Positions 1 through 64,000 of a DNA stretch of 64,000 nt are shown here, one piece after another. The translations under genes and the position numbers were made by a program. Position 1 is the first letter of the stretch; every line of letters starts with the position of its first letter. The notes under the pieces were generated by a model. It saw only the letters and a program-made list of their open reading frames with translations, was not told where the DNA came from and made no database searches. This stretch comes from Melioribacter roseus (lineage in GTDB: Bacteria; Bacteroidota; Ignavibacteria; Ignavibacteriales; Melioribacteraceae). Location: contig DYHH01000007.1 of NCBI GenBank assembly GCA_020724265.1, positions 62,001-126,000 of the forward strand. Reading direction: 5' to 3'.

Positions 1-1475
1 AGCTGCGCAATATGCAGAAAGAACTTGATGATCTAACTACGCAGATAAGCGGTTTTGAAGATGAAAAACTTGAAGAGAAAAAAGAAAAGCTCGAAAAGAA
101 AATAAGCCTACTTGAGAAAAAAATAAATCAGCAGGAAAAAGAAAATGAACTAATTTACCACGATGCATTTGAATGGCGTTTTGAATTCCCCGAAGTGCTT
201 GATGAAGATGGAAACTTTGAAGGCTTTGATGTTGTGATTGGGAATCCGCCGTATATTAGCCATGATAAAATTGAAGGGAAGAGTTTTATCGCGACACATT
301 TTAAGAGCTATGAACCTTTTGCAGATTTATACTGCTACTTCATAGAACGCAGCATAATCCTTTCTAATAAGAATACTTTGATAGCATTAATAACATCAAA
401 TTCATTTTTGAGAGCTGAATATGGGAAACCTTTAAGGGATTTGATTTTAGATAAGTGTGCTATAATGCAAATCATTAATACTGATGATACTCAAGTATTT
501 GAAGATGCTATCGTAAACACAGTTATAATGCTATTAGAGATTGGGTATAAAGATCAAGAAGCATTAGTTGTAAACAGAACATATGATTTTAGATTAGATT
601 TTTTTGAGTTTGTAAATACGAACAAGCTAATTTATAAACAAACTGATTTTAAAACAGTGAGTTGGAATCTAGTAAAACCAACTGAGTTAAAGCTTGGAGA
701 GAAAATAAAATTAATGGGTGCAAGATTAGTAGATCTTGGCACACAAATTAATTTGGGACTTGCGACGGGGGCTAATAATGTTTTTATTATTGATGAAGCA
801 AAAAGAAAGGAATTAATAAAACTTGATCCTAAAAACAAAAATATAATAAAGCCTATTCTTCGTGGTAAGGATATTATGAAGTATTCTTATAGCATTTCTA
901 ATAATTATATTATCTTGACTAAGAACGAAATAGATGTAAGTAAAGAATTTCCGTCACTAATTCATTACTTTGAAAAATTTGGAGAAAAGTTTAAACAAAG
1001 GGGTGCAAAAGGAAAACATTGGTCAAATTTAAGGGCTTGTTCTTTTTTTGATGACTTTAAGAAAGAAAAAATTATTTGGATAGAGTTATCAGATGAAAAT
1101 AGATTCGCTTTGTGTAAAGATGAGATTTATTTGCTTAATTCAGCCTACTTTTTAATACCGCCCAAAGAATTTGAAAGTCTATATTTGCTAGGAGTATTAA
1201 ATTCAAGATTAATCAAATTTTATATGATGTTGATTGCCAACACAAGTGGAATGGGTACAATTAGATGGATAAACGTATATGTCCGTGAATTCCCAATTCC
1301 GGTTGTAAACAATGAAAGACAGAGACCAATCATTTCATTAGTCGACCAAATCCTCACATCAAAAAAAGAGAACCCGGAAGCAGACACAAGCGCACTCGAA
1401 AGAGAGATAGACGAACTGGTTTACAAACTCTACGGCTTAAAGGAAGAGGAGATAAGGATTGTGGAGGGGGGGTAG
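1..1475 (+). CDS. Type IIG-like restriction-modification DNA methylase, C-terminal part (5' end outside window)
   Basis: The reading frame is open to the first base of the window, so the first in-window ATG (12) is not the real start. A charged coiled coil (about residues 1-45 of the visible part) is followed by VVIGNPPYIS at about residue 75. NPPY is the catalytic motif IV of adenine-N6 DNA methyltransferases. The remainder resembles the TaqI/Eco57I-type specificity region, ending in the run EIDELVYKLYGLKEEEIRIVEG that is common at the end of this family. The S-adenosylmethionine motif and any nuclease domain would lie upstream and cannot be seen. Role by family: methylates an adenine in its recognition site and, if a nuclease domain is fused, cuts unmethylated DNA. 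It precedes the Qat operon by about 100 bp on the same strand, which fits a defence island. Confidence 0.85.
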   Translation, partial: LRNMQKELDDLTTQISGFEDEKLEEKKEKLEKKISLLEKKINQQEKENELIYHDAFEWRFEFPEVLDEDGNFEGFDVVIGNPPYISHDKIEGKSFIATHFKSYEPFADLYCYFIERSIILSNKNTLIALITSNSFLRAEYGKPLRDLILDKCAIMQIINTDDTQVFEDAIVNTVIMLLEIGYKDQEALVVNRTYDFRLDFFEFVNTNKLIYKQTDFKTVSWNLVKPTELKLGEKIKLMGARLVDLGTQINLGLATGANNVFIIDEAKRKELIKLDPKNKNIIKPILRGKDIMKYSYSISNNYIILTKNEIDVSKEFPSLIHYFEKFGEKFKQRGAKGKHWSNLRACSFFDDFKKEKIIWIELSDENRFALCKDEIYLLNSAYFLIPPKEFESLYLLGVLNSRLIKFYMMLIANTSGMGTIRWINVYVREFPIPVVNNERQRPIISLVDQILTSKKENPEADTSALEREIDELVYKLYGLKEEEIRIVEGG

Positions 1476-1577
1476 AAGATTAAAATTAATAATATCAGAA
1501 ATATTTATTGTAGAAAAAAATTGATCATTATTATTTTTTGTATTGGAAAAAACTAACAATTAATTGCAGGTATAATA

Positions 1578-3443
1578 ATGTGGAACGATAAAGACACTAG
1601 TATTGATCTCATTGATTATGATCATTTAGTTAAAGCTGTTCAAAGAATAATAGAAAATGACGATTTGATTCCTAGTACGATAGGCATTTTTGGTGATTGG
1701 GGAAGTGGTAAATCAAGCTTGATGAGGATGGTTGAGGAAAGTTATGAAAATGAAGCTGAGATTCTTACGGTAAAGTTCAATGGTTGGTTGTTCGAAGGTT
1801 ATGAAGATGCTAAGTCAGTATTAATGGGGACAATTTTAGAAGAGATAACAAGTAATAGAACACTGTCGGAAGAAGCAAAGAAATTAGCAGTTAAGCTATT
1901 TAAAAAAATCGACTGGTTGAAATTAGCAAAGTATGGATTAAAATATGGAGTATCATTTGCAACAATGGGTCCAGTTGGGTTGGGTATTGCAGCTCTATCG
2001 GATATACCAAACAAACTTAGTGAAATTGATTATGAGAAATTCGTTAAATCGCCAGACGATGAAGATCAAGAAGAATCCTTGAGAACTAGTATTAGAGAAT
2101 TCCATTCAGATTTTAAAAAATTGTTGTCTGAAACAAAGATATCTAAGTTAATAGTTTTTATCGATGATTTGGATAGATGTATGCCAGATACAATTATAGA
2201 CACACTTGAAGCCATAAAATTATTCTTATATACCAATAATACAGTTTTTATTATAAGTGCTGATGAACAACTTATTAAATATGCGGTTAGTAAAAGATTT
2301 CCAAGAGTAGAAGGAATTCGCGACTCTGTAAGCAGTGATTATCTTGAAAAGTTGATACAGCATCCTATCAGAATCCCACAATTAGGCGCCGTTGAAATTG
2401 AGACGTACATAAATCTTTTGTTTACAGAGCTGCATATTAAAGAAGGATTTGAAGATGTTCGAGAGAAAGTTTTGCAAAAGAAAAATGAATCTGTATTTGG
2501 TTCTGTGTACACCTTTGAGAATTGTGAAGTATTTTTTGATAGCGATTCAAATACAAGCGACTTAAGAGAGGATTTAATACTGTCTTCTCAAATAACTCCT
2601 ATTTTGACAGAGGGCTTAAATGGGAATCCAAGGCAATGTAAGCGTTTTCTAAATATGTTTATGATGCGAATAGGTATGGCCAACGATAAAAAACTCAATA
2701 TAAAAAAACGCATCTTATCTAAACTAATGTTGTTAGAATATTTTAGAACAGAGACGTTCAGAAATATTTTTAAACTACAATCTTCCCAAGATGGTAAACC
2801 CGCAGAGATAAATTTTATTGAAGGGAAATTAGTAGGTGCAACCGATAATGATTCTGGCGAAGAACAAGTAAATGAAACTTTTGAAGGTGAAGTTAATATT
2901 GATCTATGGTTAAAAGATGAATGGATGATAAAATGGTTTAAAATGGAGCCACAACTTTCGGAAGTTGACTTACGTCCATATTTTTATTTGAGTAGAGATA
3001 GAATTACCTCTCTATCTACTGAGTCAATCCGAATGAGCCCCAGGATTGAAGAATTACTGAATAAATTCCTCTCTGAATCAGATGCGTTGAAAGAACAAGC
3101 TCTAAAAGAAGTTCCTATGCTAAATTCAATTGATGCCAATAATATTTTTCAAATACTTATTAAAAAAGTGAACCAGTCAGAAGATGATATAAAGCGAGAA
3201 AATATACTTAAATCAGTAAATAAATATTGTGGTGTTCGGAGTGAATTACTATCAGAGTTATTTACTTTCTACAACAAATTTCCCGAAAAGCATTTAAATT
3301 ATGCAGCTGTACCTCAGTTGCAATCAGCGGTAAAAGGGACTCCATACGAAAAGAATCTGAAAAATTTATTGGAAAAGTGGAGTCAAAACCAAGATAACAA
3401 ATTATTGGCTTCTATATCCCAAAAATCATTAAGGAAAAAATAA
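1578..3443 (+). CDS. qatA: QatA: KAP-family P-loop ATPase of the QatABCD anti-phage system
   Basis: The 621-residue protein has Walker A GDWGSGKSS at residues 39-47 and a Walker B-type LIVFIDDLDRC near residue 195. The DDLDRC form is the hallmark of KAP-family NTPases. A hydrophobic stretch around residues 115-145 lies between the two motifs, as is usual in KAP proteins, and suggests membrane contact. It is the first gene of four tightly packed genes (qatA-qatB share TAATG, qatB-qatC share ATGA, and qatD follows 10 bp later), which is the order of the described Qat defence operon. Established knowledge: qatABCD protects against phages and the ATPase is required; the mechanism and trigger are not settled. 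The ATG at 1578 is preceded by a short AGG-type ribosome site. Confidence 0.9.
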   Translation: MWNDKDTSIDLIDYDHLVKAVQRIIENDDLIPSTIGIFGDWGSGKSSLMRMVEESYENEAEILTVKFNGWLFEGYEDAKSVLMGTILEEITSNRTLSEEAKKLAVKLFKKIDWLKLAKYGLKYGVSFATMGPVGLGIAALSDIPNKLSEIDYEKFVKSPDDEDQEESLRTSIREFHSDFKKLLSETKISKLIVFIDDLDRCMPDTIIDTLEAIKLFLYTNNTVFIISADEQLIKYAVSKRFPRVEGIRDSVSSDYLEKLIQHPIRIPQLGAVEIETYINLLFTELHIKEGFEDVREKVLQKKNESVFGSVYTFENCEVFFDSDSNTSDLREDLILSSQITPILTEGLNGNPRQCKRFLNMFMMRIGMANDKKLNIKKRILSKLMLLEYFRTETFRNIFKLQSSQDGKPAEINFIEGKLVGATDNDSGEEQVNETFEGEVNIDLWLKDEWMIKWFKMEPQLSEVDLRPYFYLSRDRITSLSTESIRMSPRIEELLNKFLSESDALKEQALKEVPMLNSIDANNIFQILIKKVNQSEDDIKRENILKSVNKYCGVRSELLSELFTFYNKFPEKHLNYAAVPQLQSAVKGTPYEKNLKNLLEKWSQNQDNKLLASISQKSLRKK

Positions 3444-4318
3444 TGGGAACATCTACATCAAATAATGGTCCTTCAAATAATACGCCTTTACTTCCTTCAT
3501 GGGCTGAGCCTGTTTCAAATCCACCTGAGCCAAATCTACCATCTACAATTGCTGAAGATGAAGAGGGAGAAGAAAGTGAAAATCAACCAACTTCAGAAGA
3601 TGATGTAATTCAACCCCCTAGAGTAGAAATACCATTGTCTGGTGAATGGAAGCCTGCAAAAAATTCATTGTCGAGCTATGGTAAGAATCCTAGTTCAGCC
3701 AAATTCAAATCAGCAGCCAAGTCTTATGTTAGAAATGGAGGTGGTGCAAAAGGAATTTCTAAATCAATTATTTCAGGGAAAAAAGCTGGCGTTAGGTTAG
3801 GTTCTCTGCTCTCAAGTTTTTCTAATAATGGGGTTGCCAATACATTTAGAGAATATTTCAATTTAGATTTTGATGGACTATCACTTGAATCAGCCATTAA
3901 TAAAATTGTTGATTTTCTTTCCCCTTATGATGGCACTGTTGAAGATTCAATCACAACAGATGCAGTTACAGAAACCTTATATGAAATATATAAAGATTTT
4001 GATCTGAGTAACAATAATTTATCTGTACTCGATAATATCACCAATGAAAATATTCAAGATATATTTACTAGCTATGCTTCATCATATATTTATTCAAAAT
4101 GGATTAATGAAATTGGAATTGTTCTTGAGAATAAGGAAATAAGTGAAACTCAGATTGTGAAAATAGAAAGACAGATGAAAGAATTTATTAAAGATTCTAT
4201 TAAACTTGAGTTTTCTGAAATTGATTTTAAAAACAAATCAACCTTTGAGAAAAATGAAATTAATAGAATTATGGATGATGTTTTTGAAACTGCTTATCAA
4301 TCATTAGAGGAATTATGA
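3443..4318 (+). CDS. qatB: QatB: accessory protein of the Qat system
   Basis: The 291-residue protein has a low-complexity, Pro/Ser/Glu-rich first 75 residues that are probably disordered. A Lys/Ser/Gly-rich basic stretch (residues 85-125) and a mostly helical acidic C-terminal half follow. No catalytic motif is visible. The call rests on position between a KAP ATPase and a QueC-like gene plus the general QatB layout (disordered N-terminus, about 300 residues). The start codon overlaps the qatA stop (TAATG) and the stop overlaps the qatC start (ATGA), so it is translationally coupled on both sides. In the known system QatB is an essential partner of unknown biochemical role. Confidence 0.8.
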   Translation: MGTSTSNNGPSNNTPLLPSWAEPVSNPPEPNLPSTIAEDEEGEESENQPTSEDDVIQPPRVEIPLSGEWKPAKNSLSSYGKNPSSAKFKSAAKSYVRNGGGAKGISKSIISGKKAGVRLGSLLSSFSNNGVANTFREYFNLDFDGLSLESAINKIVDFLSPYDGTVEDSITTDAVTETLYEIYKDFDLSNNNLSVLDNITNENIQDIFTSYASSYIYSKWINEIGIVLENKEISETQIVKIERQMKEFIKDSIKLEFSEIDFKNKSTFEKNEINRIMDDVFETAYQSLEEL

Positions 4319-5643
4319 TTTTCAATATTGTATTAAAATCAACAAAAGATGATAATTTTTCTGTAGCGGAGTCAGCTATAATGAAGACAATTAGTTTACC
4401 TCCTTTCAATTATGAATGGGGAGCTTATCCAATTTCTCATAACATCAATCGTATTCTTTCTCAGTATAAGTTATCACCTTCTGAAGAAATATCAGATTTT
4501 ATGAATATGGGTTTGGCAGTCTATTGTTCAGATCAACTAATCTCAAGAGAAGAATATGGGTTTTTCAATTGGAGTCGCCACATTAAATTACATCTGCCAG
4601 TTATGAATAAGGAACTTTGGGATAACAACAAAGAATTAGTTGAGCAACTTTTATCATTTTTGAGTGGTGATAAGTGGGAAATATTTTTTCGTTCAAGAAA
4701 TAGTTACTTCAATGAAACATTAGGCGTAAAACCAAATATAGAAAATGTGTGTCTTTTCTCGGGTGGTCTTGATTCATTTGTTGGTGGGATTAATGCAATT
4801 GAAGATAACAAGGATACTGTTTTAGTAAGTCATCATAAACAAGGTGGTAACTCTGGGGAGAAAGACACTCAGGCAGAGCTTGTCAAAGCATTAAAAGGGG
4901 AGTTTCAATTGAAAGATATTCCTCATTTGAATTTTTTAGTTCAACCCAAGAAGAAAAATAATTCTTATGGAGGTGAATCATCTCAAAGAGCTCGGTCAAT
5001 TATTTTTATAGCACTTGGTCTTCTTGTCGCCAATTCTTATGGTGATAAGACAGAACTTTTAATACCTGAGAACGGTTTAATTTCATTAAATATTCCTTTA
5101 ACAAAGACTCGACTTGGTTCTTATAGTACTAAAACAACACACCCTAGGTTTATTGATAATGTGAATAAACTATTAAGCAATATAGGAATCCAGAACAAAG
5201 TTCTAAACCCCTACAGTTTCTTTACAAAAGGAGAGATGCTTCAAAACTGTAAACGTTCAGATATTTTGGTAAAATATGCTGGTAAAACTCTATCTTGTGC
5301 GAAAGCTGGTCACTCACAGCAGTGGCACCGTGCAAAAGAGAAACATTGTGGTTTCTGTACCCCATGTATTATTAGAAGATCAGCAATAAAAAAAGCTGAA
5401 TTTGACAATTATGATTCAAAATATTTTTGTGATATCGTAAGTAATCCCCCTTCACCCAAGAAAAAGAGTGGGAGAGATTTGAGAGCATTCAAGATAGGGA
5501 TTGAAAGATTTAATAGTGATAAAGATAAAGTATTCTTTTCACTATTATCTGCGGGGAGTTTGCCTGGATCTGATCATGATTTAAAAAATTATTTGGATGT
5601 TTACAAAAGAGGTATGAAGGAAGTAGAAGAGTTTATTAAATAA
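4315..5643 (+). CDS. qatC: QatC: QueC-like 7-cyano-7-deazaguanine synthase homologue
   Basis: The 442-residue protein has an ATP-pyrophosphatase PP-loop SGGLDS at residues 149-154. A C-terminal cysteine cluster (SCAKAG, then CGFCTPC followed by IRR, about residues 328-355) matches the zinc site of QueC (one Cys, then CxxCxxC). At about twice QueC length, it carries an additional N-terminal domain of roughly 140 residues, as Qat proteins do. QueC adenylates a carboxylate and converts it to an amide and nitrile with ammonia. In Qat the substrate is not known; modification of a protein or nucleotide is an inference from the fold. All visible PP-loop and zinc residues are kept, so it is probably active. 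Confidence 0.88.
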   Translation: MIFNIVLKSTKDDNFSVAESAIMKTISLPPFNYEWGAYPISHNINRILSQYKLSPSEEISDFMNMGLAVYCSDQLISREEYGFFNWSRHIKLHLPVMNKELWDNNKELVEQLLSFLSGDKWEIFFRSRNSYFNETLGVKPNIENVCLFSGGLDSFVGGINAIEDNKDTVLVSHHKQGGNSGEKDTQAELVKALKGEFQLKDIPHLNFLVQPKKKNNSYGGESSQRARSIIFIALGLLVANSYGDKTELLIPENGLISLNIPLTKTRLGSYSTKTTHPRFIDNVNKLLSNIGIQNKVLNPYSFFTKGEMLQNCKRSDILVKYAGKTLSCAKAGHSQQWHRAKEKHCGFCTPCIIRRSAIKKAEFDNYDSKYFCDIVSNPPSPKKKSGRDLRAFKIGIERFNSDKDKVFFSLLSAGSLPGSDHDLKNYLDVYKRGMKEVEEFIK

Positions 5644-5653
5644 GGTAATACTG

Positions 5654-6382
5654 ATGCATTTCATTGATACACATTTCCATCTTGATTTATGGGACGATCC
5701 AAAATCAATCATTGAAGAAATAGAAAAAAACAAAATTTATACAATTGCAGTCACGAACACACCAAGTGTTTTTTTCCATACATATAATCTTACAGAAAAA
5801 TCTAAATATATCAGACCTGCATTAGGATTCCATCCCGAGCTTGTTTATCAAAGGAAAAGTGAATTACCCCTTTTCTTTGAAAATCTTAAAAAGACTAAGT
5901 ACATAGGTGAAATAGGGCTTGATTACGGCAAACAAAGTAATGAAGATAAAAAAGAACAAAAAAGAGTATTTGAAAAAATAATTGATGCATGCTCAAACCA
6001 CAATGATAAAGTATTAACAATTCACTCAAGGGGTTCTTATAAGGATGTAATTGATATAATAGGAAATGATTTTTCAAACAAAGTTATTTTGCATTGGTAT
6101 TCCGGGTCATTAAAAGAACTTGAGCGGGCTGTTGAATATGGATTCTATTTTTCTGTTAATTTGCCAATGACCATAAGTTTATCTGGACAGAAAGTTATAA
6201 AATCCATTCCTCAACAGAGAATTTTGACAGAATCTGATGGACCGTTTACTAAATTTAATAACAATATTTGTTCACCTTTAAGCATTAATGTTGTTATCAA
6301 AAACCTATCAAATATATATTTAGGCGATTATAGCTTTTACAAACAATTAGTTTATGATAACTTTAGAAAATTACTCTTGTGA
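5654..6382 (+). CDS. qatD: QatD: TatD-like metal-dependent hydrolase
   Basis: The 242-residue protein is of the TatD amidohydrolase fold. Visible metal ligands: HFH at residues 7-9 after FIDT, Glu in GEIGLD (about 95), His in TIHSRG (about 123), His in ILHWYSG, and Asp in TESDGPF near residue 195. The ligand set is complete, so nuclease or hydrolase activity is expected. It is the last gene of the four-gene Qat operon, 10 bp after qatC. In the described system QatD is annotated as a TatD DNase homologue. It is slightly shorter than housekeeping TatD (about 260 residues) and lacks nothing obvious. No clear hairpin terminator is seen after the stop; the following 208 bp carry no supported gene. 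Confidence 0.88.
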   Translation: MHFIDTHFHLDLWDDPKSIIEEIEKNKIYTIAVTNTPSVFFHTYNLTEKSKYIRPALGFHPELVYQRKSELPLFFENLKKTKYIGEIGLDYGKQSNEDKKEQKRVFEKIIDACSNHNDKVLTIHSRGSYKDVIDIIGNDFSNKVILHWYSGSLKELERAVEYGFYFSVNLPMTISLSGQKVIKSIPQQRILTESDGPFTKFNNNICSPLSINVVIKNLSNIYLGDYSFYKQLVYDNFRKLLL

Positions 6383-6552
6383 TGAATCAAAACAATAATA
6401 AATTTTATGGGCAGAGACGGTTAAATAAGAAGTAAAGACACAATAGCACCGGGTAATGATCCGAATCAGCCGAAGGATAAAGAGCATTGAAACTTTTACA
6501 GAGGTCAAGACCAATTTTGAAGGAATTGTTATTAAGATAGAATTCGAGTAGT

Positions 6553-6581
6553 TTGAAACTCCTTAAAATGGTTTGTATTAT
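6553..6581 (+). promoter_or_regulatory. Possible promoter of the ImmA/PIN pair
   Basis: TTGAAA at 6553-6558 and TATTAT at 6576-6581 are separated by 17 bp. Transcription would then begin only a few bases before the ATG at 6591, and no Shine-Dalgarno sequence precedes that ATG, so the mRNA may be nearly leaderless. AT-rich DNA makes chance matches common. Confidence 0.3.
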
Positions 6582-6590
6582 ATTTAATAT

Positions 6591-7748
6591 ATGAAAGCGG
6601 AACTTGAAATAAATAATAACGTTCTAATCTGGGCTGTTGAACGCGCCGGCTCTAATATTGACGAGATTTCCCGGAAGGTGCCGGCATTTTCCAATTGGCT
6701 TACCGGCAAAAGGAAGCCAACTATCAAACAACTGAAAACTTTTTCTCAAAAAGTTCACGTTCCTTTTGGGTATCTTTTTCTTGAATCTCCGCCCGAAGAA
6801 AAAATTCCCATACCATTCTTTCGCACACTTCAATCCGGGCGGTTAGCCGATAGAGTAAGTCTAAACGTTTATGATGCTATACTTTTATTACAGCAGAGAC
6901 AAAGATGGCTCGCTGATTATCTAAAAGAAAACGATTACGATGAGCTTGAATTTGTTGGTAAATATGGCAGCATAAACAACATTAACCAGAACGATGAATT
7001 AATAAAAGAAATATCTGAAGATATAAAGAAAACTCTTGGTCTTAAGAACAATTGGGCTAATGAATTTCCATCTTGGGAGAAAGCAAAGGACTTTTTAACA
7101 CAAAAGATTGAAAACGCCGGCATTGTTACAACCTTCAGCAGCATAGTCGGTAATAATACACATCGCAGCATCAAAGTTGAGGAATGCCGTGGCTTTGTTC
7201 TTGTTGATAAATATGCTCCCTTCTTATTCATAAATTCCGCAGATAGCAAGTCCGCCCAAATGTTCACACTTGCACACGAATTGGCTCATATCTGGCTTGG
7301 TAAAAGTGCCGGTTTTGATTTTCGACAGTTGCAGCCTGCCGATAACCCTTCTGAAATACTGTGCGATAAAATTGCTGCTGAGTTTTTAGTTCCGCAGAAT
7401 GAAATCATCGATGTTTTAAGAAGTGAGTCTGAGATAGAAAAGATTGCAAGATATTTTAAAGTCAGTCAAATAGTTATCGCAAGAAGATTACTTGACCTTG
7501 GAAAATTAAGCCGAGCTGAGTTTTTTGAATTTTATGATGATTATATCAAACGCGATGTACAAAAAAAAGAAGATAAAGAAAGCGGTGGAGATTTTTACAG
7601 AACACAACGCAAAAGGCTAAGCGTCCGGTTTTTAAGCTTTATAAATCAAGCTGTTTTAGAAAATAAATTATTAATAAGAGACGCCTACCAGCTTACTGAT
7701 TTGAAAGGCAATACTTATCATAAATTTATGAGGGAACATCTTTATTAA
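6591..7748 (+). CDS. XRE-type HTH plus ImmA/IrrE metallopeptidase protein
   Basis: The 385-residue protein begins with a helix-turn-helix region in which WLTGKRKPTIKQLKTFSQ (residues 36-53) is the typical recognition stretch of XRE/Cro proteins that pair with ImmA domains. The peptidase motif HELAH sits at residues 229-233, with a downstream Glu in NPSEILCDKIAAEFLVP (about residue 255) as third zinc ligand. Family knowledge: such fusions act as regulators or antitoxins that cleave or sense a partner, and they frequently precede DUF4411 PIN-domain genes. Here the stop overlaps the next start (TAATG at 7746-7750), so the two are coupled. Its place in the defence island suggests a toxin-antitoxin or stress-sensing module. 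Confidence 0.88.
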   Translation: MKAELEINNNVLIWAVERAGSNIDEISRKVPAFSNWLTGKRKPTIKQLKTFSQKVHVPFGYLFLESPPEEKIPIPFFRTLQSGRLADRVSLNVYDAILLLQQRQRWLADYLKENDYDELEFVGKYGSINNINQNDELIKEISEDIKKTLGLKNNWANEFPSWEKAKDFLTQKIENAGIVTTFSSIVGNNTHRSIKVEECRGFVLVDKYAPFLFINSADSKSAQMFTLAHELAHIWLGKSAGFDFRQLQPADNPSEILCDKIAAEFLVPQNEIIDVLRSESEIEKIARYFKVSQIVIARRLLDLGKLSRAEFFEFYDDYIKRDVQKKEDKESGGDFYRTQRKRLSVRFLSFINQAVLENKLLIRDAYQLTDLKGNTYHKFMREHLY

Positions 7749-8254
7749 TGTCGGTTTTCATTGTCGATACAAATTTCTTTATTCAATCTCATAGGGTAAC
7801 CTACCCTTTAGATGTAGCAGTAGGGTTTTGGAACACCGTAATAAAAATCGCAAATGAGAACAAAATAGTCAGCATTGATAAAGTGAAAAATGAAATTTAT
7901 AATAACGACGATGAACTAACCACTTGGATTGATGATAATCTTCCACCAAAGTTCTTTAAACCTACTGATACACAAGATGTTTTATCAAACTACTCACGAA
8001 TTGTAAATTGGGCAAACTCAAAGAACGCTTTTTATTTACCTAAAGCGATCAATGAATTTCTTGATTTCAAAAATGCTGATGCCTGGCTGGCAGCCTATGT
8101 TCTTTCATTGGATGAAGAATGCAGTATAACAACCCAAGAAAAAAGCGAACCCAACCGTAAATCAAAAATAAAAATCCCGGAAGTTTGTGATGGATTTGAT
8201 ATTCAATATAAAAATATAATAGAAATGTTCAGAGAATTAGGAGAGAGGTTTTAA
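7748..8254 (+). CDS. DUF4411 family PIN-like protein (probable toxin ribonuclease)
   Basis: The 168-residue protein starts with FIVDTNFFIQ, placing the first acidic PIN residue at Asp7. Further conserved acids are in SIDKVKNEIY (about residue 47) and in FKNADAWLAAYV (about residue 115), followed by the T-x-E strand typical of VapC-like folds. DUF4411 proteins are PIN-domain-like and are commonly encoded directly after XRE-ImmA/IrrE genes, as here. The inferred role is an RNase toxin held in check by the upstream protein, or a nuclease in abortive defence. Translationally coupled to the upstream gene. Confidence 0.82.
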   Translation: MSVFIVDTNFFIQSHRVTYPLDVAVGFWNTVIKIANENKIVSIDKVKNEIYNNDDELTTWIDDNLPPKFFKPTDTQDVLSNYSRIVNWANSKNAFYLPKAINEFLDFKNADAWLAAYVLSLDEECSITTQEKSEPNRKSKIKIPEVCDGFDIQYKNIIEMFRELGERF

Positions 8255-8339
8255 ACAGTATATTATTTTTAATAGCTGTATCCGAATAGTTAGTAAAAAC
8301 ATCCCAAATTAGTTGTCTCATATAAATCAAAATAAAATC

Positions 8340-8768
8340 ATGAATCACTCAGCAAGAGTTTTTGCCGTTCTGGATGACGGCAGCATAAAAAAACTCGCAA
8401 ATAATAAATTTTATATTCTGAACCGTAATGATACGAAAGCGACTTTCCCGGAATTTAGTAACAGCAAAGTAAAAATTGCTGAGTTTATAGTAGAATTAGA
8501 AAACCGGAAACCAATTAGAATATTATATGAATTCTATAATATTTACTCATTTGATAAAGAGGGTAGAATTAATGATGACGGTTATCAAGTTCAATTAAAA
8601 TTACTAGCGCAATCAATCTTAAAGAAAGAAGACGAGGATAATGTTTCAATAAAAGGCAATGTGATTGTTGCGACAAATATCTTTTTAGAAAGGCGAATCG
8701 AAACACAGTATAAATGGCATCCGGATGAGAGTATGAAGAACATGTTATATGAAAAAGTATTCGGGTAA
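8340..8768 (+). CDS. Hypothetical protein in defence island
   Basis: I do not recognise this 142-residue protein. The frame can also start at a TTG (8313), but the ATG at 8340 gives MNHSARVFAVLDDG and is preferred. No ribosome site is clear for either. It looks globular and soluble, with alternating strand-like and helical stretches, no signal peptide and no membrane segment. It is charged (Lys/Glu rich), and the C-terminal half contains VIVATNIFLERRIETQYKWHP. It lies 85 bp after the ImmA/DUF4411 pair and 80 bp before the glycosylase-like gene, on the same strand, so it may belong to the same island. Confidence 0.6.
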   Translation: MNHSARVFAVLDDGSIKKLANNKFYILNRNDTKATFPEFSNSKVKIAEFIVELENRKPIRILYEFYNIYSFDKEGRINDDGYQVQLKLLAQSILKKEDEDNVSIKGNVIVATNIFLERRIETQYKWHPDESMKNMLYEKVFG

Positions 8769-8850
8769 TGTCAGTATAACATAGACTCAATATCAACCGG
8801 GTTAGACTGAATGGCTTGAAGAAGTTATATAAAATTTCTTTGGAGAATAT

Positions 8851-9501
8851 ATGAATGTAATATCAGCAGAAGATGTGCTGGAACTAATGAAGAGTGATTC
8901 ATTGCTAACTAGGTATATTGATACTTCGGTTCCAATACCCAGTAATTTTAGAGGTCTAGGAGAAATAAAGATTATCCTTATAGGTCAAGACCCCACAGTT
9001 CAAAGAGCTGAAAGTAGAAAAGGTATTAAGACAGTATTAAATCTTGATAAAAACGGCTCGATAAAAAATTATGTCGTAAGAATCTGTGGTGCACTAGGTA
9101 TAAAGCTGGAGGAAAATGTTTTTGCAACTAACTTCTCAAAAAATTTTTTCATATCTCCTCCCACATTGATTAAAGAGATTGATGTTCTTAAAGAGTCAAA
9201 AAAATATTGGCTCCCGTTATTACAAAGTGAGATTAAAGAATTCCCAAAAGCAAAAATAATTTGTTTGGGTGAACCAATTCTTAATGTGCTGGTGAAAGAT
9301 AATTTTAATAAATATGTGCGGTTCTATTGGGATTATACTCAGGACTGGCAAGCAAGAAGTGAGTTCAATTTCAAACGAATTGAAGAATATCAAAATAATC
9401 TGGATAGAGTAATTTACCCATTACCTCATCAACCTTCTTTGAGAAAAAAGTTTTATAAAGAAAAGTTAGAGGACTATTTAAAATTTGTTGCTGAGAATTA
9501 G
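8851..9501 (+). CDS. Uracil-DNA glycosylase superfamily-like protein
   Basis: The 216-residue protein has IILIGQDPT (GQDP at residues 45-48), which matches motif 1 of the uracil-DNA glycosylase fold. Near the C-terminus PLPHQPS (HQPS at 193-196) matches motif 2, where a His and Ser flank the DNA-inserting loop. The middle carries IICLGEPILNVLV, the usual third strand of the fold. The residue following GQDP is Thr rather than the Tyr of classic UNG, so substrate and activity cannot be assumed. Family members remove deaminated or otherwise modified bases. As the last gene of the defence island, it could target modified phage DNA, but this is inference. GGAG lies just upstream of the ATG. Confidence 0.62.
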   Translation: MNVISAEDVLELMKSDSLLTRYIDTSVPIPSNFRGLGEIKIILIGQDPTVQRAESRKGIKTVLNLDKNGSIKNYVVRICGALGIKLEENVFATNFSKNFFISPPTLIKEIDVLKESKKYWLPLLQSEIKEFPKAKIICLGEPILNVLVKDNFNKYVRFYWDYTQDWQARSEFNFKRIEEYQNNLDRVIYPLPHQPSLRKKFYKEKLEDYLKFVAEN

Positions 9502-9617
9502 ATTGCGAAATTTACTATGGCAATCACTATGGCAGTACTCACGAAACACTTATGAATACTGGGATTTATGAGTTTTTGATTTTCTTATCAATTAGCATGT
9601 AAGAATAAAAAGAAATT

Positions 9618-9703
9618 GGTCACTTTTTAGTCATCGCTTTTCTTAAAATCTTTAGAAAATAAGCTAAAAACGAAATAAATATCGGAATGCGAGGCCTCCC
9701 TGA
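9618..9703 (-). repeat. 86-bp dispersed repeat, copy 1
   Basis: This stretch matches 26029-26114 in the same orientation at 74 of 86 positions, without gaps. On the minus strand both copies read as a short C-terminal tail ending in SFLAYFxKILRKAMTKK and a stop. Seven of the twelve differences fall in third codon positions of that frame, and a Leu codon differs twice without changing the residue, which hints at descent from a coding sequence. A 79-codon frame (9620-9859) includes copy 1, but nothing else supports it as a gene. The rest of the 9502-9851 gap holds only the hairpin listed next. Confidence 0.7.
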
Positions 9704-9751
9704 AACTAAGCTGATTGAGCAGCGTAAAGAAATTAGGCGTTGCTTAGTTTC
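9702..9751. repeat. 10-bp inverted repeat with 30-nt loop
   Basis: GAAACTAAGC at 9702-9711 is the exact complement of GCTTAGTTTC at 9742-9751. It immediately abuts the 86-bp repeat and lies 100 bp beyond the end of the TonB receptor gene. No T-run follows, so it is not a standard terminator; it could be the end of a degenerate mobile element. Confidence 0.5.
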
Positions 9752-9851
9752 GGTTATCCCGTAACCAGTACATACAATATTTTTTATACTGATCAACTTG
9801 CCAATTATATTGTGTACTATTTTTTTGAATTGGGGAAAAAACAATAAACGC

Positions 9852-11660
9852 CTAATCAATATTTATGTTGTACTCTAAACCAAACTTAATCCATCTGCCG
9901 GGCATCTTAATACTAGTAAAATCGACATAACTATTATTAAAAAGATTGGTAGCAGATAAAAACAGAGTAAATTGATTTAGATTTTTTGAAATCTTTGTAT
10001 CTGCTATAAAATTTGTAAGGTACTGTAATCGATCCTCAAATCTTGCGCACCAAGATTGACTAACACCAAAAGGCAGCGTGTTAAAAACTTTCAAAGTAAT
10101 CTGATGTCTTAGGTGTTCTAAGAAATATCTTGAATCCACTGAAGAAGTAGTTTTATCTATATTGAGATATGTGTAACCAATCGAAAGAGAATTAATGAAA
10201 AAATCATTAATTACGTAATCGAGAACAACCTCAAAACCAAGAGTTGTAATATCAGCAATATTTCTTACCTGCCAAGGGTTATTTTCAGAGAATTTAAACC
10301 AATCTATTATATTTGTTCCGTCTTTTTTAAAGATTGAGCAATTGAGCAATAAATTCCGGTCTTGAAAATATACGCCTAGTTCATAAGAAGATACTTCTTC
10401 GCTCGCCAAATTTATATTCCCGATATTTGCCGGGGAGTTATAATATAGTTCTGTAAAAGTCGGGATTCTAAAACCCTGTCCATAAGTACCGTAAATTCTA
10501 AATCGATTATTTAACCTCAGTGATAAATCAATTCCCGGCCAGAGTTTCCAATCACTGTTTCCGTATTTATACAAAAAGGAACCTACATTGAGGTTTATAT
10601 TTTCCCAGAGGGTGGTTTGTTGTTCGATGAAGAAACCTTTTCTCTCTCTTCTGTGATCCCCAAGATTAGAACTTTTAATCAGGTCTATGTTGAATTCCGT
10701 GCCGATACTTGTTATACCAAGAACTGTTTTAAAAGAGGATGAAAGTTCAATTCCATATACATCAGTCGTGTGAATATTTTCATAGAAAGCAGGGTTTGTA
10801 AAATCAAGAAGAAACCGGTCATGATTCTTTCGCCAATGGAACTTGGATGAAAAAGAAATGAAGCTGTTCGCAATATTTGTAGAGAGATTCAATAAATTTG
10901 TAGAAGTATGTTCCCACTGATTTGGGAAATTATTACTATAAAAGCTGTTGGCGCCAAATTTTTTATTATTATAACCATATAGTAGTTCAAGATTTCCACT
11001 TGGAAATTTCATACTTGATTGAATTGAAAACCCAAGGTCTTCGTAATTTGTATTATGTATATACCCATCTGATTTTGATCTATTAAATGAAATTCTATTT
11101 GAGAAATTCGAAAGCATAATTGAGCCGTTAATCCCTTGCTGAAAGTATGAATGTTGTCCCCCAACAACGGTTGCAGCAAAGGAATTTTTAGATATTTCTT
11201 TAGTGATAATATTTACCACCCCGGAAAATGAATTAGCCCCAAAGATTTTTCCGCCGGGTCCTTTTAATATTTCAATGCGGGCAACATCCGCTGTTCGAAA
11301 GGGGAGATTTAAATTGTGATGCCCGGTTTGGGGATCAATTACTTGAATTCCGTTAATCAGAATAAGAGTTTGTTCAAAGGTTCCTCCTCTGATGCCGATA
11401 TCAGATTGGATTCCATCAACACCTCTTTGCCGGATGTCAAGGCTCGCTGAATATTGAAGCAATTCGTTTAATGAGGTTGCAGGGAGTCTCTCTATCTCAT
11501 CAGAGGTTATTATTTGTACACTACGTGAAATATTAGAAAAGGATATTGGTGAAACTGATGATGATGTAACAACAATATCATCCAATTTATATTGAAGAGT
11601 ATCTTGGGCAGATGTAATTAAACTTGCCAGTATAAAAATCATATATAGTATCTGTTTCAT
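9852..11660 (-). CDS. TonB-dependent outer-membrane receptor (BtuB-like size)
   Basis: The 602-residue protein has a signal peptide (MKQILYMIFILASLITSAQ). The early stretch DDIVVTSS is a likely TonB box. The plug domain contains IRGGTFEQTLILINGIQVIDPQTGHHN and IEILKGPGGKIFGANSFSGVVNIIT, both diagnostic. The rest is barrel with many aromatic strands. It would import a ligand such as a metal chelate, vitamin or siderophore using TonB energy; the ligand cannot be told from sequence. GGAGG precedes the ATG. It is divergent from the sigma-54 activator gene, with a 135-bp shared upstream region, so the two may be co-regulated. Confidence 0.93.
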   Translation of the reverse strand: MKQILYMIFILASLITSAQDTLQYKLDDIVVTSSSVSPISFSNISRSVQIITSDEIERLPATSLNELLQYSASLDIRQRGVDGIQSDIGIRGGTFEQTLILINGIQVIDPQTGHHNLNLPFRTADVARIEILKGPGGKIFGANSFSGVVNIITKEISKNSFAATVVGGQHSYFQQGINGSIMLSNFSNRISFNRSKSDGYIHNTNYEDLGFSIQSSMKFPSGNLELLYGYNNKKFGANSFYSNNFPNQWEHTSTNLLNLSTNIANSFISFSSKFHWRKNHDRFLLDFTNPAFYENIHTTDVYGIELSSSFKTVLGITSIGTEFNIDLIKSSNLGDHRRERKGFFIEQQTTLWENINLNVGSFLYKYGNSDWKLWPGIDLSLRLNNRFRIYGTYGQGFRIPTFTELYYNSPANIGNINLASEEVSSYELGVYFQDRNLLLNCSIFKKDGTNIIDWFKFSENNPWQVRNIADITTLGFEVVLDYVINDFFINSLSIGYTYLNIDKTTSSVDSRYFLEHLRHQITLKVFNTLPFGVSQSWCARFEDRLQYLTNFIADTKISKNLNQFTLFLSATNLFNNSYVDFTSIKMPGRWIKFGLEYNINID

Positions 11661-11711
11661 ATTCCTCCAAAGGGGTTATTATTGTAGAATTATAAGTGTT
11701 GGCATCGAATT

Positions 11712-11729
11712 GGATACATTCAAGTATCC
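11712..11729. promoter_or_regulatory. Dyad in divergent TonB receptor / sigma-54 activator promoter region
   Basis: GGATAC (11712-11717) and GTATCC (11724-11729) form a perfect 6-bp dyad around ATTCAA, lying between the two divergent start codons. This is a candidate operator on layout alone. Confidence 0.3.
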
Positions 11730-11795
11730 GGTATCAGTTCATTTGTTGCATTGCGATTGCTATTGCATACCATACTAATCTTATATAATTTATAA

Positions 11796-14700
11796 ATGCA
11801 TTCTGATAAACTTGAAATAAGAATGAGAACAGCAAACTTCTTAATATCGATTATTTTATTATTCCTCTTACTATCAACAAGTAATTCACAAGATTATTCT
11901 ATCACAAACTATACCAAGGATAGAGATTTAGTAGGTAACCAGGTATTTAAAGTGTTTCAGGATAGCAAGGGTTACATGTGGTTTTGTACTTCTGCCGGCT
12001 TGATAAAGTATAATGGCTCCGACTATAAGGTTTACAGTGAACTAAATGGATTTCCAAGTAACATTATTTTTAATGTAGAAGAAGATGATAAAGGAAGAAT
12101 TTGGGTTGGTTCGACTGATGCAGTGAGCGTTATTGAAGAAGAGCGTGTTAAGAGCTGGACTTTTGGAGAATCCTCAAACTCATACCGAGTATTTATTGAC
12201 AACTATCAACGAATATGGGTTTACAGCATTAGATTGCCGGGAGACGTTTACTATTTTGAGAATGATTCACTTGTAAATTTTTCCCAACAATATAGGTTCA
12301 AGGATCAAAGGATGATTGAAGTAACAGGTGATGTAAACGGTGCGATATATTTTTTAAATGCCGATAGGGAGATATATAAATTCTTTTTAAACTCGCTTAC
12401 TAAGTCAAATTATAGCGGTATGGCTGCAGAAATTAGAGCATTACATTTTTATTTCAATTCACAAGGTAATTTGATTTTAACAGGCAACGGTGGTGTTGTT
12501 GAAGTAATTACAAAAGATGTGAGCAAAGGTTCTCTTCATTATAAGCCCATTACCAAAATCCCATCGCAATTCAGTATTCAGAATTCCAAGAACTATTATT
12601 GGATTGCGACCAAGAATGACGGTTTATTGAGAATTGATAAAGAAGGTAGTGTACTGCAAATAAATGAAAAGAACGGATTAATTTCTAATGCCCTATATAC
12701 CTTATATGAAGATAGAGAGAGAAGTTTATGGATCGGTACATATTCGAAAGGGTTATCAAAGCTTAATAACCTTATGTTTGTTTCTTATGGAAAAAAAGAA
12801 GGATTTACCGAGGATGCAATACTGACTTTATGTCCTAGCAAAGAAGAAGAGATTTATGTAGGAAGTGAGAGAGGAGCTTTTTTGTTTTCAGATGGAGAGT
12901 TCCACAGATTACAATTATTGGATGAAGACAAAAATGATTTCTCCAACAGCACATTTGTTAAGATAATGAGGAGTGTTTCTGGGGAAGTAAATTTTGTAAC
13001 AAGCACAGGAATATATACGCATAATAATAGAGGAACATATGCAAGAATAGGGGTTCATAATTCGGTGGTACAAACAGCCCATCAGACCGCGCAAGATGAA
13101 ATCCTGGTTGGAACAATAACCGGATTATTAAAAGTCTCCGACAACAACTCAGTTGTTCCAATTAATCTTGGCCTTGAAAACAATTTCATTCATGTAATTA
13201 AAGATTTTGGAAGTAAAGATTTGTTTGTGGGAACAGACAGCGGTTTGGTTGTTATAGATGAATGGGCTGTGTTAAAGAATGAAAATAAAATAAAGTTCTT
13301 TAAAGAATCAGACGGTTTAATTTCGAACAAGGTGTATGATGTTGTAATTTCAGATTTAGCAGATACTATAATAGCTACCAATAGGGGGTTAACAGTTTTT
13401 CCTGAGTCAAATCAATCTCCTTACAATATAATTGGGAATAATATTGTAAATGCATTATTAATAGATAGCGATGGAAATCTTTGGGCAGGGACATCAAAAT
13501 ATCTTTATTATTTTAGTAGGCAAGCGGATGGTTACAATTTAATAGCTACTTTTGGGCAAAATAACGGCTTAGCATCCAATGAGTTTACCTTACCTGGGAC
13601 AATATTCGAGGATTCTCAAGGAAATATTTGGTTTGGTACGGTTGGGGGTTTGACAAAGTTTAATCCAAATGAAATGCCATCATTAAATATTCGACCACAA
13701 TGTTATATTACCCAAATTAGGGTAAATGACTCAACAACTTTTATTCCCAATGATAAGGTTTATGAACTCAAACCTTCGCAAAATAGGTTGTCGTTTGATG
13801 TTGAAGTCCTTTCGTACCTTGAAGAAAATGATAATAGAATGGAATATTACCTAGAACCAATTGAAAAACCTTGGTCTAATAATTCTAATTATCAAAACAT
13901 CTCATACACTTATCTTGAACCGGGAGTATATACTTTCCACGTTAGGGGAGTTAATTATCTAGGAGTTAGAAGTGATGAGCAAATTGCAAAGTTCGAGATA
14001 CTTGCCCCAATTTGGCAAAGGAGCTGGTTCATCATACTTGCAATCATTTTTGTATTGTTAATGATCTATTTTTGGGTTAATTATCGCCAAGCATACATTC
14101 GAAAACGAAATAGTGTATTAAGGGAAATGGTGAATAAAAAAACTGAAGAACTATTGGATAGTAAAAATAAAATTGAAGAGCAGTATAATAGTTTAATGGA
14201 AATTCAAGAGGAACTTGTACAAAAAGAAAAACTTGAAACTGCATATAAGGAAATCGAAGTTTTAAAAAACAGATTGATTAGAGAAAATATTTACTTAAAG
14301 GAAAAGCAAGGTGGAATACTGGCAATTAGTTCAATAATTGGTGAAAGTAAAGCAATAATTGGTATCAAAGATAAGATTATGGAAATCGGACCAACAGATT
14401 CTACTGTGTTATTAACTGGAGAAACCGGTGTTGGTAAAAATCTAATAGCAGAAGCAATTCACTCTTTGAGCAGCAGAAAGGATAGATCTATAGTCACTGT
14501 AAACTGCGCAAGTATCCCCGAGTCATTAGTTGAAAGCGAATTATTTGGTCATGAGAAGGGATCTTTCACTGGTGCAAATGAGAGAAGGATTGGGAAATTT
14601 GAAGTTGCAGATGGTAGTACAATTTTTCTTGATGAAATTGGTGATATGAATTTATCGCTCCAAGTTAAGCTTTTAAACGTATTGCAGTCCAAAAAATTTA

Positions 14701-15296
14701 CAAGAGTTGGAGGTAATCAAGAAATTACAGTCGATACACGAATAATCGCTGCGACAAATCACGACTTACAAGAACGTGTTAAACAAGGAAAGTTCAGAAG
14801 TGATTTGTATTATAGAATAAATGTTATAGAATTACGCGTACCACCATTGAGGGATAGAGAAGAAGATATCGAAATGCTTGCAAAGTACTTTATTGACAAA
14901 TATGCGAGGTTGCTTAATAAAAAGATAACGGATGTCTCCAAATCGGCTTTAGAAAAATTAAAGAACTATTCCTTCCCAGGAAATATAAGAGAGTTGGAAA
15001 ATATAATTAATCGAGCCGTTATACTTTGTAAAGAAAGTACCATAACTGATGAGGATATTTTCCTGCAATCCAGTGATTATAACTCGCCTAATACCAATGC
15101 AGTACCCGGAAGGTCAAAATTGGTCACTTTAGAAGAGGTTGAGAGAGAATATATTATTGAAGTTCTTCAGAGAACTGATTGGAAAATTAGTGGCAAGAAT
15201 AGTGCATCGGATATTCTTGGGTTACATCATAATACCCTTCGGCATCGAATGGACAAACTTAATATTCCTTTTAGTAGAAAAATCCAATCTGAATAA
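11796..15296 (+). CDS. One-component sensor: two-component-type beta-propeller and Y_Y_Y domain fused to a sigma-54 AAA+ activator
   Basis: The 1166-residue protein (1157 from the alternative ATG at 11823, which gives a better signal peptide, MRTANFLISIILLFLLL). Residues 30-640 hold repeated propeller motifs of the type GYMWFCTSAGLIKY and GNIWFGTVGGLTKFNP. A Y_Y_Y-type domain (about 650-735, ending GVYTFHVRGVNYLGV) and one membrane helix (about 741-762) follow. A coiled coil (770-840) leads to a sigma-54 AAA+ domain with Walker A GETGVGKN (about 875), the sigma-54 contact loop GSFTGA (about 923, usual form GAFTGA) and IFLDEIGDM. A Fis-type helix-turn-helix ends the protein. The periplasmic sensor matches that of Bacteroidota hybrid two-component proteins, but no kinase or receiver is present. 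It should sense an extracellular ligand and directly activate sigma-54 promoters. Confidence 0.93.
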   Translation: MHSDKLEIRMRTANFLISIILLFLLLSTSNSQDYSITNYTKDRDLVGNQVFKVFQDSKGYMWFCTSAGLIKYNGSDYKVYSELNGFPSNIIFNVEEDDKGRIWVGSTDAVSVIEEERVKSWTFGESSNSYRVFIDNYQRIWVYSIRLPGDVYYFENDSLVNFSQQYRFKDQRMIEVTGDVNGAIYFLNADREIYKFFLNSLTKSNYSGMAAEIRALHFYFNSQGNLILTGNGGVVEVITKDVSKGSLHYKPITKIPSQFSIQNSKNYYWIATKNDGLLRIDKEGSVLQINEKNGLISNALYTLYEDRERSLWIGTYSKGLSKLNNLMFVSYGKKEGFTEDAILTLCPSKEEEIYVGSERGAFLFSDGEFHRLQLLDEDKNDFSNSTFVKIMRSVSGEVNFVTSTGIYTHNNRGTYARIGVHNSVVQTAHQTAQDEILVGTITGLLKVSDNNSVVPINLGLENNFIHVIKDFGSKDLFVGTDSGLVVIDEWAVLKNENKIKFFKESDGLISNKVYDVVISDLADTIIATNRGLTVFPESNQSPYNIIGNNIVNALLIDSDGNLWAGTSKYLYYFSRQADGYNLIATFGQNNGLASNEFTLPGTIFEDSQGNIWFGTVGGLTKFNPNEMPSLNIRPQCYITQIRVNDSTTFIPNDKVYELKPSQNRLSFDVEVLSYLEENDNRMEYYLEPIEKPWSNNSNYQNISYTYLEPGVYTFHVRGVNYLGVRSDEQIAKFEILAPIWQRSWFIILAIIFVLLMIYFWVNYRQAYIRKRNSVLREMVNKKTEELLDSKNKIEEQYNSLMEIQEELVQKEKLETAYKEIEVLKNRLIRENIYLKEKQGGILAISSIIGESKAIIGIKDKIMEIGPTDSTVLLTGETGVGKNLIAEAIHSLSSRKDRSIVTVNCASIPESLVESELFGHEKGSFTGANERRIGKFEVADGSTIFLDEIGDMNLSLQVKLLNVLQSKKFTRVGGNQEITVDTRIIAATNHDLQERVKQGKFRSDLYYRINVIELRVPPLRDREEDIEMLAKYFIDKYARLLNKKITDVSKSALEKLKNYSFPGNIRELENIINRAVILCKESTITDEDIFLQSSDYNSPNTNAVPGRSKLVTLEEVEREYIIEVLQRTDWKISGKNSASDILGLHHNTLRHRMDKLNIPFSRKIQSE

Positions 15297-15383
15297 TACT
15301 GAGTATAATTTTGTATAGATTTCATCAACTATTCGTTAAAACCATTAACTAGTCGGTTATACATAATAACCAGGATATGATTT

Positions 15384-15414
15384 AACCAAATATGGTTAAT
15401 AACCAAATGTGGTT
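15384..15414. promoter_or_regulatory. Paired palindromes: candidate enhancer sites for the sigma-54 activator
   Basis: AACCAAATATGGTT (15384-15397) and AACCAAATGTGGTT (15401-15414) are two near-identical palindromes with 17 bp between centres. They lie downstream of the activator gene and about 70 bp upstream of a -24/-12-like element. Additional AACC/GGTT half-sites occur at 15340-15372. Paired dyads upstream of the promoter are the normal layout for sigma-54 activator sites. Confidence 0.55.
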
Positions 15415-15465
15415 AGATTCTTCATCCTCACATCCATAATTCTTCTTCTTTTATACGCTTTTTTA

Positions 15466-15481
15466 CGGCACACCAATTGTT
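15466..15481 (+). promoter_or_regulatory. Candidate sigma-54 (-24/-12) promoter
   Basis: CGGCAC (15466-15471), five bases, then TTGTT (15477-15481) compares with consensus TGGCAC-N5-TTGCA. The -24 GG is intact, but the -12 GC is GT, a clear weakness. It lies 70 bp before the ATG of the next gene and just downstream of the paired palindromes. Confidence 0.4.
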
Positions 15482-15551
15482 CCCATAGTCATACTCTTAA
15501 TCTATAGGTTATAATTTAAATCGATTACTTGAACGGTCTGAGAGGTAGATC

Positions 15552-15857
15552 ATGTACACAATTCGTAGTAAAGCAGAAGTTAATAAATGTACTCTGTTTA
15601 TTGAGGGCTACATTGATGATGTGAGAAATCTTAAAACTGAATTGGTAAATGAAATTGAGTTAATTATTCCTCGATATAACAACGTCATTGTAGATTTATC
15701 AAATCTGCTCTTTATACCAAAAGAGGGAGTTGAAGTCTTAGCAATCATCAGTAGGAGATTTCCTCTAACATTTATTGGTTATTCGATCTATATACAATCT
15801 CTGTTAGTTAAAAAAAGGATATTGGATAATTCTGGGTCCGAATCAAAGAATGTATAA
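15552..15857 (+). CDS. Small protein, possible STAS-like domain
   Basis: This 101-residue cytosolic protein has no signal peptide. The order strand (CTLFIEGYID), helix (LKTELVNEIELII), strand (NVIVDLSNLLFIP), helix (GVEVLAIISRRF), strand (PLTFIGYS) matches the STAS fold of anti-sigma-factor antagonists. The segment DLSNLLFIPKEG aligns with the DLSxxxFMDSSG region, but the phosphorylatable Ser is replaced (PKEG), so a phospho-switch is unlikely. It is the first gene after the candidate sigma-54 promoter; GAGAGG lies upstream of the ATG. Function unknown; the fold call is from pattern only. Confidence 0.55.
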   Translation: MYTIRSKAEVNKCTLFIEGYIDDVRNLKTELVNEIELIIPRYNNVIVDLSNLLFIPKEGVEVLAIISRRFPLTFIGYSIYIQSLLVKKRILDNSGSESKNV

Positions 15858-15891
15858 GCAACTGAAATTAAATTAATTTGGGAGTAAAGTA

Positions 15892-18447
15892 ATGTATAAG
15901 AATCTACTTTTTTTGATTACAGTATTCTTCATTCAAATTTCTGTAACAGCGCAAGAACCGGTTCTGGAATGGGAAAGGGTTTATGAGACAGATGGTTATC
16001 AAGCTGTCACCAGTGCAAGACAGACTCAAGATGGTGGGTTAATATTTGCCGGCACAAAAAGACTATATACCCATACTTCTAGAATACCAGAGGCAATTTG
16101 GGCAGATTTTCCGGGTGGATCTGAGAACGATATATTAACAAGTGCTACACAAGCAGCGAATCGAGATTTTATCTTTGCAGGTTATACAAACTCATTAGAT
16201 GCTCAAGGACAGGATGCCTATGTTTTGAGGTACAAATCGTGGGGTACATTGTCCTGGTACAAAGTCATGGGTGACACATTAAATGAAGCATTTTACGATG
16301 TAAAGCCAACATCTGATGGCGGAATAATTTTATGCGGAACCAGCGATTCATTTGGAACAGGTCAATATGATAATGATTTCTATTTGGTCAAACTGGATGC
16401 TGAAGGCAATGAACTATGGACTAAAATCTATGGGGGGACGGGTTCTGATATCTGCCGAAGTGTTGAGGAAACAGATGATGGTGGTTTTATTTTTGCCGGA
16501 TATACAGATTCATTCGGCGAAGGCTTTAATGATTTTTGGCTGTTGAAAACCGATGAAAATGGAGATACTACTTGGTCAAAAACGATCGGTACTGGAAGTG
16601 ATGAAAAGTGTTATGAAGTCAAGCAGACTCCAGATGGGGGGTATATTCTTGCGGGCTCTGACGATCAAGCATTTACCGTTGTTCTTGTGAAGACAGACGC
16701 TAATGGGGAAACTGAATGGACGTCAAAATTTGGATTGATGCAATTCGATGTTTCGGTTGATTTGACTTTGGACGACGGATATATAATAGGAACAAGATAC
16801 TTTGGAAATGACTGGCAATTTTATGGAGCTAAAGTCGATCTACTAGGAAATGTAATTTGGGAAAAGAATTGGGGTGGGTCAGGCGATGACATCTGTTTCG
16901 ATGTGGCCGCAACAGTGGACAGTGGATTTATTTTTACTGGTCAATCAAACTCGTTTAACGATGGCGGAGGAAATGATGTTTGGGTTCTTAAAGCAGACGC
17001 AAATGGTGATTCCGTTTGGTCACAATCATATGGCAATGAAGAAACCGATGAGCATTCATACTCAATATTACAAACAGCGAACGATGATGGGTTTGTTCTT
17101 GCCGGTTATGTTTTTTCCTCAAATTTGAATGATGCTAATGGCTTAATAATAAGGCTTCAGAGTGAAACAATAACTGAGTTCCAAGATGATGCCTTGTTAA
17201 TGAAAACTGATAGTAATGGGGATACTCTTTGGACAAGGATGTATGGAGATAGTTTAACCGATAGATTTCGCTCCGTAAATCTCACTTCAGATGGAGGTTT
17301 TATATTAAGTGGTAATAGTGACTCATATGGAACTGGCCAGTATGATCAAGATTTTTATTTAATGAAAACCGATGGGGATGGTAATCCGATTTGGACAAAG
17401 GTTTATGGAGGAACAGGATCGGATATTTGTTACAGTGGTATTCAAACTGAAGATGGGGGCTTTGTATTTGCAGGTGATACAGATTCATTTGGAGAAGGGT
17501 TAAAGGATTTTTGGATTCTTAAAACCGATGCAAACGGTGATACTACTTGGTCAAAAACAATTGGTACTGCAAGTAAAGAAACTTGTTATGATGTTCAACA
17601 AACTCCTGACGGCGGATATATACTTGCCGGGTCAGACGACAATAATTTCTATATTGTATTAGTAAAACTTAATGAATCCGGTGAGACTGTCTGGACTTCA
17701 AACTTCGGTTTGATGCAATTTGAAGTTGCTGTCGATCAGACACTAGACGGTGGTTTTATAGTCGGTTCAAGGTATTTCGGTTCGGATTGGCAATTTTACG
17801 GTGCAAAGGTTGATGTAGATGGTAATTTGCTTTGGGAAAAGAACTGGGGCGGAGCTGGCGATGATATTTGTTTTGATGTTGTAAGTACTGCTGACAGTGG
17901 TTTTATTTTTATAGGATTTACAGATTCTTATGGTGCAGGTAGTAATGATATATGGTTATTAAAAACAGATGCTAATGGAGATTCAACTTGGATGCAAACT
18001 TATGGTGGTGTCGAATCCGATAGGGGGTTTGCAATAAGCCAGACTGATGATAATGAATTTATTATTGCCGGCGAAACTTATTCATTTGGTGTGGAAGAAA
18101 GCAGCATCTACCTTCTTAAGATTAAAACCGACACCGCAACTAGTGTTAGGGAGGATGAGGACATTCTAAATCAATTTGACCTTAGTCAGAATTACCCGAA
18201 TCCGTTTAACCCAAGTACTACGATAAAATTCTCCATACCGAACTCAGCACATGTTAAGTTGGATATTTTTAATGCAATCGGTCAAAGAGTTACGCAGCTG
18301 GTAAATTCTACATTGACTCCAGGAGAGTACGTAGCTTCCTTTGATGCCTCTCAATTTAGTAGTGGGGTTTACTTTTATAGACTAAATGCAAAAACAGAGA
18401 GTGGTCAAGAGTTTAGAAATATCAAAAAAATGCTGTTGATCAAGTAG
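15892..18447 (+). CDS. Secreted T9SS cargo with internally duplicated propeller-like repeats
   Basis: The 851-residue protein has a signal peptide (first 20 residues), then many units of about 50 residues built on DGGxIxxG...YxxKxDxxGxxxWxKxYGG, as in predicted beta-propellers. The C-terminal 85 residues are a T9SS type A sorting domain (SQNYPNPFNPSTTIKFSIP...FSSGVYFY...KKMLLIK). The protein contains a large internal duplication: residues about 105-385 and 430-710 are the same block, offset by 325 residues (975 bp), with paired landmarks such as FGTGQYD/YGTGQYD, GGTGSDIC and YFGxDWQFYGAKVD. It is likely exported across the outer membrane and attached to the surface or released; the binding partner is unknown. 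It follows the STAS-like gene by 34 bp. Confidence 0.88.
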   Translation: MYKNLLFLITVFFIQISVTAQEPVLEWERVYETDGYQAVTSARQTQDGGLIFAGTKRLYTHTSRIPEAIWADFPGGSENDILTSATQAANRDFIFAGYTNSLDAQGQDAYVLRYKSWGTLSWYKVMGDTLNEAFYDVKPTSDGGIILCGTSDSFGTGQYDNDFYLVKLDAEGNELWTKIYGGTGSDICRSVEETDDGGFIFAGYTDSFGEGFNDFWLLKTDENGDTTWSKTIGTGSDEKCYEVKQTPDGGYILAGSDDQAFTVVLVKTDANGETEWTSKFGLMQFDVSVDLTLDDGYIIGTRYFGNDWQFYGAKVDLLGNVIWEKNWGGSGDDICFDVAATVDSGFIFTGQSNSFNDGGGNDVWVLKADANGDSVWSQSYGNEETDEHSYSILQTANDDGFVLAGYVFSSNLNDANGLIIRLQSETITEFQDDALLMKTDSNGDTLWTRMYGDSLTDRFRSVNLTSDGGFILSGNSDSYGTGQYDQDFYLMKTDGDGNPIWTKVYGGTGSDICYSGIQTEDGGFVFAGDTDSFGEGLKDFWILKTDANGDTTWSKTIGTASKETCYDVQQTPDGGYILAGSDDNNFYIVLVKLNESGETVWTSNFGLMQFEVAVDQTLDGGFIVGSRYFGSDWQFYGAKVDVDGNLLWEKNWGGAGDDICFDVVSTADSGFIFIGFTDSYGAGSNDIWLLKTDANGDSTWMQTYGGVESDRGFAISQTDDNEFIIAGETYSFGVEESSIYLLKIKTDTATSVREDEDILNQFDLSQNYPNPFNPSTTIKFSIPNSAHVKLDIFNAIGQRVTQLVNSTLTPGEYVASFDASQFSSGVYFYRLNAKTESGQEFRNIKKMLLIK

Positions 18448-18493
18448 GGTTATTTTTAAAAATAAATTTTACTCAAAAAGGAGAGTAGAAAAT

Positions 18494-19945
18494 ATGAGAA
18501 CATTTATATGTGCAATTATTATTTGTTTGCTGAGCACTATATGCTTATTCGCTCAATCAAGTGGACCGGCTATAGAGTGGACAGAGACTTATGGATCATT
18601 TCAAGCCGAATCATGTCAATCTGTTAAAGAAATCTCAACAGGTGGCTACATACTTGGCGGTGTTACAAAATCATTCGGAGCAGGTTTAAATGATTTCTAC
18701 ATAATAAATATTGACACTGAAGGAAATGTGATATGGGAAAAAACATATGGTGGGTCTAAAGATGATTGGTGTTTAGATATTGATGCAACTACCGATGGTG
18801 GCTTTATTGCTGTTGGTTATACAGAGTCATTCGGTTCCGGGAAACGAGATATGTACATAGTAAGGCTAGATAGCAATGGCGATAGTCTATGGGCAAGGGT
18901 TATTGGCGGTATTGAACATGATTTTGCGGAAAGCGTAGATCAAACTGATGATGGTGGGTTTGTCGTTCTTGGAACAACATCTTCTGCCGGAGCAGGCTAT
19001 CAAGATATGTATCTTGTAAAACTAAGTGTCGAAGGCGAAGTTGAATGGTCGAGAACATTCGGTGGTATTTGGTCTGAATTTGGGAAAAGTGTGACTGTAA
19101 CGAATGATGGCGGTTTTATACTTGCAGGATCCGATGGTTCATTCGGAGTACAAGGTGATGTTTATATAATTAAAACAGACACAGAAGGAAATGAGGAGTG
19201 GACTAAGTTATACGGTGGTGAAGGATACCAAGAAGCAATAAGTATACAACAAACTTCAGACGGCGGTTATATCGTGGGTGGAAACAAAGCACCGGATCTA
19301 AGTTACAATTACGATATGTATGTGTTGAGGTTAGATTCAAACGGAGATACTCTCTGGACAAAGACGTACGGAAAATATGATATCAGTAGTATAATTGAAA
19401 CAGTAGACGGGGGATTCGTTTTTATTGGCGATGATACCCAATGGGGAAATACAACGGTGATGATGAAGATTGTTAAAATTAATCAAGATGGGGATATTAT
19501 ATGGGAAGATACCTACGGTTCTCAGGGAATTGAAAACGGTCTAGATATTATTCAAACATCGGATAACGGATATTTAGCAGTGGGATCAACAACTTCATTT
19601 GGGGCAGGTTCTCTTGACTTCTATATTGTTAAGCTTGGTGAAGATTCTACAGTAGATGTTGGCGATTCAGATGAAAAACAATACTCCTTCACATTGGATC
19701 AAAACTACCCAAATCCGTTTAACCCGAGTACAATAATTAGCTATTCGCTTGCAAAAGACGGTTTTGCAACATTAAATGTGTATACAATTGCGGGAGAATT
19801 AGTTGAAACATTGCGAAGAGGATACCATACTCGAGGTCAATATCAAGTAGAATTTATCGGCCAAAATCTGACTAGCGGACTTTATATATATTCTCTTACA
19901 ATAGGAGATAAAAAGTTGACTCGGAAAATGTTGTTGATCAAATAG
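18494..19945 (+). CDS. Secreted T9SS cargo, propeller-like repeat protein
   Basis: The 483-residue protein is a shorter relative of the preceding gene. It has a signal peptide (MRTFICAIIICLLSTICLFAQ), about seven repeats of DGGFIxxGxTxSFGAGxxDxYxVKLxxxGxxxWxxTYGG, and a T9SS sorting domain (DQNYPNPFNPSTIISYSL to KMLLIK). It is probably a paralogue made by duplication of the neighbour. It lies 46 bp downstream in the same direction with a GGAG ribosome site (18481-18484), so likely the same transcript. A stable inverted repeat 83 bp after its stop may end that transcript. Confidence 0.87.
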   Translation: MRTFICAIIICLLSTICLFAQSSGPAIEWTETYGSFQAESCQSVKEISTGGYILGGVTKSFGAGLNDFYIINIDTEGNVIWEKTYGGSKDDWCLDIDATTDGGFIAVGYTESFGSGKRDMYIVRLDSNGDSLWARVIGGIEHDFAESVDQTDDGGFVVLGTTSSAGAGYQDMYLVKLSVEGEVEWSRTFGGIWSEFGKSVTVTNDGGFILAGSDGSFGVQGDVYIIKTDTEGNEEWTKLYGGEGYQEAISIQQTSDGGYIVGGNKAPDLSYNYDMYVLRLDSNGDTLWTKTYGKYDISSIIETVDGGFVFIGDDTQWGNTTVMMKIVKINQDGDIIWEDTYGSQGIENGLDIIQTSDNGYLAVGSTTSFGAGSLDFYIVKLGEDSTVDVGDSDEKQYSFTLDQNYPNPFNPSTIISYSLAKDGFATLNVYTIAGELVETLRRGYHTRGQYQVEFIGQNLTSGLYIYSLTIGDKKLTRKMLLIK

Positions 19946-20027
19946 AATCAGTGATATGTTTACTTTTTATCTAGCATTTAGTTTTTTAACCTCCCTTAGT
20001 TATGCAAGATATAAAAGTAAAACTAGG

Positions 20028-20056
20028 TTAGCCGGTAAGACCCCTTTACCGGCTAA
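20028..20056 (+). terminator. Hairpin after the propeller-repeat genes
   Basis: TTAGCCGGTAA (20028-20038) pairs perfectly with TTACCGGCTAA (20046-20056) across a 7-nt loop. Only a short, interrupted T-run follows (TAATTTT), so it may be a partial terminator that lowers expression of the next genes. Confidence 0.5.
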
Positions 20057-20102
20057 TAATTTTAACTAAATCATAGTTAGCAAAGATAAGCGAAAGACGA
20101 AA

Positions 20103-21917
20103 ATGAACATACTAAAATATATTTCAATATTATTTCTATTTCAGATGGCAAGCTTTTCACAAATCTTATTCGATGAAACTTTCAGTAATGGTGTTTTCCC
20201 GTCACCTGGATGGACAATTGATAACCACTTAAATCATTGGTCGTATGCCGGAACTAATTATGCTGGTGGTGAAAGAGGTGAAATTAGATTTGCATTTAAT
20301 CCAATTTTTATCGGGCAGTCACGATATATATCACCATTGTTTGATCTAACGGGAAAAGATCAATTAAAATTGAGTTTCAGGTATCTGGTTGATCACTATG
20401 ACGGAGATTACAAATTAGGTGTTGCTACCAGATCCAATAATGGCAATTGGACGCCAGTTTGGGAGATTAATAGTCCTTCAGGTGATACAGAAGCTATTAC
20501 AGTTGATCTCGAAATAAAGAACGAAGATGTTGGATCAAATCACTTTCAAATTTGTTGGTATTTTGACGGCAATTCCGGAAATATCAGTTCTTGGTATTTA
20601 GACGACTTATTTCTTGCCGGCATATTACCTCATGATTTGAAAGTCGCTGATATAATTCATATTCCGTATGTGGCAAACACTCCTCTAGTACCCAAAGCTA
20701 TTTTACAAAATATCGGTCAAAATGATGAAACTTTTCAAGCAGGTTGTCAGATAAAAGTAGAAGATAATATTGTATATGAAAAAACTATTAGCTCAATTAA
20801 TCTGGCTTCAGAACAGACAAAGATAATTGAATTTCCTGAATATAGTTCGCCGGTTCAAAATGTGGAATACGAGATATCAGTTTATATTGATTTAGAATCG
20901 GATTTGGATAATACAAATAATTTTATAACAGAGAAAAGTAATACCTTTACTGCAAAACTTGGAAGTGTACTATTTGAGACAGCTACCGGCACTTGGTGTG
21001 AACCATGTCAGGTAACCGCAAGAGTTTTAGATAAACTAATTGAAGATGAAGTCTCAATATCAGTAATAGAATATCATGCTAGTGATCCTTTCCAGAGTCC
21101 TTATGCATCGGCTCGATGGACATATTATAACATTATAGAGTTAACTGAGCCTATTTTTGAAGGAATTAAATATTCTCATCCAGGCACAAAAGATAATATC
21201 GTGTATGATAGATATATGGAAATTGTCAATGACAGGATAGTTTTTAATTCGGCGTATTCAATTAATGTAACCGGGACTAATGAAGGCTTGGATTATTATG
21301 TGTATATAGATCTCGAACAAGTAGGAATTAAGGAACCTGAATCGAATTTAACACTTCAAGCAGTACTTACGGAATCTCATATAGATTACGAGTGGTTTAA
21401 TGAGACAGAAGTAAACTTTGCTGAAAGATTAATGATTCCTGATGAAAACGGGACTCCCGTATTGTTGAATGATCAGGGTGCTAGTGCCAATGTTGAATTG
21501 AACTTTGTACTTGATTCTGGCTGGATTGCAGATAATTGTGAATTAATAGTATTTCTTCAAAACATGGATACTAAAAGAATTTTTCAGACCGAAGTAATAA
21601 AATTGCCCGAGCTCGGTACAACAAGTATTGATACTAATGATGAGACTCTTGTCCTTGAATTTAATTTGAGCCAAAATTATCCGAATCCTTTTAATCCATC
21701 AACCACAATAAAATATAGCGTTGCTGAAAGAACACCTGTAAAGATCACTATTTTTAATATAATGGGTGAGCGAGTAACTACGTTGGTGAATGGAATAAAG
21801 GATGCCGGGAAGTATTCCATTGTTTTCGATGGAAGTAATTTGGCCTCCGGTATTTATTTTTATTCCATGGAAGCCGGAAGATTTCAAAATGTAAAGAAAC
21901 TAACAATACTGAAATAA
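20103..21917 (+). CDS. Secreted Omp28-type protein with N-terminal jelly-roll domain and T9SS sorting domain
   Basis: The 604-residue protein has a signal peptide. An N-terminal MAM/choice-of-anchor-J-like domain (about 20-170: FDETFSNGVFPSPGWTID ... SSWYLDDLFL) is followed by a CARDB-like beta domain (about 175-290). Next is a thioredoxin-fold Omp28 domain starting SVLFETATGTWCEPCQ, where CEPC is a CxxC redox site (about residues 300-303). A T9SS sorting domain ends the protein (SQNYPNPFNPSTTIKYSV). It is probably a surface-exposed thiol-disulfide protein. It opens a run of five co-directional genes with related exported thioredoxin-fold proteins. Confidence 0.85.
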   Translation: MNILKYISILFLFQMASFSQILFDETFSNGVFPSPGWTIDNHLNHWSYAGTNYAGGERGEIRFAFNPIFIGQSRYISPLFDLTGKDQLKLSFRYLVDHYDGDYKLGVATRSNNGNWTPVWEINSPSGDTEAITVDLEIKNEDVGSNHFQICWYFDGNSGNISSWYLDDLFLAGILPHDLKVADIIHIPYVANTPLVPKAILQNIGQNDETFQAGCQIKVEDNIVYEKTISSINLASEQTKIIEFPEYSSPVQNVEYEISVYIDLESDLDNTNNFITEKSNTFTAKLGSVLFETATGTWCEPCQVTARVLDKLIEDEVSISVIEYHASDPFQSPYASARWTYYNIIELTEPIFEGIKYSHPGTKDNIVYDRYMEIVNDRIVFNSAYSINVTGTNEGLDYYVYIDLEQVGIKEPESNLTLQAVLTESHIDYEWFNETEVNFAERLMIPDENGTPVLLNDQGASANVELNFVLDSGWIADNCELIVFLQNMDTKRIFQTEVIKLPELGTTSIDTNDETLVLEFNLSQNYPNPFNPSTTIKYSVAERTPVKITIFNIMGERVTTLVNGIKDAGKYSIVFDGSNLASGIYFYSMEAGRFQNVKKLTILK

Positions 21918-21926
21918 GGTGGTATT

Positions 21927-22667
21927 ATGAATAGTGTATGCATATATAAAAAAATTGGATTGATTATAATAATGATTGGATTGAGCTTAAAGTTAGGGGC
22001 ACAAACTATTTCGTTTATTCCTCGCGATACTGTTGTTTTTGGTGAAGCGGGCTCAGAGTTGATAGTATATATTGATTTAACAAATAATAGTAATGAACCT
22101 CAAACAGTTTTTATTGTTCGAAGCATTGAAAATCTACCTCAGAACTGGACGTCATCACTATGTTTTGCACTATGTTTTGCTCCGAGCGTTGATAGTGTAG
22201 TAACGAATCAAACATACGGAAGTAGTCCTCTTCAAGCAGGTGAAACACGAGAAGTATCATTACATTTTTTTACTACTTCAAAACCGGGTACCGGCATGGT
22301 TAGATTGGAAGCCGGAACAATTACCGATCCAAATAATAGAGTAATTATAGAAGTCGAAGGTTCTACAATTTCCACTTCTGTCGAGGAGAATGATGAGAAG
22401 CAATTCGATTTTATACTTCACCAAAACTATCCAAATCCATTCAATCCATCAACAATAATCAGTTATCGGTTGCAAAAGACCGGTAGAGTTGTAATACAAA
22501 TTTTTGATATCCTTGGTAACGAAATAAAAACCTTGGTTGACGGAATTAGGTCGCCAGGTTTACATAGTGTCAGCTTTTCTTCAAGCGATCTTCCAAACGG
22601 TATTTATTTTTACTGTGCACAAGCTGGTGACAAAGTTATAACAAAAAAAATGCAGATTATAAAATAA
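21927..22667 (+). CDS. Small secreted T9SS cargo with one Ig-like domain
   Basis: The 246-residue protein has a signal peptide ending near LKLGAQ and a single beta-sandwich-like domain (about 28-150). That domain contains a Cys pair (LCFALCFAP) and the stretch PLQAGETREVSLHFFTTSKPGTG, reminiscent of DUF11 or Ig-like folds. A T9SS sorting domain (HQNYPNPFNPSTIISYRL to KKMQIIK) completes it. It starts 9 bp after the preceding stop with GGTGG just before it, so it is co-transcribed with the Omp28-type genes. Function unknown. Confidence 0.8.
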   Translation: MNSVCIYKKIGLIIIMIGLSLKLGAQTISFIPRDTVVFGEAGSELIVYIDLTNNSNEPQTVFIVRSIENLPQNWTSSLCFALCFAPSVDSVVTNQTYGSSPLQAGETREVSLHFFTTSKPGTGMVRLEAGTITDPNNRVIIEVEGSTISTSVEENDEKQFDFILHQNYPNPFNPSTIISYRLQKTGRVVIQIFDILGNEIKTLVDGIRSPGLHSVSFSSSDLPNGIYFYCAQAGDKVITKKMQIIK

Positions 22668-22682
22668 TCTAAGTTGAGATTT

Positions 22683-23687
22683 ATGGAGAAGATTTATCTA
22701 ATTGCTATATGGGTTTTATTCCTGCTTACTCTGCTTTCCTTTAATGGTTGTTATACCAATCCACCAACTGAAGCTAGTGAAACCGAACCGGAACGAGGTG
22801 GTATCTATATTGAATCAAATGTTATCGGTGCACAAGTTCACATTGATGGTCAACCAACTGGAAAATTTACCCCAGATACAATATTCATTTCTGTTGGTGA
22901 TCATGAACTCAAACTAACTAAATCAAAATATATCAGTGTGGAAAGAAACATTGAAGTTATAAAAGATAGTATAATTTCTGTTTATGTGGAGATGCAGGAA
23001 GAAACGACAAGAAAAGCAGTACTCATTGAGGACTTTGCAAATGTCAGTTGTATTCCTTGTATTGAATCAAACAGAGTAATTAAACAGTTATCTGAAAGAT
23101 TTAATACTGAACAATTAGTTGTCATAAAATTTCCGACTAATTTCCCTTCGCCTAATGATCCCTTTTATTTAGCTGCTAAAAGTTATTGTGATAAGAGAAT
23201 GAGTTTCTATAATATATTGGCAGCACCAACAATTATTGTTAATGGTGTTTCCAAGCCTATTCCCACAGATTCGACAGATATAAAGAACGCTGTTATAAGT
23301 GCATTGGAGATACAGGCTCAGTTTGAAGTGGAAATTTCGTTAACTATATCAGGTAACTCAATAAATATTGAATCAACAATTATTCCAATAAATACTATTG
23401 GAGTAAGCATTGAGAGTCTTCGTTTACATACTGTGATTGTGGAAGAGAGGATCGAAACTAGTGAACCACCAGGGGCAACCGGTGAAACGATCTTCTATGA
23501 TGTGGCCAGAGAAATGCTTCCAGGAAGTGATGGTCAGGCTTTAAGCAGCAATAACCTAAGTTCATCGATAACCTATAATAATTCTAGTAGTATAAAATCT
23601 AATTGGGCAATAAATCAACTTAGAGTAGTAGTATTTATTCAGAATTTGGAAACCAAAGAGATTTTACAAGTAAGCAGTTCAAATTGA
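22683..23687 (+). CDS. Lipoprotein with PEGA domain and Omp28 thioredoxin-like domain
   Basis: The 334-residue product from the ATG at 22683 (a TTG three codons earlier is possible). The signal sequence ends in a lipobox-like LLSFNGC, so Cys is probably lipidated. A PEGA domain (GIYIESNVIGAQVHIDGQPTGKFTP ... VGDHELKLTK, about 40-105) is followed by a thioredoxin-fold domain with FANVSCIPCIES (CIPC, redox-type CxxC). No T9SS domain, so unlike its neighbours it should stay anchored in the outer membrane. It lies 15 bp after the previous gene. Family knowledge: Omp28-type proteins are common outer-membrane lipoproteins of Bacteroidota; their substrate is not known. Confidence 0.83.
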   Translation: MEKIYLIAIWVLFLLTLLSFNGCYTNPPTEASETEPERGGIYIESNVIGAQVHIDGQPTGKFTPDTIFISVGDHELKLTKSKYISVERNIEVIKDSIISVYVEMQEETTRKAVLIEDFANVSCIPCIESNRVIKQLSERFNTEQLVVIKFPTNFPSPNDPFYLAAKSYCDKRMSFYNILAAPTIIVNGVSKPIPTDSTDIKNAVISALEIQAQFEVEISLTISGNSINIESTIIPINTIGVSIESLRLHTVIVEERIETSEPPGATGETIFYDVAREMLPGSDGQALSSNNLSSSITYNNSSSIKSNWAINQLRVVVFIQNLETKEILQVSSSN

Positions 23688-23725
23688 ATTGGAAACCAAT
23701 AAGAAGTAGTTGAATGAGGAGAATT

Positions 23726-24241
23726 ATGAAATTTTTTATTCCAGTATTAAGCCTATTTGTTTGTTTAGTTTCATCATTGGCTCAGGAAGTCGACGAGGGT
23801 AGTAATGATATTCGGAGAGCGCCTAATTTTGAAGCTGAAACTCTAAGCGGAAATTATGTCTCATTAGATGAGTATATAGGAGAGGGACCGGTTTTGCTTA
23901 CATTTTGGGCAACATGGTGCACTCCCTGTATTGCTGAACTGAAGCACTATAACGAGTTCTACAACAAATATAAATCTCAAGGCTTAAAAATTGTTGCAAT
24001 CTCAACTGATTCGGAAAAAACAATTAATAAAGTAAAACCATTTATAAGATCCAATAAGTATGATTTTACGGTTTTATTAGACCCGAATTCAAATATTGCC
24101 AGAACTTACTATGTACAAACCGTTCCATTTACATTTCTGATTAATAGAGATGGAGAAATAGTCTATTCACACTCTGGCTATATGAAGGGCGATGAAAAAA
24201 TTACAGAAGACAAAATTAAGGGGCTTTTAAGTACAAATTAG
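23726..24241 (+). CDS. TlpA/ResA-like thiol-disulfide oxidoreductase
   Basis: The start is taken as the ATG at 23726, because AGGAG lies directly upstream of it while the ATG at 23714 has none. This gives a 171-residue protein with signal peptide MKFFIPVLSLFVCLVSSLAQ. The thioredoxin fold carries FWATWCTPCIAEL (CTPC active site) and the cis-Pro strand TVPFTFLINRDG. Such proteins act in the periplasm, reducing or isomerising disulfides, often for cytochrome c or cargo maturation. It sits between an Omp28 lipoprotein gene and a barrel gene, suggesting a dedicated thiol relay. Confidence 0.88.
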   Translation: MKFFIPVLSLFVCLVSSLAQEVDEGSNDIRRAPNFEAETLSGNYVSLDEYIGEGPVLLTFWATWCTPCIAELKHYNEFYNKYKSQGLKIVAISTDSEKTINKVKPFIRSNKYDFTVLLDPNSNIARTYYVQTVPFTFLINRDGEIVYSHSGYMKGDEKITEDKIKGLLSTN

Positions 24242-24283
24242 CTTTTAAAAATGACTAGCCATCAAATTATACGGGGTCTATAG

Positions 24284-25834
24284 TTGATAAAAATTTTTAA
24301 TACAGTTATCCTGTCTTGTGTAATCAGCCTATTCATTACCGATTTAATTTTTGCTCAATCACTTGAAAATTCAATTAGTCTTCCTATTGGTTTACGGTTA
24401 TCAAACCAGCTTGAATATTCGTATGATACAAATTCAAGTCAAGAAATTTTTGAGAATTGGTTAAATCTTGATTATAGTCGAGGAGTGTTTTCAACTGGTA
24501 TTAGATTTGACATTTTTCAACCAAATGACCCCGATCCTACAATAGCTCGTGGGAAAAATAAGTTTGCAGCGATTGATTATACATATGTGCAAGGGAGAAT
24601 TGGCACTGCCAGAAAAGGGGGAAGTATTACTGTCGGGAATTTCTACACAATATTCGGTAGAGGTTTGATATTGAAGAGTTATGAAAACAGGAATATTAGA
24701 ATAGATAATAACTTACTTGGGGTTAAGCTCCATGGATCCTTCATGGGTTTTAATCTAATAGCTTTAACTGGACAATCGAAAAATGTTAATAATGAACTGA
24801 AAGATATTTTACATGCAGTGGATCTGGAATATTCCGGACTAAGTAATTTTAAAATTGGCAGTTCATTTGCATCCAATCAGCCGGAAAACACTTCCTTATC
24901 GAGAACAATGATGACTTCCCTTAGAACTGAATTTTCAATCTGGAATTTAGATTTCTATGGAGAATATGGCGTTAAAAAGAATGCCGATCTGAAGGAAAAA
25001 ATTTTTAATAACCGGGAATCAATAATAGGTAAAGGGGTTTACGGAAGTGTTAATTTTTATCTTGGGTCTTTTGCATTTACCGGGGAATACAAGTATTATG
25101 ACAATTATACATTTACAAACCAAGATGGTACAGTAATATATAATACACCCCCCGCGGTTCGTAAAGAGTATACATATATTTTACTCAATCGACATCCATC
25201 ACCACTTAATCAGTCCAATGAAAAAGGTTTTCAGTTAGAGGGAAGCTATTATTTCGATAACACCGACTATGTTAGTGTAAACTATGGTATCACCAATACT
25301 CTCGGAACAGATTCTTATTATAAACGAAGTTCCGGAATTAATATTAGTTCACGGCTTGCTTTAAAGGAAGCATATGCCGAAGGTGCATATGAATTAAATG
25401 AATCATTGTACCTAAAAGGGGGAGTAGGTTACATGGAAGAATTATCGTCAGATACAAAAAGTATTACTCCCATACTGGAGGTAAAATATTACTTTGAGTC
25501 GATTAATACTCTAAAGTTTGTGTTGGAGCATCAGATGGTTAATGATAATTCTACCTCTGAAAGTTATTATATTGACTTGTTCTCAGTTGAGTATTTACGT
25601 TCCCCTGATTTTAATATTGCCTTGGTTGGGGAAGTTCAGACTAAAGAGCCGCAAGAAGGGCGAATAATTCGAAAGTTCTTTGGTTTTATTCAGATTGGGT
25701 ATAAGCTTGGATCTCATACTGATTTAAGTTTGCTTTTTGGGTCACGAGAAGCAGGGAATATTTGCATTGGAGGGGTTTGTCGCTATGAACCTAAATTCAC
25801 AGGTGTAGAATTCAAATTACATTTAAGATTGTAA
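24284..25834 (+). CDS. Outer-membrane beta-barrel protein, DUF6029-like
   Basis: The 516-residue product begins at a TTG codon. It has a signal peptide ending LIFAQS and then continuous amphipathic beta strands rich in Tyr/Phe, typical of a 16-or-more-stranded barrel. Motifs such as GNFYTIFGRGLILKSYENRNIRIDNNLLGVKL and the ending YEPKFTGVEFKLHLRL match the DUF6029 family, found near Omp28/TlpA genes in Bacteroidota (from general knowledge, not a search). It lacks a TonB plug. It may be the channel or surface partner of the exported thioredoxin-like proteins just upstream. Confidence 0.75.
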   Translation: MIKIFNTVILSCVISLFITDLIFAQSLENSISLPIGLRLSNQLEYSYDTNSSQEIFENWLNLDYSRGVFSTGIRFDIFQPNDPDPTIARGKNKFAAIDYTYVQGRIGTARKGGSITVGNFYTIFGRGLILKSYENRNIRIDNNLLGVKLHGSFMGFNLIALTGQSKNVNNELKDILHAVDLEYSGLSNFKIGSSFASNQPENTSLSRTMMTSLRTEFSIWNLDFYGEYGVKKNADLKEKIFNNRESIIGKGVYGSVNFYLGSFAFTGEYKYYDNYTFTNQDGTVIYNTPPAVRKEYTYILLNRHPSPLNQSNEKGFQLEGSYYFDNTDYVSVNYGITNTLGTDSYYKRSSGINISSRLALKEAYAEGAYELNESLYLKGGVGYMEELSSDTKSITPILEVKYYFESINTLKFVLEHQMVNDNSTSESYYIDLFSVEYLRSPDFNIALVGEVQTKEPQEGRIIRKFFGFIQIGYKLGSHTDLSLLFGSREAGNICIGGVCRYEPKFTGVEFKLHLRL

Positions 25835-26028
25835 AATTGCTTAAGTCTCGTAATCAAATTGTAAACTAAGTTCAGGGAAAGGGGAGTGTATAAATTTTCT
25901 TTCGCTCGAAAAAGTTTGAAAGCAAAAAAGAAGAGTTTGACTTTTGAGAAATAATGGATAAAATTCTTAAAGAAAAACAAAAATCCTCAACTTTGGAAAA
26001 AGACAAAAAAGTTTAATACTGTTTGTAT

Positions 26029-26114
26029 GGTCATTTTTTGGTCATCGCCTTTCTCAGAATCTTTCGAAAATAAGCTAAAAACGAAACAAATATTGAATTG
26101 CGTGGGCTCCCTGA
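26029..26114 (-). repeat. 86-bp dispersed repeat, copy 2
   Basis: Same orientation and 86% identical to 9618-9703. It lies in the 765-bp gene-free stretch 25835-26599, which otherwise holds only the terminator and the tandem palindromes listed next. Short frames in this stretch (26098-26316 plus, 26075-26266 minus) are not supported as genes. Confidence 0.7.
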
Positions 26115-26131
26115 CTCTCCGCAAACATTAA

Positions 26132-26158
26132 AAACCCGTCTTTTAGACGGGTTTTTTT
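26132..26158 (+). terminator. Rho-independent terminator
   Basis: AAACCCGTC (26132-26140) and GACGGGTTT (26146-26154) pair around TTTTA and are followed by a T-run. It is the same stem as the terminator after the HU gene. It stands about 300 bp beyond the barrel gene and directly beside repeat copy 2. Confidence 0.75.
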
Positions 26159-26312
26159 ATTTCCTAGCGTTAAAGGCATACTTTTATAAGCAAGGGAATG
26201 AAAAAACCAATACCGCGAAAGCGGTAGGGATTTTATTGTTTGTACAGGATACCCTTGAGGGATCAACGATGTTAATCCCAGTACGATTAGCAGGAATCTC
26301 TTATGTTCGTGC

Positions 26313-26399
26313 TTAGATTCCGGCTAAAAGATTACCGGAATGACAAGTGGTTTTTGTTTGCTTTAGATTCCGGTTAAAAGATTACCGGAATGACATGTG
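26313..26399. repeat. Two tandem REP-like palindromic units
   Basis: Units at 26313-26349 and 26363-26399 (50-bp period) each contain ATTCCGG and CCGGAAT as inverted arms around an AT-rich loop, then TGACA. The units differ at two positions. Such small palindromes are scattered between genes in many bacteria. Confidence 0.7.
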
Positions 26400-26623
26400 A
26401 TTTGAGTTGAGGAATGGTTTTCGACTGATATGCGAATGTCTTGAATTTATTTCCTTATTGAACAAGTATATTATATTAAATAGCCGCGGCTTTAAGTTGC
26501 GGTGAACAGCAGTGACTTACTATAACAACTTCTTTAAAACAGTAATTCAAGAGCGTAGTAAAATCTAGTTTTAAAAAACCAAAAACTTATTATCTTTGCT
26601 TGTTCTTTCAGACGAGGGTATGC

Positions 26624-28483
26624 TTGGTCCAAATTGTTAAGCTTGTCGCCTTCATATTTTTAACTGCGGCTTACGGCGGCAATCTCTGCGCGCAAACACC
26701 TTTGGTTCTTGAAAAAGGGAAAGAGAACTATGCACTTGGACATTACTTATCCGTACTTGAAGATAAAGAAGGTACATTAGATATAAATGATGTTTCATCC
26801 GAATCCTTTAGAGAGAAATATGTTTTTTACGATAAGGAAACTCTGAATTTCAAATTTACTTCATCGGTATACTGGTGCAGATTTATAGTTATTGATACTC
26901 TTTCTGAACTAGCTTCCGGGATGCTCACCTCAAGAACAAACAGAACATGGCTGCTTATAAGAAACGATCCAATTTTAGAAGATATAAGAGTTTATTACAA
27001 AAATAATATAGAGCCAAAAAATACATTCATCGAAAAAAGAGCGGGCAGTATAATTCCAACCAGAGATAAGGCGATAAAAGCAAATGATTTTATTGCGGAT
27101 ATCCCTGTTCACAAAAATGTACCGGATACGGTTTATTTAAGAGTTAAATCTGCATCACAGTTTATTATTTCTTTCAATATGCTTACTAACGGTGAGTATG
27201 TTATCCGCAGTTCACAAAGAAATATGTTTCACGGGGTTTTGTTCGGAATATTTTTGCTGCTGATTGTATATAACTCCATACTTTATTTTTCTATTAAGAA
27301 TAAAGTATATCTTTATTACGTGCTTTATATAGCAAGTTTTGCACTGTTTATTTTTATCATGCAGGGGTATTTCTTTGAAGTTATCGGTCGAATTTTTGAG
27401 CATGATTATTTCATACTGACATTAATTACAGTGACAATTACAGCTACATTTTGGCTATTACTTACGCGAGAATTTTTATCGACAAAATTATTTTTACCCG
27501 GTGCTTACAGATTATTGACTTTTCTTATTCCCTTAGCTCCGATTCTTTGTTTTATTTCCATTGTTTTTAAAATTAGCTGGCTTAGTGCGGCACTCGCACT
27601 TACCTTTTTAGGATTTTATCTTATTGGAGCTGTGATCACAATCTTGGCTATAAGAAAAGAAGTATATTTAGCCAAGAATTATCTTCTTGCATTGTCCGGT
27701 ATCACCATAAGCATTATCGTTTCAACCTCTGCACGAAATAATTTTTTTCCGTTACCTTGGAATTTTTTCACGCAGAATGTACTTAGCTTCGGCATCCTTT
27801 GGGAAGCATTGATTTTGGCAGCAACAGTCGGTTACAGATTTAGTTATTTAAGAGCCGAAAAAGAAAAAGAGAAATCGTTGATGAGAAATCAGATTGCCGC
27901 GGATCTTCATGATGAAGTTGGAAGCAATTTAAGTTCAATTGCTTTACAGAGCAGATTGATGATGAATGGATCCATGCTTGATACAAACTCAAAAGAACAA
28001 TTACAAAATATTACCGATATTGCGGGAACTACTACAGATACTATACGAGATATAGTATGGTTTATAAATCCTTATCACGATAACTCCGAAGACTTGCTGA
28101 TTAGAATGAAAGAACTTGCTTCAAAAATGCTTGTCAATTTAGATTATACATTTACTTCAAATAAAGAATATGAACATATATTTGATCTTTTGCCGGACCT
28201 GAACAAAAGGCGGCATGTGTATTTAATATTCAAAGAATCATTGAATAATATAGTAAAACATTCAACTGCAGATAAGGTAATGATTTCGCTAAAAGAGAAA
28301 GATAAAAAGTTTGAGATGACAATTACTGATAACGGAAAGGGATTTGATGAAGAATTAATTACCAAGGGGGAAGGGTTAAGGAATATTAGAAATAGAGCGG
28401 CACAAATAGGTGCTCAAATTTTGATAGAGAGTAAGGAGGGAGAGGGAACAAAAATAGTTCTCCAAGTTCCATTAGTGAATTAA
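26624..28483 (+). CDS. 7TMR-DISM sensor histidine kinase (HisKA_3 type)
   Basis: The start is chosen at TTG 26624, since GAGGG lies 5 bp upstream; an earlier in-frame TTG (26600) has no ribosome site. The 619-residue product has a signal peptide, then a periplasmic 7TMR-DISM extracellular domain (about 25-185) and seven membrane helices (about 195-395). The dimerisation/phosphoacceptor helix is LHDEVGSNLSSIALQSR, with the phospho-His at about 429. A HATPase domain (FKESLNNIVKHS, NGKGF, GEGLRNIRNRA) closes it. HisKA_3 kinases pair with NarL-type regulators; the next gene is one, encoded tail to tail with 1 bp between stops. Confidence 0.93.
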   Translation: MVQIVKLVAFIFLTAAYGGNLCAQTPLVLEKGKENYALGHYLSVLEDKEGTLDINDVSSESFREKYVFYDKETLNFKFTSSVYWCRFIVIDTLSELASGMLTSRTNRTWLLIRNDPILEDIRVYYKNNIEPKNTFIEKRAGSIIPTRDKAIKANDFIADIPVHKNVPDTVYLRVKSASQFIISFNMLTNGEYVIRSSQRNMFHGVLFGIFLLLIVYNSILYFSIKNKVYLYYVLYIASFALFIFIMQGYFFEVIGRIFEHDYFILTLITVTITATFWLLLTREFLSTKLFLPGAYRLLTFLIPLAPILCFISIVFKISWLSAALALTFLGFYLIGAVITILAIRKEVYLAKNYLLALSGITISIIVSTSARNNFFPLPWNFFTQNVLSFGILWEALILAATVGYRFSYLRAEKEKEKSLMRNQIAADLHDEVGSNLSSIALQSRLMMNGSMLDTNSKEQLQNITDIAGTTTDTIRDIVWFINPYHDNSEDLLIRMKELASKMLVNLDYTFTSNKEYEHIFDLLPDLNKRRHVYLIFKESLNNIVKHSTADKVMISLKEKDKKFEMTITDNGKGFDEELITKGEGLRNIRNRAAQIGAQILIESKEGEGTKIVLQVPLVN

Positions 28484-28484
28484 G

Positions 28485-29141
28485 TTATTTTAACGATAAA
28501 TATCCTTTATTTACCAACCCTTCATTTAATGCTTTAGAGACAACTCCACTTCTTGTATTAACATGCAGTTTATGATAGATGTTTTTAATGTGTGTCTGTA
28601 CTGTTTGGGGACTCGTAAAAGTAATCTTTCCGATTTCATTTGCAGTTTTACCATCAACAAGATAAGTAAGAATCTCATTTTCTCTTTTTGTAAGTCCGTA
28701 AGAATTTTCTGATTTCTTTAAAGCCGTAAACATACCGAAAACTTTACGGGCAAGTTCCGCATTAATAGATGAGCCGCCGTCAACTACAATTTTTATTGCG
28801 TCCAGTATTTCTTCCGGAGAAGAGTTTTTAAGAAGATAACCATTGGCGCCGTTACATATCGCATCAAATATTTTTTCATTATCATCAAAAACTGTGAGTA
28901 CAATAATTTCAACTTCCTTAATTATTTTTTTTATTTCCTTAATTCCATCAATGCCGCTCATCCCGGGCAGATTAATATCAGTCAAAATAATATCAGGGTG
29001 ATCACCCTTAGCAAGATAATTTAACGTATCTGCTACTGTTGTGAATGCATGCTCGCACTTACACCAATCGCTTTGGTTTATTGCGCTTCGGATAATTTTC
29101 GAATAAGAAACATTGTCTTCAATTATTACAATTTCCGTCAT
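28485..29141 (-). CDS. NarL/LuxR-family response regulator
   Basis: The 218-residue protein has a receiver domain with the phosphoacceptor Asp55 in IILTDINLPGMSG, acidic pair near residue 9 and the Lys in GYLLKNSSPEE. The C-terminal LuxR-type helix-turn-helix is LTKRENEILTYLVDGKTANEIG...TVQTHIKNIYHKL. It is the natural partner of the adjacent HisKA_3 kinase although the genes converge, so they cannot be one operon. Two matching 20-bp palindromes lie 80-170 bp upstream of its start, in the region shared with the divergent secreted-protein gene; they are the obvious candidate targets. Confidence 0.93.
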   Translation of the reverse strand: MTEIVIIEDNVSYSKIIRSAINQSDWCKCEHAFTTVADTLNYLAKGDHPDIILTDINLPGMSGIDGIKEIKKIIKEVEIIVLTVFDDNEKIFDAICNGANGYLLKNSSPEEILDAIKIVVDGGSSINAELARKVFGMFTALKKSENSYGLTKRENEILTYLVDGKTANEIGKITFTSPQTVQTHIKNIYHKLHVNTRSGVVSKALNEGLVNKGYLSLK

Positions 29142-29222
29142 CCTTACCTTCGGAATAGAGGTTAGTAAACTATGTGACTTAATTTAACGAAAGTATAGAT
29201 ATAATATCCCATCTTATTTAGG

Positions 29223-29310
29223 AATACCTAAAACTGGGTATTTTTATAATCTCGTGACCTAATACAATTACTTTTCCAAATCACTTTAAAAATACCCTAA
29301 ACTTGGTATT
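29223..29310. promoter_or_regulatory. Twin 20-bp palindromic operators between response regulator and secreted-protein gene
   Basis: AATACCTAAAACTGGGTATT (29223-29242) and AATACCCTAAACTTGGTATT (29291-29310) are identical at 17 of 20 positions; each has AATACC/GGTATT arms, and their starts are 68 bp apart. They occupy the divergent intergenic region. I found no other copy near the other genes I checked. Confidence 0.6.
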
Positions 29311-29395
29311 CCCTCGGTTATAATTTTGTTGTTATTTCACATCCAATATTAATACGTGTGAAAGTTTTATCACATTAACTTTGAGGGAAACTAAA

Positions 29396-31075
29396 ATGAC
29401 ATATATTTTTACCAACCGACTAAACCAAAATGTAAATTGGCTTAAAAAGATTTTCAATAAATTCTCTGTAGTTGGAATAGTATTCCTTTGTGGAACTATT
29501 AATACATTCGCCCAAAGCTATAGTGGCGGGGGCGGAACCTCTGGAGATCCTTATCTAATTTCCAATAAAGCCGATTTAAAATATCTTTCCGAAAACTCCG
29601 GCGAATGGAGCAATTATTTTAGACAAGAAACAGATATAACATTTGCAGACGCAGATTTCCAAAGCGGTGGAGATTTTTATAATAGTGGGAGTCAGTTTAT
29701 TCCAATAGGAAATAACAGCGTTAACTTTACGGGAAGGTATGACGGAAACGGTTATAAGATAATTAATCTTAAAATAAATCGTGGTTCCTCTGATTATGTC
29801 GGTTTATTCGGACGAGTCTCTGGCTCACCTGGCGAAGTAAAGAATCTTGGTATAGAAGTTAGTAATATAAAAGGTAATCAATACGTCGGCGGGCTGGTGG
29901 GGTACAACACTGGGACGATAACTGAATGTAGTATTGTTGATGCTCTTATTGACGGCGCAACTCATGCAGGTGGTTTGATCGGTAGAAATGAGTGGCAAAT
30001 TCAAAGATGTTATTCTACCGGCTTAGTGATCGGAGGTAACCGACTTGGTGGATTAGTGGGAACCCAAAGTGCCACTGGAACCACTAGTAACTCATACAGT
30101 TCGGTTGCTGTTGATGACTATGCCTCTCAAAATATCTATGGCGGTTTAGTTGGGGATAATAGTGGTGGCAGTATAGCATATTGTTATGCGAACGGCGATA
30201 TGACGGGAGCAAACAATAACTCACGGGGCGGGCTGGTTGGCAATAATGGTGGCGTAATTTGGCCTAGTTACTGGGATACCCAAACATCCGGCACAAGCAC
30301 CGGTGTTGGAAGCGGAGCTATATCATCAGCTAGTGGTAAAACAACGGCAGAAATGAAAACCCAATCTACATTTACCGAATGGAATTTTGTAACAATTTGG
30401 CAAATTGTAGGCGGAGATGGTGCTAATTATCCAGATTTAATTAGTAACTCAAATTCAGCCCTCCCAGTAGAGCTTGTTTCATTCACAGGTGAACTTGTAG
30501 GTAATGCTGTTGAATTAAACTGGGAAACGGCTACGGAAACAAACAACTTTGGATTTGAGGTGGAAAGGGAGAATAGGGGAAGTGGAGAGTGGGAGAAAAT
30601 AGGTTTTGTGCAAGGTAACGGTACAACGAACTCACCGAAGAATTATGAATTTACGGATTCCGAATTGCCGAATTCCGAAGAGGTAAGTTATAGATTAAAA
30701 CAGATTGATAATGATGGTACTTTCGCTTATTCGAAAGTAGTGACTGTTGATTTGACTACAATTACTTCTGTTAAAGATGAAGTGGTTTATGAATTTGCAT
30801 TAGAGCAGAATTATCCGAATCCATTTAATCCTACAACTACAGTTAAATTTACAGTCCCAAACGAAGGGGATGAATATATTCGTCCCCTACAGACCAAGTT
30901 AATCGTATTTGATATACTTGGAAGAGAGGTTGCAACTCTTGTTAATCAAAAACTTCAGTCCGGAAATCATGAAGTCCAATTTGATGGAAGCAATCTTTCA
31001 AGTGGAATGTATTTTTACAGGATTAGTATTGGTAATGAGTTTAATTCTGTGAAGAAAATGATGTTGGTTAAGTAG
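29396..31075 (+). CDS. Secreted T9SS cargo with GLUG-type repeats
   Basis: The start is ATG 29396, 8 bp after GAGGG; a TTG at 29381 lies upstream of that ribosome site. The 559-residue product has a signal peptide (to NTFAQS). A beta-helix-like block of GLUG motifs (YVGGLVGYNTG, HAGGLIGRN, RLGGLVGTQ, IYGGLVGDN, RGGLVGNNG) is followed by an Fn3-like domain starting LPVELVSFTGELVGNAVELNWETATETNNFGFEVER. A T9SS sorting domain ends it. The sorting domain carries a palindromic insertion at the DNA level (see 30863-30890), adding residues around GDEYIRPLQTK. GLUG repeats occur in surface adhesin-like proteins; adhesion is an inference. Confidence 0.87.
   Translation: MTYIFTNRLNQNVNWLKKIFNKFSVVGIVFLCGTINTFAQSYSGGGGTSGDPYLISNKADLKYLSENSGEWSNYFRQETDITFADADFQSGGDFYNSGSQFIPIGNNSVNFTGRYDGNGYKIINLKINRGSSDYVGLFGRVSGSPGEVKNLGIEVSNIKGNQYVGGLVGYNTGTITECSIVDALIDGATHAGGLIGRNEWQIQRCYSTGLVIGGNRLGGLVGTQSATGTTSNSYSSVAVDDYASQNIYGGLVGDNSGGSIAYCYANGDMTGANNNSRGGLVGNNGGVIWPSYWDTQTSGTSTGVGSGAISSASGKTTAEMKTQSTFTEWNFVTIWQIVGGDGANYPDLISNSNSALPVELVSFTGELVGNAVELNWETATETNNFGFEVERENRGSGEWEKIGFVQGNGTTNSPKNYEFTDSELPNSEEVSYRLKQIDNDGTFAYSKVVTVDLTTITSVKDEVVYEFALEQNYPNPFNPTTTVKFTVPNEGDEYIRPLQTKLIVFDILGREVATLVNQKLQSGNHEVQFDGSNLSSGMYFYRISIGNEFNSVKKMMLVK
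30863..30890. repeat. 28-bp palindrome inserted in frame in a T9SS domain
   Basis: The left half GAAGGGGATGAATA matches the complement of the right half (TATTCGTCCCCTAC) at 12 of 14 positions. It encodes GDEYIRPL inside the sorting domain, at the place where a second gene (39737-42577) has a related palindrome. Confidence 0.75.
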
Positions 31076-31144
31076 GGGAGAATTGAGAAGGGTTGATTAA
31101 TAATTTAGAATGAAGACTTTGGATTATCGGATTTACAGATTTTG

Positions 31145-31159
31145 CCCGTCCGAGACGGG
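31145..31159 (+). terminator. Weak hairpin after the GLUG-repeat gene
   Basis: CCCGTC (31145-31150) pairs with GACGGG (31154-31159) across CGA, followed by GTTTAT rather than a strong T-run. Same stem core as the terminators at 26132 and 45212. The rest of the 420-bp gap 31076-31496 shows nothing I can name. Confidence 0.4.
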
Positions 31160-31496
31160 TTTATGTATTGTGCTACACATTGGAAATTAACGTATCTGAG
31201 AACCATGAATTGAAAGAAGCATTTAAGACCTTATGGGATGCTTAGAGATTATTTATTAATTTGATACTCGATTTTTGATCAGTGCTCAATAAGATATCAT
31301 TAGCAAATTCGTATAAAGCTACACTTTAAGCCAATTTCGATTTACTTCTACCACACAGTGCTTTCGGATATAATTCCCTAGCACGTGAATCATATGTAAC
31401 CAATGCTATCAATTCTATACAAATCAGGTGCATGCCAGATAAGAAAATTCATTATGTTTGCTTACAAAATAAAAATTAATCGATAATAGGGATTCA

Positions 31497-33179
31497 ATGA
31501 GTGTTGAGGCAAATAAAATTATTTATTCAATGATTGGTGTTAGTAAGTATTACGATAAAAAACCGATTCTAAAAGATATCTTTCTTTCATATTTCTATGG
31601 TGCTAAGATTGGAGTTTTAGGATTAAACGGCTCCGGAAAAAGTTCTTTACTAAAAATATTAGCGGGAGTAGATAAAGATTTTAATGGAGAAACCGCAGTC
31701 TCGCCCGGTTACACAATTGGTTATTTAGAACAAGAACCTTTGCTTGATGACTCAAAAACAGTAAAGGAAACAATCGAAGAAGCAGTTAAAGAAGTTCTTG
31801 ATGTGATGAAAGAATATGACGAAATAAATGCGAAATTTGCGGAAGAAATGACAGATGATGAAATGAATGATTTACTTGAAAGACAAGGAAAAGTTCAAGA
31901 TAAATTAGATGCAATGGGTGCATGGGATATTGATTCAAAACTTCAAATGGCAATGGATGCGTTGAATTGTCCTCCCGGTGATACGCCGGTAAAGGTTCTA
32001 TCCGGTGGTGAAAAAAGACGTGTTGCATTGTGCAGATTGCTTCTTCAAAAACCTGATATTTTACTATTGGATGAACCTACTAATCATCTTGACGCCGAGA
32101 CGGTCGCTTGGTTGGAAGCAGAACTGAATCGCTATCCCGGGACTATTATAGCTGTAACTCATGATAGATATTTCTTGGATAATGTTGCCGGCTGGATTCT
32201 TGAACTTGATCGCGGTGAAGGAATTCCTTGGAAAGGTAATTATTCATCTTGGTTAGAACAAAAACAAATTCGTCTTGCGCAGGAAGAAAAAAGAGAAACT
32301 GAAAAGCAGAAAACTTTGAAAAGAGAGTTAGAGTGGATTAGGATGTCGCCGAAGGGAAGACATGCAAAATCAAAAGCTAGAATTACATCTTATGAGCAAA
32401 TGTTAAAAGAAGAAAATGAAAAAGCTCAGAAAGAAATAGAACTCTATATCCCTGCAGGTCCTCGATTAGGAAACGTGGTTATAGAAGCGAAAAATGTTTC
32501 CAAAGCTTATGGCGATAAACTTCTTTTTGAAAATCTAAATTTTGCACTTCCTCCCGGTGGAATTGTCGGTGTTATCGGTCCAAACGGAGCCGGTAAAACT
32601 ACTCTATTTAAAATGATCACCGCGCAGGAAGAAGCAGATTCCGGTGCTTTTAAAATTGGGGAGACTGTAAAACTTGCTTACCTAGATCAAAGCAGAGAAT
32701 CATTAGATCCGGATAAAACAGTTTGGCAGCAAATTTCAGAAGAGGCTGATGTAATTCAACTTGGCAACAGACAAGTAAACTCAAGAGCTTATGTCGGGCA
32801 GTTCAATTTTGGCGGCGGAGATCAGCAGAAAAAAGTTGGAGTTCTTTCCGGCGGAGAAAGAAATAGAGTTCATCTTGCTTTAATGTTAAAAGCCGGTGCT
32901 AATGTTATTCTTCTTGATGAACCTACTAATGATTTGGATGTTAATACGATGCGCGCTTTAGAAGAAGGACTTTTAAACTTTGCCGGATGCGCTGTTGTTA
33001 TTAGTCACGATAGATGGTTCTTGGATAGAATCTGCACGCATATATTAGCGTTTGAAGGTAATAGTCAAGTCGTGTGGTTTGAAGGAAATTTTTCCGACTA
33101 CGAGGAAAATAGAAGAGAAAGACTCGGCAAAGATGCTGATATTCCCAAAAGAATTAAATACAAAAAACTTACTCGATAA
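31497..33179 (+). CDS. ettA: EttA: energy-dependent translational throttle ABC-F ATPase
   Basis: The 560-residue protein (E. coli EttA is 555) begins with the characteristic [21 protein letters not shown]. It has two ABC cassettes with Walker [10 protein letters not shown] (about 43-51) and GPNGAGKTT (about 361-369). The ABC signatures are VLSGGEKRR and VLSGGERNR, and the Walker B motifs are [11 protein letters not shown] and [11 protein letters not shown]. The linker carries the P-site tRNA interaction helices ([30 protein letters not shown]). It binds the ribosomal E site and gates the first peptide bond according to ATP/ADP. The C-terminal end [10 protein letters not shown] is also EttA-like. 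Monocistronic. Confidence 0.96.
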
Positions 33180-33268
33180 TTTTTGAATTCTATTTTCGCA
33201 TTAAGTGTAATATCAAATCCGGAATTCAATTTTTAGAATACCGGATGCGATTCTTTTAGAGAAACAAT

Positions 33269-34723
33269 ATGATAAATCCATCAGACATACTAAAAAAATA
33301 TTTCGGTCACACTGAATTTCGGGGTGAGCAGGAAAATATAATTAATAGACTACTTTTAGATAATGGTCATGCACTTGTTTTAATGCCGACCGGTGGAGGT
33401 AAATCTCTTTGCTATCAAATACCCGCATTAATATTTGAGGGAGGGACAATTGTTATCAGTCCTTTGATTGCTCTTATGCAGGATCAAGTTGACGCTCTGA
33501 AGAAAAAAAACATTCCGGCTGAATTTATAAACTCCACGGTTAAACCGGCGCAAAGAAAAGAACGATTACAAAAATTTATTGATGGAAAAGTTAAACTCCT
33601 TTACGTAACTCCCGAGCGATTTAGAAAAACAGAATTTGTTGAAGAGATAAAAAAGACAAAAATTTCACTACTTGCTGTAGATGAAGCACATTGTATTTCG
33701 GAATGGGGACATGATTTTCGTCCCGATTACTCGCGCATTATTGAATTCCGGGTGTTAATGGGAAATCCTTTAACAATAGCATTGACGGCAACTGCAACCC
33801 GCGCGGTACAGAAGGATATCATTAACAAATTAGGGTTGAGCAAAGATGAAATTAAATTGTTTCATCAAGGGATACAGCGCCCTAACCTAAGACTTGAGAC
33901 AGCAGATATCTTTGATGAAAAAGATTCATTCGATGAAATTTATCAAGTGCTCGATAAATATAAAGGTCCCGGTATAATTTATTTTTCTCTTATCAAAACA
34001 CTTGAGTATTTTTCTGAGAAGATAGGCGACAAAGGATACAAACATGGAATCTATCACGGTAAGTTGGAAGCAAAGAAAAGAAAACAAACTCAGCGGGACT
34101 TTCTATCGGGTAAGGAAAATCTGATTTTAGCAACGAATGCTTTTGGTATGGGAATAGATAAACCCGATATTCGATTTGTGCTGCATGCCGAAGTACCCGG
34201 ATCTATTGAATCTTATTACCAAGAAATCGGTAGAGCGGGACGGGATGGGAAAGACTCGCTATGCAAACTTCTTTACAATTAGCAAGATCTTTACACTCAA
34301 ATGGAATTTATAAAATGGTCTAATCCGAATGCGGAATACTATTCACGTGTTTATGATATTTTGAAAAGCAATTTGAATTCCGTCAACTCTATGGGTGTTG
34401 ATTATCTGCGTGAACAGATGAGCTTTAAGGATAAAAATGATTTTAGAATTGAAACTGTTCTATCAATGCTGGATAGGTACGGAGTAATTGAAGGAAGTAT
34501 AGAAAACAAAGATTTAATTTTGGTTGACGAACTTCCCGACGAACTTCAAGATGATGCACGACTGAAAGAAAAACTTTTGAATGATAATAAGAAACTTCTC
34601 GCTGTTGTAAATTATTTCAAATCGACAACATGCAGACGAATATATATTTCAGACTATTTCGGATTCCCCGGCGAAAAACCTTGCGGAAATTGTGATGTGT
34701 GTTGTCAATATATTATTACGTGA
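33269..34723 (+). pseudogene. recQ: recQ-type ATP-dependent DNA helicase interrupted by one in-frame TAG
   Basis: Codons 1-337 encode a RecQ helicase: Walker A MPTGGGKSLCYQIP, DEAH box VDEAHCISEWGHDFRPDY, SAT-like ALTATAT, and motif VI EIGRAGRDG. A TAG at 34280-34282 follows CKLLYN. The same frame continues at once with QDLYTQMEFIKWSNP through a zinc-binding segment (CRRIYISDYFGFPGEKPCGNCDVCC) to the stop at 34723, 484 coding residues in all. In intact RecQ proteins this junction reads YxxQD, so one codon is mutated and nothing is lost. The protein ends at the zinc domain without RQC winged helix or HRDC. Recent pseudogene, sequencing error or read-through are the options. Confidence 0.85.
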
Positions 34724-34816
34724 TTTTAGTTGTTACTCTTTGTAAAATCTCACAAAAATCATTACTATAGAAAAGTTTAATATGTTAAGAATATCTAATT
34801 AATAGGAATATATAAA

Positions 34817-35167
34817 ATGACAAAACACAGAATATATACAATGAGCTTTGCAAGTGTTTATCCACATTATGTTGCTAAGGCGGAGAAGAAAGGGCGGACA
34901 AAAGAGGAAGTTGATGAAATTATCCGTTGGCTGACGGGCTATACTCAGAAAAAGTTTGAAGCCCAACTTAAAAAGCAAACGGACTTTGAAACTTTCTTTG
35001 CTCAAGCTCCCAAGTTGAACCCTTCTCGAGCTTTAATTAAAGGTGTTGTTTGCGGGATCCGGGTGGAAAACATCGAAGAACCTTTGATGCGCGAAATTCG
35101 ATACCTCGATAAGTTGATCGACGAGTTAGCAAAGGGAAAAAAGATGGATAAGATTTTACGGAAATAA
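34817..35167 (+). CDS. DUF2200 family protein
   Basis: The 116-residue cytosolic protein has the family opening [42 protein letters not shown], then ...[56 protein letters not shown]. Length and ends match the family exactly, so the start is secure. The function of DUF2200 is not established. It stands alone between recQ and a minus-strand DinB gene. Confidence 0.9.
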
Positions 35168-35385
35168 TAAATCTTCTGATTTGGAGTTTGGTAGAAATTA
35201 TCTTAAAAATCACTTGAACATAGATAGTGATTAATAGATGTATTAAAAAGTATTTGACCGACCAATAAAATCTTAACAGACTATTACTGAAATATCTTTT
35301 TGATTTTATGCAATGAAGCTCACGGACCTTCCGATAAATTATTACAAATAACGGATACTCGAAATACTATTCCAAGAAAAGGAAA

Positions 35386-35419
35386 AGCCGAATCACTGAA
35401 TGTTGCAAGCGCTTCGGCT
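35386..35419. terminator. Possible terminator between DUF2200 and DinB genes
   Basis: AGCCGAA (35386-35392) pairs with TTCGGCT (35413-35419), with a 20-nt loop and TTCTTTT following on the plus strand and AAAAGG/TTTTCC on the other side. It may serve both convergent genes. Confidence 0.35.
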
Positions 35420-35446
35420 GTTCTTTTAAGTGAACTTACTAAATAG

Positions 35447-35902
35447 TTATTCTCTCACATAAACAATATAATCAACCCTAATAGGTTCAAATCCGTTTTG
35501 ACGAAGTATTTGATTAATTTGTCCGCGATGATAATGATTGTGGGTGAATAAGTGAGTTAATATATCAGCCAATTTACTGTTGAAATGTTCGCCTTGTGAA
35601 TTTTTATAAGATACAACCGCGTCTAAATCGGCTTTATGGTTATTCAACAAATCATTCCATCGGCTTAGTCCTTTATTAATTAATTCTGCGGTTTTCTGCG
35701 GGCAAGTTTCCTCGAACAAGTTTTGAAATAATCGTTCTTCACCGGTAACCCGGACATACCATAAATCAATTGTTGCACCTATATGATGGAATAATGTTTT
35801 ACATTTTGAAGGGAGATTTGCATTACCGGTTAAAGCCTCTGCGATTCTTTTATTTGCCCACATTTCGTATTCAATTAACGATATGAAATATTCTTTTGTC
35901 AT
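35447..35902 (-). CDS. DinB family protein
   Basis: The 151-residue four-helix protein opens MTKEYFISLIEYEMWANKRIAEAL. The three metal-binding histidines of the DinB/YfiT fold are visible in LFHHIGATIDLW (about residue 42) and LTHLFTHNHYHRGQI (about 128 and 132). DinB proteins bind a divalent metal; many are thiol-dependent transferases or hydrolases, others have no known reaction. The C-terminal EPIRVDYIVYVRE is typical. A 28-bp palindrome lies upstream, between it and the minus-strand subtilase operon behind it. Confidence 0.85.
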   Translation of the reverse strand: MTKEYFISLIEYEMWANKRIAEALTGNANLPSKCKTLFHHIGATIDLWYVRVTGEERLFQNLFEETCPQKTAELINKGLSRWNDLLNNHKADLDAVVSYKNSQGEHFNSKLADILTHLFTHNHYHRGQINQILRQNGFEPIRVDYIVYVRE

Positions 35903-35912
35903 GATTATTGGT

Positions 35913-35940
35913 GTAGAGGCTTCATTAATGAAGCCTCTAC
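35913..35940. repeat. Perfect 28-bp palindrome between genes
   Basis: GTAGAGGCTTCATT is followed by its exact reverse complement. It has the same length and GTAG/CTAC ends as the palindromes inside two T9SS genes (30863-30890 and 39918-39947), with different internal bases. It stands 8 bp from the stop of the subtilase gene, so it may also act as its terminator hairpin. Confidence 0.8.
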
Positions 35941-35948
35941 GAACATTC

Positions 35949-38900
35949 CTATTTTAAAAGCATCATCTTCTTTGTTTGGTTGAAATTCTTACCGTCAATT
36001 CCGTTTGCAATTATTTGATAGAAATAAATTCCGCTGCTTAGTTTATTTGCCGCATTAAATGAGAGAGAATATGTACCGGCTTCGATATTACTATTATGCA
36101 ATATTTCTACCACCTCACCAAGTATATTGAAAATGGTTATCTTAACATCAGAACGAACCGGTACTGCAAAGTTAATTGTAGTGCCCGGGTTAAACGGGTT
36201 GGGATAGTTCTGACTTAACTCATACGATAAGGGAATTATTTCGGAATCCGAAACCGATAAAGCCGGGTCGGGAGTAACATTAATAATAATGTCGTCAATA
36301 TAAACTCCGTCTGCATTATTTGTTGCATTAGCATAAAGACGGAATCTTAATACAACATTATCATACCCGTCCCCAGTATATTCGGAAATATTCACGAATC
36401 TTTGAGAGAAGAAAATAAAATTCTGTGAAACCGCGTCTATTATCTTCCATGTTGTCCCGTTATCATAACTTAACTCAAAAAGTAGGGAGTCAACTCCTAC
36501 TTCAAGTTGTGATCTTATCCAGTAAGAAATTTCACCGGCTGTATATGAGGAGAGATCAAACGGCATTTTGTATGTCGCTGTACTATTAGAATTATTTGCA
36601 TAAGGTCCTATCGGACTATCGGTAAGCGAATAGTTCCCGTTTTTCTTCACAGCAGATGTTAAACCCCAGCTGCCTGTCACATCCCAATCTAAAATCGGCA
36701 ATTCAAAATCATCTACTACTTGAGTTGAATCAATCGAATAAACAGTAGTATCGGAACGGCTTAAATTTGCATTTGATGAAAGATCATTCACGGAAAAATA
36801 GTAGCTGACTTGATCACCGAAATGAAGTCGTGAATCAAAAGAAAATGTACCGCTGAATATATCTTCTTCATAAGGAGTAAGTAGTATAGAATTGGGAGTG
36901 TTATCGTTTACCCAATAATGCAGCATAGCAGTTGATTCATCTATTCCGAAGTTATCTGTAAACAGAACCTGTAATTCAAACGGGTCAATACCAAAAAGAT
37001 TGATTGAATTTCTAACCGGGTTACTTAATAGTTCAACAGTAGGCGGAATCAAATCCTCACCGACATAAAAATTAATTGTTTCGGTTAAAATACCTGTTCC
37101 ATCTGTAGGTTTGATGTAAACAAAATATGAAACGTCCGTTCCGTCGGATTGTGCAGGTATTGATGCCTGGAAATTTCCGCTTCCCAAATCAGTCATATCA
37201 ATTACATCATAAGGGAAAGAATTATTCGTACTATAAAATAGTTTTACCGAAGCAAGTGAGGATTCGGTTTCAACATTTATATTAATTTCAATATCGGATT
37301 GTGTATCCTCGGTATCGGTAAAAACTTGCAACGAATAATTTATACCGGCAAACCAATTCATAATTCGTCTTAATACTAATTGACGAATGTCATCATCAAG
37401 TATAGATTCATAACCACCGAAAGCAAAAAATACAAGATCATAATTACCGCGGTATCTAATTGCGCCTGCTGTACCGTCACTATATTTTAAGATAGGAACA
37501 GATCCTCCGAAGTTAGTAATTTCATCCGGGTACTGCTGAGTACTTGCTCTTCTTATTTGATAAAAATCAGCAGTAATACCATCAGATATTGGATCGTTAT
37601 CAACACCGAAGATTACAGATTTGCCTGCATCGTCTGATAAATAATGCGCCTTGAGATAATTATTAAAAAATGCTACGTCAAGATTTTCGGAATTTTCGTT
37701 TAAGTCCCAGCCAATATCTTGTCCCGAAATAAACAACTTACCACCATTGTCAAGATATTGCGCAATTGCCGCTCTATCGCCTGCGGTCAATGAAGGGAAA
37801 GCCCATTCGCAAGACCAAACAACAACGTCATATTTACTTAACATTTCGTAAGTAACTTCAGTCAATGCACGGTGAACATAATCGTAAGCAATTTTTTGCG
37901 AGTTAAAATCATCGAAATAAAACGAGCTGAAATCAAATTCGCCGTCATCAGCTTCCGCAAAATCTGCAACAAAAAGAATTTGCGGTGAAATTCCTAGTAC
38001 AAAGTTAAGAGTTTGATTAAGACCAGCGCCACTTAACTGCAATTCCATTTGCACCGATGTTGGATATGCATCTTCAGAACAACTAATAGAAAAAGATATT
38101 GATGCGCTTGAATTTGCAGTATCCAAAATACTTCCTATGGAAGAAATACTTGTTGAGTTATTCTCGATTGTAACAGGCCATTCATCCAAAACCGACAAAG
38201 TTGCATTTATATTTGAGCCTGGCGCCCACATGTTTTTTATTTCAATAATAAGATTTGCTGTTTCACCGGGTTCAAGAACACCGTTTGAATTACCTGAAGT
38301 TTCGTTAATAGTTAATCCATTAATTTGTAATCTTGGTTTGGCAGTTACAGTTTCCGATAAGGCTCTTGCTGCGTTGACTCTTCCGGTGCCAAGTAAATCA
38401 ACATAATTAGGATTATCGGCATCGATGTTATCTGCGGTTTCAACAACTTGTGTGAAAAGTTCTATAACATCGAAATGCGGATATTTAGCTTTAACAAGAC
38501 CGGCAACCGAAGCAACCACCGGCGCTGCCATTGAAGTACCGGATAATCGAACATATTTATTGCCGCCATAGAACGTTGACGGTTCTACAATAGTACTAAG
38601 TATACTTGATCCCGGTGCGGAAACAGCAATGTAATCTCCAAAATTTGAGAAAGAAGATTTTGTATCGTTGGAATTCAAGGAAGCAACAGAAATTATCCAT
38701 GGTTGTGCACCAAGAGCAGAGGGGGATTGATTATTAGAATTACCTGCCGATTCGATAATTAATACACCATTGAGAAATGCATAAAAAGCGCCGTCCACTA
38801 TTAATTGTCCTGAACTACCCGAGCTCTGATTTGTTATATGAGCACCGTTATCGGCTGCATAATGATAAGCTTGAGAAGCAAAAAGACTGCTTACATAACC

Positions 38901-39722
38901 TCTGCCGTCATTAGCATGCCAGCCGCAACGTAAAGGCATAATTAAAGCACCCGATGCTACTGAAGCAATTCCGATATCATTATTTGTTGAAGCAGCAGCA
39001 ATTCCGGCGACATGTGTGCCGTGACCGTCATAATCCATAGGGTCATTGTCGGGATTTTCACCATCTTCGTCCGGGGCAGAATTTGTATCACCCGAACCTG
39101 AAACGCCGTGAACAAAATCCCATCCTCTTATATCATCTATATAACCATTACCGTCGGTGTCGGTACCGTCAAGAACTTCATTTGTATTAGACCAAATAAC
39201 ATCTGCAAGGTCTTCGTGATCCCAATCAACACCTGAGTCTATTATTCCTATTACTACGGAGGAATTTCCATACATATCATCCCAGGCTTCAGGAGCAAAA
39301 ACTTGAGGTAAATGCTGCTGAGAACTGTAGAGTGGATCATTTGGAATAGTATTAATCGGAGAAAGATATACCGGCTCTGCATATTCAATTGAAGGGTCGG
39401 AATTCAATTCTGCAACTAGTTTATTTATGTCTGTAACGACGGGTACTTCATAAACAAAAACATTATCCAAATTTAGTCTTTGTTTTATTTCCATATTCTT
39501 TGCCCGTTCAAAAACCGCACGTTCCTGCTGAAGTCCGAATTTTGAACTGACCTGAATTTTTGCGGATTTATTAACTGAACCGTAGTTGTCAATTTTCTTA
39601 TACTTAACAACAACTTTACCCGGTTCAATTATATTATCATTTGTTGATTTGTAAACAGATTTTGTATCTGCACCAAACAAAAATGTAAGTGAAAGTAGAA
39701 AAACTATAATGAATTTATACAT
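35949..39722 (-). CDS. Secreted subtilisin-like (S8) serine protease with T9SS sorting domain
   Basis: The start is ATG 39722 (MYKFIIVFLLSLTFLFGA), four codons inside a longer TTG frame; GGGTGG precedes it. The 1257-residue protein has a propeptide-like region to about 110 and then the catalytic triad: Asp in GIIDSGVDWDHEDL (about 160), His in DGHGTHVAGIAAAS (about 232), Ser in SGTSMAAPVVA (about 394). Several beta-sandwich domains, a GATase-like segment (YDVVVWSCEWAFPSLTAGDRAAIAQYLDNGGKLFISG, about 640-680) and a jelly-roll domain follow. A T9SS domain (SQNYPNPFNPGTTINFAV to KKMMLLK) ends it. It is likely an extracellular protein-degrading enzyme. It lies 14 bp after the GH13 gene, so it is in the same operon. 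Confidence 0.93.
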   Translation of the reverse strand: MYKFIIVFLLSLTFLFGADTKSVYKSTNDNIIEPGKVVVKYKKIDNYGSVNKSAKIQVSSKFGLQQERAVFERAKNMEIKQRLNLDNVFVYEVPVVTDINKLVAELNSDPSIEYAEPVYLSPINTIPNDPLYSSQQHLPQVFAPEAWDDMYGNSSVVIGIIDSGVDWDHEDLADVIWSNTNEVLDGTDTDGNGYIDDIRGWDFVHGVSGSGDTNSAPDEDGENPDNDPMDYDGHGTHVAGIAAASTNNDIGIASVASGALIMPLRCGWHANDGRGYVSSLFASQAYHYAADNGAHITNQSSGSSGQLIVDGAFYAFLNGVLIIESAGNSNNQSPSALGAQPWIISVASLNSNDTKSSFSNFGDYIAVSAPGSSILSTIVEPSTFYGGNKYVRLSGTSMAAPVVASVAGLVKAKYPHFDVIELFTQVVETADNIDADNPNYVDLLGTGRVNAARALSETVTAKPRLQINGLTINETSGNSNGVLEPGETANLIIEIKNMWAPGSNINATLSVLDEWPVTIENNSTSISSIGSILDTANSSASISFSISCSEDAYPTSVQMELQLSGAGLNQTLNFVLGISPQILFVADFAEADDGEFDFSSFYFDDFNSQKIAYDYVHRALTEVTYEMLSKYDVVVWSCEWAFPSLTAGDRAAIAQYLDNGGKLFISGQDIGWDLNENSENLDVAFFNNYLKAHYLSDDAGKSVIFGVDNDPISDGITADFYQIRRASTQQYPDEITNFGGSVPILKYSDGTAGAIRYRGNYDLVFFAFGGYESILDDDIRQLVLRRIMNWFAGINYSLQVFTDTEDTQSDIEININVETESSLASVKLFYSTNNSFPYDVIDMTDLGSGNFQASIPAQSDGTDVSYFVYIKPTDGTGILTETINFYVGEDLIPPTVELLSNPVRNSINLFGIDPFELQVLFTDNFGIDESTAMLHYWVNDNTPNSILLTPYEEDIFSGTFSFDSRLHFGDQVSYYFSVNDLSSNANLSRSDTTVYSIDSTQVVDDFELPILDWDVTGSWGLTSAVKKNGNYSLTDSPIGPYANNSNSTATYKMPFDLSSYTAGEISYWIRSQLEVGVDSLLFELSYDNGTTWKIIDAVSQNFIFFSQRFVNISEYTGDGYDNVVLRFRLYANATNNADGVYIDDIIINVTPDPALSVSDSEIIPLSYELSQNYPNPFNPGTTINFAVPVRSDVKITIFNILGEVVEILHNSNIEAGTYSLSFNAANKLSSGIYFYQIIANGIDGKNFNQTKKMMLLK

Positions 39723-39736
39723 CAAACCACCCAAGT

Positions 39737-42577
39737 TTATTTTAAAAGAATCATTTTTCTAGTTTGTGAAAAATTACCGGATGTAATTTTGTAAAGATAA
39801 ATTCCACTTGATAAATTACCGGCATCAAAACTTACTTCGTAATTACCCGGTTGTAATTTTTGATTAACCAATGTGGTTACTTCTCTTCCGAGAATATCAT
39901 AAACAATTAATTGTGTTTGTAGTGGACGAAAATTTTCGTCCACTACACCGATTGTAAAATTTATTATTGTAGTAGGATTAAACGGATTAGGATAGTTCTG
40001 TGACAAATAAAACTGATTTGGTATCTCATCGTTATTTTCAATGACATTGCTTAATATATCGCCTTCGGGTGTTGGAAGTTTTTCGGTGCTGAATATATGA
40101 AACTCACCAGGTGCAAGGGTTATGTTCATATTAACATCGCTCACGTTTATACTATCACCCGAAAAATAATTATACCACCATCCGGTATTTTGAAAAATTG
40201 CGGAAGTACTTCTTTCTATAACATCAAAATTACCGAGGATATTAACATTCATTGATTCGTGATTTAGTCTAATTCTTTTAACCGGGGTAGAAACACCAAG
40301 CAGAAAATTATCGGTGTGGAAGGCTTCGTAATTTTCTCTTAAATAAATTAATGCCGCAAAAGTTTTGTAAAGTTTTACCCTGTTAACATTATTAAGATAA
40401 TCCCATCTAATCGGCTTCTCACCGACACGACCGTTATAATCAATTGAATAATCATAACCGAGTTCACCGAACTGCCAGATCATTTTGGGTCCCGGTATGG
40501 TGAAGAAAAATGCAGCAGCGAGTTTTATTCTTTGCAGTGCAATATTAAGTTTTGTGATATCGTAATCACCGCTTGAGTTACCATACTGTAAGTTTTTATA
40601 CATCAACCTTTCTTCATCATGGCTTTCCATATAACCAATGAGATGCGGATTATTCCAACCTCTCTGTTTATAAGATATCCAGCTAAAATCAGATTTGTTG
40701 TTATCATGATAACCCATAGTTGCTTCGTTGTAACTATGATTTAAATTTCCCCACAACAACATTCCGTAATCGGCTAAAACTTTTTCTTCAGAATTATCTG
40801 CAAGATGTTCTAAGATTACATAACTATCGGGATCGATAGACCACATGTGATCGGCATAATCTTTTAATATGTCAATTCTAGATGCATCATAAGCCCAACC
40901 GTCACCACCTTTATTTGTAAATCCTTTTGTGAAATCAAAACGGAATCCGTCAAACTTATATTCTGTTATCCAATGTTCGAGCACTCGTTTTACAAATTCT
41001 TTTGTGTATGGACTTTCATGGTTGAAATCTGCTCCCCAATAAAACGAACGATTAGGAGACCTTACGTTAAAGTAAGGATTCCCGGCTACTGTAATAATTT
41101 CATCCGTTGCATAACGATCCAGGTATAACTGCACAAGAGAGTTTTGACCGAAAGCATGATTGAGAACGATATCTAAAATAACTGCAATGCCTTCTTTATG
41201 ACATGCATCTATAAAAGCTTTTAAGTCGACATCTCTCCCGTAATATTTATCGGGTGCAAAATAAAAACTCGGATTATAACCCCAGCTGCTGTTACCTTCA
41301 AATTCGGAAACCGGCATTAGTTCAATAGCATTAATACCGAGTTTCTTTAAATAACTTAAAGTATCTATTAAAGTTTGATAACTGTGAGTGGATACAATAT
41401 CACGTACAAGTAATTCATAGATAACAAGTTTTTCTTTAACAGGTTTATCGAAATTTTCAACTTCCCAGTTATACGGTTGTCTTGCGGTTTGTAAAACAGA
41501 AACTAATCCTTCGGTTTTATTCAACGGATAACTTTTAAGATCAGGGTAAACATCATTACTTATAAAAGAATCGTTCCATCTATCAAGCACTTTCTCGGTG
41601 TACGGGTCTGCAATTCTCAAAGTACCATCAACAAGATATTGAAAGCCGTATTCTTCTCCGGCTTCCAAATTAGAAATTGTAATCCAATATTTACTCTCAT
41701 CGGTTGTTCTTTTCATAAAATAATTGGGATCAATTTCCCAGTTGTTGAAATCACCGATGACATAAACGAAATCTCTATTTGTTGCATGAAGCGCAAGGGT
41801 TACCGTATTATCATCGATATAATTAATACCGTCTAAAATACCACCGGGTATTTCCTCGCTGATTATAGGTGGATTTACATAATAATAAAAAGAATCCGCT
41901 ACAACTATTCCTTCGGTATTACTACCGACTACTTTAATCCATTGTTTAAGTTCGCTCGCAGTAATGTCATAATTAAGTGTATCATCCAAAGTTGAGTAGA
42001 TTAGGTTGTCTTCAATAAAAAGTTTAAGTGTATCCGTTATAGAAGATCCGGCGGCTTTAACCGTAAAGACTTCATCGGCTTGCGCGTTGTAAGGTCTCGA
42101 AGCCGGTTCAAAAATGTTGACTCCGGTTCTAAGATCAATAAAAATATCGCCACCGGCAGCTGTTTTCCCTTCTCTGCTTCCATCCGATGCTCGAAAAACG
42201 AATGCAAGTTTTTCAATTATTTCACCGGTTTGTAATGATTTACCTTCTGACGTAAGGTAGTAGTTTATAATACTTGGCGAAATTTCTAAACTATACAGAT
42301 TTGTACTTACCCTTATAAGTTTTGCTTTCGGTTTATTCACATTCCATGCGGCAATTACATATTTCCAGTCGGATGGTGTGTTGCTAAGTGATGTAATTAC
42401 ACCGGTATGAGCATAAACATCACCGGTATAGTCTTTTAATCCGCCGCTACCAAGTTCCGCATTAAAATAAATTGTTACAGCATCATCTTCGGTGAAATAA
42501 ACGGGTTCCCATGTTACAAGTTGTGCTTGAATTGAAATTGTAATTATCGCTGATAATAAAATTATTATTCTTTTCAT
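39737..42577 (-). CDS. Secreted GH13 alpha-amylase family enzyme with T9SS sorting domain
   Basis: The start is ATG 42577 (MKRIIILLSAIITISIQAQ), with GAAAGGAA upstream; the longer frame to 42634 has no support. The 946-residue protein has N-terminal beta domains including a CBM48-like segment (VYVIGDFNNWEIDPNYFMKRT). The catalytic barrel carries VILDIVLNHAFG (region I, about 465), GFRFDFTKGF with the nucleophile Asp (about 547), VILEHLAD with the acid/base Glu (about 588), and ESHDEERL with the third Asp (about 653). A T9SS domain ends it. It should act on alpha-1,4-glucans outside the cell. The sorting domain has an in-frame palindromic insertion (39918-39947). Confidence 0.93.
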   Translation of the reverse strand: MKRIIILLSAIITISIQAQLVTWEPVYFTEDDAVTIYFNAELGSGGLKDYTGDVYAHTGVITSLSNTPSDWKYVIAAWNVNKPKAKLIRVSTNLYSLEISPSIINYYLTSEGKSLQTGEIIEKLAFVFRASDGSREGKTAAGGDIFIDLRTGVNIFEPASRPYNAQADEVFTVKAAGSSITDTLKLFIEDNLIYSTLDDTLNYDITASELKQWIKVVGSNTEGIVVADSFYYYVNPPIISEEIPGGILDGINYIDDNTVTLALHATNRDFVYVIGDFNNWEIDPNYFMKRTTDESKYWITISNLEAGEEYGFQYLVDGTLRIADPYTEKVLDRWNDSFISNDVYPDLKSYPLNKTEGLVSVLQTARQPYNWEVENFDKPVKEKLVIYELLVRDIVSTHSYQTLIDTLSYLKKLGINAIELMPVSEFEGNSSWGYNPSFYFAPDKYYGRDVDLKAFIDACHKEGIAVILDIVLNHAFGQNSLVQLYLDRYATDEIITVAGNPYFNVRSPNRSFYWGADFNHESPYTKEFVKRVLEHWITEYKFDGFRFDFTKGFTNKGGDGWAYDASRIDILKDYADHMWSIDPDSYVILEHLADNSEEKVLADYGMLLWGNLNHSYNEATMGYHDNNKSDFSWISYKQRGWNNPHLIGYMESHDEERLMYKNLQYGNSSGDYDITKLNIALQRIKLAAAFFFTIPGPKMIWQFGELGYDYSIDYNGRVGEKPIRWDYLNNVNRVKLYKTFAALIYLRENYEAFHTDNFLLGVSTPVKRIRLNHESMNVNILGNFDVIERSTSAIFQNTGWWYNYFSGDSINVSDVNMNITLAPGEFHIFSTEKLPTPEGDILSNVIENNDEIPNQFYLSQNYPNPFNPTTIINFTIGVVDENFRPLQTQLIVYDILGREVTTLVNQKLQPGNYEVSFDAGNLSSGIYLYKITSGNFSQTRKMILLK
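39918..39947. repeat. Perfect 30-bp palindrome inserted in frame in a T9SS domain
   Basis: TGTAGTGGACGAAAA is followed by its exact reverse complement. On the minus strand it encodes VVDENFRPLQ in the GH13 protein's sorting domain, at the same position as the related insertion at 30863-30890. Confidence 0.85.
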
Positions 42578-42646
42578 TTTTATTCCTTTCGGTAAATAAT
42601 TCCGTTTCACGTAAATAGAATTTTGTTGAATCAATGATGTATAATG

Positions 42647-44668
42647 CTAATCAAAGAATTCCCATGCAACACCAATTCTAAGCCCTCGCGGTTGAATGGG
42701 ATAATAGGGGACAACATAGTATTGCTCATCAAACAAGTTTTCGAATATTATATAAACAATTGCATTCTTGCGAATAGTTCCGGCAACAAATAAATCAAAT
42801 TGGTAACTACTGCCAATTAATTCTTCTAATTCAATTCCGGTAATCGGTTCGCCGGTTGCAAAGTTAAATGCTGTTTGCATCCTTTGAAAATCATAAACTG
42901 CAAAACCTCTTTCGCCGAAAAATTTATAATTGATTCCGGCTTTCAAGTCGAGATTTTTATTAAACAAAGTATCAACATAATATAATCCGCCGAAAGATGT
43001 TTGAGCAGGGATCGAATATCTCGAAAGATGTGATTCGTTAAAATATATTGAAGAATTAGTCTGCAGTAATAACTTCCAAATTTTCAAATTCAAATTTAGA
43101 TTTATACCACTCCGCTTAAAATCATCTATTGAATAAGTAAATATCTCAGGTTGTTGGAAAAAGTTTATATCCTCAACATGACTTCCGAACCGGTAATTAC
43201 TTTGTTCGATTGAAAAATATTTTAACGAAGCTTTCATAAAAGGAAGATTTGATTTTATACCTGCTTCAAAAATTGTAACATCATTCTTTTCATTGATTAA
43301 ATTCAGAAACCGGTTTAATGGTTTATCGTAATTTGATATTCCGGCATGAATACTTAAACCTTCTGTGGGATTAACAACTAATTCAGCGCCATACCCGAAG
43401 TAGCTATTATCATCCATACCGGAGGTTTTAACAAATACAGAAGGAACAGCAAAACCTGATAATATATTCCAATTAAGTTTACCGCTCAAAGACCACGCTG
43501 CATAATCGGGAATTTGGTTATAAGCTACATCAAAATTGGTATATTCATAATTACCGATTATATCGAAACTGATCTCATTAATATTTATTCTCTGATGAAG
43601 ATTAACACCGAATGTTTTGTAAGAATTATTATTTTTGATTCGAAGATCGGTTGTGTCTGCTGATAATTCATTCAACCGAAATTCATTAAGATTGTATTGA
43701 TAATAAACAGATAGGTTGGTGTAACTTGTTGAATCAATTTCATAAATCGATGTTAGAGATAAATTATGTCGTGATGCTTTATTATATCTATCAAGAAAGT
43801 TTACATCTGCTTGAACGTTATTATAAATCAAATCCGGAGTTGAACTCATATCAACACCTCCGTTCAAATCCATGTTCAATTTTGAATGGCTGTAAGAGGC
43901 AATAACATTCAGCTTATTAGACGGCATATATCTGATGCTTGTATTAAACAACCAATTACTTAACTCGGAATTTTTATAACGTGTATCGGCACTTTGATTA
44001 GTAAATCCGAACGCAACATTAATTCTTCTAAAAATATAACCGCTGAACTGACCGTTTATAAATCCTTCGTTTTCCGGTGCTTGATAAAACTTCATTCTTG
44101 TGTATGGTCTGCTTGTTACTCTGTTTCTTGTAATAATGTTGAGTGTTACCGGGTTACTTCTGTTGTTGTAAATAAATCCCGAAGCAAGTGTAGGTAATTC
44201 AATTACGTCAATTGCTTCTGATTGAATTAAATTCAGATCGAGAGCATTTTGGTATCTGTTAGTAATTTCAATTCCGTTTTCTTGATAAGATATGTTATTG
44301 AAACCGAGTCCGTATAAATAAACCTCACTTGGGTTTCCTACAGAACCAAGATCGGCAAGGTAACCGAAGGGAAGTGAATTCAAAATATCTCCGGTAAATC
44401 TATAATCTATACGGTCAATACTATATTTGTCTTTTGAATGACCTAGCGAATATTCATCAATTAATCCTTTATAATAGACCGGGCTTAATGTGTCTCGAGG
44501 TATAGAAATTTTTAACGAGTCGGAAGCTACTTTTAATGAGTCGGAAATAACTATTAACGAGTCAACTTTTAGCGAGTCATTAAGAATTACGAAACTCGAA
44601 TCCGTTTGAGAATAGATCGGAGAGGAAAAAAGAAATAGTAAAAGAATTAACAAGATTTTTTTTATCAT
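42647..44668 (-). CDS. TonB-dependent receptor-like outer-membrane protein
   Basis: The start is ATG 44668 (a TTG two codons upstream is possible). The 673-residue protein has signal peptide MIKKILLILLLFLFSSPIYSQ. A short stretch of degenerate DSLK(V/I) repeats (about residues 30-60) precedes a plug-like domain (FTGDILNSLPFGYLADLGSVGNPSEVYLYGLGFNNISYQENGIEI, IDVIELPTLASGFIY). A barrel ending FDEQYYVVPYYPIQPRGLRIGVAWEF follows, which is the usual TonB receptor end. It lies 69 bp upstream of the amylase gene on the same strand and may take up sugars or peptides released by the two enzymes. The plug is divergent, so transport competence is uncertain. Confidence 0.8.
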   Translation of the reverse strand: MIKKILLILLLFLFSSPIYSQTDSSFVILNDSLKVDSLIVISDSLKVASDSLKISIPRDTLSPVYYKGLIDEYSLGHSKDKYSIDRIDYRFTGDILNSLPFGYLADLGSVGNPSEVYLYGLGFNNISYQENGIEITNRYQNALDLNLIQSEAIDVIELPTLASGFIYNNRSNPVTLNIITRNRVTSRPYTRMKFYQAPENEGFINGQFSGYIFRRINVAFGFTNQSADTRYKNSELSNWLFNTSIRYMPSNKLNVIASYSHSKLNMDLNGGVDMSSTPDLIYNNVQADVNFLDRYNKASRHNLSLTSIYEIDSTSYTNLSVYYQYNLNEFRLNELSADTTDLRIKNNNSYKTFGVNLHQRININEISFDIIGNYEYTNFDVAYNQIPDYAAWSLSGKLNWNILSGFAVPSVFVKTSGMDDNSYFGYGAELVVNPTEGLSIHAGISNYDKPLNRFLNLINEKNDVTIFEAGIKSNLPFMKASLKYFSIEQSNYRFGSHVEDINFFQQPEIFTYSIDDFKRSGINLNLNLKIWKLLLQTNSSIYFNESHLSRYSIPAQTSFGGLYYVDTLFNKNLDLKAGINYKFFGERGFAVYDFQRMQTAFNFATGEPITGIELEELIGSSYQFDLFVAGTIRKNAIVYIIFENLFDEQYYVVPYYPIQPRGLRIGVAWEFFD

Positions 44669-44771
44669 CTTCAATTGAATTGTAAATAACTGCTAAAAAT
44701 AATCATAAAAATTTGGAGAGCCAAGATTAGTATTGTTATTAGGTTGATTTGAAATAGACACCCGCTAAACC

Positions 44772-44797
44772 CCTTGCCAGACTTGAAGCTGGTAAGG
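44772..44797. other. Inverted repeat upstream of the HU gene
   Basis: CCTTGCCAG (44772-44780) and CTGGTAAGG (44789-44797) pair with one G-T, with an 8-nt loop, between the divergent receptor and HU genes. It could be an operator or an RNA hairpin in the HU leader; nothing more is visible. Confidence 0.3.
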
Positions 44798-44910
44798 TTG
44801 ACCACTTTAAAAAAATTAAGCAATGTGTTAAAAAACATTTTGTTTATTAATGAAAATGTTTATTTTCACATATCACTAAATAATTTCATAAACAAATTAA
44901 GAGGGTTGAT

Positions 44911-45192
44911 ATGGCTAAATCAATGACGAAAGGTCAAATTGTAGACCATTTAGCAAATAAAGTAGGCACTACAAAAAAACAAGCAAATGAATTTTTAACA
45001 ACATTTGTTGACCTTACTTACAAACAAGCTAAAAATGAATTTGTAATTCCCGGTTTAGGAAAAGTATCTGTTGGTAAAAGAAAAGCAAGAATGGGCAGAA
45101 ATCCACAAACCGGTGCTGCAATTAAAATTCCTGCTTCAAAAGTATTGAAGTTCAAATTTGCTAAAGCTGCTAAAGATGCAGTTATTAAATAA
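44911..45192 (+). CDS. HU-family DNA-binding protein
   Basis: The 93-residue basic protein has the HU/IHF layout: [31 protein letters not shown] (helical dimer part), then [48 protein letters not shown]. The DNA-bending arm holds GRNPQTG with the conserved Pro that intercalates into DNA. GAGGG precedes the ATG, and a strong terminator follows 20 bp after the stop. Monocistronic nucleoid protein. Confidence 0.96.
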
Positions 45193-45211
45193 GTTATTTT
45201 AAGCAAAGCAC

Positions 45212-45239
45212 AAACCCGTCATTTGACGGGTTTTTTTTT
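45212..45239 (+). terminator. Strong rho-independent terminator of the HU gene
   Basis: AAACCCGTC (45212-45220) pairs with GACGGGTTT (45225-45233) around ATTT and is followed by a run of nine T. It overlaps the 3' end of the convergent minus-strand gene, so its arms encode the Lys-rich tail there. Confidence 0.9.
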
Positions 45240-45755
45240 CTTCGCTCGTTTGTCTCTTAATTTTGCTATATCCTCGTTAAATGCTTTTACATCTTCAAGT
45301 AATGAATCATATAATTCTTTACTCACATTACTCAATATCTTTGTTAATACTTGGTTGTACCCGTTAAGATGAACTCTTAATCCGATAGTTATATTATTCT
45401 TTCCGTCATAAATATATAAAGGTCTCGCCTTATTCCCGCTGAATATACTTCCGGTGATTTTTGTAATATCGCTATGATAAATAGTATGTGTTTTTTTTGA
45501 AAAGAAAAAATCTTCACAAATCATTTTCTCGTTATCGATTGATATTTTATATGGAAAAAGTTTATACCCGCGTATGTAATGTCTATTTAAGAAATATAAA
45601 ATTGCTAATTCAAATATTACGGCAATTATATAATACCATTGATAAAAAGTAGCAAGGATATATACAATTAAATAGAACCCCAATATTATTGTAAGCGGAA
45701 TATTTGCCCAACGGTAAATTAAACGTGCAATAAATGGATAGGTATGTGTTGTCAT
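45219..45755 (-). CDS. Membrane protein with two N-terminal helices and a PH-like domain
   Basis: The 178-residue protein has two membrane segments (about 16-36 and 38-56, around IPLTIILGFYLIVYILATFYQWYYIIAVIFELAILYFL). A cytosolic beta-rich domain (YKLFPYKISIDNEKMICEDFFFSKKTHTIYHSDITKITGSIFSGNKARPLYIYDG) resembles bacterial PH (YcxB/DUF304-type) domains, and a Lys-rich tail follows. The tail codons lie within the HU terminator. The family's role is unknown; membrane anchoring with a lipid- or protein-binding domain is the best reading. Confidence 0.7.
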   Translation of the reverse strand: MTTHTYPFIARLIYRWANIPLTIILGFYLIVYILATFYQWYYIIAVIFELAILYFLNRHYIRGYKLFPYKISIDNEKMICEDFFFSKKTHTIYHSDITKITGSIFSGNKARPLYIYDGKNNITIGLRVHLNGYNQVLTKILSNVSKELYDSLLEDVKAFNEDIAKLRDKRAKKKKPVK

Positions 45756-45832
45756 TTTATTTTTTTCTTTTTCTAAATTTACTTATTCTTTATTAAAATT
45801 GACCGTAAATATTTCTAAATATTGAGGTTATC

Positions 45833-46291
45833 ATGAAAAGATTAATGTTGTTATTCTTCTTCATCGGTTTAATTTCCTATTCGCAGACAAATCAGTTAAA
45901 AACATTTAACGAACTTTTTGAATCTCTGATGAACGGTGAAAATGTAAATATCGTTTTTAAGTACGGCATGACAAAAATGATTATTGACGGCGAAGAAAAG
46001 AAAGCACCCGATGCAATTGGAGGAATGAAATTGAATCCTTATGAATATTTTGAAAAGGGGGTTGTTAGAAATGACAAAGCTTATATTTCTTGTTCGGAAA
46101 CTGTGTTAATTAATCATCCTAATTATGGTTATGTATATAATTATGTTAAGCTGCGAATATATGAAGACGATTCGGTTGAGATAATTGCTCAATATGTCGA
46201 TCCACAAACATACGAGATAAAAATGGATGAAAAGTTTTTGACAATCTTTAATAATGGCGTAAATAATGGAGGGATTTATTTTTATAAGTAA
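45833..46291 (+). CDS. Small secreted protein, VirK-like
   Basis: The 152-residue protein has signal peptide MKRLMLLFFFIGLISYS. The mature part, beginning KTFNELFESLMNGENVNIVFKYG and continuing to YNYVKLRIYEDDSVEIIAQYVDPQTYEIK, follows the pattern of the VirK/lipocalin-like periplasmic family, where a helix FxxLxxxLxxGxxV precedes a beta sheet ending in DPxTYxv. One Cys (ISCSET). Function is not known. It stands alone between two convergent minus-strand genes with its own AT-rich hairpin behind. Confidence 0.6.
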   Translation: MKRLMLLFFFIGLISYSQTNQLKTFNELFESLMNGENVNIVFKYGMTKMIIDGEEKKAPDAIGGMKLNPYEYFEKGVVRNDKAYISCSETVLINHPNYGYVYNYVKLRIYEDDSVEIIAQYVDPQTYEIKMDEKFLTIFNNGVNNGGIYFYK

Positions 46292-46306
46292 ATAAAAATA
46301 TAAAGA

Positions 46307-46346
46307 AAGAAAGATTAAGAACGCATTTAAAATCTTAATCTTTCTT
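46307..46346. terminator. Bidirectional AT-rich hairpin between convergent genes
   Basis: AAGAAAGATTAAGA (46307-46320) pairs perfectly with TCTTAATCTTTCTT (46333-46346) across 12 nt. It sits between the VirK-like gene and the convergent T9SS cargo gene and probably serves both. Confidence 0.6.
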
Positions 46347-46369
46347 GTGAATCAGAATTTGTTTTCAGA

Positions 46370-48064
46370 TTACTTAACCAAAAGCATCTTCTTACTGCTA
46401 ATATAAGAACCGCTTGTCATTTTAAAAATATAAACACCGCTTGAATATTTTGATGCATTCCAATCAACTGTATATTTCCCAGGCTGCTGAAATCCGTCAA
46501 ATAGAATTTCAATTCTTTCTCCAAGCACATTGAAAATCTCAAGCTTAACATTTTCTATCTTCGGAATTGTGTATTCAATTCTCGTAGTCGGATTAAAAGG
46601 ATTCGGATAGTTTTGCATCAATTCGTATTTCAATGGGAGTTGTTCGGCATTATCATCAACCGATGAAATTATTCTACTTGAAACAGCTAATGAATCATAA
46701 GGCATGTTTCTAAGCTCATCAACTTTGTTTTTCAGTTTTGTAATTGAATCAAAGTTATCTTCACCTAAAGCAGGAATTAAAGCGAGCATTACCCATTGAG
46801 TATCTGCCGGGGCGAAATCAAATGGACCGGCAAAGAAGACGAACCCTGCACCGCCTCCGAGCGTATGACCGGGATTGTTTTGATATGCATACCATCCCTC
46901 TCCGGTTTCCGGATTACCGCTGAACGGGAAGTTTGTGTATTCTTCATTGTAAGGATCGTAATAAGGAATATTATAAGCGCCGTTTCCTCTGGCTACATTC
47001 CATGCTTGAGTATAGACATAAATCGGTCCCATCAAGTTGTTGACTTCTAAGTGACCAGGATACACGTTGTTACTATCTGCCGGCATGTAAATAGAATCGT
47101 CCATTATTGGATGGAATGTATTGAGATTAAGATTTTTTTTACCTTCTATTTCCTTCCCTTTATAAACAGCCGTTGAACTTGGTGATTCGACTTGAGGTCC
47201 ATATAACAAAGCATATCCCACTGCAGGTGTTCCATCCGTATATGTACCTGAAACATCTGTTGAAGAATAACATAAACCAAGTTGCCGAGTTGGATCAACA
47301 AGAGGATTATTATCCATAAAATTTGCAAAATCAATATCTGACCAAAATCCCCAATATGCAGAATCAATTTGTATATCACCTTTGTTGATAAATTCGTACT
47401 CGATAAAAATAATGTTGGAAAGAAGATCGTCGTCTTTATTAGTTATAGCTGCATGAGCATAGACAGTTTCTCTTACTTCTACAGGTAAAATGTAATCTAA
47501 CTTTTCTTCACTTGTCGGAATATAGTACCTGTTAGTCGGAACAAAATTGGTATCCAGTAAATTATAAACAGTCCACAACATTTGATTACCGTATAATTTC
47601 GGATTTCCGTTCATGTCAACCGGGGCGCCGAACTCAACGGGCCATTCTGCATAATCCGGATTAGTTTCATCGTCTCCGCCGGTTAGTTTATAGATTTTGT
47701 ATTTATCGGAATTTTCAGGGTGAGAAATTAAAGCAGGCTGACCATCAATTATTGGTCCCGGTGAATATTGATACCACCACTCACGAATACCGGATTTAAC
47801 ATTGTTGTTTATCTTCCCGGTTAACCACATTCCGTGATCATATACCAAACCATAGCCATTGTAATTTTCAATGAACCAATTTGCATCGCCGCCGGTTCTA
47901 TAACTTGCGTCTAAGTTGTAATCCTTGATATAAAACCGGATATTATTAACATCAATAATATTGTAAACACTCAGATTTTCGTAATTTACTTTTGTTGGTT
48001 TAGGTTGCCCAATTACTATACTTGCGCAGAGAGTCACAATTAAAATTAATATTATCTTTTTCAT
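46370..48064 (-). CDS. Secreted T9SS cargo, unknown function
   Basis: The 564-residue protein has signal peptide MKKIILILIVTLCASIVIGQ. The body is a single long beta-rich region with many Tyr/Trp/Asn. Stretches such as DASYRTGGDANWFIENYNGYGLVYDHGMWLTG and GGGAGFVFFAGPFDFAPADTQWVMLALIPALG are recurrent in secreted proteins of this group, but I cannot name the domain. A T9SS domain (MQNYPNPFNPTTRIEYTI to KKMLLVK) ends it. It is monocistronic, with a hairpin after the stop. Confidence 0.8.
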   Translation of the reverse strand: MKKIILILIVTLCASIVIGQPKPTKVNYENLSVYNIIDVNNIRFYIKDYNLDASYRTGGDANWFIENYNGYGLVYDHGMWLTGKINNNVKSGIREWWYQYSPGPIIDGQPALISHPENSDKYKIYKLTGGDDETNPDYAEWPVEFGAPVDMNGNPKLYGNQMLWTVYNLLDTNFVPTNRYYIPTSEEKLDYILPVEVRETVYAHAAITNKDDDLLSNIIFIEYEFINKGDIQIDSAYWGFWSDIDFANFMDNNPLVDPTRQLGLCYSSTDVSGTYTDGTPAVGYALLYGPQVESPSSTAVYKGKEIEGKKNLNLNTFHPIMDDSIYMPADSNNVYPGHLEVNNLMGPIYVYTQAWNVARGNGAYNIPYYDPYNEEYTNFPFSGNPETGEGWYAYQNNPGHTLGGGAGFVFFAGPFDFAPADTQWVMLALIPALGEDNFDSITKLKNKVDELRNMPYDSLAVSSRIISSVDDNAEQLPLKYELMQNYPNPFNPTTRIEYTIPKIENVKLEIFNVLGERIEILFDGFQQPGKYTVDWNASKYSSGVYIFKMTSGSYISSKKMLLVK

Positions 48065-48220
48065 GTCGTTTCCCTCTTGTTGAAACTAAATATAAACTAA
48101 CAATTCCTTTTAGCAGAATCAACATAATTTAAATTGTACTAAAGGTCTTATTGAACGTCTTTCTTAAGGAGAGAATTTATCTTGGAATGGATTATCAAAA
48201 AAAATTTCTAAATAAATATA

Positions 48221-48260
48221 TTAACCACCAGGTACACAAAGGATGCATGAAGTTCACAAG
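48221..48260. repeat. Dispersed low-complexity repeat relative
   Basis: Contains TTAACCACCAGGTACACAAAGGATGC-type sequence (here cited by position only beyond 20 bases), related to the ACACAGAG stretches at 53077-53193. It lies between two minus-strand genes in an otherwise empty 244-bp gap. Confidence 0.4.
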
Positions 48261-48308
48261 TTACTTTGTTCGATATTCGATAGTTATTAATAGAGTTCTA
48301 CTTTAAAA

Positions 48309-49745
48309 TCATCTCATCAAAACCATCTTCTTTGTATCGGAAAAATTCTGTGATGTTAGTTTGAAATAATATACACCGCTTGCATAATTTTTTCCGCTCC
48401 AAACAAATCTGTTTAAACCTTTCTTAGCATTCCCGTTAAAAATTTCTTCGACAAGTTTTCCCAATCCGTCATAGATTTCCAATTTTACTTCTTCCGGTTT
48501 GGATATGTAAAATGAAATTACGGTGTCGGGATTAAACGGATTAGGATAGTTTTGATAAAGTTGATAGTTAATTTCCAACTTACCTTCATCATCTACACTT
48601 GTCGGCTTTCCGATAAATTTATAAACTCTACCATTTGTAAATGATGCAAAGTATAGTTCGTCATTTTCGTCAATGCCAAAAGTAGAAATTGCTAATCTTG
48701 TGTTGTTAAATATCAACATATTAGTTGGATTTTCACCATGGAAATAAACCCAAATTCTTCCTGTTACAAAATCGCCATAAACATAACCGCCGTGTAATTC
48801 ACTTGCATTAAATCCACGATAAACAAAACCACCGGTAACTGATTGTCCGCCGTTTGGGTCGCTATGAGCATATTCCCAAACAGGTAGTTCCAAACCAGTC
48901 TGATCACAATTTGTAGGAGGATTATAACAATGAAAACCTTCCATTATTCTCCAGCCGTAATTTTTTCCTTTTTCAATTAAGTTGATTTCTTCATAAGCAT
49001 TCTGACCTACATCGGCAGCCCAAAGTTGATTCGTAATTGAATCAAAACTAAATCGCCAAACGTTTCTAAGTCCGTAAGCATATATTTCTTCGCGCCATCC
49101 GTTTGAGTTTCCGACAAAAGGATTATCATCGGGAATTCCGTAATTCAAACCGGAATCGGGATTATCAACATCAATCCTGATAATATTTCCTAATAGAGTT
49201 GTTCTATCTTGACCGCTGTTTAACGGATCACCGCCGCTTCCGCCGTCGCCGAGAGAAATATATAAATATCCATCGGGACCGAATGAAGTCTGCCCCCCGT
49301 TATGATTACTGTATGGTTGTCCGACTTCCAATAAAATAAATTCGCTGTTTGGGTCGGCTTGATTAGAATTATTTTGTGAAACTGAAAATCTTGATACAAC
49401 CGTTCTTCTCGGATTATTTGCCGTATAATTAATATAGAAAAACCCGTTCTCTTTAAAGTTTGGATGAAAAGCTAAACCGAGTAAACCTTGTTCGCCACCG
49501 TATAAGACTTTGACTATAATATCAAGAAATACTTCGGCACTATTTACTAATGAATCGTTCTGAAAAACTCGTATTCTTCCTTCTTGTTCAAGAACAAAAA
49601 GTCTGTTGGTTCCGTCTCCTGCATTTTGAATATCGACCGGTGCATTAAATGAAAGATTCGGGAATGCTTGAACATAACGTAACTGTGCTGATATTGAACA
49701 GCTCATTATAAAAACAAACAATAAAGCATAATTTAAAAATCGCAT
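48309..49745 (-). CDS. Secreted PQQ-dependent glucose/sorbosone dehydrogenase-like protein with T9SS domain
   Basis: The 478-residue protein has signal peptide MRFLNYALLFVFIMSCSISAQ. The six-bladed propeller matches the GSDH family: LFVLEQEGRIRVF, GGEQGLLGLAFHPNF, YSNHNGGQTSFGPDGYLYISLGDGG (His expected near the PQQ site), YGLRNVWRFSFD, WAADVGQNAYEEINLI and GGYVYGDFVTGRIW. The C-terminal T9SS domain starts YQNYPNPFNPDTVISFYI. Relatives oxidise aldose sugars using PQQ, but many family members have no tested activity. A separate transcript, divergent from the ECF sigma operon. Confidence 0.88.
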   Translation of the reverse strand: MRFLNYALLFVFIMSCSISAQLRYVQAFPNLSFNAPVDIQNAGDGTNRLFVLEQEGRIRVFQNDSLVNSAEVFLDIIVKVLYGGEQGLLGLAFHPNFKENGFFYINYTANNPRRTVVSRFSVSQNNSNQADPNSEFILLEVGQPYSNHNGGQTSFGPDGYLYISLGDGGSGGDPLNSGQDRTTLLGNIIRIDVDNPDSGLNYGIPDDNPFVGNSNGWREEIYAYGLRNVWRFSFDSITNQLWAADVGQNAYEEINLIEKGKNYGWRIMEGFHCYNPPTNCDQTGLELPVWEYAHSDPNGGQSVTGGFVYRGFNASELHGGYVYGDFVTGRIWVYFHGENPTNMLIFNNTRLAISTFGIDENDELYFASFTNGRVYKFIGKPTSVDDEGKLEINYQLYQNYPNPFNPDTVISFYISKPEEVKLEIYDGLGKLVEEIFNGNAKKGLNRFVWSGKNYASGVYYFKLTSQNFSDTKKMVLMR

Positions 49746-49862
49746 GACAGTCCTTTCTTTTTATTTTAATATGATAATAAATCTCAATAAAAACAAAATC
49801 AATACAATTATTTTGAATAAATAATTAGTTTAAGTGTATCATTAGTAGGAATTTGGTGAAAG

Positions 49863-50357
49863 TTGAAAAAACAGGCGGATAAAATTTTGTTCACTAAACT
49901 TGCAAAGGATAATATGAAACGTGCATATTATTCAGCACTTGTTATTGTAGGTAATCATGATGATGCGATGGAATTATCGCAGCAAGCGTTTATTCGGGCT
50001 TATGATAATTTTTCAAAGTATGATCCTGAAAGAAAATTCTTTACCTGGTATTACAAAATATTACGCAACCTGTGTTTGAATTTTATTCGTGATAATAAAA
50101 ACAAATCTCATTTAATTGAGGAAATTACTTATCGAACAATGGATGATATTCAATCCGAAATTGAAAAAGATGAAGAAATAGAAAAAGTTAAACGAGCGTT
50201 AAATCAGTTGGAACATTCCGACAGAGAAATTCTAATGTTGAAAGAATTCGAAAATTACAGTTATAAAGAGATAGCGGAAATGCTTGATATTCCTATAGGA
50301 TCGGTAATGTCTAAATTATTTTATGCAAGAAAAAAATTAGCAAACAAAATGAAATGA
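49863..50357 (+). CDS. ECF-family RNA polymerase sigma factor
   Basis: The 164-residue protein starts at TTG. Region 2 shows AMELSQQAFIRAYDNFSKYDPERKFFTWYYKILRNLCLNFIRDNK, and region 4 shows LEHSDREILMLKEFENYSYKEIAEMLDIPIGSVMSKLFYARKKL. It directs polymerase to a small regulon, probably for envelope stress, under the control of the overlapping next gene. The stop shares ATGA with the anti-sigma-like gene, so they are translationally coupled. Confidence 0.93.
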   Translation: MKKQADKILFTKLAKDNMKRAYYSALVIVGNHDDAMELSQQAFIRAYDNFSKYDPERKFFTWYYKILRNLCLNFIRDNKNKSHLIEEITYRTMDDIQSEIEKDEEIEKVKRALNQLEHSDREILMLKEFENYSYKEIAEMLDIPIGSVMSKLFYARKKLANKMK

Positions 50358-50806
50358 ATGTTATGAAGGAAAGAGAAATCTATTTATTTGAATTAGCTCT
50401 TGAAGGTGAACTAAATTCAGAAGAACAGAATGAATTCAATCAGCTGCTTGAAACTAATCCTCAGTTGAAATTTGAATACGATGAACAGAAAAAAATTAAA
50501 GGAGTGCTTATGAATATGTCATTAAAAAATCCGGGTAAAGAATTTTGGGATGGATATTGGCTCAGTATCTATAACCGCATAGAGCGGGGCATTGCATGGA
50601 TTTTAATTTCCATATCCGCAATTATAATTGCAGGCTACGGCATTTTCGAAGCAATAACAAATCTACTAGCAGATACGAATATACCGGGCTTTATGAAAAT
50701 TTCGATTATAGTTTTTGTAATCGGATTAGCTATTTTAATTTTTTCACTTATCCGCGAAAAACTTGCTACAAGAAAAAAAGATAAATATAGGGAGATACAG
50801 AGATGA
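50354..50806 (+). CDS. Probable membrane anti-sigma factor
   Basis: The 150-residue protein has a short acidic cytosolic N-terminus (LFELALEGELNSEEQNEFNQLLETNPQLKFEYDEQKKIKGVL), which matches anti-sigma zinc-finger-like heads although no His/Cys zinc site is visible. Two membrane helices follow (about 78-98 and 112-131), then a basic tail. Overlap with the ECF sigma gene and the downstream gene (ATGA at both junctions) supports an operon in which it holds the sigma factor at the membrane. A second ATG three codons in (50363) is possible. Confidence 0.75.
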   Translation: MNVMKEREIYLFELALEGELNSEEQNEFNQLLETNPQLKFEYDEQKKIKGVLMNMSLKNPGKEFWDGYWLSIYNRIERGIAWILISISAIIIAGYGIFEAITNLLADTNIPGFMKISIIVFVIGLAILIFSLIREKLATRKKDKYREIQR

Positions 50807-51117
50807 TAATAACCACATCTTCACAAATTGCCGGTAAAGAAATTAAAAAAACATTCGGAGTTGTAAGGGGCAATACTATCCGTGCACGACATATCGGAAA
50901 AGATATCCTGGCAGTGTTCAAGAATTTATTCGGAGGAGAAATTCAAGAGTACACAAAACTGCTTGCCGAATCACGAGATCAATCGATTGACAGAATGTTG
51001 GAAGAAGCTAAAGCACTCGGAGCTAATGCCGTTGTTGACTGCAGGTTTTCAACAAGCTATTTAATGGCTAATGCTGCAGAGATTTTAGTTTATGGTACTG
51101 CGGTTTATGTAGAGTAG
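50803..51117 (+). CDS. YbjQ family (UPF0145) protein
   Basis: The 104-residue protein matches the family end to end: IITTSSQIAGKEIKKTFGVVRGNTIRARHIGKDILAVFKNLFGGEIQEYTKLLAESRDQSIDRMLEEAKALGANAVVDCRFSTS. Members form pentamers and were once called heavy-metal-binding; their true role is not settled. It is the third gene of the ECF operon and its ATG overlaps the anti-sigma stop, so it may be part of that stress response. A hairpin terminator follows. Confidence 0.9.
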   Translation: MIITTSSQIAGKEIKKTFGVVRGNTIRARHIGKDILAVFKNLFGGEIQEYTKLLAESRDQSIDRMLEEAKALGANAVVDCRFSTSYLMANAAEILVYGTAVYVE

Positions 51118-51159
51118 AATATTAGTTGTTATTTTCAAGGGTAGGAACTCACCCTAAAT

Positions 51160-51192
51160 CCCTCTCTTGGAAAGAGAGGGACTTTTTCTTTT
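51160..51192 (+). terminator. Hairpin terminator of the ECF operon; left member of an inverted pair
   Basis: CCCTCTCTT (51160-51168) pairs with AAGAGAGGG (51172-51180) across GGA, then ACTTTTTCTTTTT. The hairpin plus flank is an inverted relative of 51603-51640 on the other side of the DUF559 gene. Confidence 0.75.
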
Positions 51193-51584
51193 TAAATGAG
51201 TCGTGAAAAATGATTGCTAATTTTTCGCAGAACATGCGGTAAATTATTTATTACTTCCTCATTATTAAATCTTATCACTTGTAATCCGAGAGAATTAATA
51301 ATTTGTGTTCGATTTTGATCTTCTGTTAATCTGTATTTATGATAAACGCCATCAAGTTCGATTATTAATTTCTCTTCATGGCAATAAAAATCCGCGACAA
51401 AGAAAGATTCTTTACCGGTTGAATCATAAAATAATGGATGCTGTCTCAAAAATTTTTTCAGGTCTAATTGTCTGTTTCGAACGGAGTTCCAAAGCATTTT
51501 TTCTGCAGGTGTAGGGTTACGCCTAAGATCTCTACAGATAATTTTTGCGATTTCTATAAGTGCTTTTTTATTGTTTATGGACAT
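51192..51584 (-). CDS. DUF559 / Vsr-like endonuclease domain protein
   Basis: The 130-residue protein shows the DUF559 sequence: ARNLRRNPTPAEKMLWNSVRNRQL-like head (here ICRDLRRNPTPAEKMLWNSVR), LKKFLRQHPLFYDS, FFVADFYCHEEKLIIELDG with Asp and Glu of a restriction-like fold, and LGLQVIRFNNEEVINNL. The fold resembles the very-short-patch repair endonuclease. Active-site acids are present, so nuclease activity is likely; its biological job is not established. Both ends are flanked by related hairpins in inverted orientation, suggesting movement as a unit. Confidence 0.88.
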   Translation of the reverse strand: MSINNKKALIEIAKIICRDLRRNPTPAEKMLWNSVRNRQLDLKKFLRQHPLFYDSTGKESFFVADFYCHEEKLIIELDGVYHKYRLTEDQNRTQIINSLGLQVIRFNNEEVINNLPHVLRKISNHFSRLI

Positions 51585-51602
51585 ACACGTTCCTAAAAAT
51601 CT

Positions 51603-51627
51603 CCCCTTCTCTTTTCAAGAGAAGGGG
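51603..51627. repeat. Hairpin flanking the DUF559 gene, right member of an inverted pair
   Basis: CCCCTTCTCTT (51603-51613) pairs with AAGAGAAGGGG (51617-51627) across TTC. The following GGGGGATGAGTTC matches, in inverse order, the GAACTCACCCT before the left hairpin (51145-51155). Confidence 0.75.
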
Positions 51628-51713
51628 CCGGGGGATGAGTTCAAAAATTATAGTAAGTTATTATTACTAAAAAATAATGAAAAAATTCTCTTGCAAGGCT
51701 AAAACCAATAGGT

Positions 51714-53054
51714 TCATTTTCTAGATCTTTCAATATATTTTTTCACATCAAACTTACGTTTGCACCCGTTGTAGTTCATGTATCTTATCTTTCCGAAGAC
51801 GGGTCTTTCAGTCCAGGCTCTATCGTGTACACCCCCGATTGACCATGCACAGCCGACATATCCGTTCGGGTCTCTTCCGTCAAGCTCGTATTTATCATTT
51901 AAGTAAATTGCATATTCCAAAGCTTCTTCGGGAGTTTCCGTCCATTCAAGAATTTTCTTTGCCCAATACATTCGCATATATCCATGCATTTTGCCGGTGG
52001 TTACCATTTCATTTTGTGCTGCGTTCCAGAGCTCATCATGAGTTTCCGCTTTTTCAAATTGTTCTAAAGTATACATAAATTCTCTTTTATCATTTCTATG
52101 TTCGTTTAATGTTTTTTTTGCCCATTCCGGGAATCCCTCGAATGAATCATAGTTCTTGTTATAATAACAAAAATTATCAGAGAGTTCTCGTCTTACAATT
52201 AATTCTTCAAGGAACGCTTCTTTATTAACTTCCTCACCTTCTATTTTAAGAGTTTCTAATGCAATTCTTTGTGCGGAAATTTGTCCGAAGTGCAGATAAG
52301 GTGAGAGATTTGATAAAACATTTTCATTCGGATCGTTTCTTTTATTGTTATAGTTTGTAAAGCGTTCATCTAAAAATGAATTTAACATTTTAATAGCATT
52401 ACTTTCACCAGGGTTTATCCACTCAACTTCCTTCACATCGAAGTTTATCTTAAGTGATTTAAGAGCTTTTCCCCAGTCGACTTTTTTAACCGGAAGGTTA
52501 TGCTCATGTTGCTTTTTCAGTTTTGGAAATTCATCAAGATATTGTTCAAGCTGCTTTTTAATTTTTGGTCGAATTGTATAAGCTCCGAATTCTTGTTTAT
52601 CCGACGCTTCCCATACCGGTACTATATTGTGTGCATCAACCGTAAAAAACGGAACTGAAATATTTTCGATTACTTCTTTCTTCCATTTCCGAACTATTTT
52701 AAGTGGATTAAAATCCGAAACAACAACGGAAACATCTAATTGATTTACAAGTTTTGGAATTTCTTGCCCTGGATTGCCGGTCAACATATAAAATGGGGTG
52801 TTAATTTTTTGAAGTGATTCTTCAACCTCTTGTAAACCTTTCAGCATGAATCCATATTGCCGGATTGTTGCTTCAAGAAAATTGGGAATGAGACAGAAAA
52901 CAACAATAACCGGTTTCTTTAATTCCTTTCCTTTTTCTATTGCAAACTGCAAAGCCCAATTATCAAGTACGCGTTGATCACGCTGCATCCAATAAATTAC
53001 TGGACCACTTCCATATACTTTTTCATTTTGTTGTATGACTCTTTTTAAATTCAT
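51714..53054 (-). CDS. Class II CPD photolyase
   Basis: The start is taken at ATG 53054 (MNLKRVIQQNEKVYGSGPVIYWMQRDQRVLDNWAL); the 20-codon extension to 53114 is repeat-like DNA. The 446-residue protein shows class II features: the IYWMQRDQRxxDNWAL opening, SLSPYLHFGQ-type motif (here LSNLSPYLHFGQISAQRIALE), the FAD/DNA region RELSDNFCYYNKNYDSFEGFPEWAKKTL, and the C-terminal DGRDPNGYVGCAWSIGGVHDRAW. It uses blue light and FADH- to split cyclobutane pyrimidine dimers. It neighbours EVE and uvrA genes on the same strand. Confidence 0.94.
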   Translation of the reverse strand: MNLKRVIQQNEKVYGSGPVIYWMQRDQRVLDNWALQFAIEKGKELKKPVIVVFCLIPNFLEATIRQYGFMLKGLQEVEESLQKINTPFYMLTGNPGQEIPKLVNQLDVSVVVSDFNPLKIVRKWKKEVIENISVPFFTVDAHNIVPVWEASDKQEFGAYTIRPKIKKQLEQYLDEFPKLKKQHEHNLPVKKVDWGKALKSLKINFDVKEVEWINPGESNAIKMLNSFLDERFTNYNNKRNDPNENVLSNLSPYLHFGQISAQRIALETLKIEGEEVNKEAFLEELIVRRELSDNFCYYNKNYDSFEGFPEWAKKTLNEHRNDKREFMYTLEQFEKAETHDELWNAAQNEMVTTGKMHGYMRMYWAKKILEWTETPEEALEYAIYLNDKYELDGRDPNGYVGCAWSIGGVHDRAWTERPVFGKIRYMNYNGCKRKFDVKKYIERSRK

Positions 53055-53076
53055 AATAGATGTAGGTGTAAAAAAC

Positions 53077-53193
53077 TTTGGACACAGAGAACACAGAGTA
53101 TCACCGAGAACCACAGAGAACTTGTTAAATTGATTAATGCTATTTCACATTATGTATCATCTGAAAACTTAATTACCGCCAAGACGCAAAGGA
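53077..53193. repeat. ACACAGAG / CGCAAAGG dispersed repeat stretch
   Basis: Tandem-like GACACAGAGAACACAGAG (53081-53098) and ACCACAGAGAAC (53110-53121), then CCGCCAAGACGCAAAGGAT (53177-53195), fill the gap between photolyase and EVE genes. Related sequence occurs at 48221-48260. This is a type of degenerate repeat seen between genes of many bacteria. Confidence 0.5.
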
Positions 53194-53652
53194 TTATTTT
53201 CCCATTATGACAATTTCATCAAACTCTGTTTTTGTTAACGGCATAACCGATAAACGATTTCCGCGTTGAATAAGTTTCATATTCTTTAATTTCGGATTCT
53301 CTTTAATTTCTGAAATAGAAACAGGGTTATTGAACTTCTTGATAAACTTTACATCAACCATAATCCATGTTGGATTATCTTCTTTGCTCTTGGGATCGTA
53401 ATGCTTGTCACCGGGATCGAAAGCGGTAAAGTCTGGATAACCTTCTTTTACAACTTCGCATATTCCAACTGCCGCCGGCGGTTCGGTATTGCTGTGATAA
53501 AAAATTACCTGATCACCTTTTTTCATTTCATCGCGCATAAAATTCCTTGCCTGATAATTTCTAACTCCATCCCAAAAAGTTTTTTTATCCTTTTGTAAAT
53601 CATCGATTGAATATACATTAGGTTCGGATTTAATCAGCCAATATTTTGCCAT
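53194..53652 (-). CDS. EVE domain protein
   Basis: The 152-residue protein is one EVE (PUA-like) domain: AKYWLIKSEPNVYSIDDLQKDKKTFWDGVRNYQARNFMRDEMKKGDQVIFYHSNTEPPAAVGICEVVKEGYPDFTAFDP, ending with the usual LIQRGNRLSVMPLTKTEFDEI. EVE domains bind modified nucleobases or nucleotides; eukaryotic THYN1 is a relative. It lies 18 bp downstream of uvrA's stop on the same strand and upstream of photolyase, so it may take part in damage recognition or modified-base sensing; this is inference. Confidence 0.93.
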   Translation of the reverse strand: MAKYWLIKSEPNVYSIDDLQKDKKTFWDGVRNYQARNFMRDEMKKGDQVIFYHSNTEPPAAVGICEVVKEGYPDFTAFDPGDKHYDPKSKEDNPTWIMVDVKFIKKFNNPVSISEIKENPKLKNMKLIQRGNRLSVMPLTKTEFDEIVIMGK

Positions 53653-53670
53653 TACTTATCTCCATTTATT

Positions 53671-56448
53671 CTACAAAACTTTTTTTAGATATTGTCCTGT
53701 AAATGAATTCTTCACTTTTGCTATTTCTTCGGGAGTTCCAACTGCAACAACATTTCCTCCTTTATCTCCGGCATCAGGCCCTAAATCAATAACATAATCT
53801 GCATTTTTGATTATTTCCAAATTGTGTTCGATAATCAGCACAGAATTTTGGTTCTTAATTAACATCTGAAAACAGTTTAAAAGTTTCGAAATATCATCGA
53901 AGTGAAGCCCTGTTGTCGGCTCATCAAATATAAAAAGTGTGTGTCTGTTTTTTTTCTGAGCAGAAAGATGTAAAGCTAATTTTATCCTTTGTGCTTCACC
54001 GCCTGAAAGAGTGTTTGAAGGTTGACCAAGTTTAATATATCCCAATCCAACATCGGAAAGTACTTCCAGGTAACGATTAATTTTATCATTACTTTTAAAA
54101 AATTCTAATGCCTCATCAACAGTCATATTTAACACGTCGACTATATTTTTCCCGCGGTATGTTATTTCGCGGGTTTCTTTTTTATAGCGTGTTCCTTTGC
54201 AATCGTCGCATTCCAAATATAAATCAGCAAGAAACTGCATTTCGATTTTAACGTAACCTTCACCAGAACAAGTTTCACATCTACCGCCGGGGACATTAAA
54301 GGAAAAGTAACCTGGTTTGTAACCACGTGCTCTTGCTTGAGGTGTATCGGCATAAAGCTCTCGAATGTGCTCAAAGCCTTTCACATAGCTAATAGGGTTT
54401 GAACGGGGAGTTTTACCAATTGGTGATTGATCAACAATTTCAATTTCATCGATATATTTTGTCCCTTCTATCGAATCATACTTCCCAATCCTTGGAGGAT
54501 TTTCACCAAGTAACTTTGCAACACCTCCGTATAAAATATCATGTATAAGAGTGCTTTTACCCGAACCGCTTACACCTGTTACGACAACAAATTTTTTCAG
54601 AGGGATATCTACATCAATATTTTTGAGGTTATTTTCTTGTGCTCCTTTTATTTTTATTACCTGTGTTTCTTTTGTGTTTCTTTCGTCTGGTAGAGGAATG
54701 GAAATTGTCTTGGATAAATATTTACCTGTTAGCGAATCAGAATTATTAATTAATTCATTATATGTTCCGATTGCTACGATCTGCCCGCCGTTAACTCCTG
54801 CATGCGGACCCATATCTACTATTAAATCTGCTTCTTCCATCATTTCCGAATCATGTTCTACTACTAAAACGGTATTACCGATGTCTCGAAGTGATTTCAA
54901 TATTTTTATTAACCGGGTGTTGTCTCTTGGATGTAAACCGATTGTCGGTTCATCTAAAACATATAGAGTACCTATTAACGCTGAACCAAGTGAAGTTGCT
55001 AAATTTATTCTTTGAGTTTCGCCGCCGGAAAGCGTTGAGCTTAGTCGATCCAAAGTCAAATACCCGAGTCCGACATTATTAAGAAATGATAATCTCTTTC
55101 TTATTTCTTTAAGAATTCTGTCCGCAATTTTTTCCTCATATTCGGTAAGCTGTAAAATTTCAAAAAATTTGTGAGCGCGCTCAATCGACATTTTAATAAT
55201 ATCATGCATTGAATGTTCATCAACTTTGACTTGTAATGCTTCTCTTCGTAAACGGGAACCTTTACAGGCTTTGCAAGTATTGTAACCGCGGTATCTGCTC
55301 AATAAAATTCTGATATGCATTTTATAGGTTTTCTTTTCCAACTTCTCAAAGAAACCATCTATACCTATGTAACCTTTGAATCCCTCTTTAACTTTTTGAT
55401 ATTGTGCATCAGTTAATTTTTCGAAAGGAACATTTATCGGGATGTTATTCTCTTTAGCCGACCTAATTAAATCCCTCAAATATTTACTGTACTTAACGCT
55501 TCGCCATGGTGCAATTGCTCCTTCGGCTAAGCTTAACTTCGGATTGGGAACGATGAGATTCATATCATAATCCATTGTTCTTCCGAATCCTTGACAAACC
55601 GGGCAGGCGCCGAATGGATTGTTAAACGAGAAGAACCTTGGCTCAGGTTCTTCATATCGAATACCGCAGCATTCGTAAAATTTTGTGAATATTTTTATTT
55701 CATTTGTATCTGCGTGAATAATTGCAAGTCTGCCGTCACCTTCTTTAAAAGTTGTTTCGATCGAATCGGCAAGTTTAGCTCTGATATCGTCTTTAGTTGA
55801 TTTGAATCTGTCAATCACAACATAGATTTCATTCTTTGAATTGGTTTTAATTTCTTCTTCATTCAGATCATAGAGTTTATCTTTATAATAAATCCTGAAA
55901 AAACCTTTTCGTTTGAGGAGATCTATTTCATCCTTTATTTTTCTACCTTCATGAAGTGGCGGGGGATAGGCGAGATAAAATCTGCCGCCGTCATTCTGCA
56001 TGTTTATCCATTCAACAACAGAAGAAGTAGAATCTTTAGTTACAACATTTCCGCAACTAAAACAGATTGTCTTACCGATGCGGGCAAATAGCAGGCGTAG
56101 ATAGTCATATATCTCTGTACTAGTTGCAACTGTTGAACGGGGATTGCGTGCACCTTGTTTTTGTTCTATTGCAACGGCGGGGCTTATACCGTAAATAAAA
56201 TCAACATCCGGCTTGCTCATCCGTTCAAGAAATTGCCGTGCATACGATGACAAACTTTCAACATAACGCCGTTGTCCCTCTGCATAAATTGTATCGAAGA
56301 CAAGAGATGATTTACCCGAACCACTGACTCCGGTAAAAACAATTAATTTATTACGAGGCAATTCCAAATCTATATTTTTCAGATTATGCTGTCGTGCGCC
56401 TTTAACAATTATTTTATCTTTCGAATATTTCGGTTGGTTTTTAGTCAT
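53671..56448 (-). CDS. uvrA: UvrA, excinuclease ABC subunit A
   Basis: The 925-residue protein has first Walker A GVSGSGKSSLVFDTIYAEGQ (about 40) and second GVSGSGKSTLIHDILYGG (about 645). Both ABC signatures are present (TLSGGETQRINLATSLGS and TLSGGEAQRIKLALHLS), as are zinc modules (CGIRY...CPVCQGFG; CETCSGEG...CDDCKGTR). This is the full-length damage-recognition ATPase of nucleotide excision repair, working with UvrB and UvrC, which are not in the window. The longer of two possible ends is complete. First gene of uvrA-EVE-photolyase on the minus strand. Confidence 0.97.
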   Translation of the reverse strand: MTKNQPKYSKDKIIVKGARQHNLKNIDLELPRNKLIVFTGVSGSGKSSLVFDTIYAEGQRRYVESLSSYARQFLERMSKPDVDFIYGISPAVAIEQKQGARNPRSTVATSTEIYDYLRLLFARIGKTICFSCGNVVTKDSTSSVVEWINMQNDGGRFYLAYPPPLHEGRKIKDEIDLLKRKGFFRIYYKDKLYDLNEEEIKTNSKNEIYVVIDRFKSTKDDIRAKLADSIETTFKEGDGRLAIIHADTNEIKIFTKFYECCGIRYEEPEPRFFSFNNPFGACPVCQGFGRTMDYDMNLIVPNPKLSLAEGAIAPWRSVKYSKYLRDLIRSAKENNIPINVPFEKLTDAQYQKVKEGFKGYIGIDGFFEKLEKKTYKMHIRILLSRYRGYNTCKACKGSRLRREALQVKVDEHSMHDIIKMSIERAHKFFEILQLTEYEEKIADRILKEIRKRLSFLNNVGLGYLTLDRLSSTLSGGETQRINLATSLGSALIGTLYVLDEPTIGLHPRDNTRLIKILKSLRDIGNTVLVVEHDSEMMEEADLIVDMGPHAGVNGGQIVAIGTYNELINNSDSLTGKYLSKTISIPLPDERNTKETQVIKIKGAQENNLKNIDVDIPLKKFVVVTGVSGSGKSTLIHDILYGGVAKLLGENPPRIGKYDSIEGTKYIDEIEIVDQSPIGKTPRSNPISYVKGFEHIRELYADTPQARARGYKPGYFSFNVPGGRCETCSGEGYVKIEMQFLADLYLECDDCKGTRYKKETREITYRGKNIVDVLNMTVDEALEFFKSNDKINRYLEVLSDVGLGYIKLGQPSNTLSGGEAQRIKLALHLSAQKKNRHTLFIFDEPTTGLHFDDISKLLNCFQMLIKNQNSVLIIEHNLEIIKNADYVIDLGPDAGDKGGNVVAVGTPEEIAKVKNSFTGQYLKKVL

Positions 56449-56525
56449 TATTTGAGCAAGTCGTAAAGTTTAAAGTTCTAGTATAATAAAAAATTGTGAA
56501 AAGTAGTTAAAATGAATTTTTGTTT

Positions 56526-56798
56526 TTATAAGTGTGAGATAAGCCTATCATAGTCGTTGTGATTTCCAATCCAAAACCAAACAATAGTATTACTATTAGT
56601 TTTAATACCCAAAGCTCTCCAACCAATTCCTACCCGAACAGAATAAATTGACTCAGAAGATTTTAGTTTTTTGAACTCAATACTAGGATGGTTTGGATTC
56701 TCTTTCCACAGTTTAAAATTTTTCCTAGTATTCAGTTGGACTCTGGTCGGGAGTTTCTTAAAGAGGGTGATGAACTCTTGTGTTAATTCGGATTTCAC
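56526..56798 (-). CDS. RelE/ParE-type toxin
   Basis: The 90-residue basic protein fits the RelE/ParE fold: LTQEFITLFKKLPTRVQLNTRKNFKLWKENPNHPSIEFKKLKSSESIYSVRVGIGWRALGI, ending WFWIGNHNDYDRLI. It starts inside the upstream gene (overlap ATGA at 56795-56798), the usual toxin-antitoxin coupling. RelE members cleave mRNA on the ribosome; ParE members poison gyrase; which applies is not clear. Confidence 0.8.
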   Translation of the reverse strand: MKSELTQEFITLFKKLPTRVQLNTRKNFKLWKENPNHPSIEFKKLKSSESIYSVRVGIGWRALGIKTNSNTIVWFWIGNHNDYDRLISHL

Positions 56799-57013
56799 AA
56801 TTCATCTAAATGAATTTTTTTGGTTTTCCCATTTAAGGAATCAGTTTTAGCCCTTTGAGCAAATTTATTGAGTTTATCCTGTTCTTTTGAGAGAGTACTC
56901 TGCCATTTTATTTCATTACGAATATCATCGAGTAATTGTAAAGCGAGTTCATCTTGCAATGATTCTGGCAATTTTGAAGCTTCCTTTAATGCTTTGTTTA
57001 ATAATTCAGTCAT
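56795..57013 (-). CDS. Antitoxin-like partner of RelE/ParE protein
   Basis: The 72-residue protein (TELLNKALKEASKLPESLQDELALQLLDDIRNEIKWQSTLSKEQDKLNKFAQRAKTDSLNGKTKKIHLDEL) resembles short helical antitoxins whose C-terminus wraps a RelE-type toxin. No DNA-binding domain is evident, so autoregulation would need another part. Encoded first and overlapping the toxin gene. Confidence 0.75.
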   Translation of the reverse strand: MTELLNKALKEASKLPESLQDELALQLLDDIRNEIKWQSTLSKEQDKLNKFAQRAKTDSLNGKTKKIHLDEL

Positions 57014-57128
57014 TTTATTTGCCTAACAACTTATTTATAAAAAATAATACAATAATTCTTGGTTTAATAAAACACAAAAAACAATATATGTCTCTGTAAA
57101 AATCAGATTTTTGTTTTATTAGTGTGTT

Positions 57129-58172
57129 CTATTTTCCTTCCGTTTCCTTCAACTTCTGCTCAAGCTTTTTAAGTTCTTCAATCTTGTTATCGAGGTTATG
57201 TTGTTCTTGGAAGAGTTTATTCAATTTAGCTTCAATTTCTTTTTGGTATTCTACCTGATCCCAGTAACCGCGTTGTTCAAAGTATGATTTGAATAACCAA
57301 TTATGTTTTAATGCTTCCATATTTTCTGCAAATTTTGAAGCACCGGAACTTGCGAACTCGGAGGTTTCTACAAGATTAGCAATAATTGTTTTAACAGAAT
57401 CGTAAACAGATTCATCTGCAAGAAGAGCGCCGAGCGCACCTTCTCCTTTATTAATCATTGTGGTAAGGTCTTTAATGTTTGACATAGTTGTATCTACATT
57501 TTGCATTACGCTGTTTAACCCCGCCCCGAGATCAACAATATAATCTGTAATTTCATCTAATTTTGTAGTCATTATATCAAGACTTCTATCTGCGGATTGA
57601 GTTAAATCAACCGCTGCATAATACAGCTCGTCATCATTAAAAATTTTCCCGATTGTGCCGTATCCTTGATTTACTTTAGTAGTTATTTCAGCAAAATCTG
57701 CAGTCATAATTCGTAAGTTGGCAATTACACCTTGGCTTTCAGCAATAATTTCCTGCAAATTAACCGGGTCTATCGATTCAATCATCCCGCCGTCTTGAAC
57801 AACTTCGTATTCAGTTGTGCCCGGTGTTATAGTTACGATTTTTTTCCCGACAAGCCCTTCGGTTGCAATTGAAGCAACGCTGTTAAGTCTAACGAAATTT
57901 CTAACTCGTTCTTCAATTCTCATTTCAACAATGACTTTACCGGTAGTATCCGGGGCAAGAGAAATTGATCTAACACTACCTATATCATAACCACTTAGAC
58001 GAACCGGTGCACCGGTTTTTAATCCTTCCACCTCTTGAAAATAACACTTCACGGTAATGGTACTTGCGAAAAGTGAGTCTTTATTTCCAATAAATAGAAT
58101 AGCTATAATGATAAGTACCGTCCCGAGAAAAACAAATAACCCGAGCCGGGCGCCTTCTAAATGCTTAAACAT
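57129..58172 (-). CDS. mlaD: MlaD family MCE-domain lipid transport protein
   Basis: The 347-residue protein has one membrane helix (LGLFVFLGTVLIIIAILFIGN, about 10-30) and then the MCE domain (VKCYFQEVEGLKTGAPVRLSGYDIGSVRSISL ... VRLNSVASIATEGLVGKKIVTITPG). A long helical tail follows with coiled coil at the end. It is the periplasmic substrate-binding part of an Mla-type retrograde phospholipid transporter, with the ATPase and permease genes directly upstream. Confidence 0.92.
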   Translation of the reverse strand: MFKHLEGARLGLFVFLGTVLIIIAILFIGNKDSLFASTITVKCYFQEVEGLKTGAPVRLSGYDIGSVRSISLAPDTTGKVIVEMRIEERVRNFVRLNSVASIATEGLVGKKIVTITPGTTEYEVVQDGGMIESIDPVNLQEIIAESQGVIANLRIMTADFAEITTKVNQGYGTIGKIFNDDELYYAAVDLTQSADRSLDIMTTKLDEITDYIVDLGAGLNSVMQNVDTTMSNIKDLTTMINKGEGALGALLADESVYDSVKTIIANLVETSEFASSGASKFAENMEALKHNWLFKSYFEQRGYWDQVEYQKEIEAKLNKLFQEQHNLDNKIEELKKLEQKLKETEGK

Positions 58173-58182
58173 TTTATGCCCC

Positions 58183-58932
58183 TTATTCTTTAATAATTTC
58201 TGTACTGAAAAAATTTCTTAAAAATTTATCTTCCGATTTAACAAGTTCTTCAATAGAACCTTCGTACGAAATTTTTGAATCTCTTAAAAATATAGCTCTA
58301 TCGGCAATAATGTTAGCACATATTAAATCATGTGTAACTACAATTGATGTCATATTTAAACTTTTCTGTAGATTTAGAATCAATTCACTTATTTCTTTAG
58401 AAGTAATAGGATCAAGACCGGTAGTAGGTTCATCGTAAAGCATCAACTCAGGTTCTGTTATAATAGAGCGTGCAAGTCCGATTCGTTTTTTCATTCCCCC
58501 GGAAAGTTCCGAAGGCATTTTGTCAATTGCTTCTTCAAGAGAAACATGTTTAAGTGCCGTGATTACTTTTTCATCAATTTCTTTTTGGGTAAAGTCGAAA
58601 TTCTTTTTTAAGGGGAATTCCAAATTTTCTCTTACTGTCATAGAGTCATATAAAGCAGCACCTTGAAATAGAAAACCGACATTTTTACGGATCTTATTCA
58701 ATTCTTTCTTTTTTAATTCGATTACATTTTTATCCTTTATTAAAATTATACCTGCTTCAGGTTTCATTAAACCGATTATACATTTTAAGAGGACGCTTTT
58801 CCCGGTTCCACTTTGTCCGAATACAACAAAATTTTCACCGTAATCAACGTGCATTGAAATATCATCTAAGACTATTAGATCACCGAAACGTTTAGTAAGG
58901 TTTTCAATTCTGATTAACTTAGAGTCGGCCAT
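58183..58932 (-). CDS. mlaF: MlaF-type ABC transporter ATPase
   Basis: The start is ATG 58932 (MADSKLIRIENLTKRF); a GTG two codons earlier also fits. About 249 residues: Walker A GQSGTGKSVLLK, signature ELSGGMKKRIGLARSI, Walker B LMLYDEPTTGLDP. The SGGMKKRIGLAR form is characteristic of MlaF/Ttg2A. It powers lipid movement through MlaE; the start lies 19 bp inside the mlaE end and its stop is 10 bp before mlaD. Confidence 0.93.
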   Translation of the reverse strand: MADSKLIRIENLTKRFGDLIVLDDISMHVDYGENFVVFGQSGTGKSVLLKCIIGLMKPEAGIILIKDKNVIELKKKELNKIRKNVGFLFQGAALYDSMTVRENLEFPLKKNFDFTQKEIDEKVITALKHVSLEEAIDKMPSELSGGMKKRIGLARSIITEPELMLYDEPTTGLDPITSKEISELILNLQKSLNMTSIVVTHDLICANIIADRAIFLRDSKISYEGSIEELVKSEDKFLRNFFSTEIIKE

Positions 58933-59723
58933 AACCACATCGTAATTTTTACAAGAATCATATCAAATATTAAAATTAGTAAAGAAGCCATTACAACCGC
59001 TGTAGTAGAAGCCCGTCCAACCCCTTCTGTTCCACCTTCAGCGGTGAAACCTTTGAATGCACCTACAATTCCGACAATAAAACCGAACACAAAAGTTTTA
59101 GCAATACCGGGGATAAAATCACCGAACTCAATTGCATTAATTACCGCATTTTGATAATAAGTGAAGCTCATACTTTCTGCAATAATAACGGCTATGTATC
59201 CGCCGATTATAGCAATAAATACAACATATATTGTAAGTACGGGCAGAATCATTGTTGTTGCAATAACTCGCGTAACAACAAGATATTTAAAGGGGTTAAT
59301 TGCAGATACTTCCATCGCATCAATCTGCTCCGTTACTCTCATAGATCCAAGTTCCGCACCGATACCCGAACTTACTCTTCCTGCAAAAATTAAAGCCGTA
59401 ATAACCGGACCAAGTTCACGCACAACGGAAAGTGATACCATCGCCGGTAAAAAATCTGTTGCACCGAAACGAGCTAGAACAGGCCAGCTTTGTAATGCTA
59501 ATACTAATCCTATTATTAACCCGGTTACACTTACAATCGGGAAAGTTTTAACTCCGAGTTCATCCATATGTTTTTTAATTTCGGATATTTCGTAAGGCGG
59601 AATGAAGACCTGTTTGAAGAATTCAAGAACGAAAATTGTCAGTCCGCCTATTGAGGCAAAGAAATTAAAAATAATTTCGGATGCAGTTGCTCGTTTGTTG
59701 AACTTTAATTGCGGGAGATTCAT
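58914..59723 (-). CDS. mlaE: MlaE-type lipid ABC permease
   Basis: The 269-residue integral membrane protein has the family signature GxxLALQSWPVLARFGATDFLPAMVSLSVVRELGPVITALIFAGRVSSGIGAELGSMRVTEQIDAMEV. The ending AEGGTEGVGRASTTAVVMASLLILIFDMILVKI is typical. About five to six membrane helices. It is the membrane part of the Mla-type transporter for outer-membrane lipid asymmetry; first of three genes mlaE-mlaF-mlaD. Confidence 0.94.
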   Translation of the reverse strand: MNLPQLKFNKRATASEIIFNFFASIGGLTIFVLEFFKQVFIPPYEISEIKKHMDELGVKTFPIVSVTGLIIGLVLALQSWPVLARFGATDFLPAMVSLSVVRELGPVITALIFAGRVSSGIGAELGSMRVTEQIDAMEVSAINPFKYLVVTRVIATTMILPVLTIYVVFIAIIGGYIAVIIAESMSFTYYQNAVINAIEFGDFIPGIAKTFVFGFIVGIVGAFKGFTAEGGTEGVGRASTTAVVMASLLILIFDMILVKITMWLWPTLS

Positions 59724-59812
59724 AAATATTTTTCTCTGCCGGAGTTTATTACTCTAAAATAAAAAATAAATAAGAAAGAAATTACTCATGATGAATAAGA
59801 TTTATTATCTTC

Positions 59813-60178
59813 TTAGAACGCATTAATGATATGATTAATTTTGGGCTGCTCATTCGGCAGTTTTAATATTGCAATAACATCAATTCGAGATCTTTCGAAA
59901 TCTATCTCTTTTCCTTTTTGATAGATAAACATTTCGGCAATTTTACGTACTTGTTTTTGTTTTGATTTTGTGATTGCCAATTCAGGCGGACCGTATTCCA
60001 AGTTGTTTCTATATTTGACTTCAACAAAAACCAGGATATCTCTTTCTTTTGCAACAATATCTATTTCTCCATGTCCGAACCGGTAATTTTGTTCAATAAT
60101 TTCGAAACCTTTTTCTTCTAAAAATTTTACGGCAAGAGTTTCGCCGTAGTTACCGGCTTTTTGTTTTGCGTGTGGCAT
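59813..60178 (-). CDS. YraN/UPF0102 family nuclease-like protein
   Basis: The 121-residue protein has NYGETLAVKFLEEKGFEIIEQNYRFGHGEIDIVAKERDILVFVEVKYR, which contains the E...D...ExK restriction-like catalytic layout of UPF0102. It is commonly encoded next to rnhB, as here (7 bp apart). The biochemical role is not settled; a role in DNA processing is presumed from the fold. Confidence 0.93.
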   Translation of the reverse strand: MPHAKQKAGNYGETLAVKFLEEKGFEIIEQNYRFGHGEIDIVAKERDILVFVEVKYRNNLEYGPPELAITKSKQKQVRKIAEMFIYQKGKEIDFERSRIDVIAILKLPNEQPKINHIINAF

Positions 60179-60185
60179 TTTTAAT

Positions 60186-60800
60186 CTAAAATTTTAGTTG
60201 TAACTCTTGATTAACTATTCTCTTTAAAAAAGTTTTTCTGTGGAGTTCACAAGGTCCATGGTCTCGTATAGCTTGAATATGTCTTTGGGTCGGATACCCT
60301 TTATTGGTATGCCAAGAATAAACAGGATAAAGTTTAGCATTTTCTTTCATAATTCTATCGCGTGTAACTTTAGCAATTATGGAGGCAGCAGCAATTGAAA
60401 ATGATTTTGTGTCACCTTTAATAATTGTTTTTGTGTTACCGTTTGATGCGAAGGATTTATTGCCGTCGATTAATATTAAGTCGGGTGATATATTTAATTT
60501 TTCCACAGCAATTTTCATCGCAAGAAGTGATGCATTAAGGATGTTTATTTCATCAATTTTCGTGTGATCGACTATTCCGATTCCATAAGATTTTGCATTG
60601 CTTGTTATTAAGTCAAAAAGCTGTTCGCGTGTATTTTCACTTAATTTTTTTGAATCATTAATTCCGTCGATAACAGTTGATCTATCAAATATTACTGCAG
60701 CAGCGACAACCGGACCGGCTAAAGGACCTCGCCCGGCTTCGTCAACACCGCAAATAATTTTTATTTCATCGCAATAATATGAGTTATCAAAACTTTTCAT
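60186..60800 (-). CDS. rnhB: Ribonuclease HII
   Basis: The 204-residue protein has ICGVDEAGRGPLAGPVVAAAVIF with the DEAGRG catalytic motif (first Asp/Glu), ILIDGN with the third acid, KGDTKSFSIAAASIIAKVTRDR, and the ending YSWHTNKGYPTQRH. It removes ribonucleotides misincorporated in DNA and RNA primers. Its ATG overlaps the ubiA stop (ATGA at 60797-60800). Confidence 0.96.
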   Translation of the reverse strand: MKSFDNSYYCDEIKIICGVDEAGRGPLAGPVVAAAVIFDRSTVIDGINDSKKLSENTREQLFDLITSNAKSYGIGIVDHTKIDEINILNASLLAMKIAVEKLNISPDLILIDGNKSFASNGNTKTIIKGDTKSFSIAAASIIAKVTRDRIMKENAKLYPVYSWHTNKGYPTQRHIQAIRDHGPCELHRKTFLKRIVNQELQLKF

Positions 60801-61633
60801 TGTGCACCGATTAGTATAGCAATTAAACCTAATATCATATTTATCTTTAGTAAACCGCTCACTTTCTTAAATGTAAATAAATCCCGGTTTGTAAAAAGAA
60901 GTTTTAAAGCAAAAACAAATACCGGGTTAACAAATACCATAATTATTACAAAGTATTCAGCGTTATAAATCCCAAAAACAAACGGGAAAGTTGCGAGCAG
61001 CATCAGTAAAATTATCAAGATAGAAGTAAAATAAACCGACTTATTAATTCCGACTTTTTGCGGGAAAGTAATAACTCCTTCCGAACTATCACCTTTTATA
61101 TCTTCAATATCTTTAATGATTTCCCGTATAAAATTAGTGAAAAAAGCAAACCCGGCAGGGATTAGACTTCCAATAATATTTTCCACTACAATTCCACCTA
61201 ATAATAACGGTATAGAAGTAACAAATGCTACTGTAACATTACTGATAAGAATTATCTTTTTAATATGAATCGAATAAAAAAACAAAAGTAGGTTCAAAAA
61301 GAAAATAATGATTAAGAATTCAATAGAAACCAATAAAGACAAAAGAAGTGAAAACAAACCCAAGCTTGTTAAAAGATATTTTGCGAACGACAGACTTAAT
61401 AAACGCTTTGGAAGTACTCTTTCCGGTCTGTTTATTTTATCTATTTCAAAATCAATAATATCGTTAAACACATTACCGGCGGCGAATGAAAACGTAACTG
61501 ACAATGCTATTAAAAAAACATACAAATCAATTTGATTAATTGAAGAAGATATAAGTGCCGATATTATTACAGAGAAAAAGGTAATAAGCAGATTAACCGG
61601 ACGAATTATTTTAATGACAGCAACAATTTTCAT
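60797..61633 (-). CDS. UbiA-family prenyltransferase, DGGGP-synthase-like
   Basis: The 278-residue membrane protein has about eight helices. The two Asp-rich motifs are NVFNDIIDFEIDKINRPERVLP (about 54-75) and REIIKDIEDIKGD (about 170-182). The second, with its EDIKGD form, matches geranylgeranylglycerol-phosphate geranylgeranyltransferase (second step of archaeal-type ether lipid synthesis) and related Bacteroidota proteins. Quinone-type UbiA activity cannot be excluded. It is divergent from a ferredoxin and a geranylgeranyl-reductase gene. Confidence 0.8.
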   Translation of the reverse strand: MKIVAVIKIIRPVNLLITFFSVIISALISSSINQIDLYVFLIALSVTFSFAAGNVFNDIIDFEIDKINRPERVLPKRLLSLSFAKYLLTSLGLFSLLLSLLVSIEFLIIIFFLNLLLFFYSIHIKKIILISNVTVAFVTSIPLLLGGIVVENIIGSLIPAGFAFFTNFIREIIKDIEDIKGDSSEGVITFPQKVGINKSVYFTSILIILLMLLATFPFVFGIYNAEYFVIIMVFVNPVFVFALKLLFTNRDLFTFKKVSGLLKINMILGLIAILIGAQ

Positions 61634-61742
61634 GAGGTACTTGTAATAAATAATTTCACTAAAAATAATTATGATTTGTGTTAAAGTAATAATTAATTAT
61701 ATATTTTCGTATCTGTAATCCTATTTTTATGAAAGGTAAAGA

Positions 61743-61976
61743 ATGTATCGTATTGCTAAGACCGGGCAAAAATTAATGATTGAAATACTTCCCGATAAAT
61801 GTGATTTCTGCGGATGCTGTGTGGGCGTTTGTCCTGAAGATGCCATCGAACTTAAAGAAGCAGAAATTAGGATAATTGATGAGCTATGTACAAACTGTTC
61901 AAAATGTATTTGGGCTTGTCCTATTGAAGTTATTGTGTTTAATAAAGACGGAGTGTTGAAGGAAGCTATTTACTAA
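61743..61976 (+). CDS. Bicluster 4Fe-4S ferredoxin
   Basis: The 77-residue protein has two cysteine motifs, CDFCGCCVGVCP and CTNCSKCIWACP, enough for two [4Fe-4S] clusters. Its stop shares TAATG with the next gene, a geranylgeranyl-reductase type flavoprotein, so it is likely that enzyme's electron donor. Confidence 0.93.
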   Translation: MYRIAKTGQKLMIEILPDKCDFCGCCVGVCPEDAIELKEAEIRIIDELCTNCSKCIWACPIEVIVFNKDGVLKEAIY

Positions 61977-63151
61977 TGTTAAAAAGTCAATATGATATAA
62001 TAGTAGTCGGAGCCGGTCCTGCAGGAACGGTTGCTGCACGCTTTGCCGCTATGCAAGGTGTTGATGTCTTAGTTTTGGAAAAAGATAGAGATGTTGGATA
62101 TCCGGTTCGTTGTGCGGAAGCTATATCTAAAAGAAATGTTGTTCCTTTTATTGAACCGAACGATAAATGGATTGCAGCAAAAATTAATAAGTATGCATTT
62201 GTTTCCCCTAATGGCGAAGAGGTTGTAATTGAATTTGATGAAGTAAATGGTTATGTGCTGGAAAGAAGAATATTTGATTATGAACTTGGTAGACTTGCTT
62301 CTGAAGCCGGGGCTAAAATTCAAACCCGGGTTTATGTAAACGGATTAATCTTAGAAGGTGAAAAAGTTTGCGGTGTTAAAGCCGAATTTCAAGGTAAACA
62401 AATTGAAATAAGATCGAAAATTGTAATTGGTGCCGACGGAGTAGAATCAAGAGTAGGCAGATGGGCAGGAATAAAAACTCATATTGATTATCGCGATATG
62501 GAATCATGCTTTCAGGTTACTGCAGCTAATGTAGACAATGTTGATCCGGGTACGCTTTATTTTTATCTCGGTACGAACTATGCCCCCGGCGGATATTTCT
62601 GGGTGTTTCCTAAGGGCGATAAACTTGCAAATATAGGTTTAGGTATTAGCGGGGGAGATAATAAAAAACGTTCTGCTTTATCTTTTCTGAATGATAATAT
62701 GAAAAAATTTTTTCCAAATGCTTCCGTGCTAACACAAATTGCCGGAGGTGTACCATGTGCATTAACATTGGAAAGAATATCAGGTGATGGAATCATGTTA
62801 GTTGGTGATGCGGCAAGACAAGTAAATCCTTTAACAGGCGGGGGAATAGGAAGCGGAATGATCGGCGGAAGAGTTGCCGGGGAAATTGCCGGTGAGGCAA
62901 TTCGGAAAAACAATTTGCAACTACTTGATAATTATCATAATGCTTGGATGAAAGAACGCGGGAAATCTCATCTGATATTTGATAAATTGAAAGAGGGTAT
63001 TTTTAATATATCAGATGATGAGTTTAACGATATTATTAAGAAGCTCAAAAAAATCCCTAAAGAGAAAAGAACACTCGGTAAATTTTTTGTAACTGCATTG
63101 GCAAAGAAACCCTCGCTTATAGTTGATGTTGCAAAAGTTTACGTGGTATGA
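61976..63151 (+). CDS. Geranylgeranyl reductase family flavoprotein
   Basis: The 391-residue protein has an N-terminal FAD site DIIVVGAGPAGTVAARFAAMQG (GxGxxG), the RCAEAISKRN segment, PGGYFWVFPKGD (the PxGYxWxFP signature of this family) and the C-terminal FAD motif GDAARQVNPLTGGGIGSGM. It reduces isoprenoid double bonds in geranylgeranyl groups of lipids, (bacterio)chlorophyll or quinones. Overlap with a ferredoxin gene and divergence from a DGGGP-synthase-like gene point to isoprenoid lipids or menaquinone as substrate. Confidence 0.92.
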   Translation: MLKSQYDIIVVGAGPAGTVAARFAAMQGVDVLVLEKDRDVGYPVRCAEAISKRNVVPFIEPNDKWIAAKINKYAFVSPNGEEVVIEFDEVNGYVLERRIFDYELGRLASEAGAKIQTRVYVNGLILEGEKVCGVKAEFQGKQIEIRSKIVIGADGVESRVGRWAGIKTHIDYRDMESCFQVTAANVDNVDPGTLYFYLGTNYAPGGYFWVFPKGDKLANIGLGISGGDNKKRSALSFLNDNMKKFFPNASVLTQIAGGVPCALTLERISGDGIMLVGDAARQVNPLTGGGIGSGMIGGRVAGEIAGEAIRKNNLQLLDNYHNAWMKERGKSHLIFDKLKEGIFNISDDEFNDIIKKLKKIPKEKRTLGKFFVTALAKKPSLIVDVAKVYVV

Positions 63152-64000
63152 TTAAAATTCATTAACAATACCGAAGTGGACTTTACCTTGACCGAAACTA
63201 TCTCCTTCGCCCAAAGCAAAACTAACGCTTAAAATTCCTAAACCGGTTTCTAAATTTAAACCGAGACCATAACCATACTTAAAATCCGATAGCTCCGTAA
63301 TTCCTTTTGATTGATCTTCATTACGCAAGTAGTAGCCGGTATCAAAAAAAAGAAATGCAAAAGTACGCGGAGTTAATAGATATCTATATTCTAAATTCGA
63401 CCAAAATGTTCGGTTGCCGAGAAATTGATTTTCACGATAACCCCGCAAAGTTGAAGTTCCGCCGAGCCGGTAATAGTCGCTAATTTCAAAAATGTCGCCC
63501 CGCATCTCTCGTGCATGCACAGCCGCCGCAACTACTTGCCTATTAAATATTTCGATAAAGTATGAGAAGTCCAATTCGAAACGCTGAAGATTAATATCAG
63601 TTTTTGTTTCCGGTGTTATAAACTGCTCAGGTCCGTTAATTGATTTATTACTGTATAGATACGAGTTAACAAAAAATAATCCTTCCGTTGGTGCATAAAC
63701 ATCGTCTCTGCTGTCGATTGAAAGTTTTATTCCAGTTGAAATAATACTTGAGTTAAACACCGTAAAAATGTTGTTATCATTCTCGGTAGGAATTACTGAC
63801 TCTGTTGCAAAAAGTAAACTTGCGGAAATATCGTCCGTTGCCAAAAATTCAACCGCTCCTTCAAATTTACTTTGAACGTAAGTAGTATCTTGTTTGCGTT
63901 GAAAGTAGCCAAGACTTACATTGAACGGATAACTTAAAACCCAAGGTTCAAGATATTTTATCTCAAGCTCTTGAGAGAATCGATTTTCTTTCTGCCATCT
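63152..64000 (-). CDS. BamA/TamA (Omp85/D15) family barrel protein, C-terminal part
   Basis: The frame stays open to the end of the window; 283 residues are visible, so the gene continues beyond it. The visible region is the outer-membrane barrel with SYLYSNKSINGP, the conserved lid-loop form GxxSLRGY-like GGTSTLRGYRENQFLGNRTFWSNLEYR, and the end GKVHFGIVNEF with a terminal Phe. The POTRA domains that would separate BamA, TamA and ShlB types are outside the window. The gene is tail to tail with the reductase gene, no spacer. Confidence 0.85.
   Translation of the reverse strand, partial: RWQKENRFSQELEIKYLEPWVLSYPFNVSLGYFQRKQDTTYVQSKFEGAVEFLATDDISASLLFATESVIPTENDNNIFTVFNSSIISTGIKLSIDSRDDVYAPTEGLFFVNSYLYSNKSINGPEQFITPETKTDINLQRFELDFSYFIEIFNRQVVAAAVHAREMRGDIFEISDYYRLGGTSTLRGYRENQFLGNRTFWSNLEYRYLLTPRTFAFLFFDTGYYLRNEDQSKGITELSDFKYGYGLGLNLETGLGILSVSFALGEGDSFGQGKVHFGIVNEF

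Follow-up and report, generated by a model that had tools for sequence, protein, structure and literature searches.

The question raised by this locus is whether four closely packed genes form a complete copy of the anti-phage system Qat, and what the QueC-like enzyme encoded by one of them may act upon. The genes occupy positions 1578-6382 of the window, as we call the whole 64,000-nucleotide stretch that was analysed, in the order qatA-qatB-qatC-qatD on the plus strand, and the four ORFs are uninterrupted. The KAP-family NTPase gene qatA (1578-3443, 621 aa) matches PADLOC QatA at 2.7e-142 and KAP_NTPase at 8.3e-46, and reaches 552.5 bits with NF041923 (cut-off 600). It is followed by qatB (3443-4318, 291 aa), coding for the helical QatC partner (PADLOC QatB 1.8e-43; NF041924 127.4 bits, cut-off 100), by qatC (4315-5643, 442 aa), coding for a QueC-like PP-loop enzyme (PADLOC QatC 2.3e-117; NF041925 433.3 bits, cut-off 280), and by qatD (5654-6382, 242 aa), coding for a TatD-family metal-dependent hydrolase (PADLOC QatD 5.3e-79; TatD_DNase 2.9e-46; NF041926 278.2 bits, cut-off 230). 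All four genes match Qat profiles in PADLOC and NCBIfam; QatB, QatC and QatD pass their NCBIfam equivalog cut-offs, and QatA alone stays below its own. The sequence-only reading had proposed a complete QatABCD operon, and this is borne out by profiles, gene order and residue-level features: the operon is a complete copy of a known anti-phage system, the QatC of which occurs above cut-off in 12 of 392 genomes of the host phylum. The gene overlaps that had also been claimed exist at two of the three junctions, as qatA and qatB share 1 nt and qatB and qatC share 4 nt, while qatC and qatD are separated by a 10-nt gap.

Every checked residue is present in the motifs that had been reported for the KAP ATPase, the QueC-like enzyme and the TatD-like hydrolase. 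Read by eye, QatA shows GDWGSGKSS and VFIDDLDRC, QatC shows SGGLDS and a cysteine cluster, and QatD shows HFHLD, GEIGLDY, IHSRG, LHWYSG and ESDGP. The Walker A motif of QatA (GDWGSGKSS, residues 39-47) lies at 1692-1718 on the plus strand, a position counted by hand. The ATP pyrophosphate-binding loop SGGLDS of QatC (residues 149-154; 4759-4776, plus strand) has S149, G150, G151, D153 and S154 invariant in all 12 aligned sequences. In the segment TKTTHP (residues 272-277; 5128-5145, plus strand), T272 and T274 are likewise invariant in 12 of 12, the Thr-x-Thr motif being T-K-T in six and T-R-T in six. With a six-residue offset that was derived by hand, T272 and T274 correspond to T278 and T280 of Pseudomonas QatC, which, according to the excerpted text of PMC13279940, occupy the sites of the deazaguanine-binding Tyr and Asp in QueC and Cap9.

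The N-terminal tail motif of QatB, MGTS...P18-S-W20 (3443-3502, plus strand), carries the putative acceptor glycine G2. M1, G2, T3, G9 and P18 are found in all 11 aligned sequences and W20 in 10 of them, in an alignment from which L017 was left out as it has no N-terminus. In Pseudomonas QatB, G2 and residues 16-22 are essential (PMC13279940, in excerpt); the MGTS start of QatB and the Thr-x-Thr motif of QatC, both reported there as essential features, are present in the window operon. In the structure model of the window QatB, residues 1-64 are predicted to be disordered and a folded domain begins at about residue 67; this model aligns to the QatB crystal structure 9y01_A with a Z-score of 24.4 and 2.4 A over 206 residues. 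Compared with the Qat systems of P. aeruginosa and E. coli, as far as these are covered by the excerpts of PMC13279940 and PMC13329287, the operon agrees in its four genes, their order, the MGTS tail, the T-x-T motif, the zinc cysteines and the QatB fold, and no difference was found.

A silent or decaying copy is conceivable, as in a relative from the same family (G065), with a QatC 85% identical and QatB residues 47-291 96% identical to those of the window, no qatA match was present in the 14 kb examined and QatB lacks its N-terminus. For the window operon itself this is very improbable, as all four frames are open and each checked residue is in place. We infer that this copy is active, and likewise infer its reaction chemistry.

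The neighbourhood had been described as containing a type IIG enzyme and other defence genes. The former was found by PADLOC as a full gene of 1252 aa beside the qat operon (C41:59717-63475 in contig coordinates; 1.2e-284), of which the window covers only the end. The wider claim stands for this enzyme; the two downstream genes, which code for an ImmA/IrrE-type peptidase (RmrA 3.5e-15) and a DUF4411 protein, are weaker calls.

What QatC modifies had been called open, and the published work narrows this. A 1:1 complex of QatB and QatC suffices for defence against some phages, and Pseudomonas Qat requires the N-terminal glycine of QatB and the active site of QatC; the excerpts of PMC13279940 leave the QatBC reaction and the route of phage arrest open and describe no obvious active site in QatB. 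In the proposed mechanism, QatB would be held by QatC, so placed that its tail may enter the ATP-binding active site, and after removal of the methionine QatC would modify or activate the N-terminal glycine. The DNA-binding NTPase QatA and the TatD hydrolase QatD would widen the range of phages stopped. We propose that QatB and QatC make up a general core for sensing and modification, which is complemented in one case by qatA and qatD as separate genes and in the other by a fused effector.

By itself the window operon is one more Qat copy; the larger interest lies in a second QatC-like gene on the same contig, which we call QatC2. Together with its partner it is found at C41:6465-9007, about 55 kb upstream and outside the window. 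QatC2 is 30% identical to the window QatC, and its gene overlaps an upstream gene for a 260-aa protein that starts with MGHKR. As the PADLOC QatC model matches (4.1e-52), it could be annotated simply as QatC; with the NCBI QatC model it reaches 199.7 bits, below the cut-off of 280. The partner has no QatB match in PADLOC or NCBIfam, no PADLOC match of any kind and no match that passes a cut-off in either NCBIfam or Pfam, and a sequence search of the PDB gave nothing convincing (one match, E 0.45). The main reading, to which we assign a probability of roughly 0.8, is that the window holds canonical Qat, that QatC2 and a QatB-like partner form a separate pair, and that QatB and QatC are a general core.

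The pair of QatC2 and partner was found in about 15 phylum-level groups. The scan with QatC2 led to 45 loci, and most carriers are metagenome-assembled genomes. A partner profile built from six loci matches 52 of the 53 second-pair loci, the exception being L120, where the contig begins within QatC2. The partner and QatC2 genes overlap by 4 nt in 33 of 47 pairs. Among the 49 partners with a readable N-terminus, 48 have Gly-His directly after the start codon (three of these are duplicate genomes), and in the partner alignment 41 of 42 sequences start with Met-Gly-His, Gly2 being present in 41 of 42; the start motif is MGH[KE]R. Conservation of this tail is not unique, as a C-terminal stretch of the partner is equally conserved. 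L042 (from Leptospira), L079, L107, L122 and the duplicates L026, L028 and L029 were left out of the partner alignment; the QatC2 alignment lacks the same duplicates and the partial or broken L079, L106, L116, L117, L120, L122 and L124. Three genomes were counted twice (G030/G431, G309/G434 and G218/G411), as is evident from their identical QueE coordinates.

On the side of the enzyme, the ATP loop and the zinc cysteines of QatC2 are invariant. The stretch from ENG to TTHP has 19 residues in 12 of 12 QatC and in 40 of 43 QatC2. Where QatC has T-[KR]-T, 40 of 43 QatC2 have S-R-T; in both comparisons the other three sequences were not matched by the pattern. In the tree, QatC2 forms a single group with support of 100/100 and QatC another with 99/98. 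Three canonical QueC rows fall outside both groups. Canonical QueC (PF06508, TIGR00364) shares with QatC and QatC2 the SGGxDS ATP loop, the zinc site and the core family. E. coli QatC fails to restore queuosine in a queC mutant, as stated in the excerpt of PMC13329287.

With respect to the partner, sequence homology to QatB was considered and is unsupported, as profile-profile comparison (hhalign) gave a probability of 1.3%. The structure model of the partner is all-helical, with a predicted disordered tail of about 10 residues that has the conserved glycine at its tip. Compared to the PDB with VIA-align, it matches QatB best (9y02_A, Z 11.5, 4.0 A, 193 of 211 residues aligned; 9y01_A, Z 11.1). 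The next unrelated structure is at Z 6.3, but helical models may reach Z 13 by a common arrangement, and Foldseek gave no PDB match at E <= 0.001. The predicted fold of the partner is suggestive of QatB.

Compared with Qat, the second pair is alike in having a QueC-family enzyme with an overlapping upstream Met-Gly partner and in the identical 19-residue spacing; it differs in a partner sequence that is not QatB-like and in a disordered tail of about 10 versus 64 residues. One may ask whether the second pair is simply Qat that has lost qatA and qatD. Such a view would account for the PADLOC and NCBI scores of our QatC2 and for the QatB-like fold prediction. It would also fit the report, in the excerpt of PMC13329287, that qatA adjoins only 34.3% of the QatC cluster, from which it follows that this set already included QatC relatives without qatA. 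We nevertheless regard it as quite unlikely. QatC2 is a distinct group with full support, and no homologue of QatA, QatB or QatD was found in the scanned flanks of the 53 loci (phmmer, E 1e-3; about 1.5 kb in four loci, up to 5 kb in most and less at contig ends). Intermediates combining an MGHKR partner with qatA and qatD were not seen in these flanks either. The tail of the partner is distinct and strictly conserved. Finally, most QatC2 carry effector-type C-terminal domains that are missing from the window QatC.

In Pfam searches of 43 QatC2 (E <= 0.01), QueC was matched in 43, DpnII-MboI in 26, TIR_2 in three and Trypsin_2 in two. A recognised effector is absent from the C-terminus of 12 of the 43, including our own copy, where nuclease, TIR and trypsin matches were not found at this threshold. 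Weak Serpin matches occur in three members. The pair L098, from Chitinophaga tropicalis, is among those that bear the nuclease, and L092 among those that bear TIR.

An overlapping gene pair in which one product carries a nuclease, TIR or protease domain fits a toxin-antitoxin module equally well, and the pair could be such a module, or a metabolic one, with the partner restraining a fused toxin domain and without a role in immunity. We consider this rather unlikely. An enzyme-substrate pair is indicated by the invariance of both the ATP loop and the zinc cysteines in QatC2, and by the conserved glycine at the tip of a tail predicted to be disordered. The island in which our own copy resides also codes for an integrase, a DrmD-like helicase, an AIPR protein, a type III methylase and a DUF1016 nuclease. 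Accounts of QatC2 and its partner as a system of their own were not encountered among open-licence PMC titles and abstract openings. The second pair would be an undescribed QueC-family immune system with a QatBC-like core and exchangeable fused effectors, in which both the immune role and the chemistry are put forward by inference. QatC2 would be a ligase that acts on the QatB-fold protein with its exposed Gly-His tail, and once the glycine is modified, the effector that QatC2 carries as a fused nuclease, TIR or protease domain would be turned on or freed. We hold it to be an even bet that QueC-family immune systems make up a wider class with QatB/QatC as one branch, that in the second branch the effector is triggered or freed in this manner, and that the donor may not be 7-carboxy-7-deazaguanine (CDG). 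The second pair also suggests a recurrent arrangement, in which an N-terminal glycine on another tail sequence is presented to an enzyme of the QueC family. Where QatC2 bears a nuclease, a TIR or a protease domain, the step by which the complex stops phages would gain a readable output, as effector activity would report modification of the partner.

Type IV CBASS, which consists of Cap9 and a CD-NTase, is alike in combining a QueC-family enzyme with a partner that exposes an N-terminal glycine (PMC11996544 and PMC13279940, in excerpt). It differs in that the partner here is either QatB itself or a helical protein that resembles it, and that there is no sign of a CD-NTase; for our own second-pair partner, the PADLOC, NCBIfam and Pfam results given above provide none, and the model is all-helical. 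In addition, the Tyr and Asp residues of the Cap9 deazaguanine pocket are absent from QatC and QatC2.

It is possible, though we think it the less probable case, that QatC acts exactly like Cap9 and joins host-made CDG to the N-terminal glycine of QatB. A match to the QueE family, needed for CDG, is found in all 18 QatC-family carriers of the host phylum (E <= 0.001; nine strong with at least 231 bits and nine weak with 35-92 bits, 10 loci having been inspected), and QueD and QueE are adjacent in the host genome. However, at E <= 1e-9 QueE occurs in 17 of 18 carriers and also in 57 of the 60 genomes that were sampled among those lacking QatC. As almost every genome in the phylum sample has QueE, its co-occurrence says little about CDG, and this test of CDG supply was dropped. 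QueC is above cut-off in 10 of 18 carriers and 26 of 60 non-carriers, without a clear link.

Other observations argue against CDG as donor. At the Tyr/Asp positions, all 12 QatC have Thr/Thr and 40 of 43 QatC2 have Ser/Thr. In a second phylum sample, two of the four carriers with QatC above cut-off (G519 and G581) have an intact qatABCD with an MGTS QatB and no QueD-family gene. These two show only weak radical-SAM matches to QueE (24 and 29 bits), in a sample where the QueE model is generally weak, as the QueD-bearing G511 and G517 score 32 and 45 bits. A QueE match (E <= 1e-7) occurs in 32 of 43 second-pair genomes, a count on which no conclusion is based, as the model misses some QueE types and genome completeness is not given; G033, G049 and G130 have no QueE match, yet G049 and G130 have QueC. 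With the Ser/Thr pocket of the second-pair systems, and with Qat hosts in which CDG synthesis is apparently missing, the identity of the donor becomes testable.

A relative of our own partner was not found in the phage collection; two second-pair loci are on viral contigs. Among plasmids, one record (Leptospira noguchii NZ_CP091938) was matched by two different partner queries. PADLOC was applied to 126 neighbour ORFs from 37 second-pair loci, ten others being excluded by choice. Among the families listed (25 of 305), mad2 occurs four times, type I methylases three times, AbiEii three times and type IIG enzymes twice, these being raw counts for which no enrichment is claimed.

The four open genes packed into positions 1578-6382 of the forward strand are, in order, qatA (621 aa), qatB (291 aa), qatC (442 aa) and qatD (242 aa). 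qatB shares 1 nt with the end of qatA and 4 nt with the start of qatC; qatD follows after a gap of 10 nt. All four proteins are matched by PADLOC (E-values 2.7e-142 for QatA, 1.8e-43 for QatB, 2.3e-117 for QatC and 5.3e-79 for QatD). QatB, QatC and QatD pass the cut-offs of their NCBIfam equivalogs, while QatA stays below (552.5 vs 600 bits). Pfam matched KAP_NTPase, QueC and TatD_DNase, with no match for QatB. The complete QatABCD operon proposed in the sequence-only reading is thus confirmed, as is its type IIG neighbour, a full gene whose end lies some 100 nt before qatA. By itself, the operon is an ordinary Qat copy. A gene for an ImmA/IrrE-type peptidase and one for a DUF4411 protein lie next to each other in the same direction at 6591-8254 and may form a toxin-antitoxin or regulator pair.

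In Pseudomonas, QatB and QatC are reported to suffice against some phages, and QatB to need both its G2 and its residues 16-22, where Pro16 and Trp18 are conserved (PMC13279940). The QatB of the window has the MGTS start, P18 and W20. In an alignment of 11 QatB (a twelfth, from locus L017, was excluded as its N-terminus is missing), M1, G2, T3, G9 and P18 are invariant and W20 is found in 10. MGTS-type QatB also occurs in three of four further carriers from a second phylum; for the fourth, G511, no QatB of at least 130 aa is among the ORFs listed. QatC of the window has SGGLDS, R225, R227, F231, T272, T274 and the zinc cysteines, all invariant in 12 of 12 QatC. A PDB profile search recovers the solved QatC and QatB sequences, and the AlphaFold model of QatB (mean pLDDT 75, residues 5-64 below 50) superimposes on the QatB crystal structure 9y01_A with Z 24.4 and 2.4 A over 206 residues.

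When the own genome was searched with QatC, a second match was found (C41:7119-8129, 30% identity over residues 35-369), about 55 kb upstream of the window operon. The gene codes for 587 aa and overlaps an upstream gene for a 260-aa partner which starts with MGHKRYGYLRKTKAW. The 587-aa protein, a member of a clade we call QatC2, matches the PADLOC QatC model (4.1e-52) and reaches 199.7 bits with the NCBIfam QatC model, below the cut-off of 280; its partner has no PADLOC match and nothing above cut-off in NCBIfam or Pfam. The same two-gene arrangement occurs in four more of the 392 genomes from the own phylum and on a Leptospira noguchii plasmid, where both are annotated as hypothetical proteins. 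A scan of genome contigs with six QatC2 as queries and two peptide patterns as a filter yielded 45 loci; the loci cover about 15 phylum-level groups (NCBI naming, from record names and tree labels, plasmid included).

The own pair (C41:6465-9007, locus L003) adjoins genes for an excisionase-like protein, a tyrosine integrase and a Prim-Pol protein, and downstream ORFs at L078 and L080 resemble those at L003 in size and order. The integrase neighbours and the similar ORFs suggest that the pair is carried on an integrative element. Beside it, a defence island (L003, 9247-19215) codes for a DrmD-like helicase, an LmuB-like ATPase, an AIPR (AbiU-like) protein, a type III methylase and a DUF1016 nuclease.

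A partner profile built from six loci matches 52 of 53 loci, its sources included; all were retrieved via QatC2 except two viral loci retrieved via the partner. The only locus missed is L120, where the contig begins inside QatC2, and the match lacks the N-terminal part in L081, L106 and L116. Start codon-Gly-His is found in 48 of 49 partners with a readable N-terminus (start called as the codon nearest profile position 1; three of these partners are from duplicate genomes), and a 42-row alignment has Gly2 in 41 rows and His3, Arg5 and Trp15 in all 42. The exception, L124, is a viral contig where the partner lies beside an 80-residue QatC2 remnant. Mean majority-residue frequency is 0.81 for residues 2-10 against 0.51 from residue 16 on, the best C-terminal stretch reaching 0.87. 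The model of the own partner is all helical (mean pLDDT 87), with residues 1-10 below 50; the tip is conserved but apparently disordered, a feature shared with QatB.

Any resemblance between the partner and QatB lies in the predicted fold, not in sequence. A profile comparison gave 1.3% probability, and Foldseek had no match to the partner model at E <= 0.001. Among Foldseek's best 1000 chains, VIA-align placed QatB 9y02_A first (Z 11.5, 4.0 A, 193 aligned of 211) and QatB 9y01_A second (Z 11.1), the next unrelated entry being at 6.3, and helical models may reach Z 13 by common arrangement. We nevertheless consider a chance match unlikely, though this is no proof, because the partner of a QatC-like enzyme has QatB, of all proteins, as its top match.

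The C-terminal part of QatC2 varies. At E <= 0.01, Pfam matched QueC in all 43 QatC2, REase_DpnII-MboI in 26, TIR_2 in three and Trypsin_2 in two; three have weak Serpin matches. Twelve of the 43, including the own copy, lack a DpnII-MboI, TIR or trypsin match at this threshold (L105 and L115 are incomplete). The Pfam counts do not name the matching members. By eye and pattern, a D...ExK-type nuclease motif is seen in 25 sequences, GASGG in L110 and L112, and TIR sequence in L085, L086 and L092, with L115 starting one before its contig ends. In the tree, QatC2 form one group (100/100) and QatC a second (99/98), while three QueC rows fall into neither; a long-branch warning applies to QueC and to the third and fourth types (L150, L030) described below. 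L115 falls into a nine-row group (99/97) separate from L085 and L086, so that, if its fragment is a TIR domain, this domain would have been gained or lost at least twice.

QatC2 shares the ATP loop and zinc cysteines of QatC, and in both proteins ENG is separated from TTHP by 19 residues (12 of 12 QatC, 40 of 43 QatC2, three being unread by the pattern), but QatC2 has S-R-T where QatC has T-[KR]-T. In Pseudomonas, the QatC loop ending at this motif is reported to pack against QatB (PMC13279940). We propose that QatC2 may hold its partner as QatC holds QatB, that it would act on Gly2 of the partner, using ATP, and that this action would control the effector fused to QatC2. No description of a QatBC-like pair with swappable effectors was found in a search of open-access papers (titles and abstract starts). 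Such a pair is the lead opened by the window operon, and it merits bench work.

Thr278 and Thr280 of Pseudomonas QatC occupy the place of the deazaguanine-binding Tyr/Asp in QueC and Cap9, as reported in the Pseudomonas study (PMC13279940). With respect to 7-carboxy-7-deazaguanine (CDG) as donor, queE co-occurrence has no power as a test in the own phylum. G519 and G581, two of the four QatC carriers of the second phylum sample (requested at a completeness of at least 95%, per-genome value not given), have intact qatABCD, no QueD-family gene by profile search, and QueE matches of only 24 and 29 bits. Profile absence in these two genomes is a hint that Qat can do without endogenous CDG; salvage, gaps or an overlooked QueE type could also account for it. 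The own genome has adjacent QueD and QueE genes (C40:34293-35323), but no canonical QueC was found in it, which may reflect loss or an assembly gap; it is present in G119 of the same genus and in the family members G065, G030, G309, G077 and G314. From identical QueE coordinates, G030 and G309 are taken to be the genomes behind loci L080 and L083, a Stygiobacter and a Melioribacteraceae record, so that the host is probably close to Melioribacteraceae (Ignavibacteria).

The Qat operon is not rare, as a QatC that passes the cut-off is present in 12 of the 392 genomes from the own phylum and in 4 of the 398 from the phylum to which a Christensenellaceae record belongs. A relative in G065 (C35, L151 6859-9606) has a QatC with 85% identity, a QatB without N-terminus and no qatA match within the 14 kb examined, and is apparently decayed. 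The QatA, QatC and QatD ORFs of L148 (G511) and L147 (G581), from two different genomes, have equal lengths and starts, which suggests recent transfer.

Two further QatC-like types were observed. At L150 (G230:C15, 4622-6498), a gene for a 188-aa protein with GTG start, (M)GTSVSQRSPKTTMW, overlaps a gene for a QatC-like protein of 452 aa; the tail of the 188-aa protein combines MGTS of QatB with PKTxxW of the MGHKR-start partner. At L030 (G214, 937-2283), a QatC-like gene for 448 aa, with an upstream ORF of 152 aa as neighbour, forms a long branch basal to QatC and QatC2.
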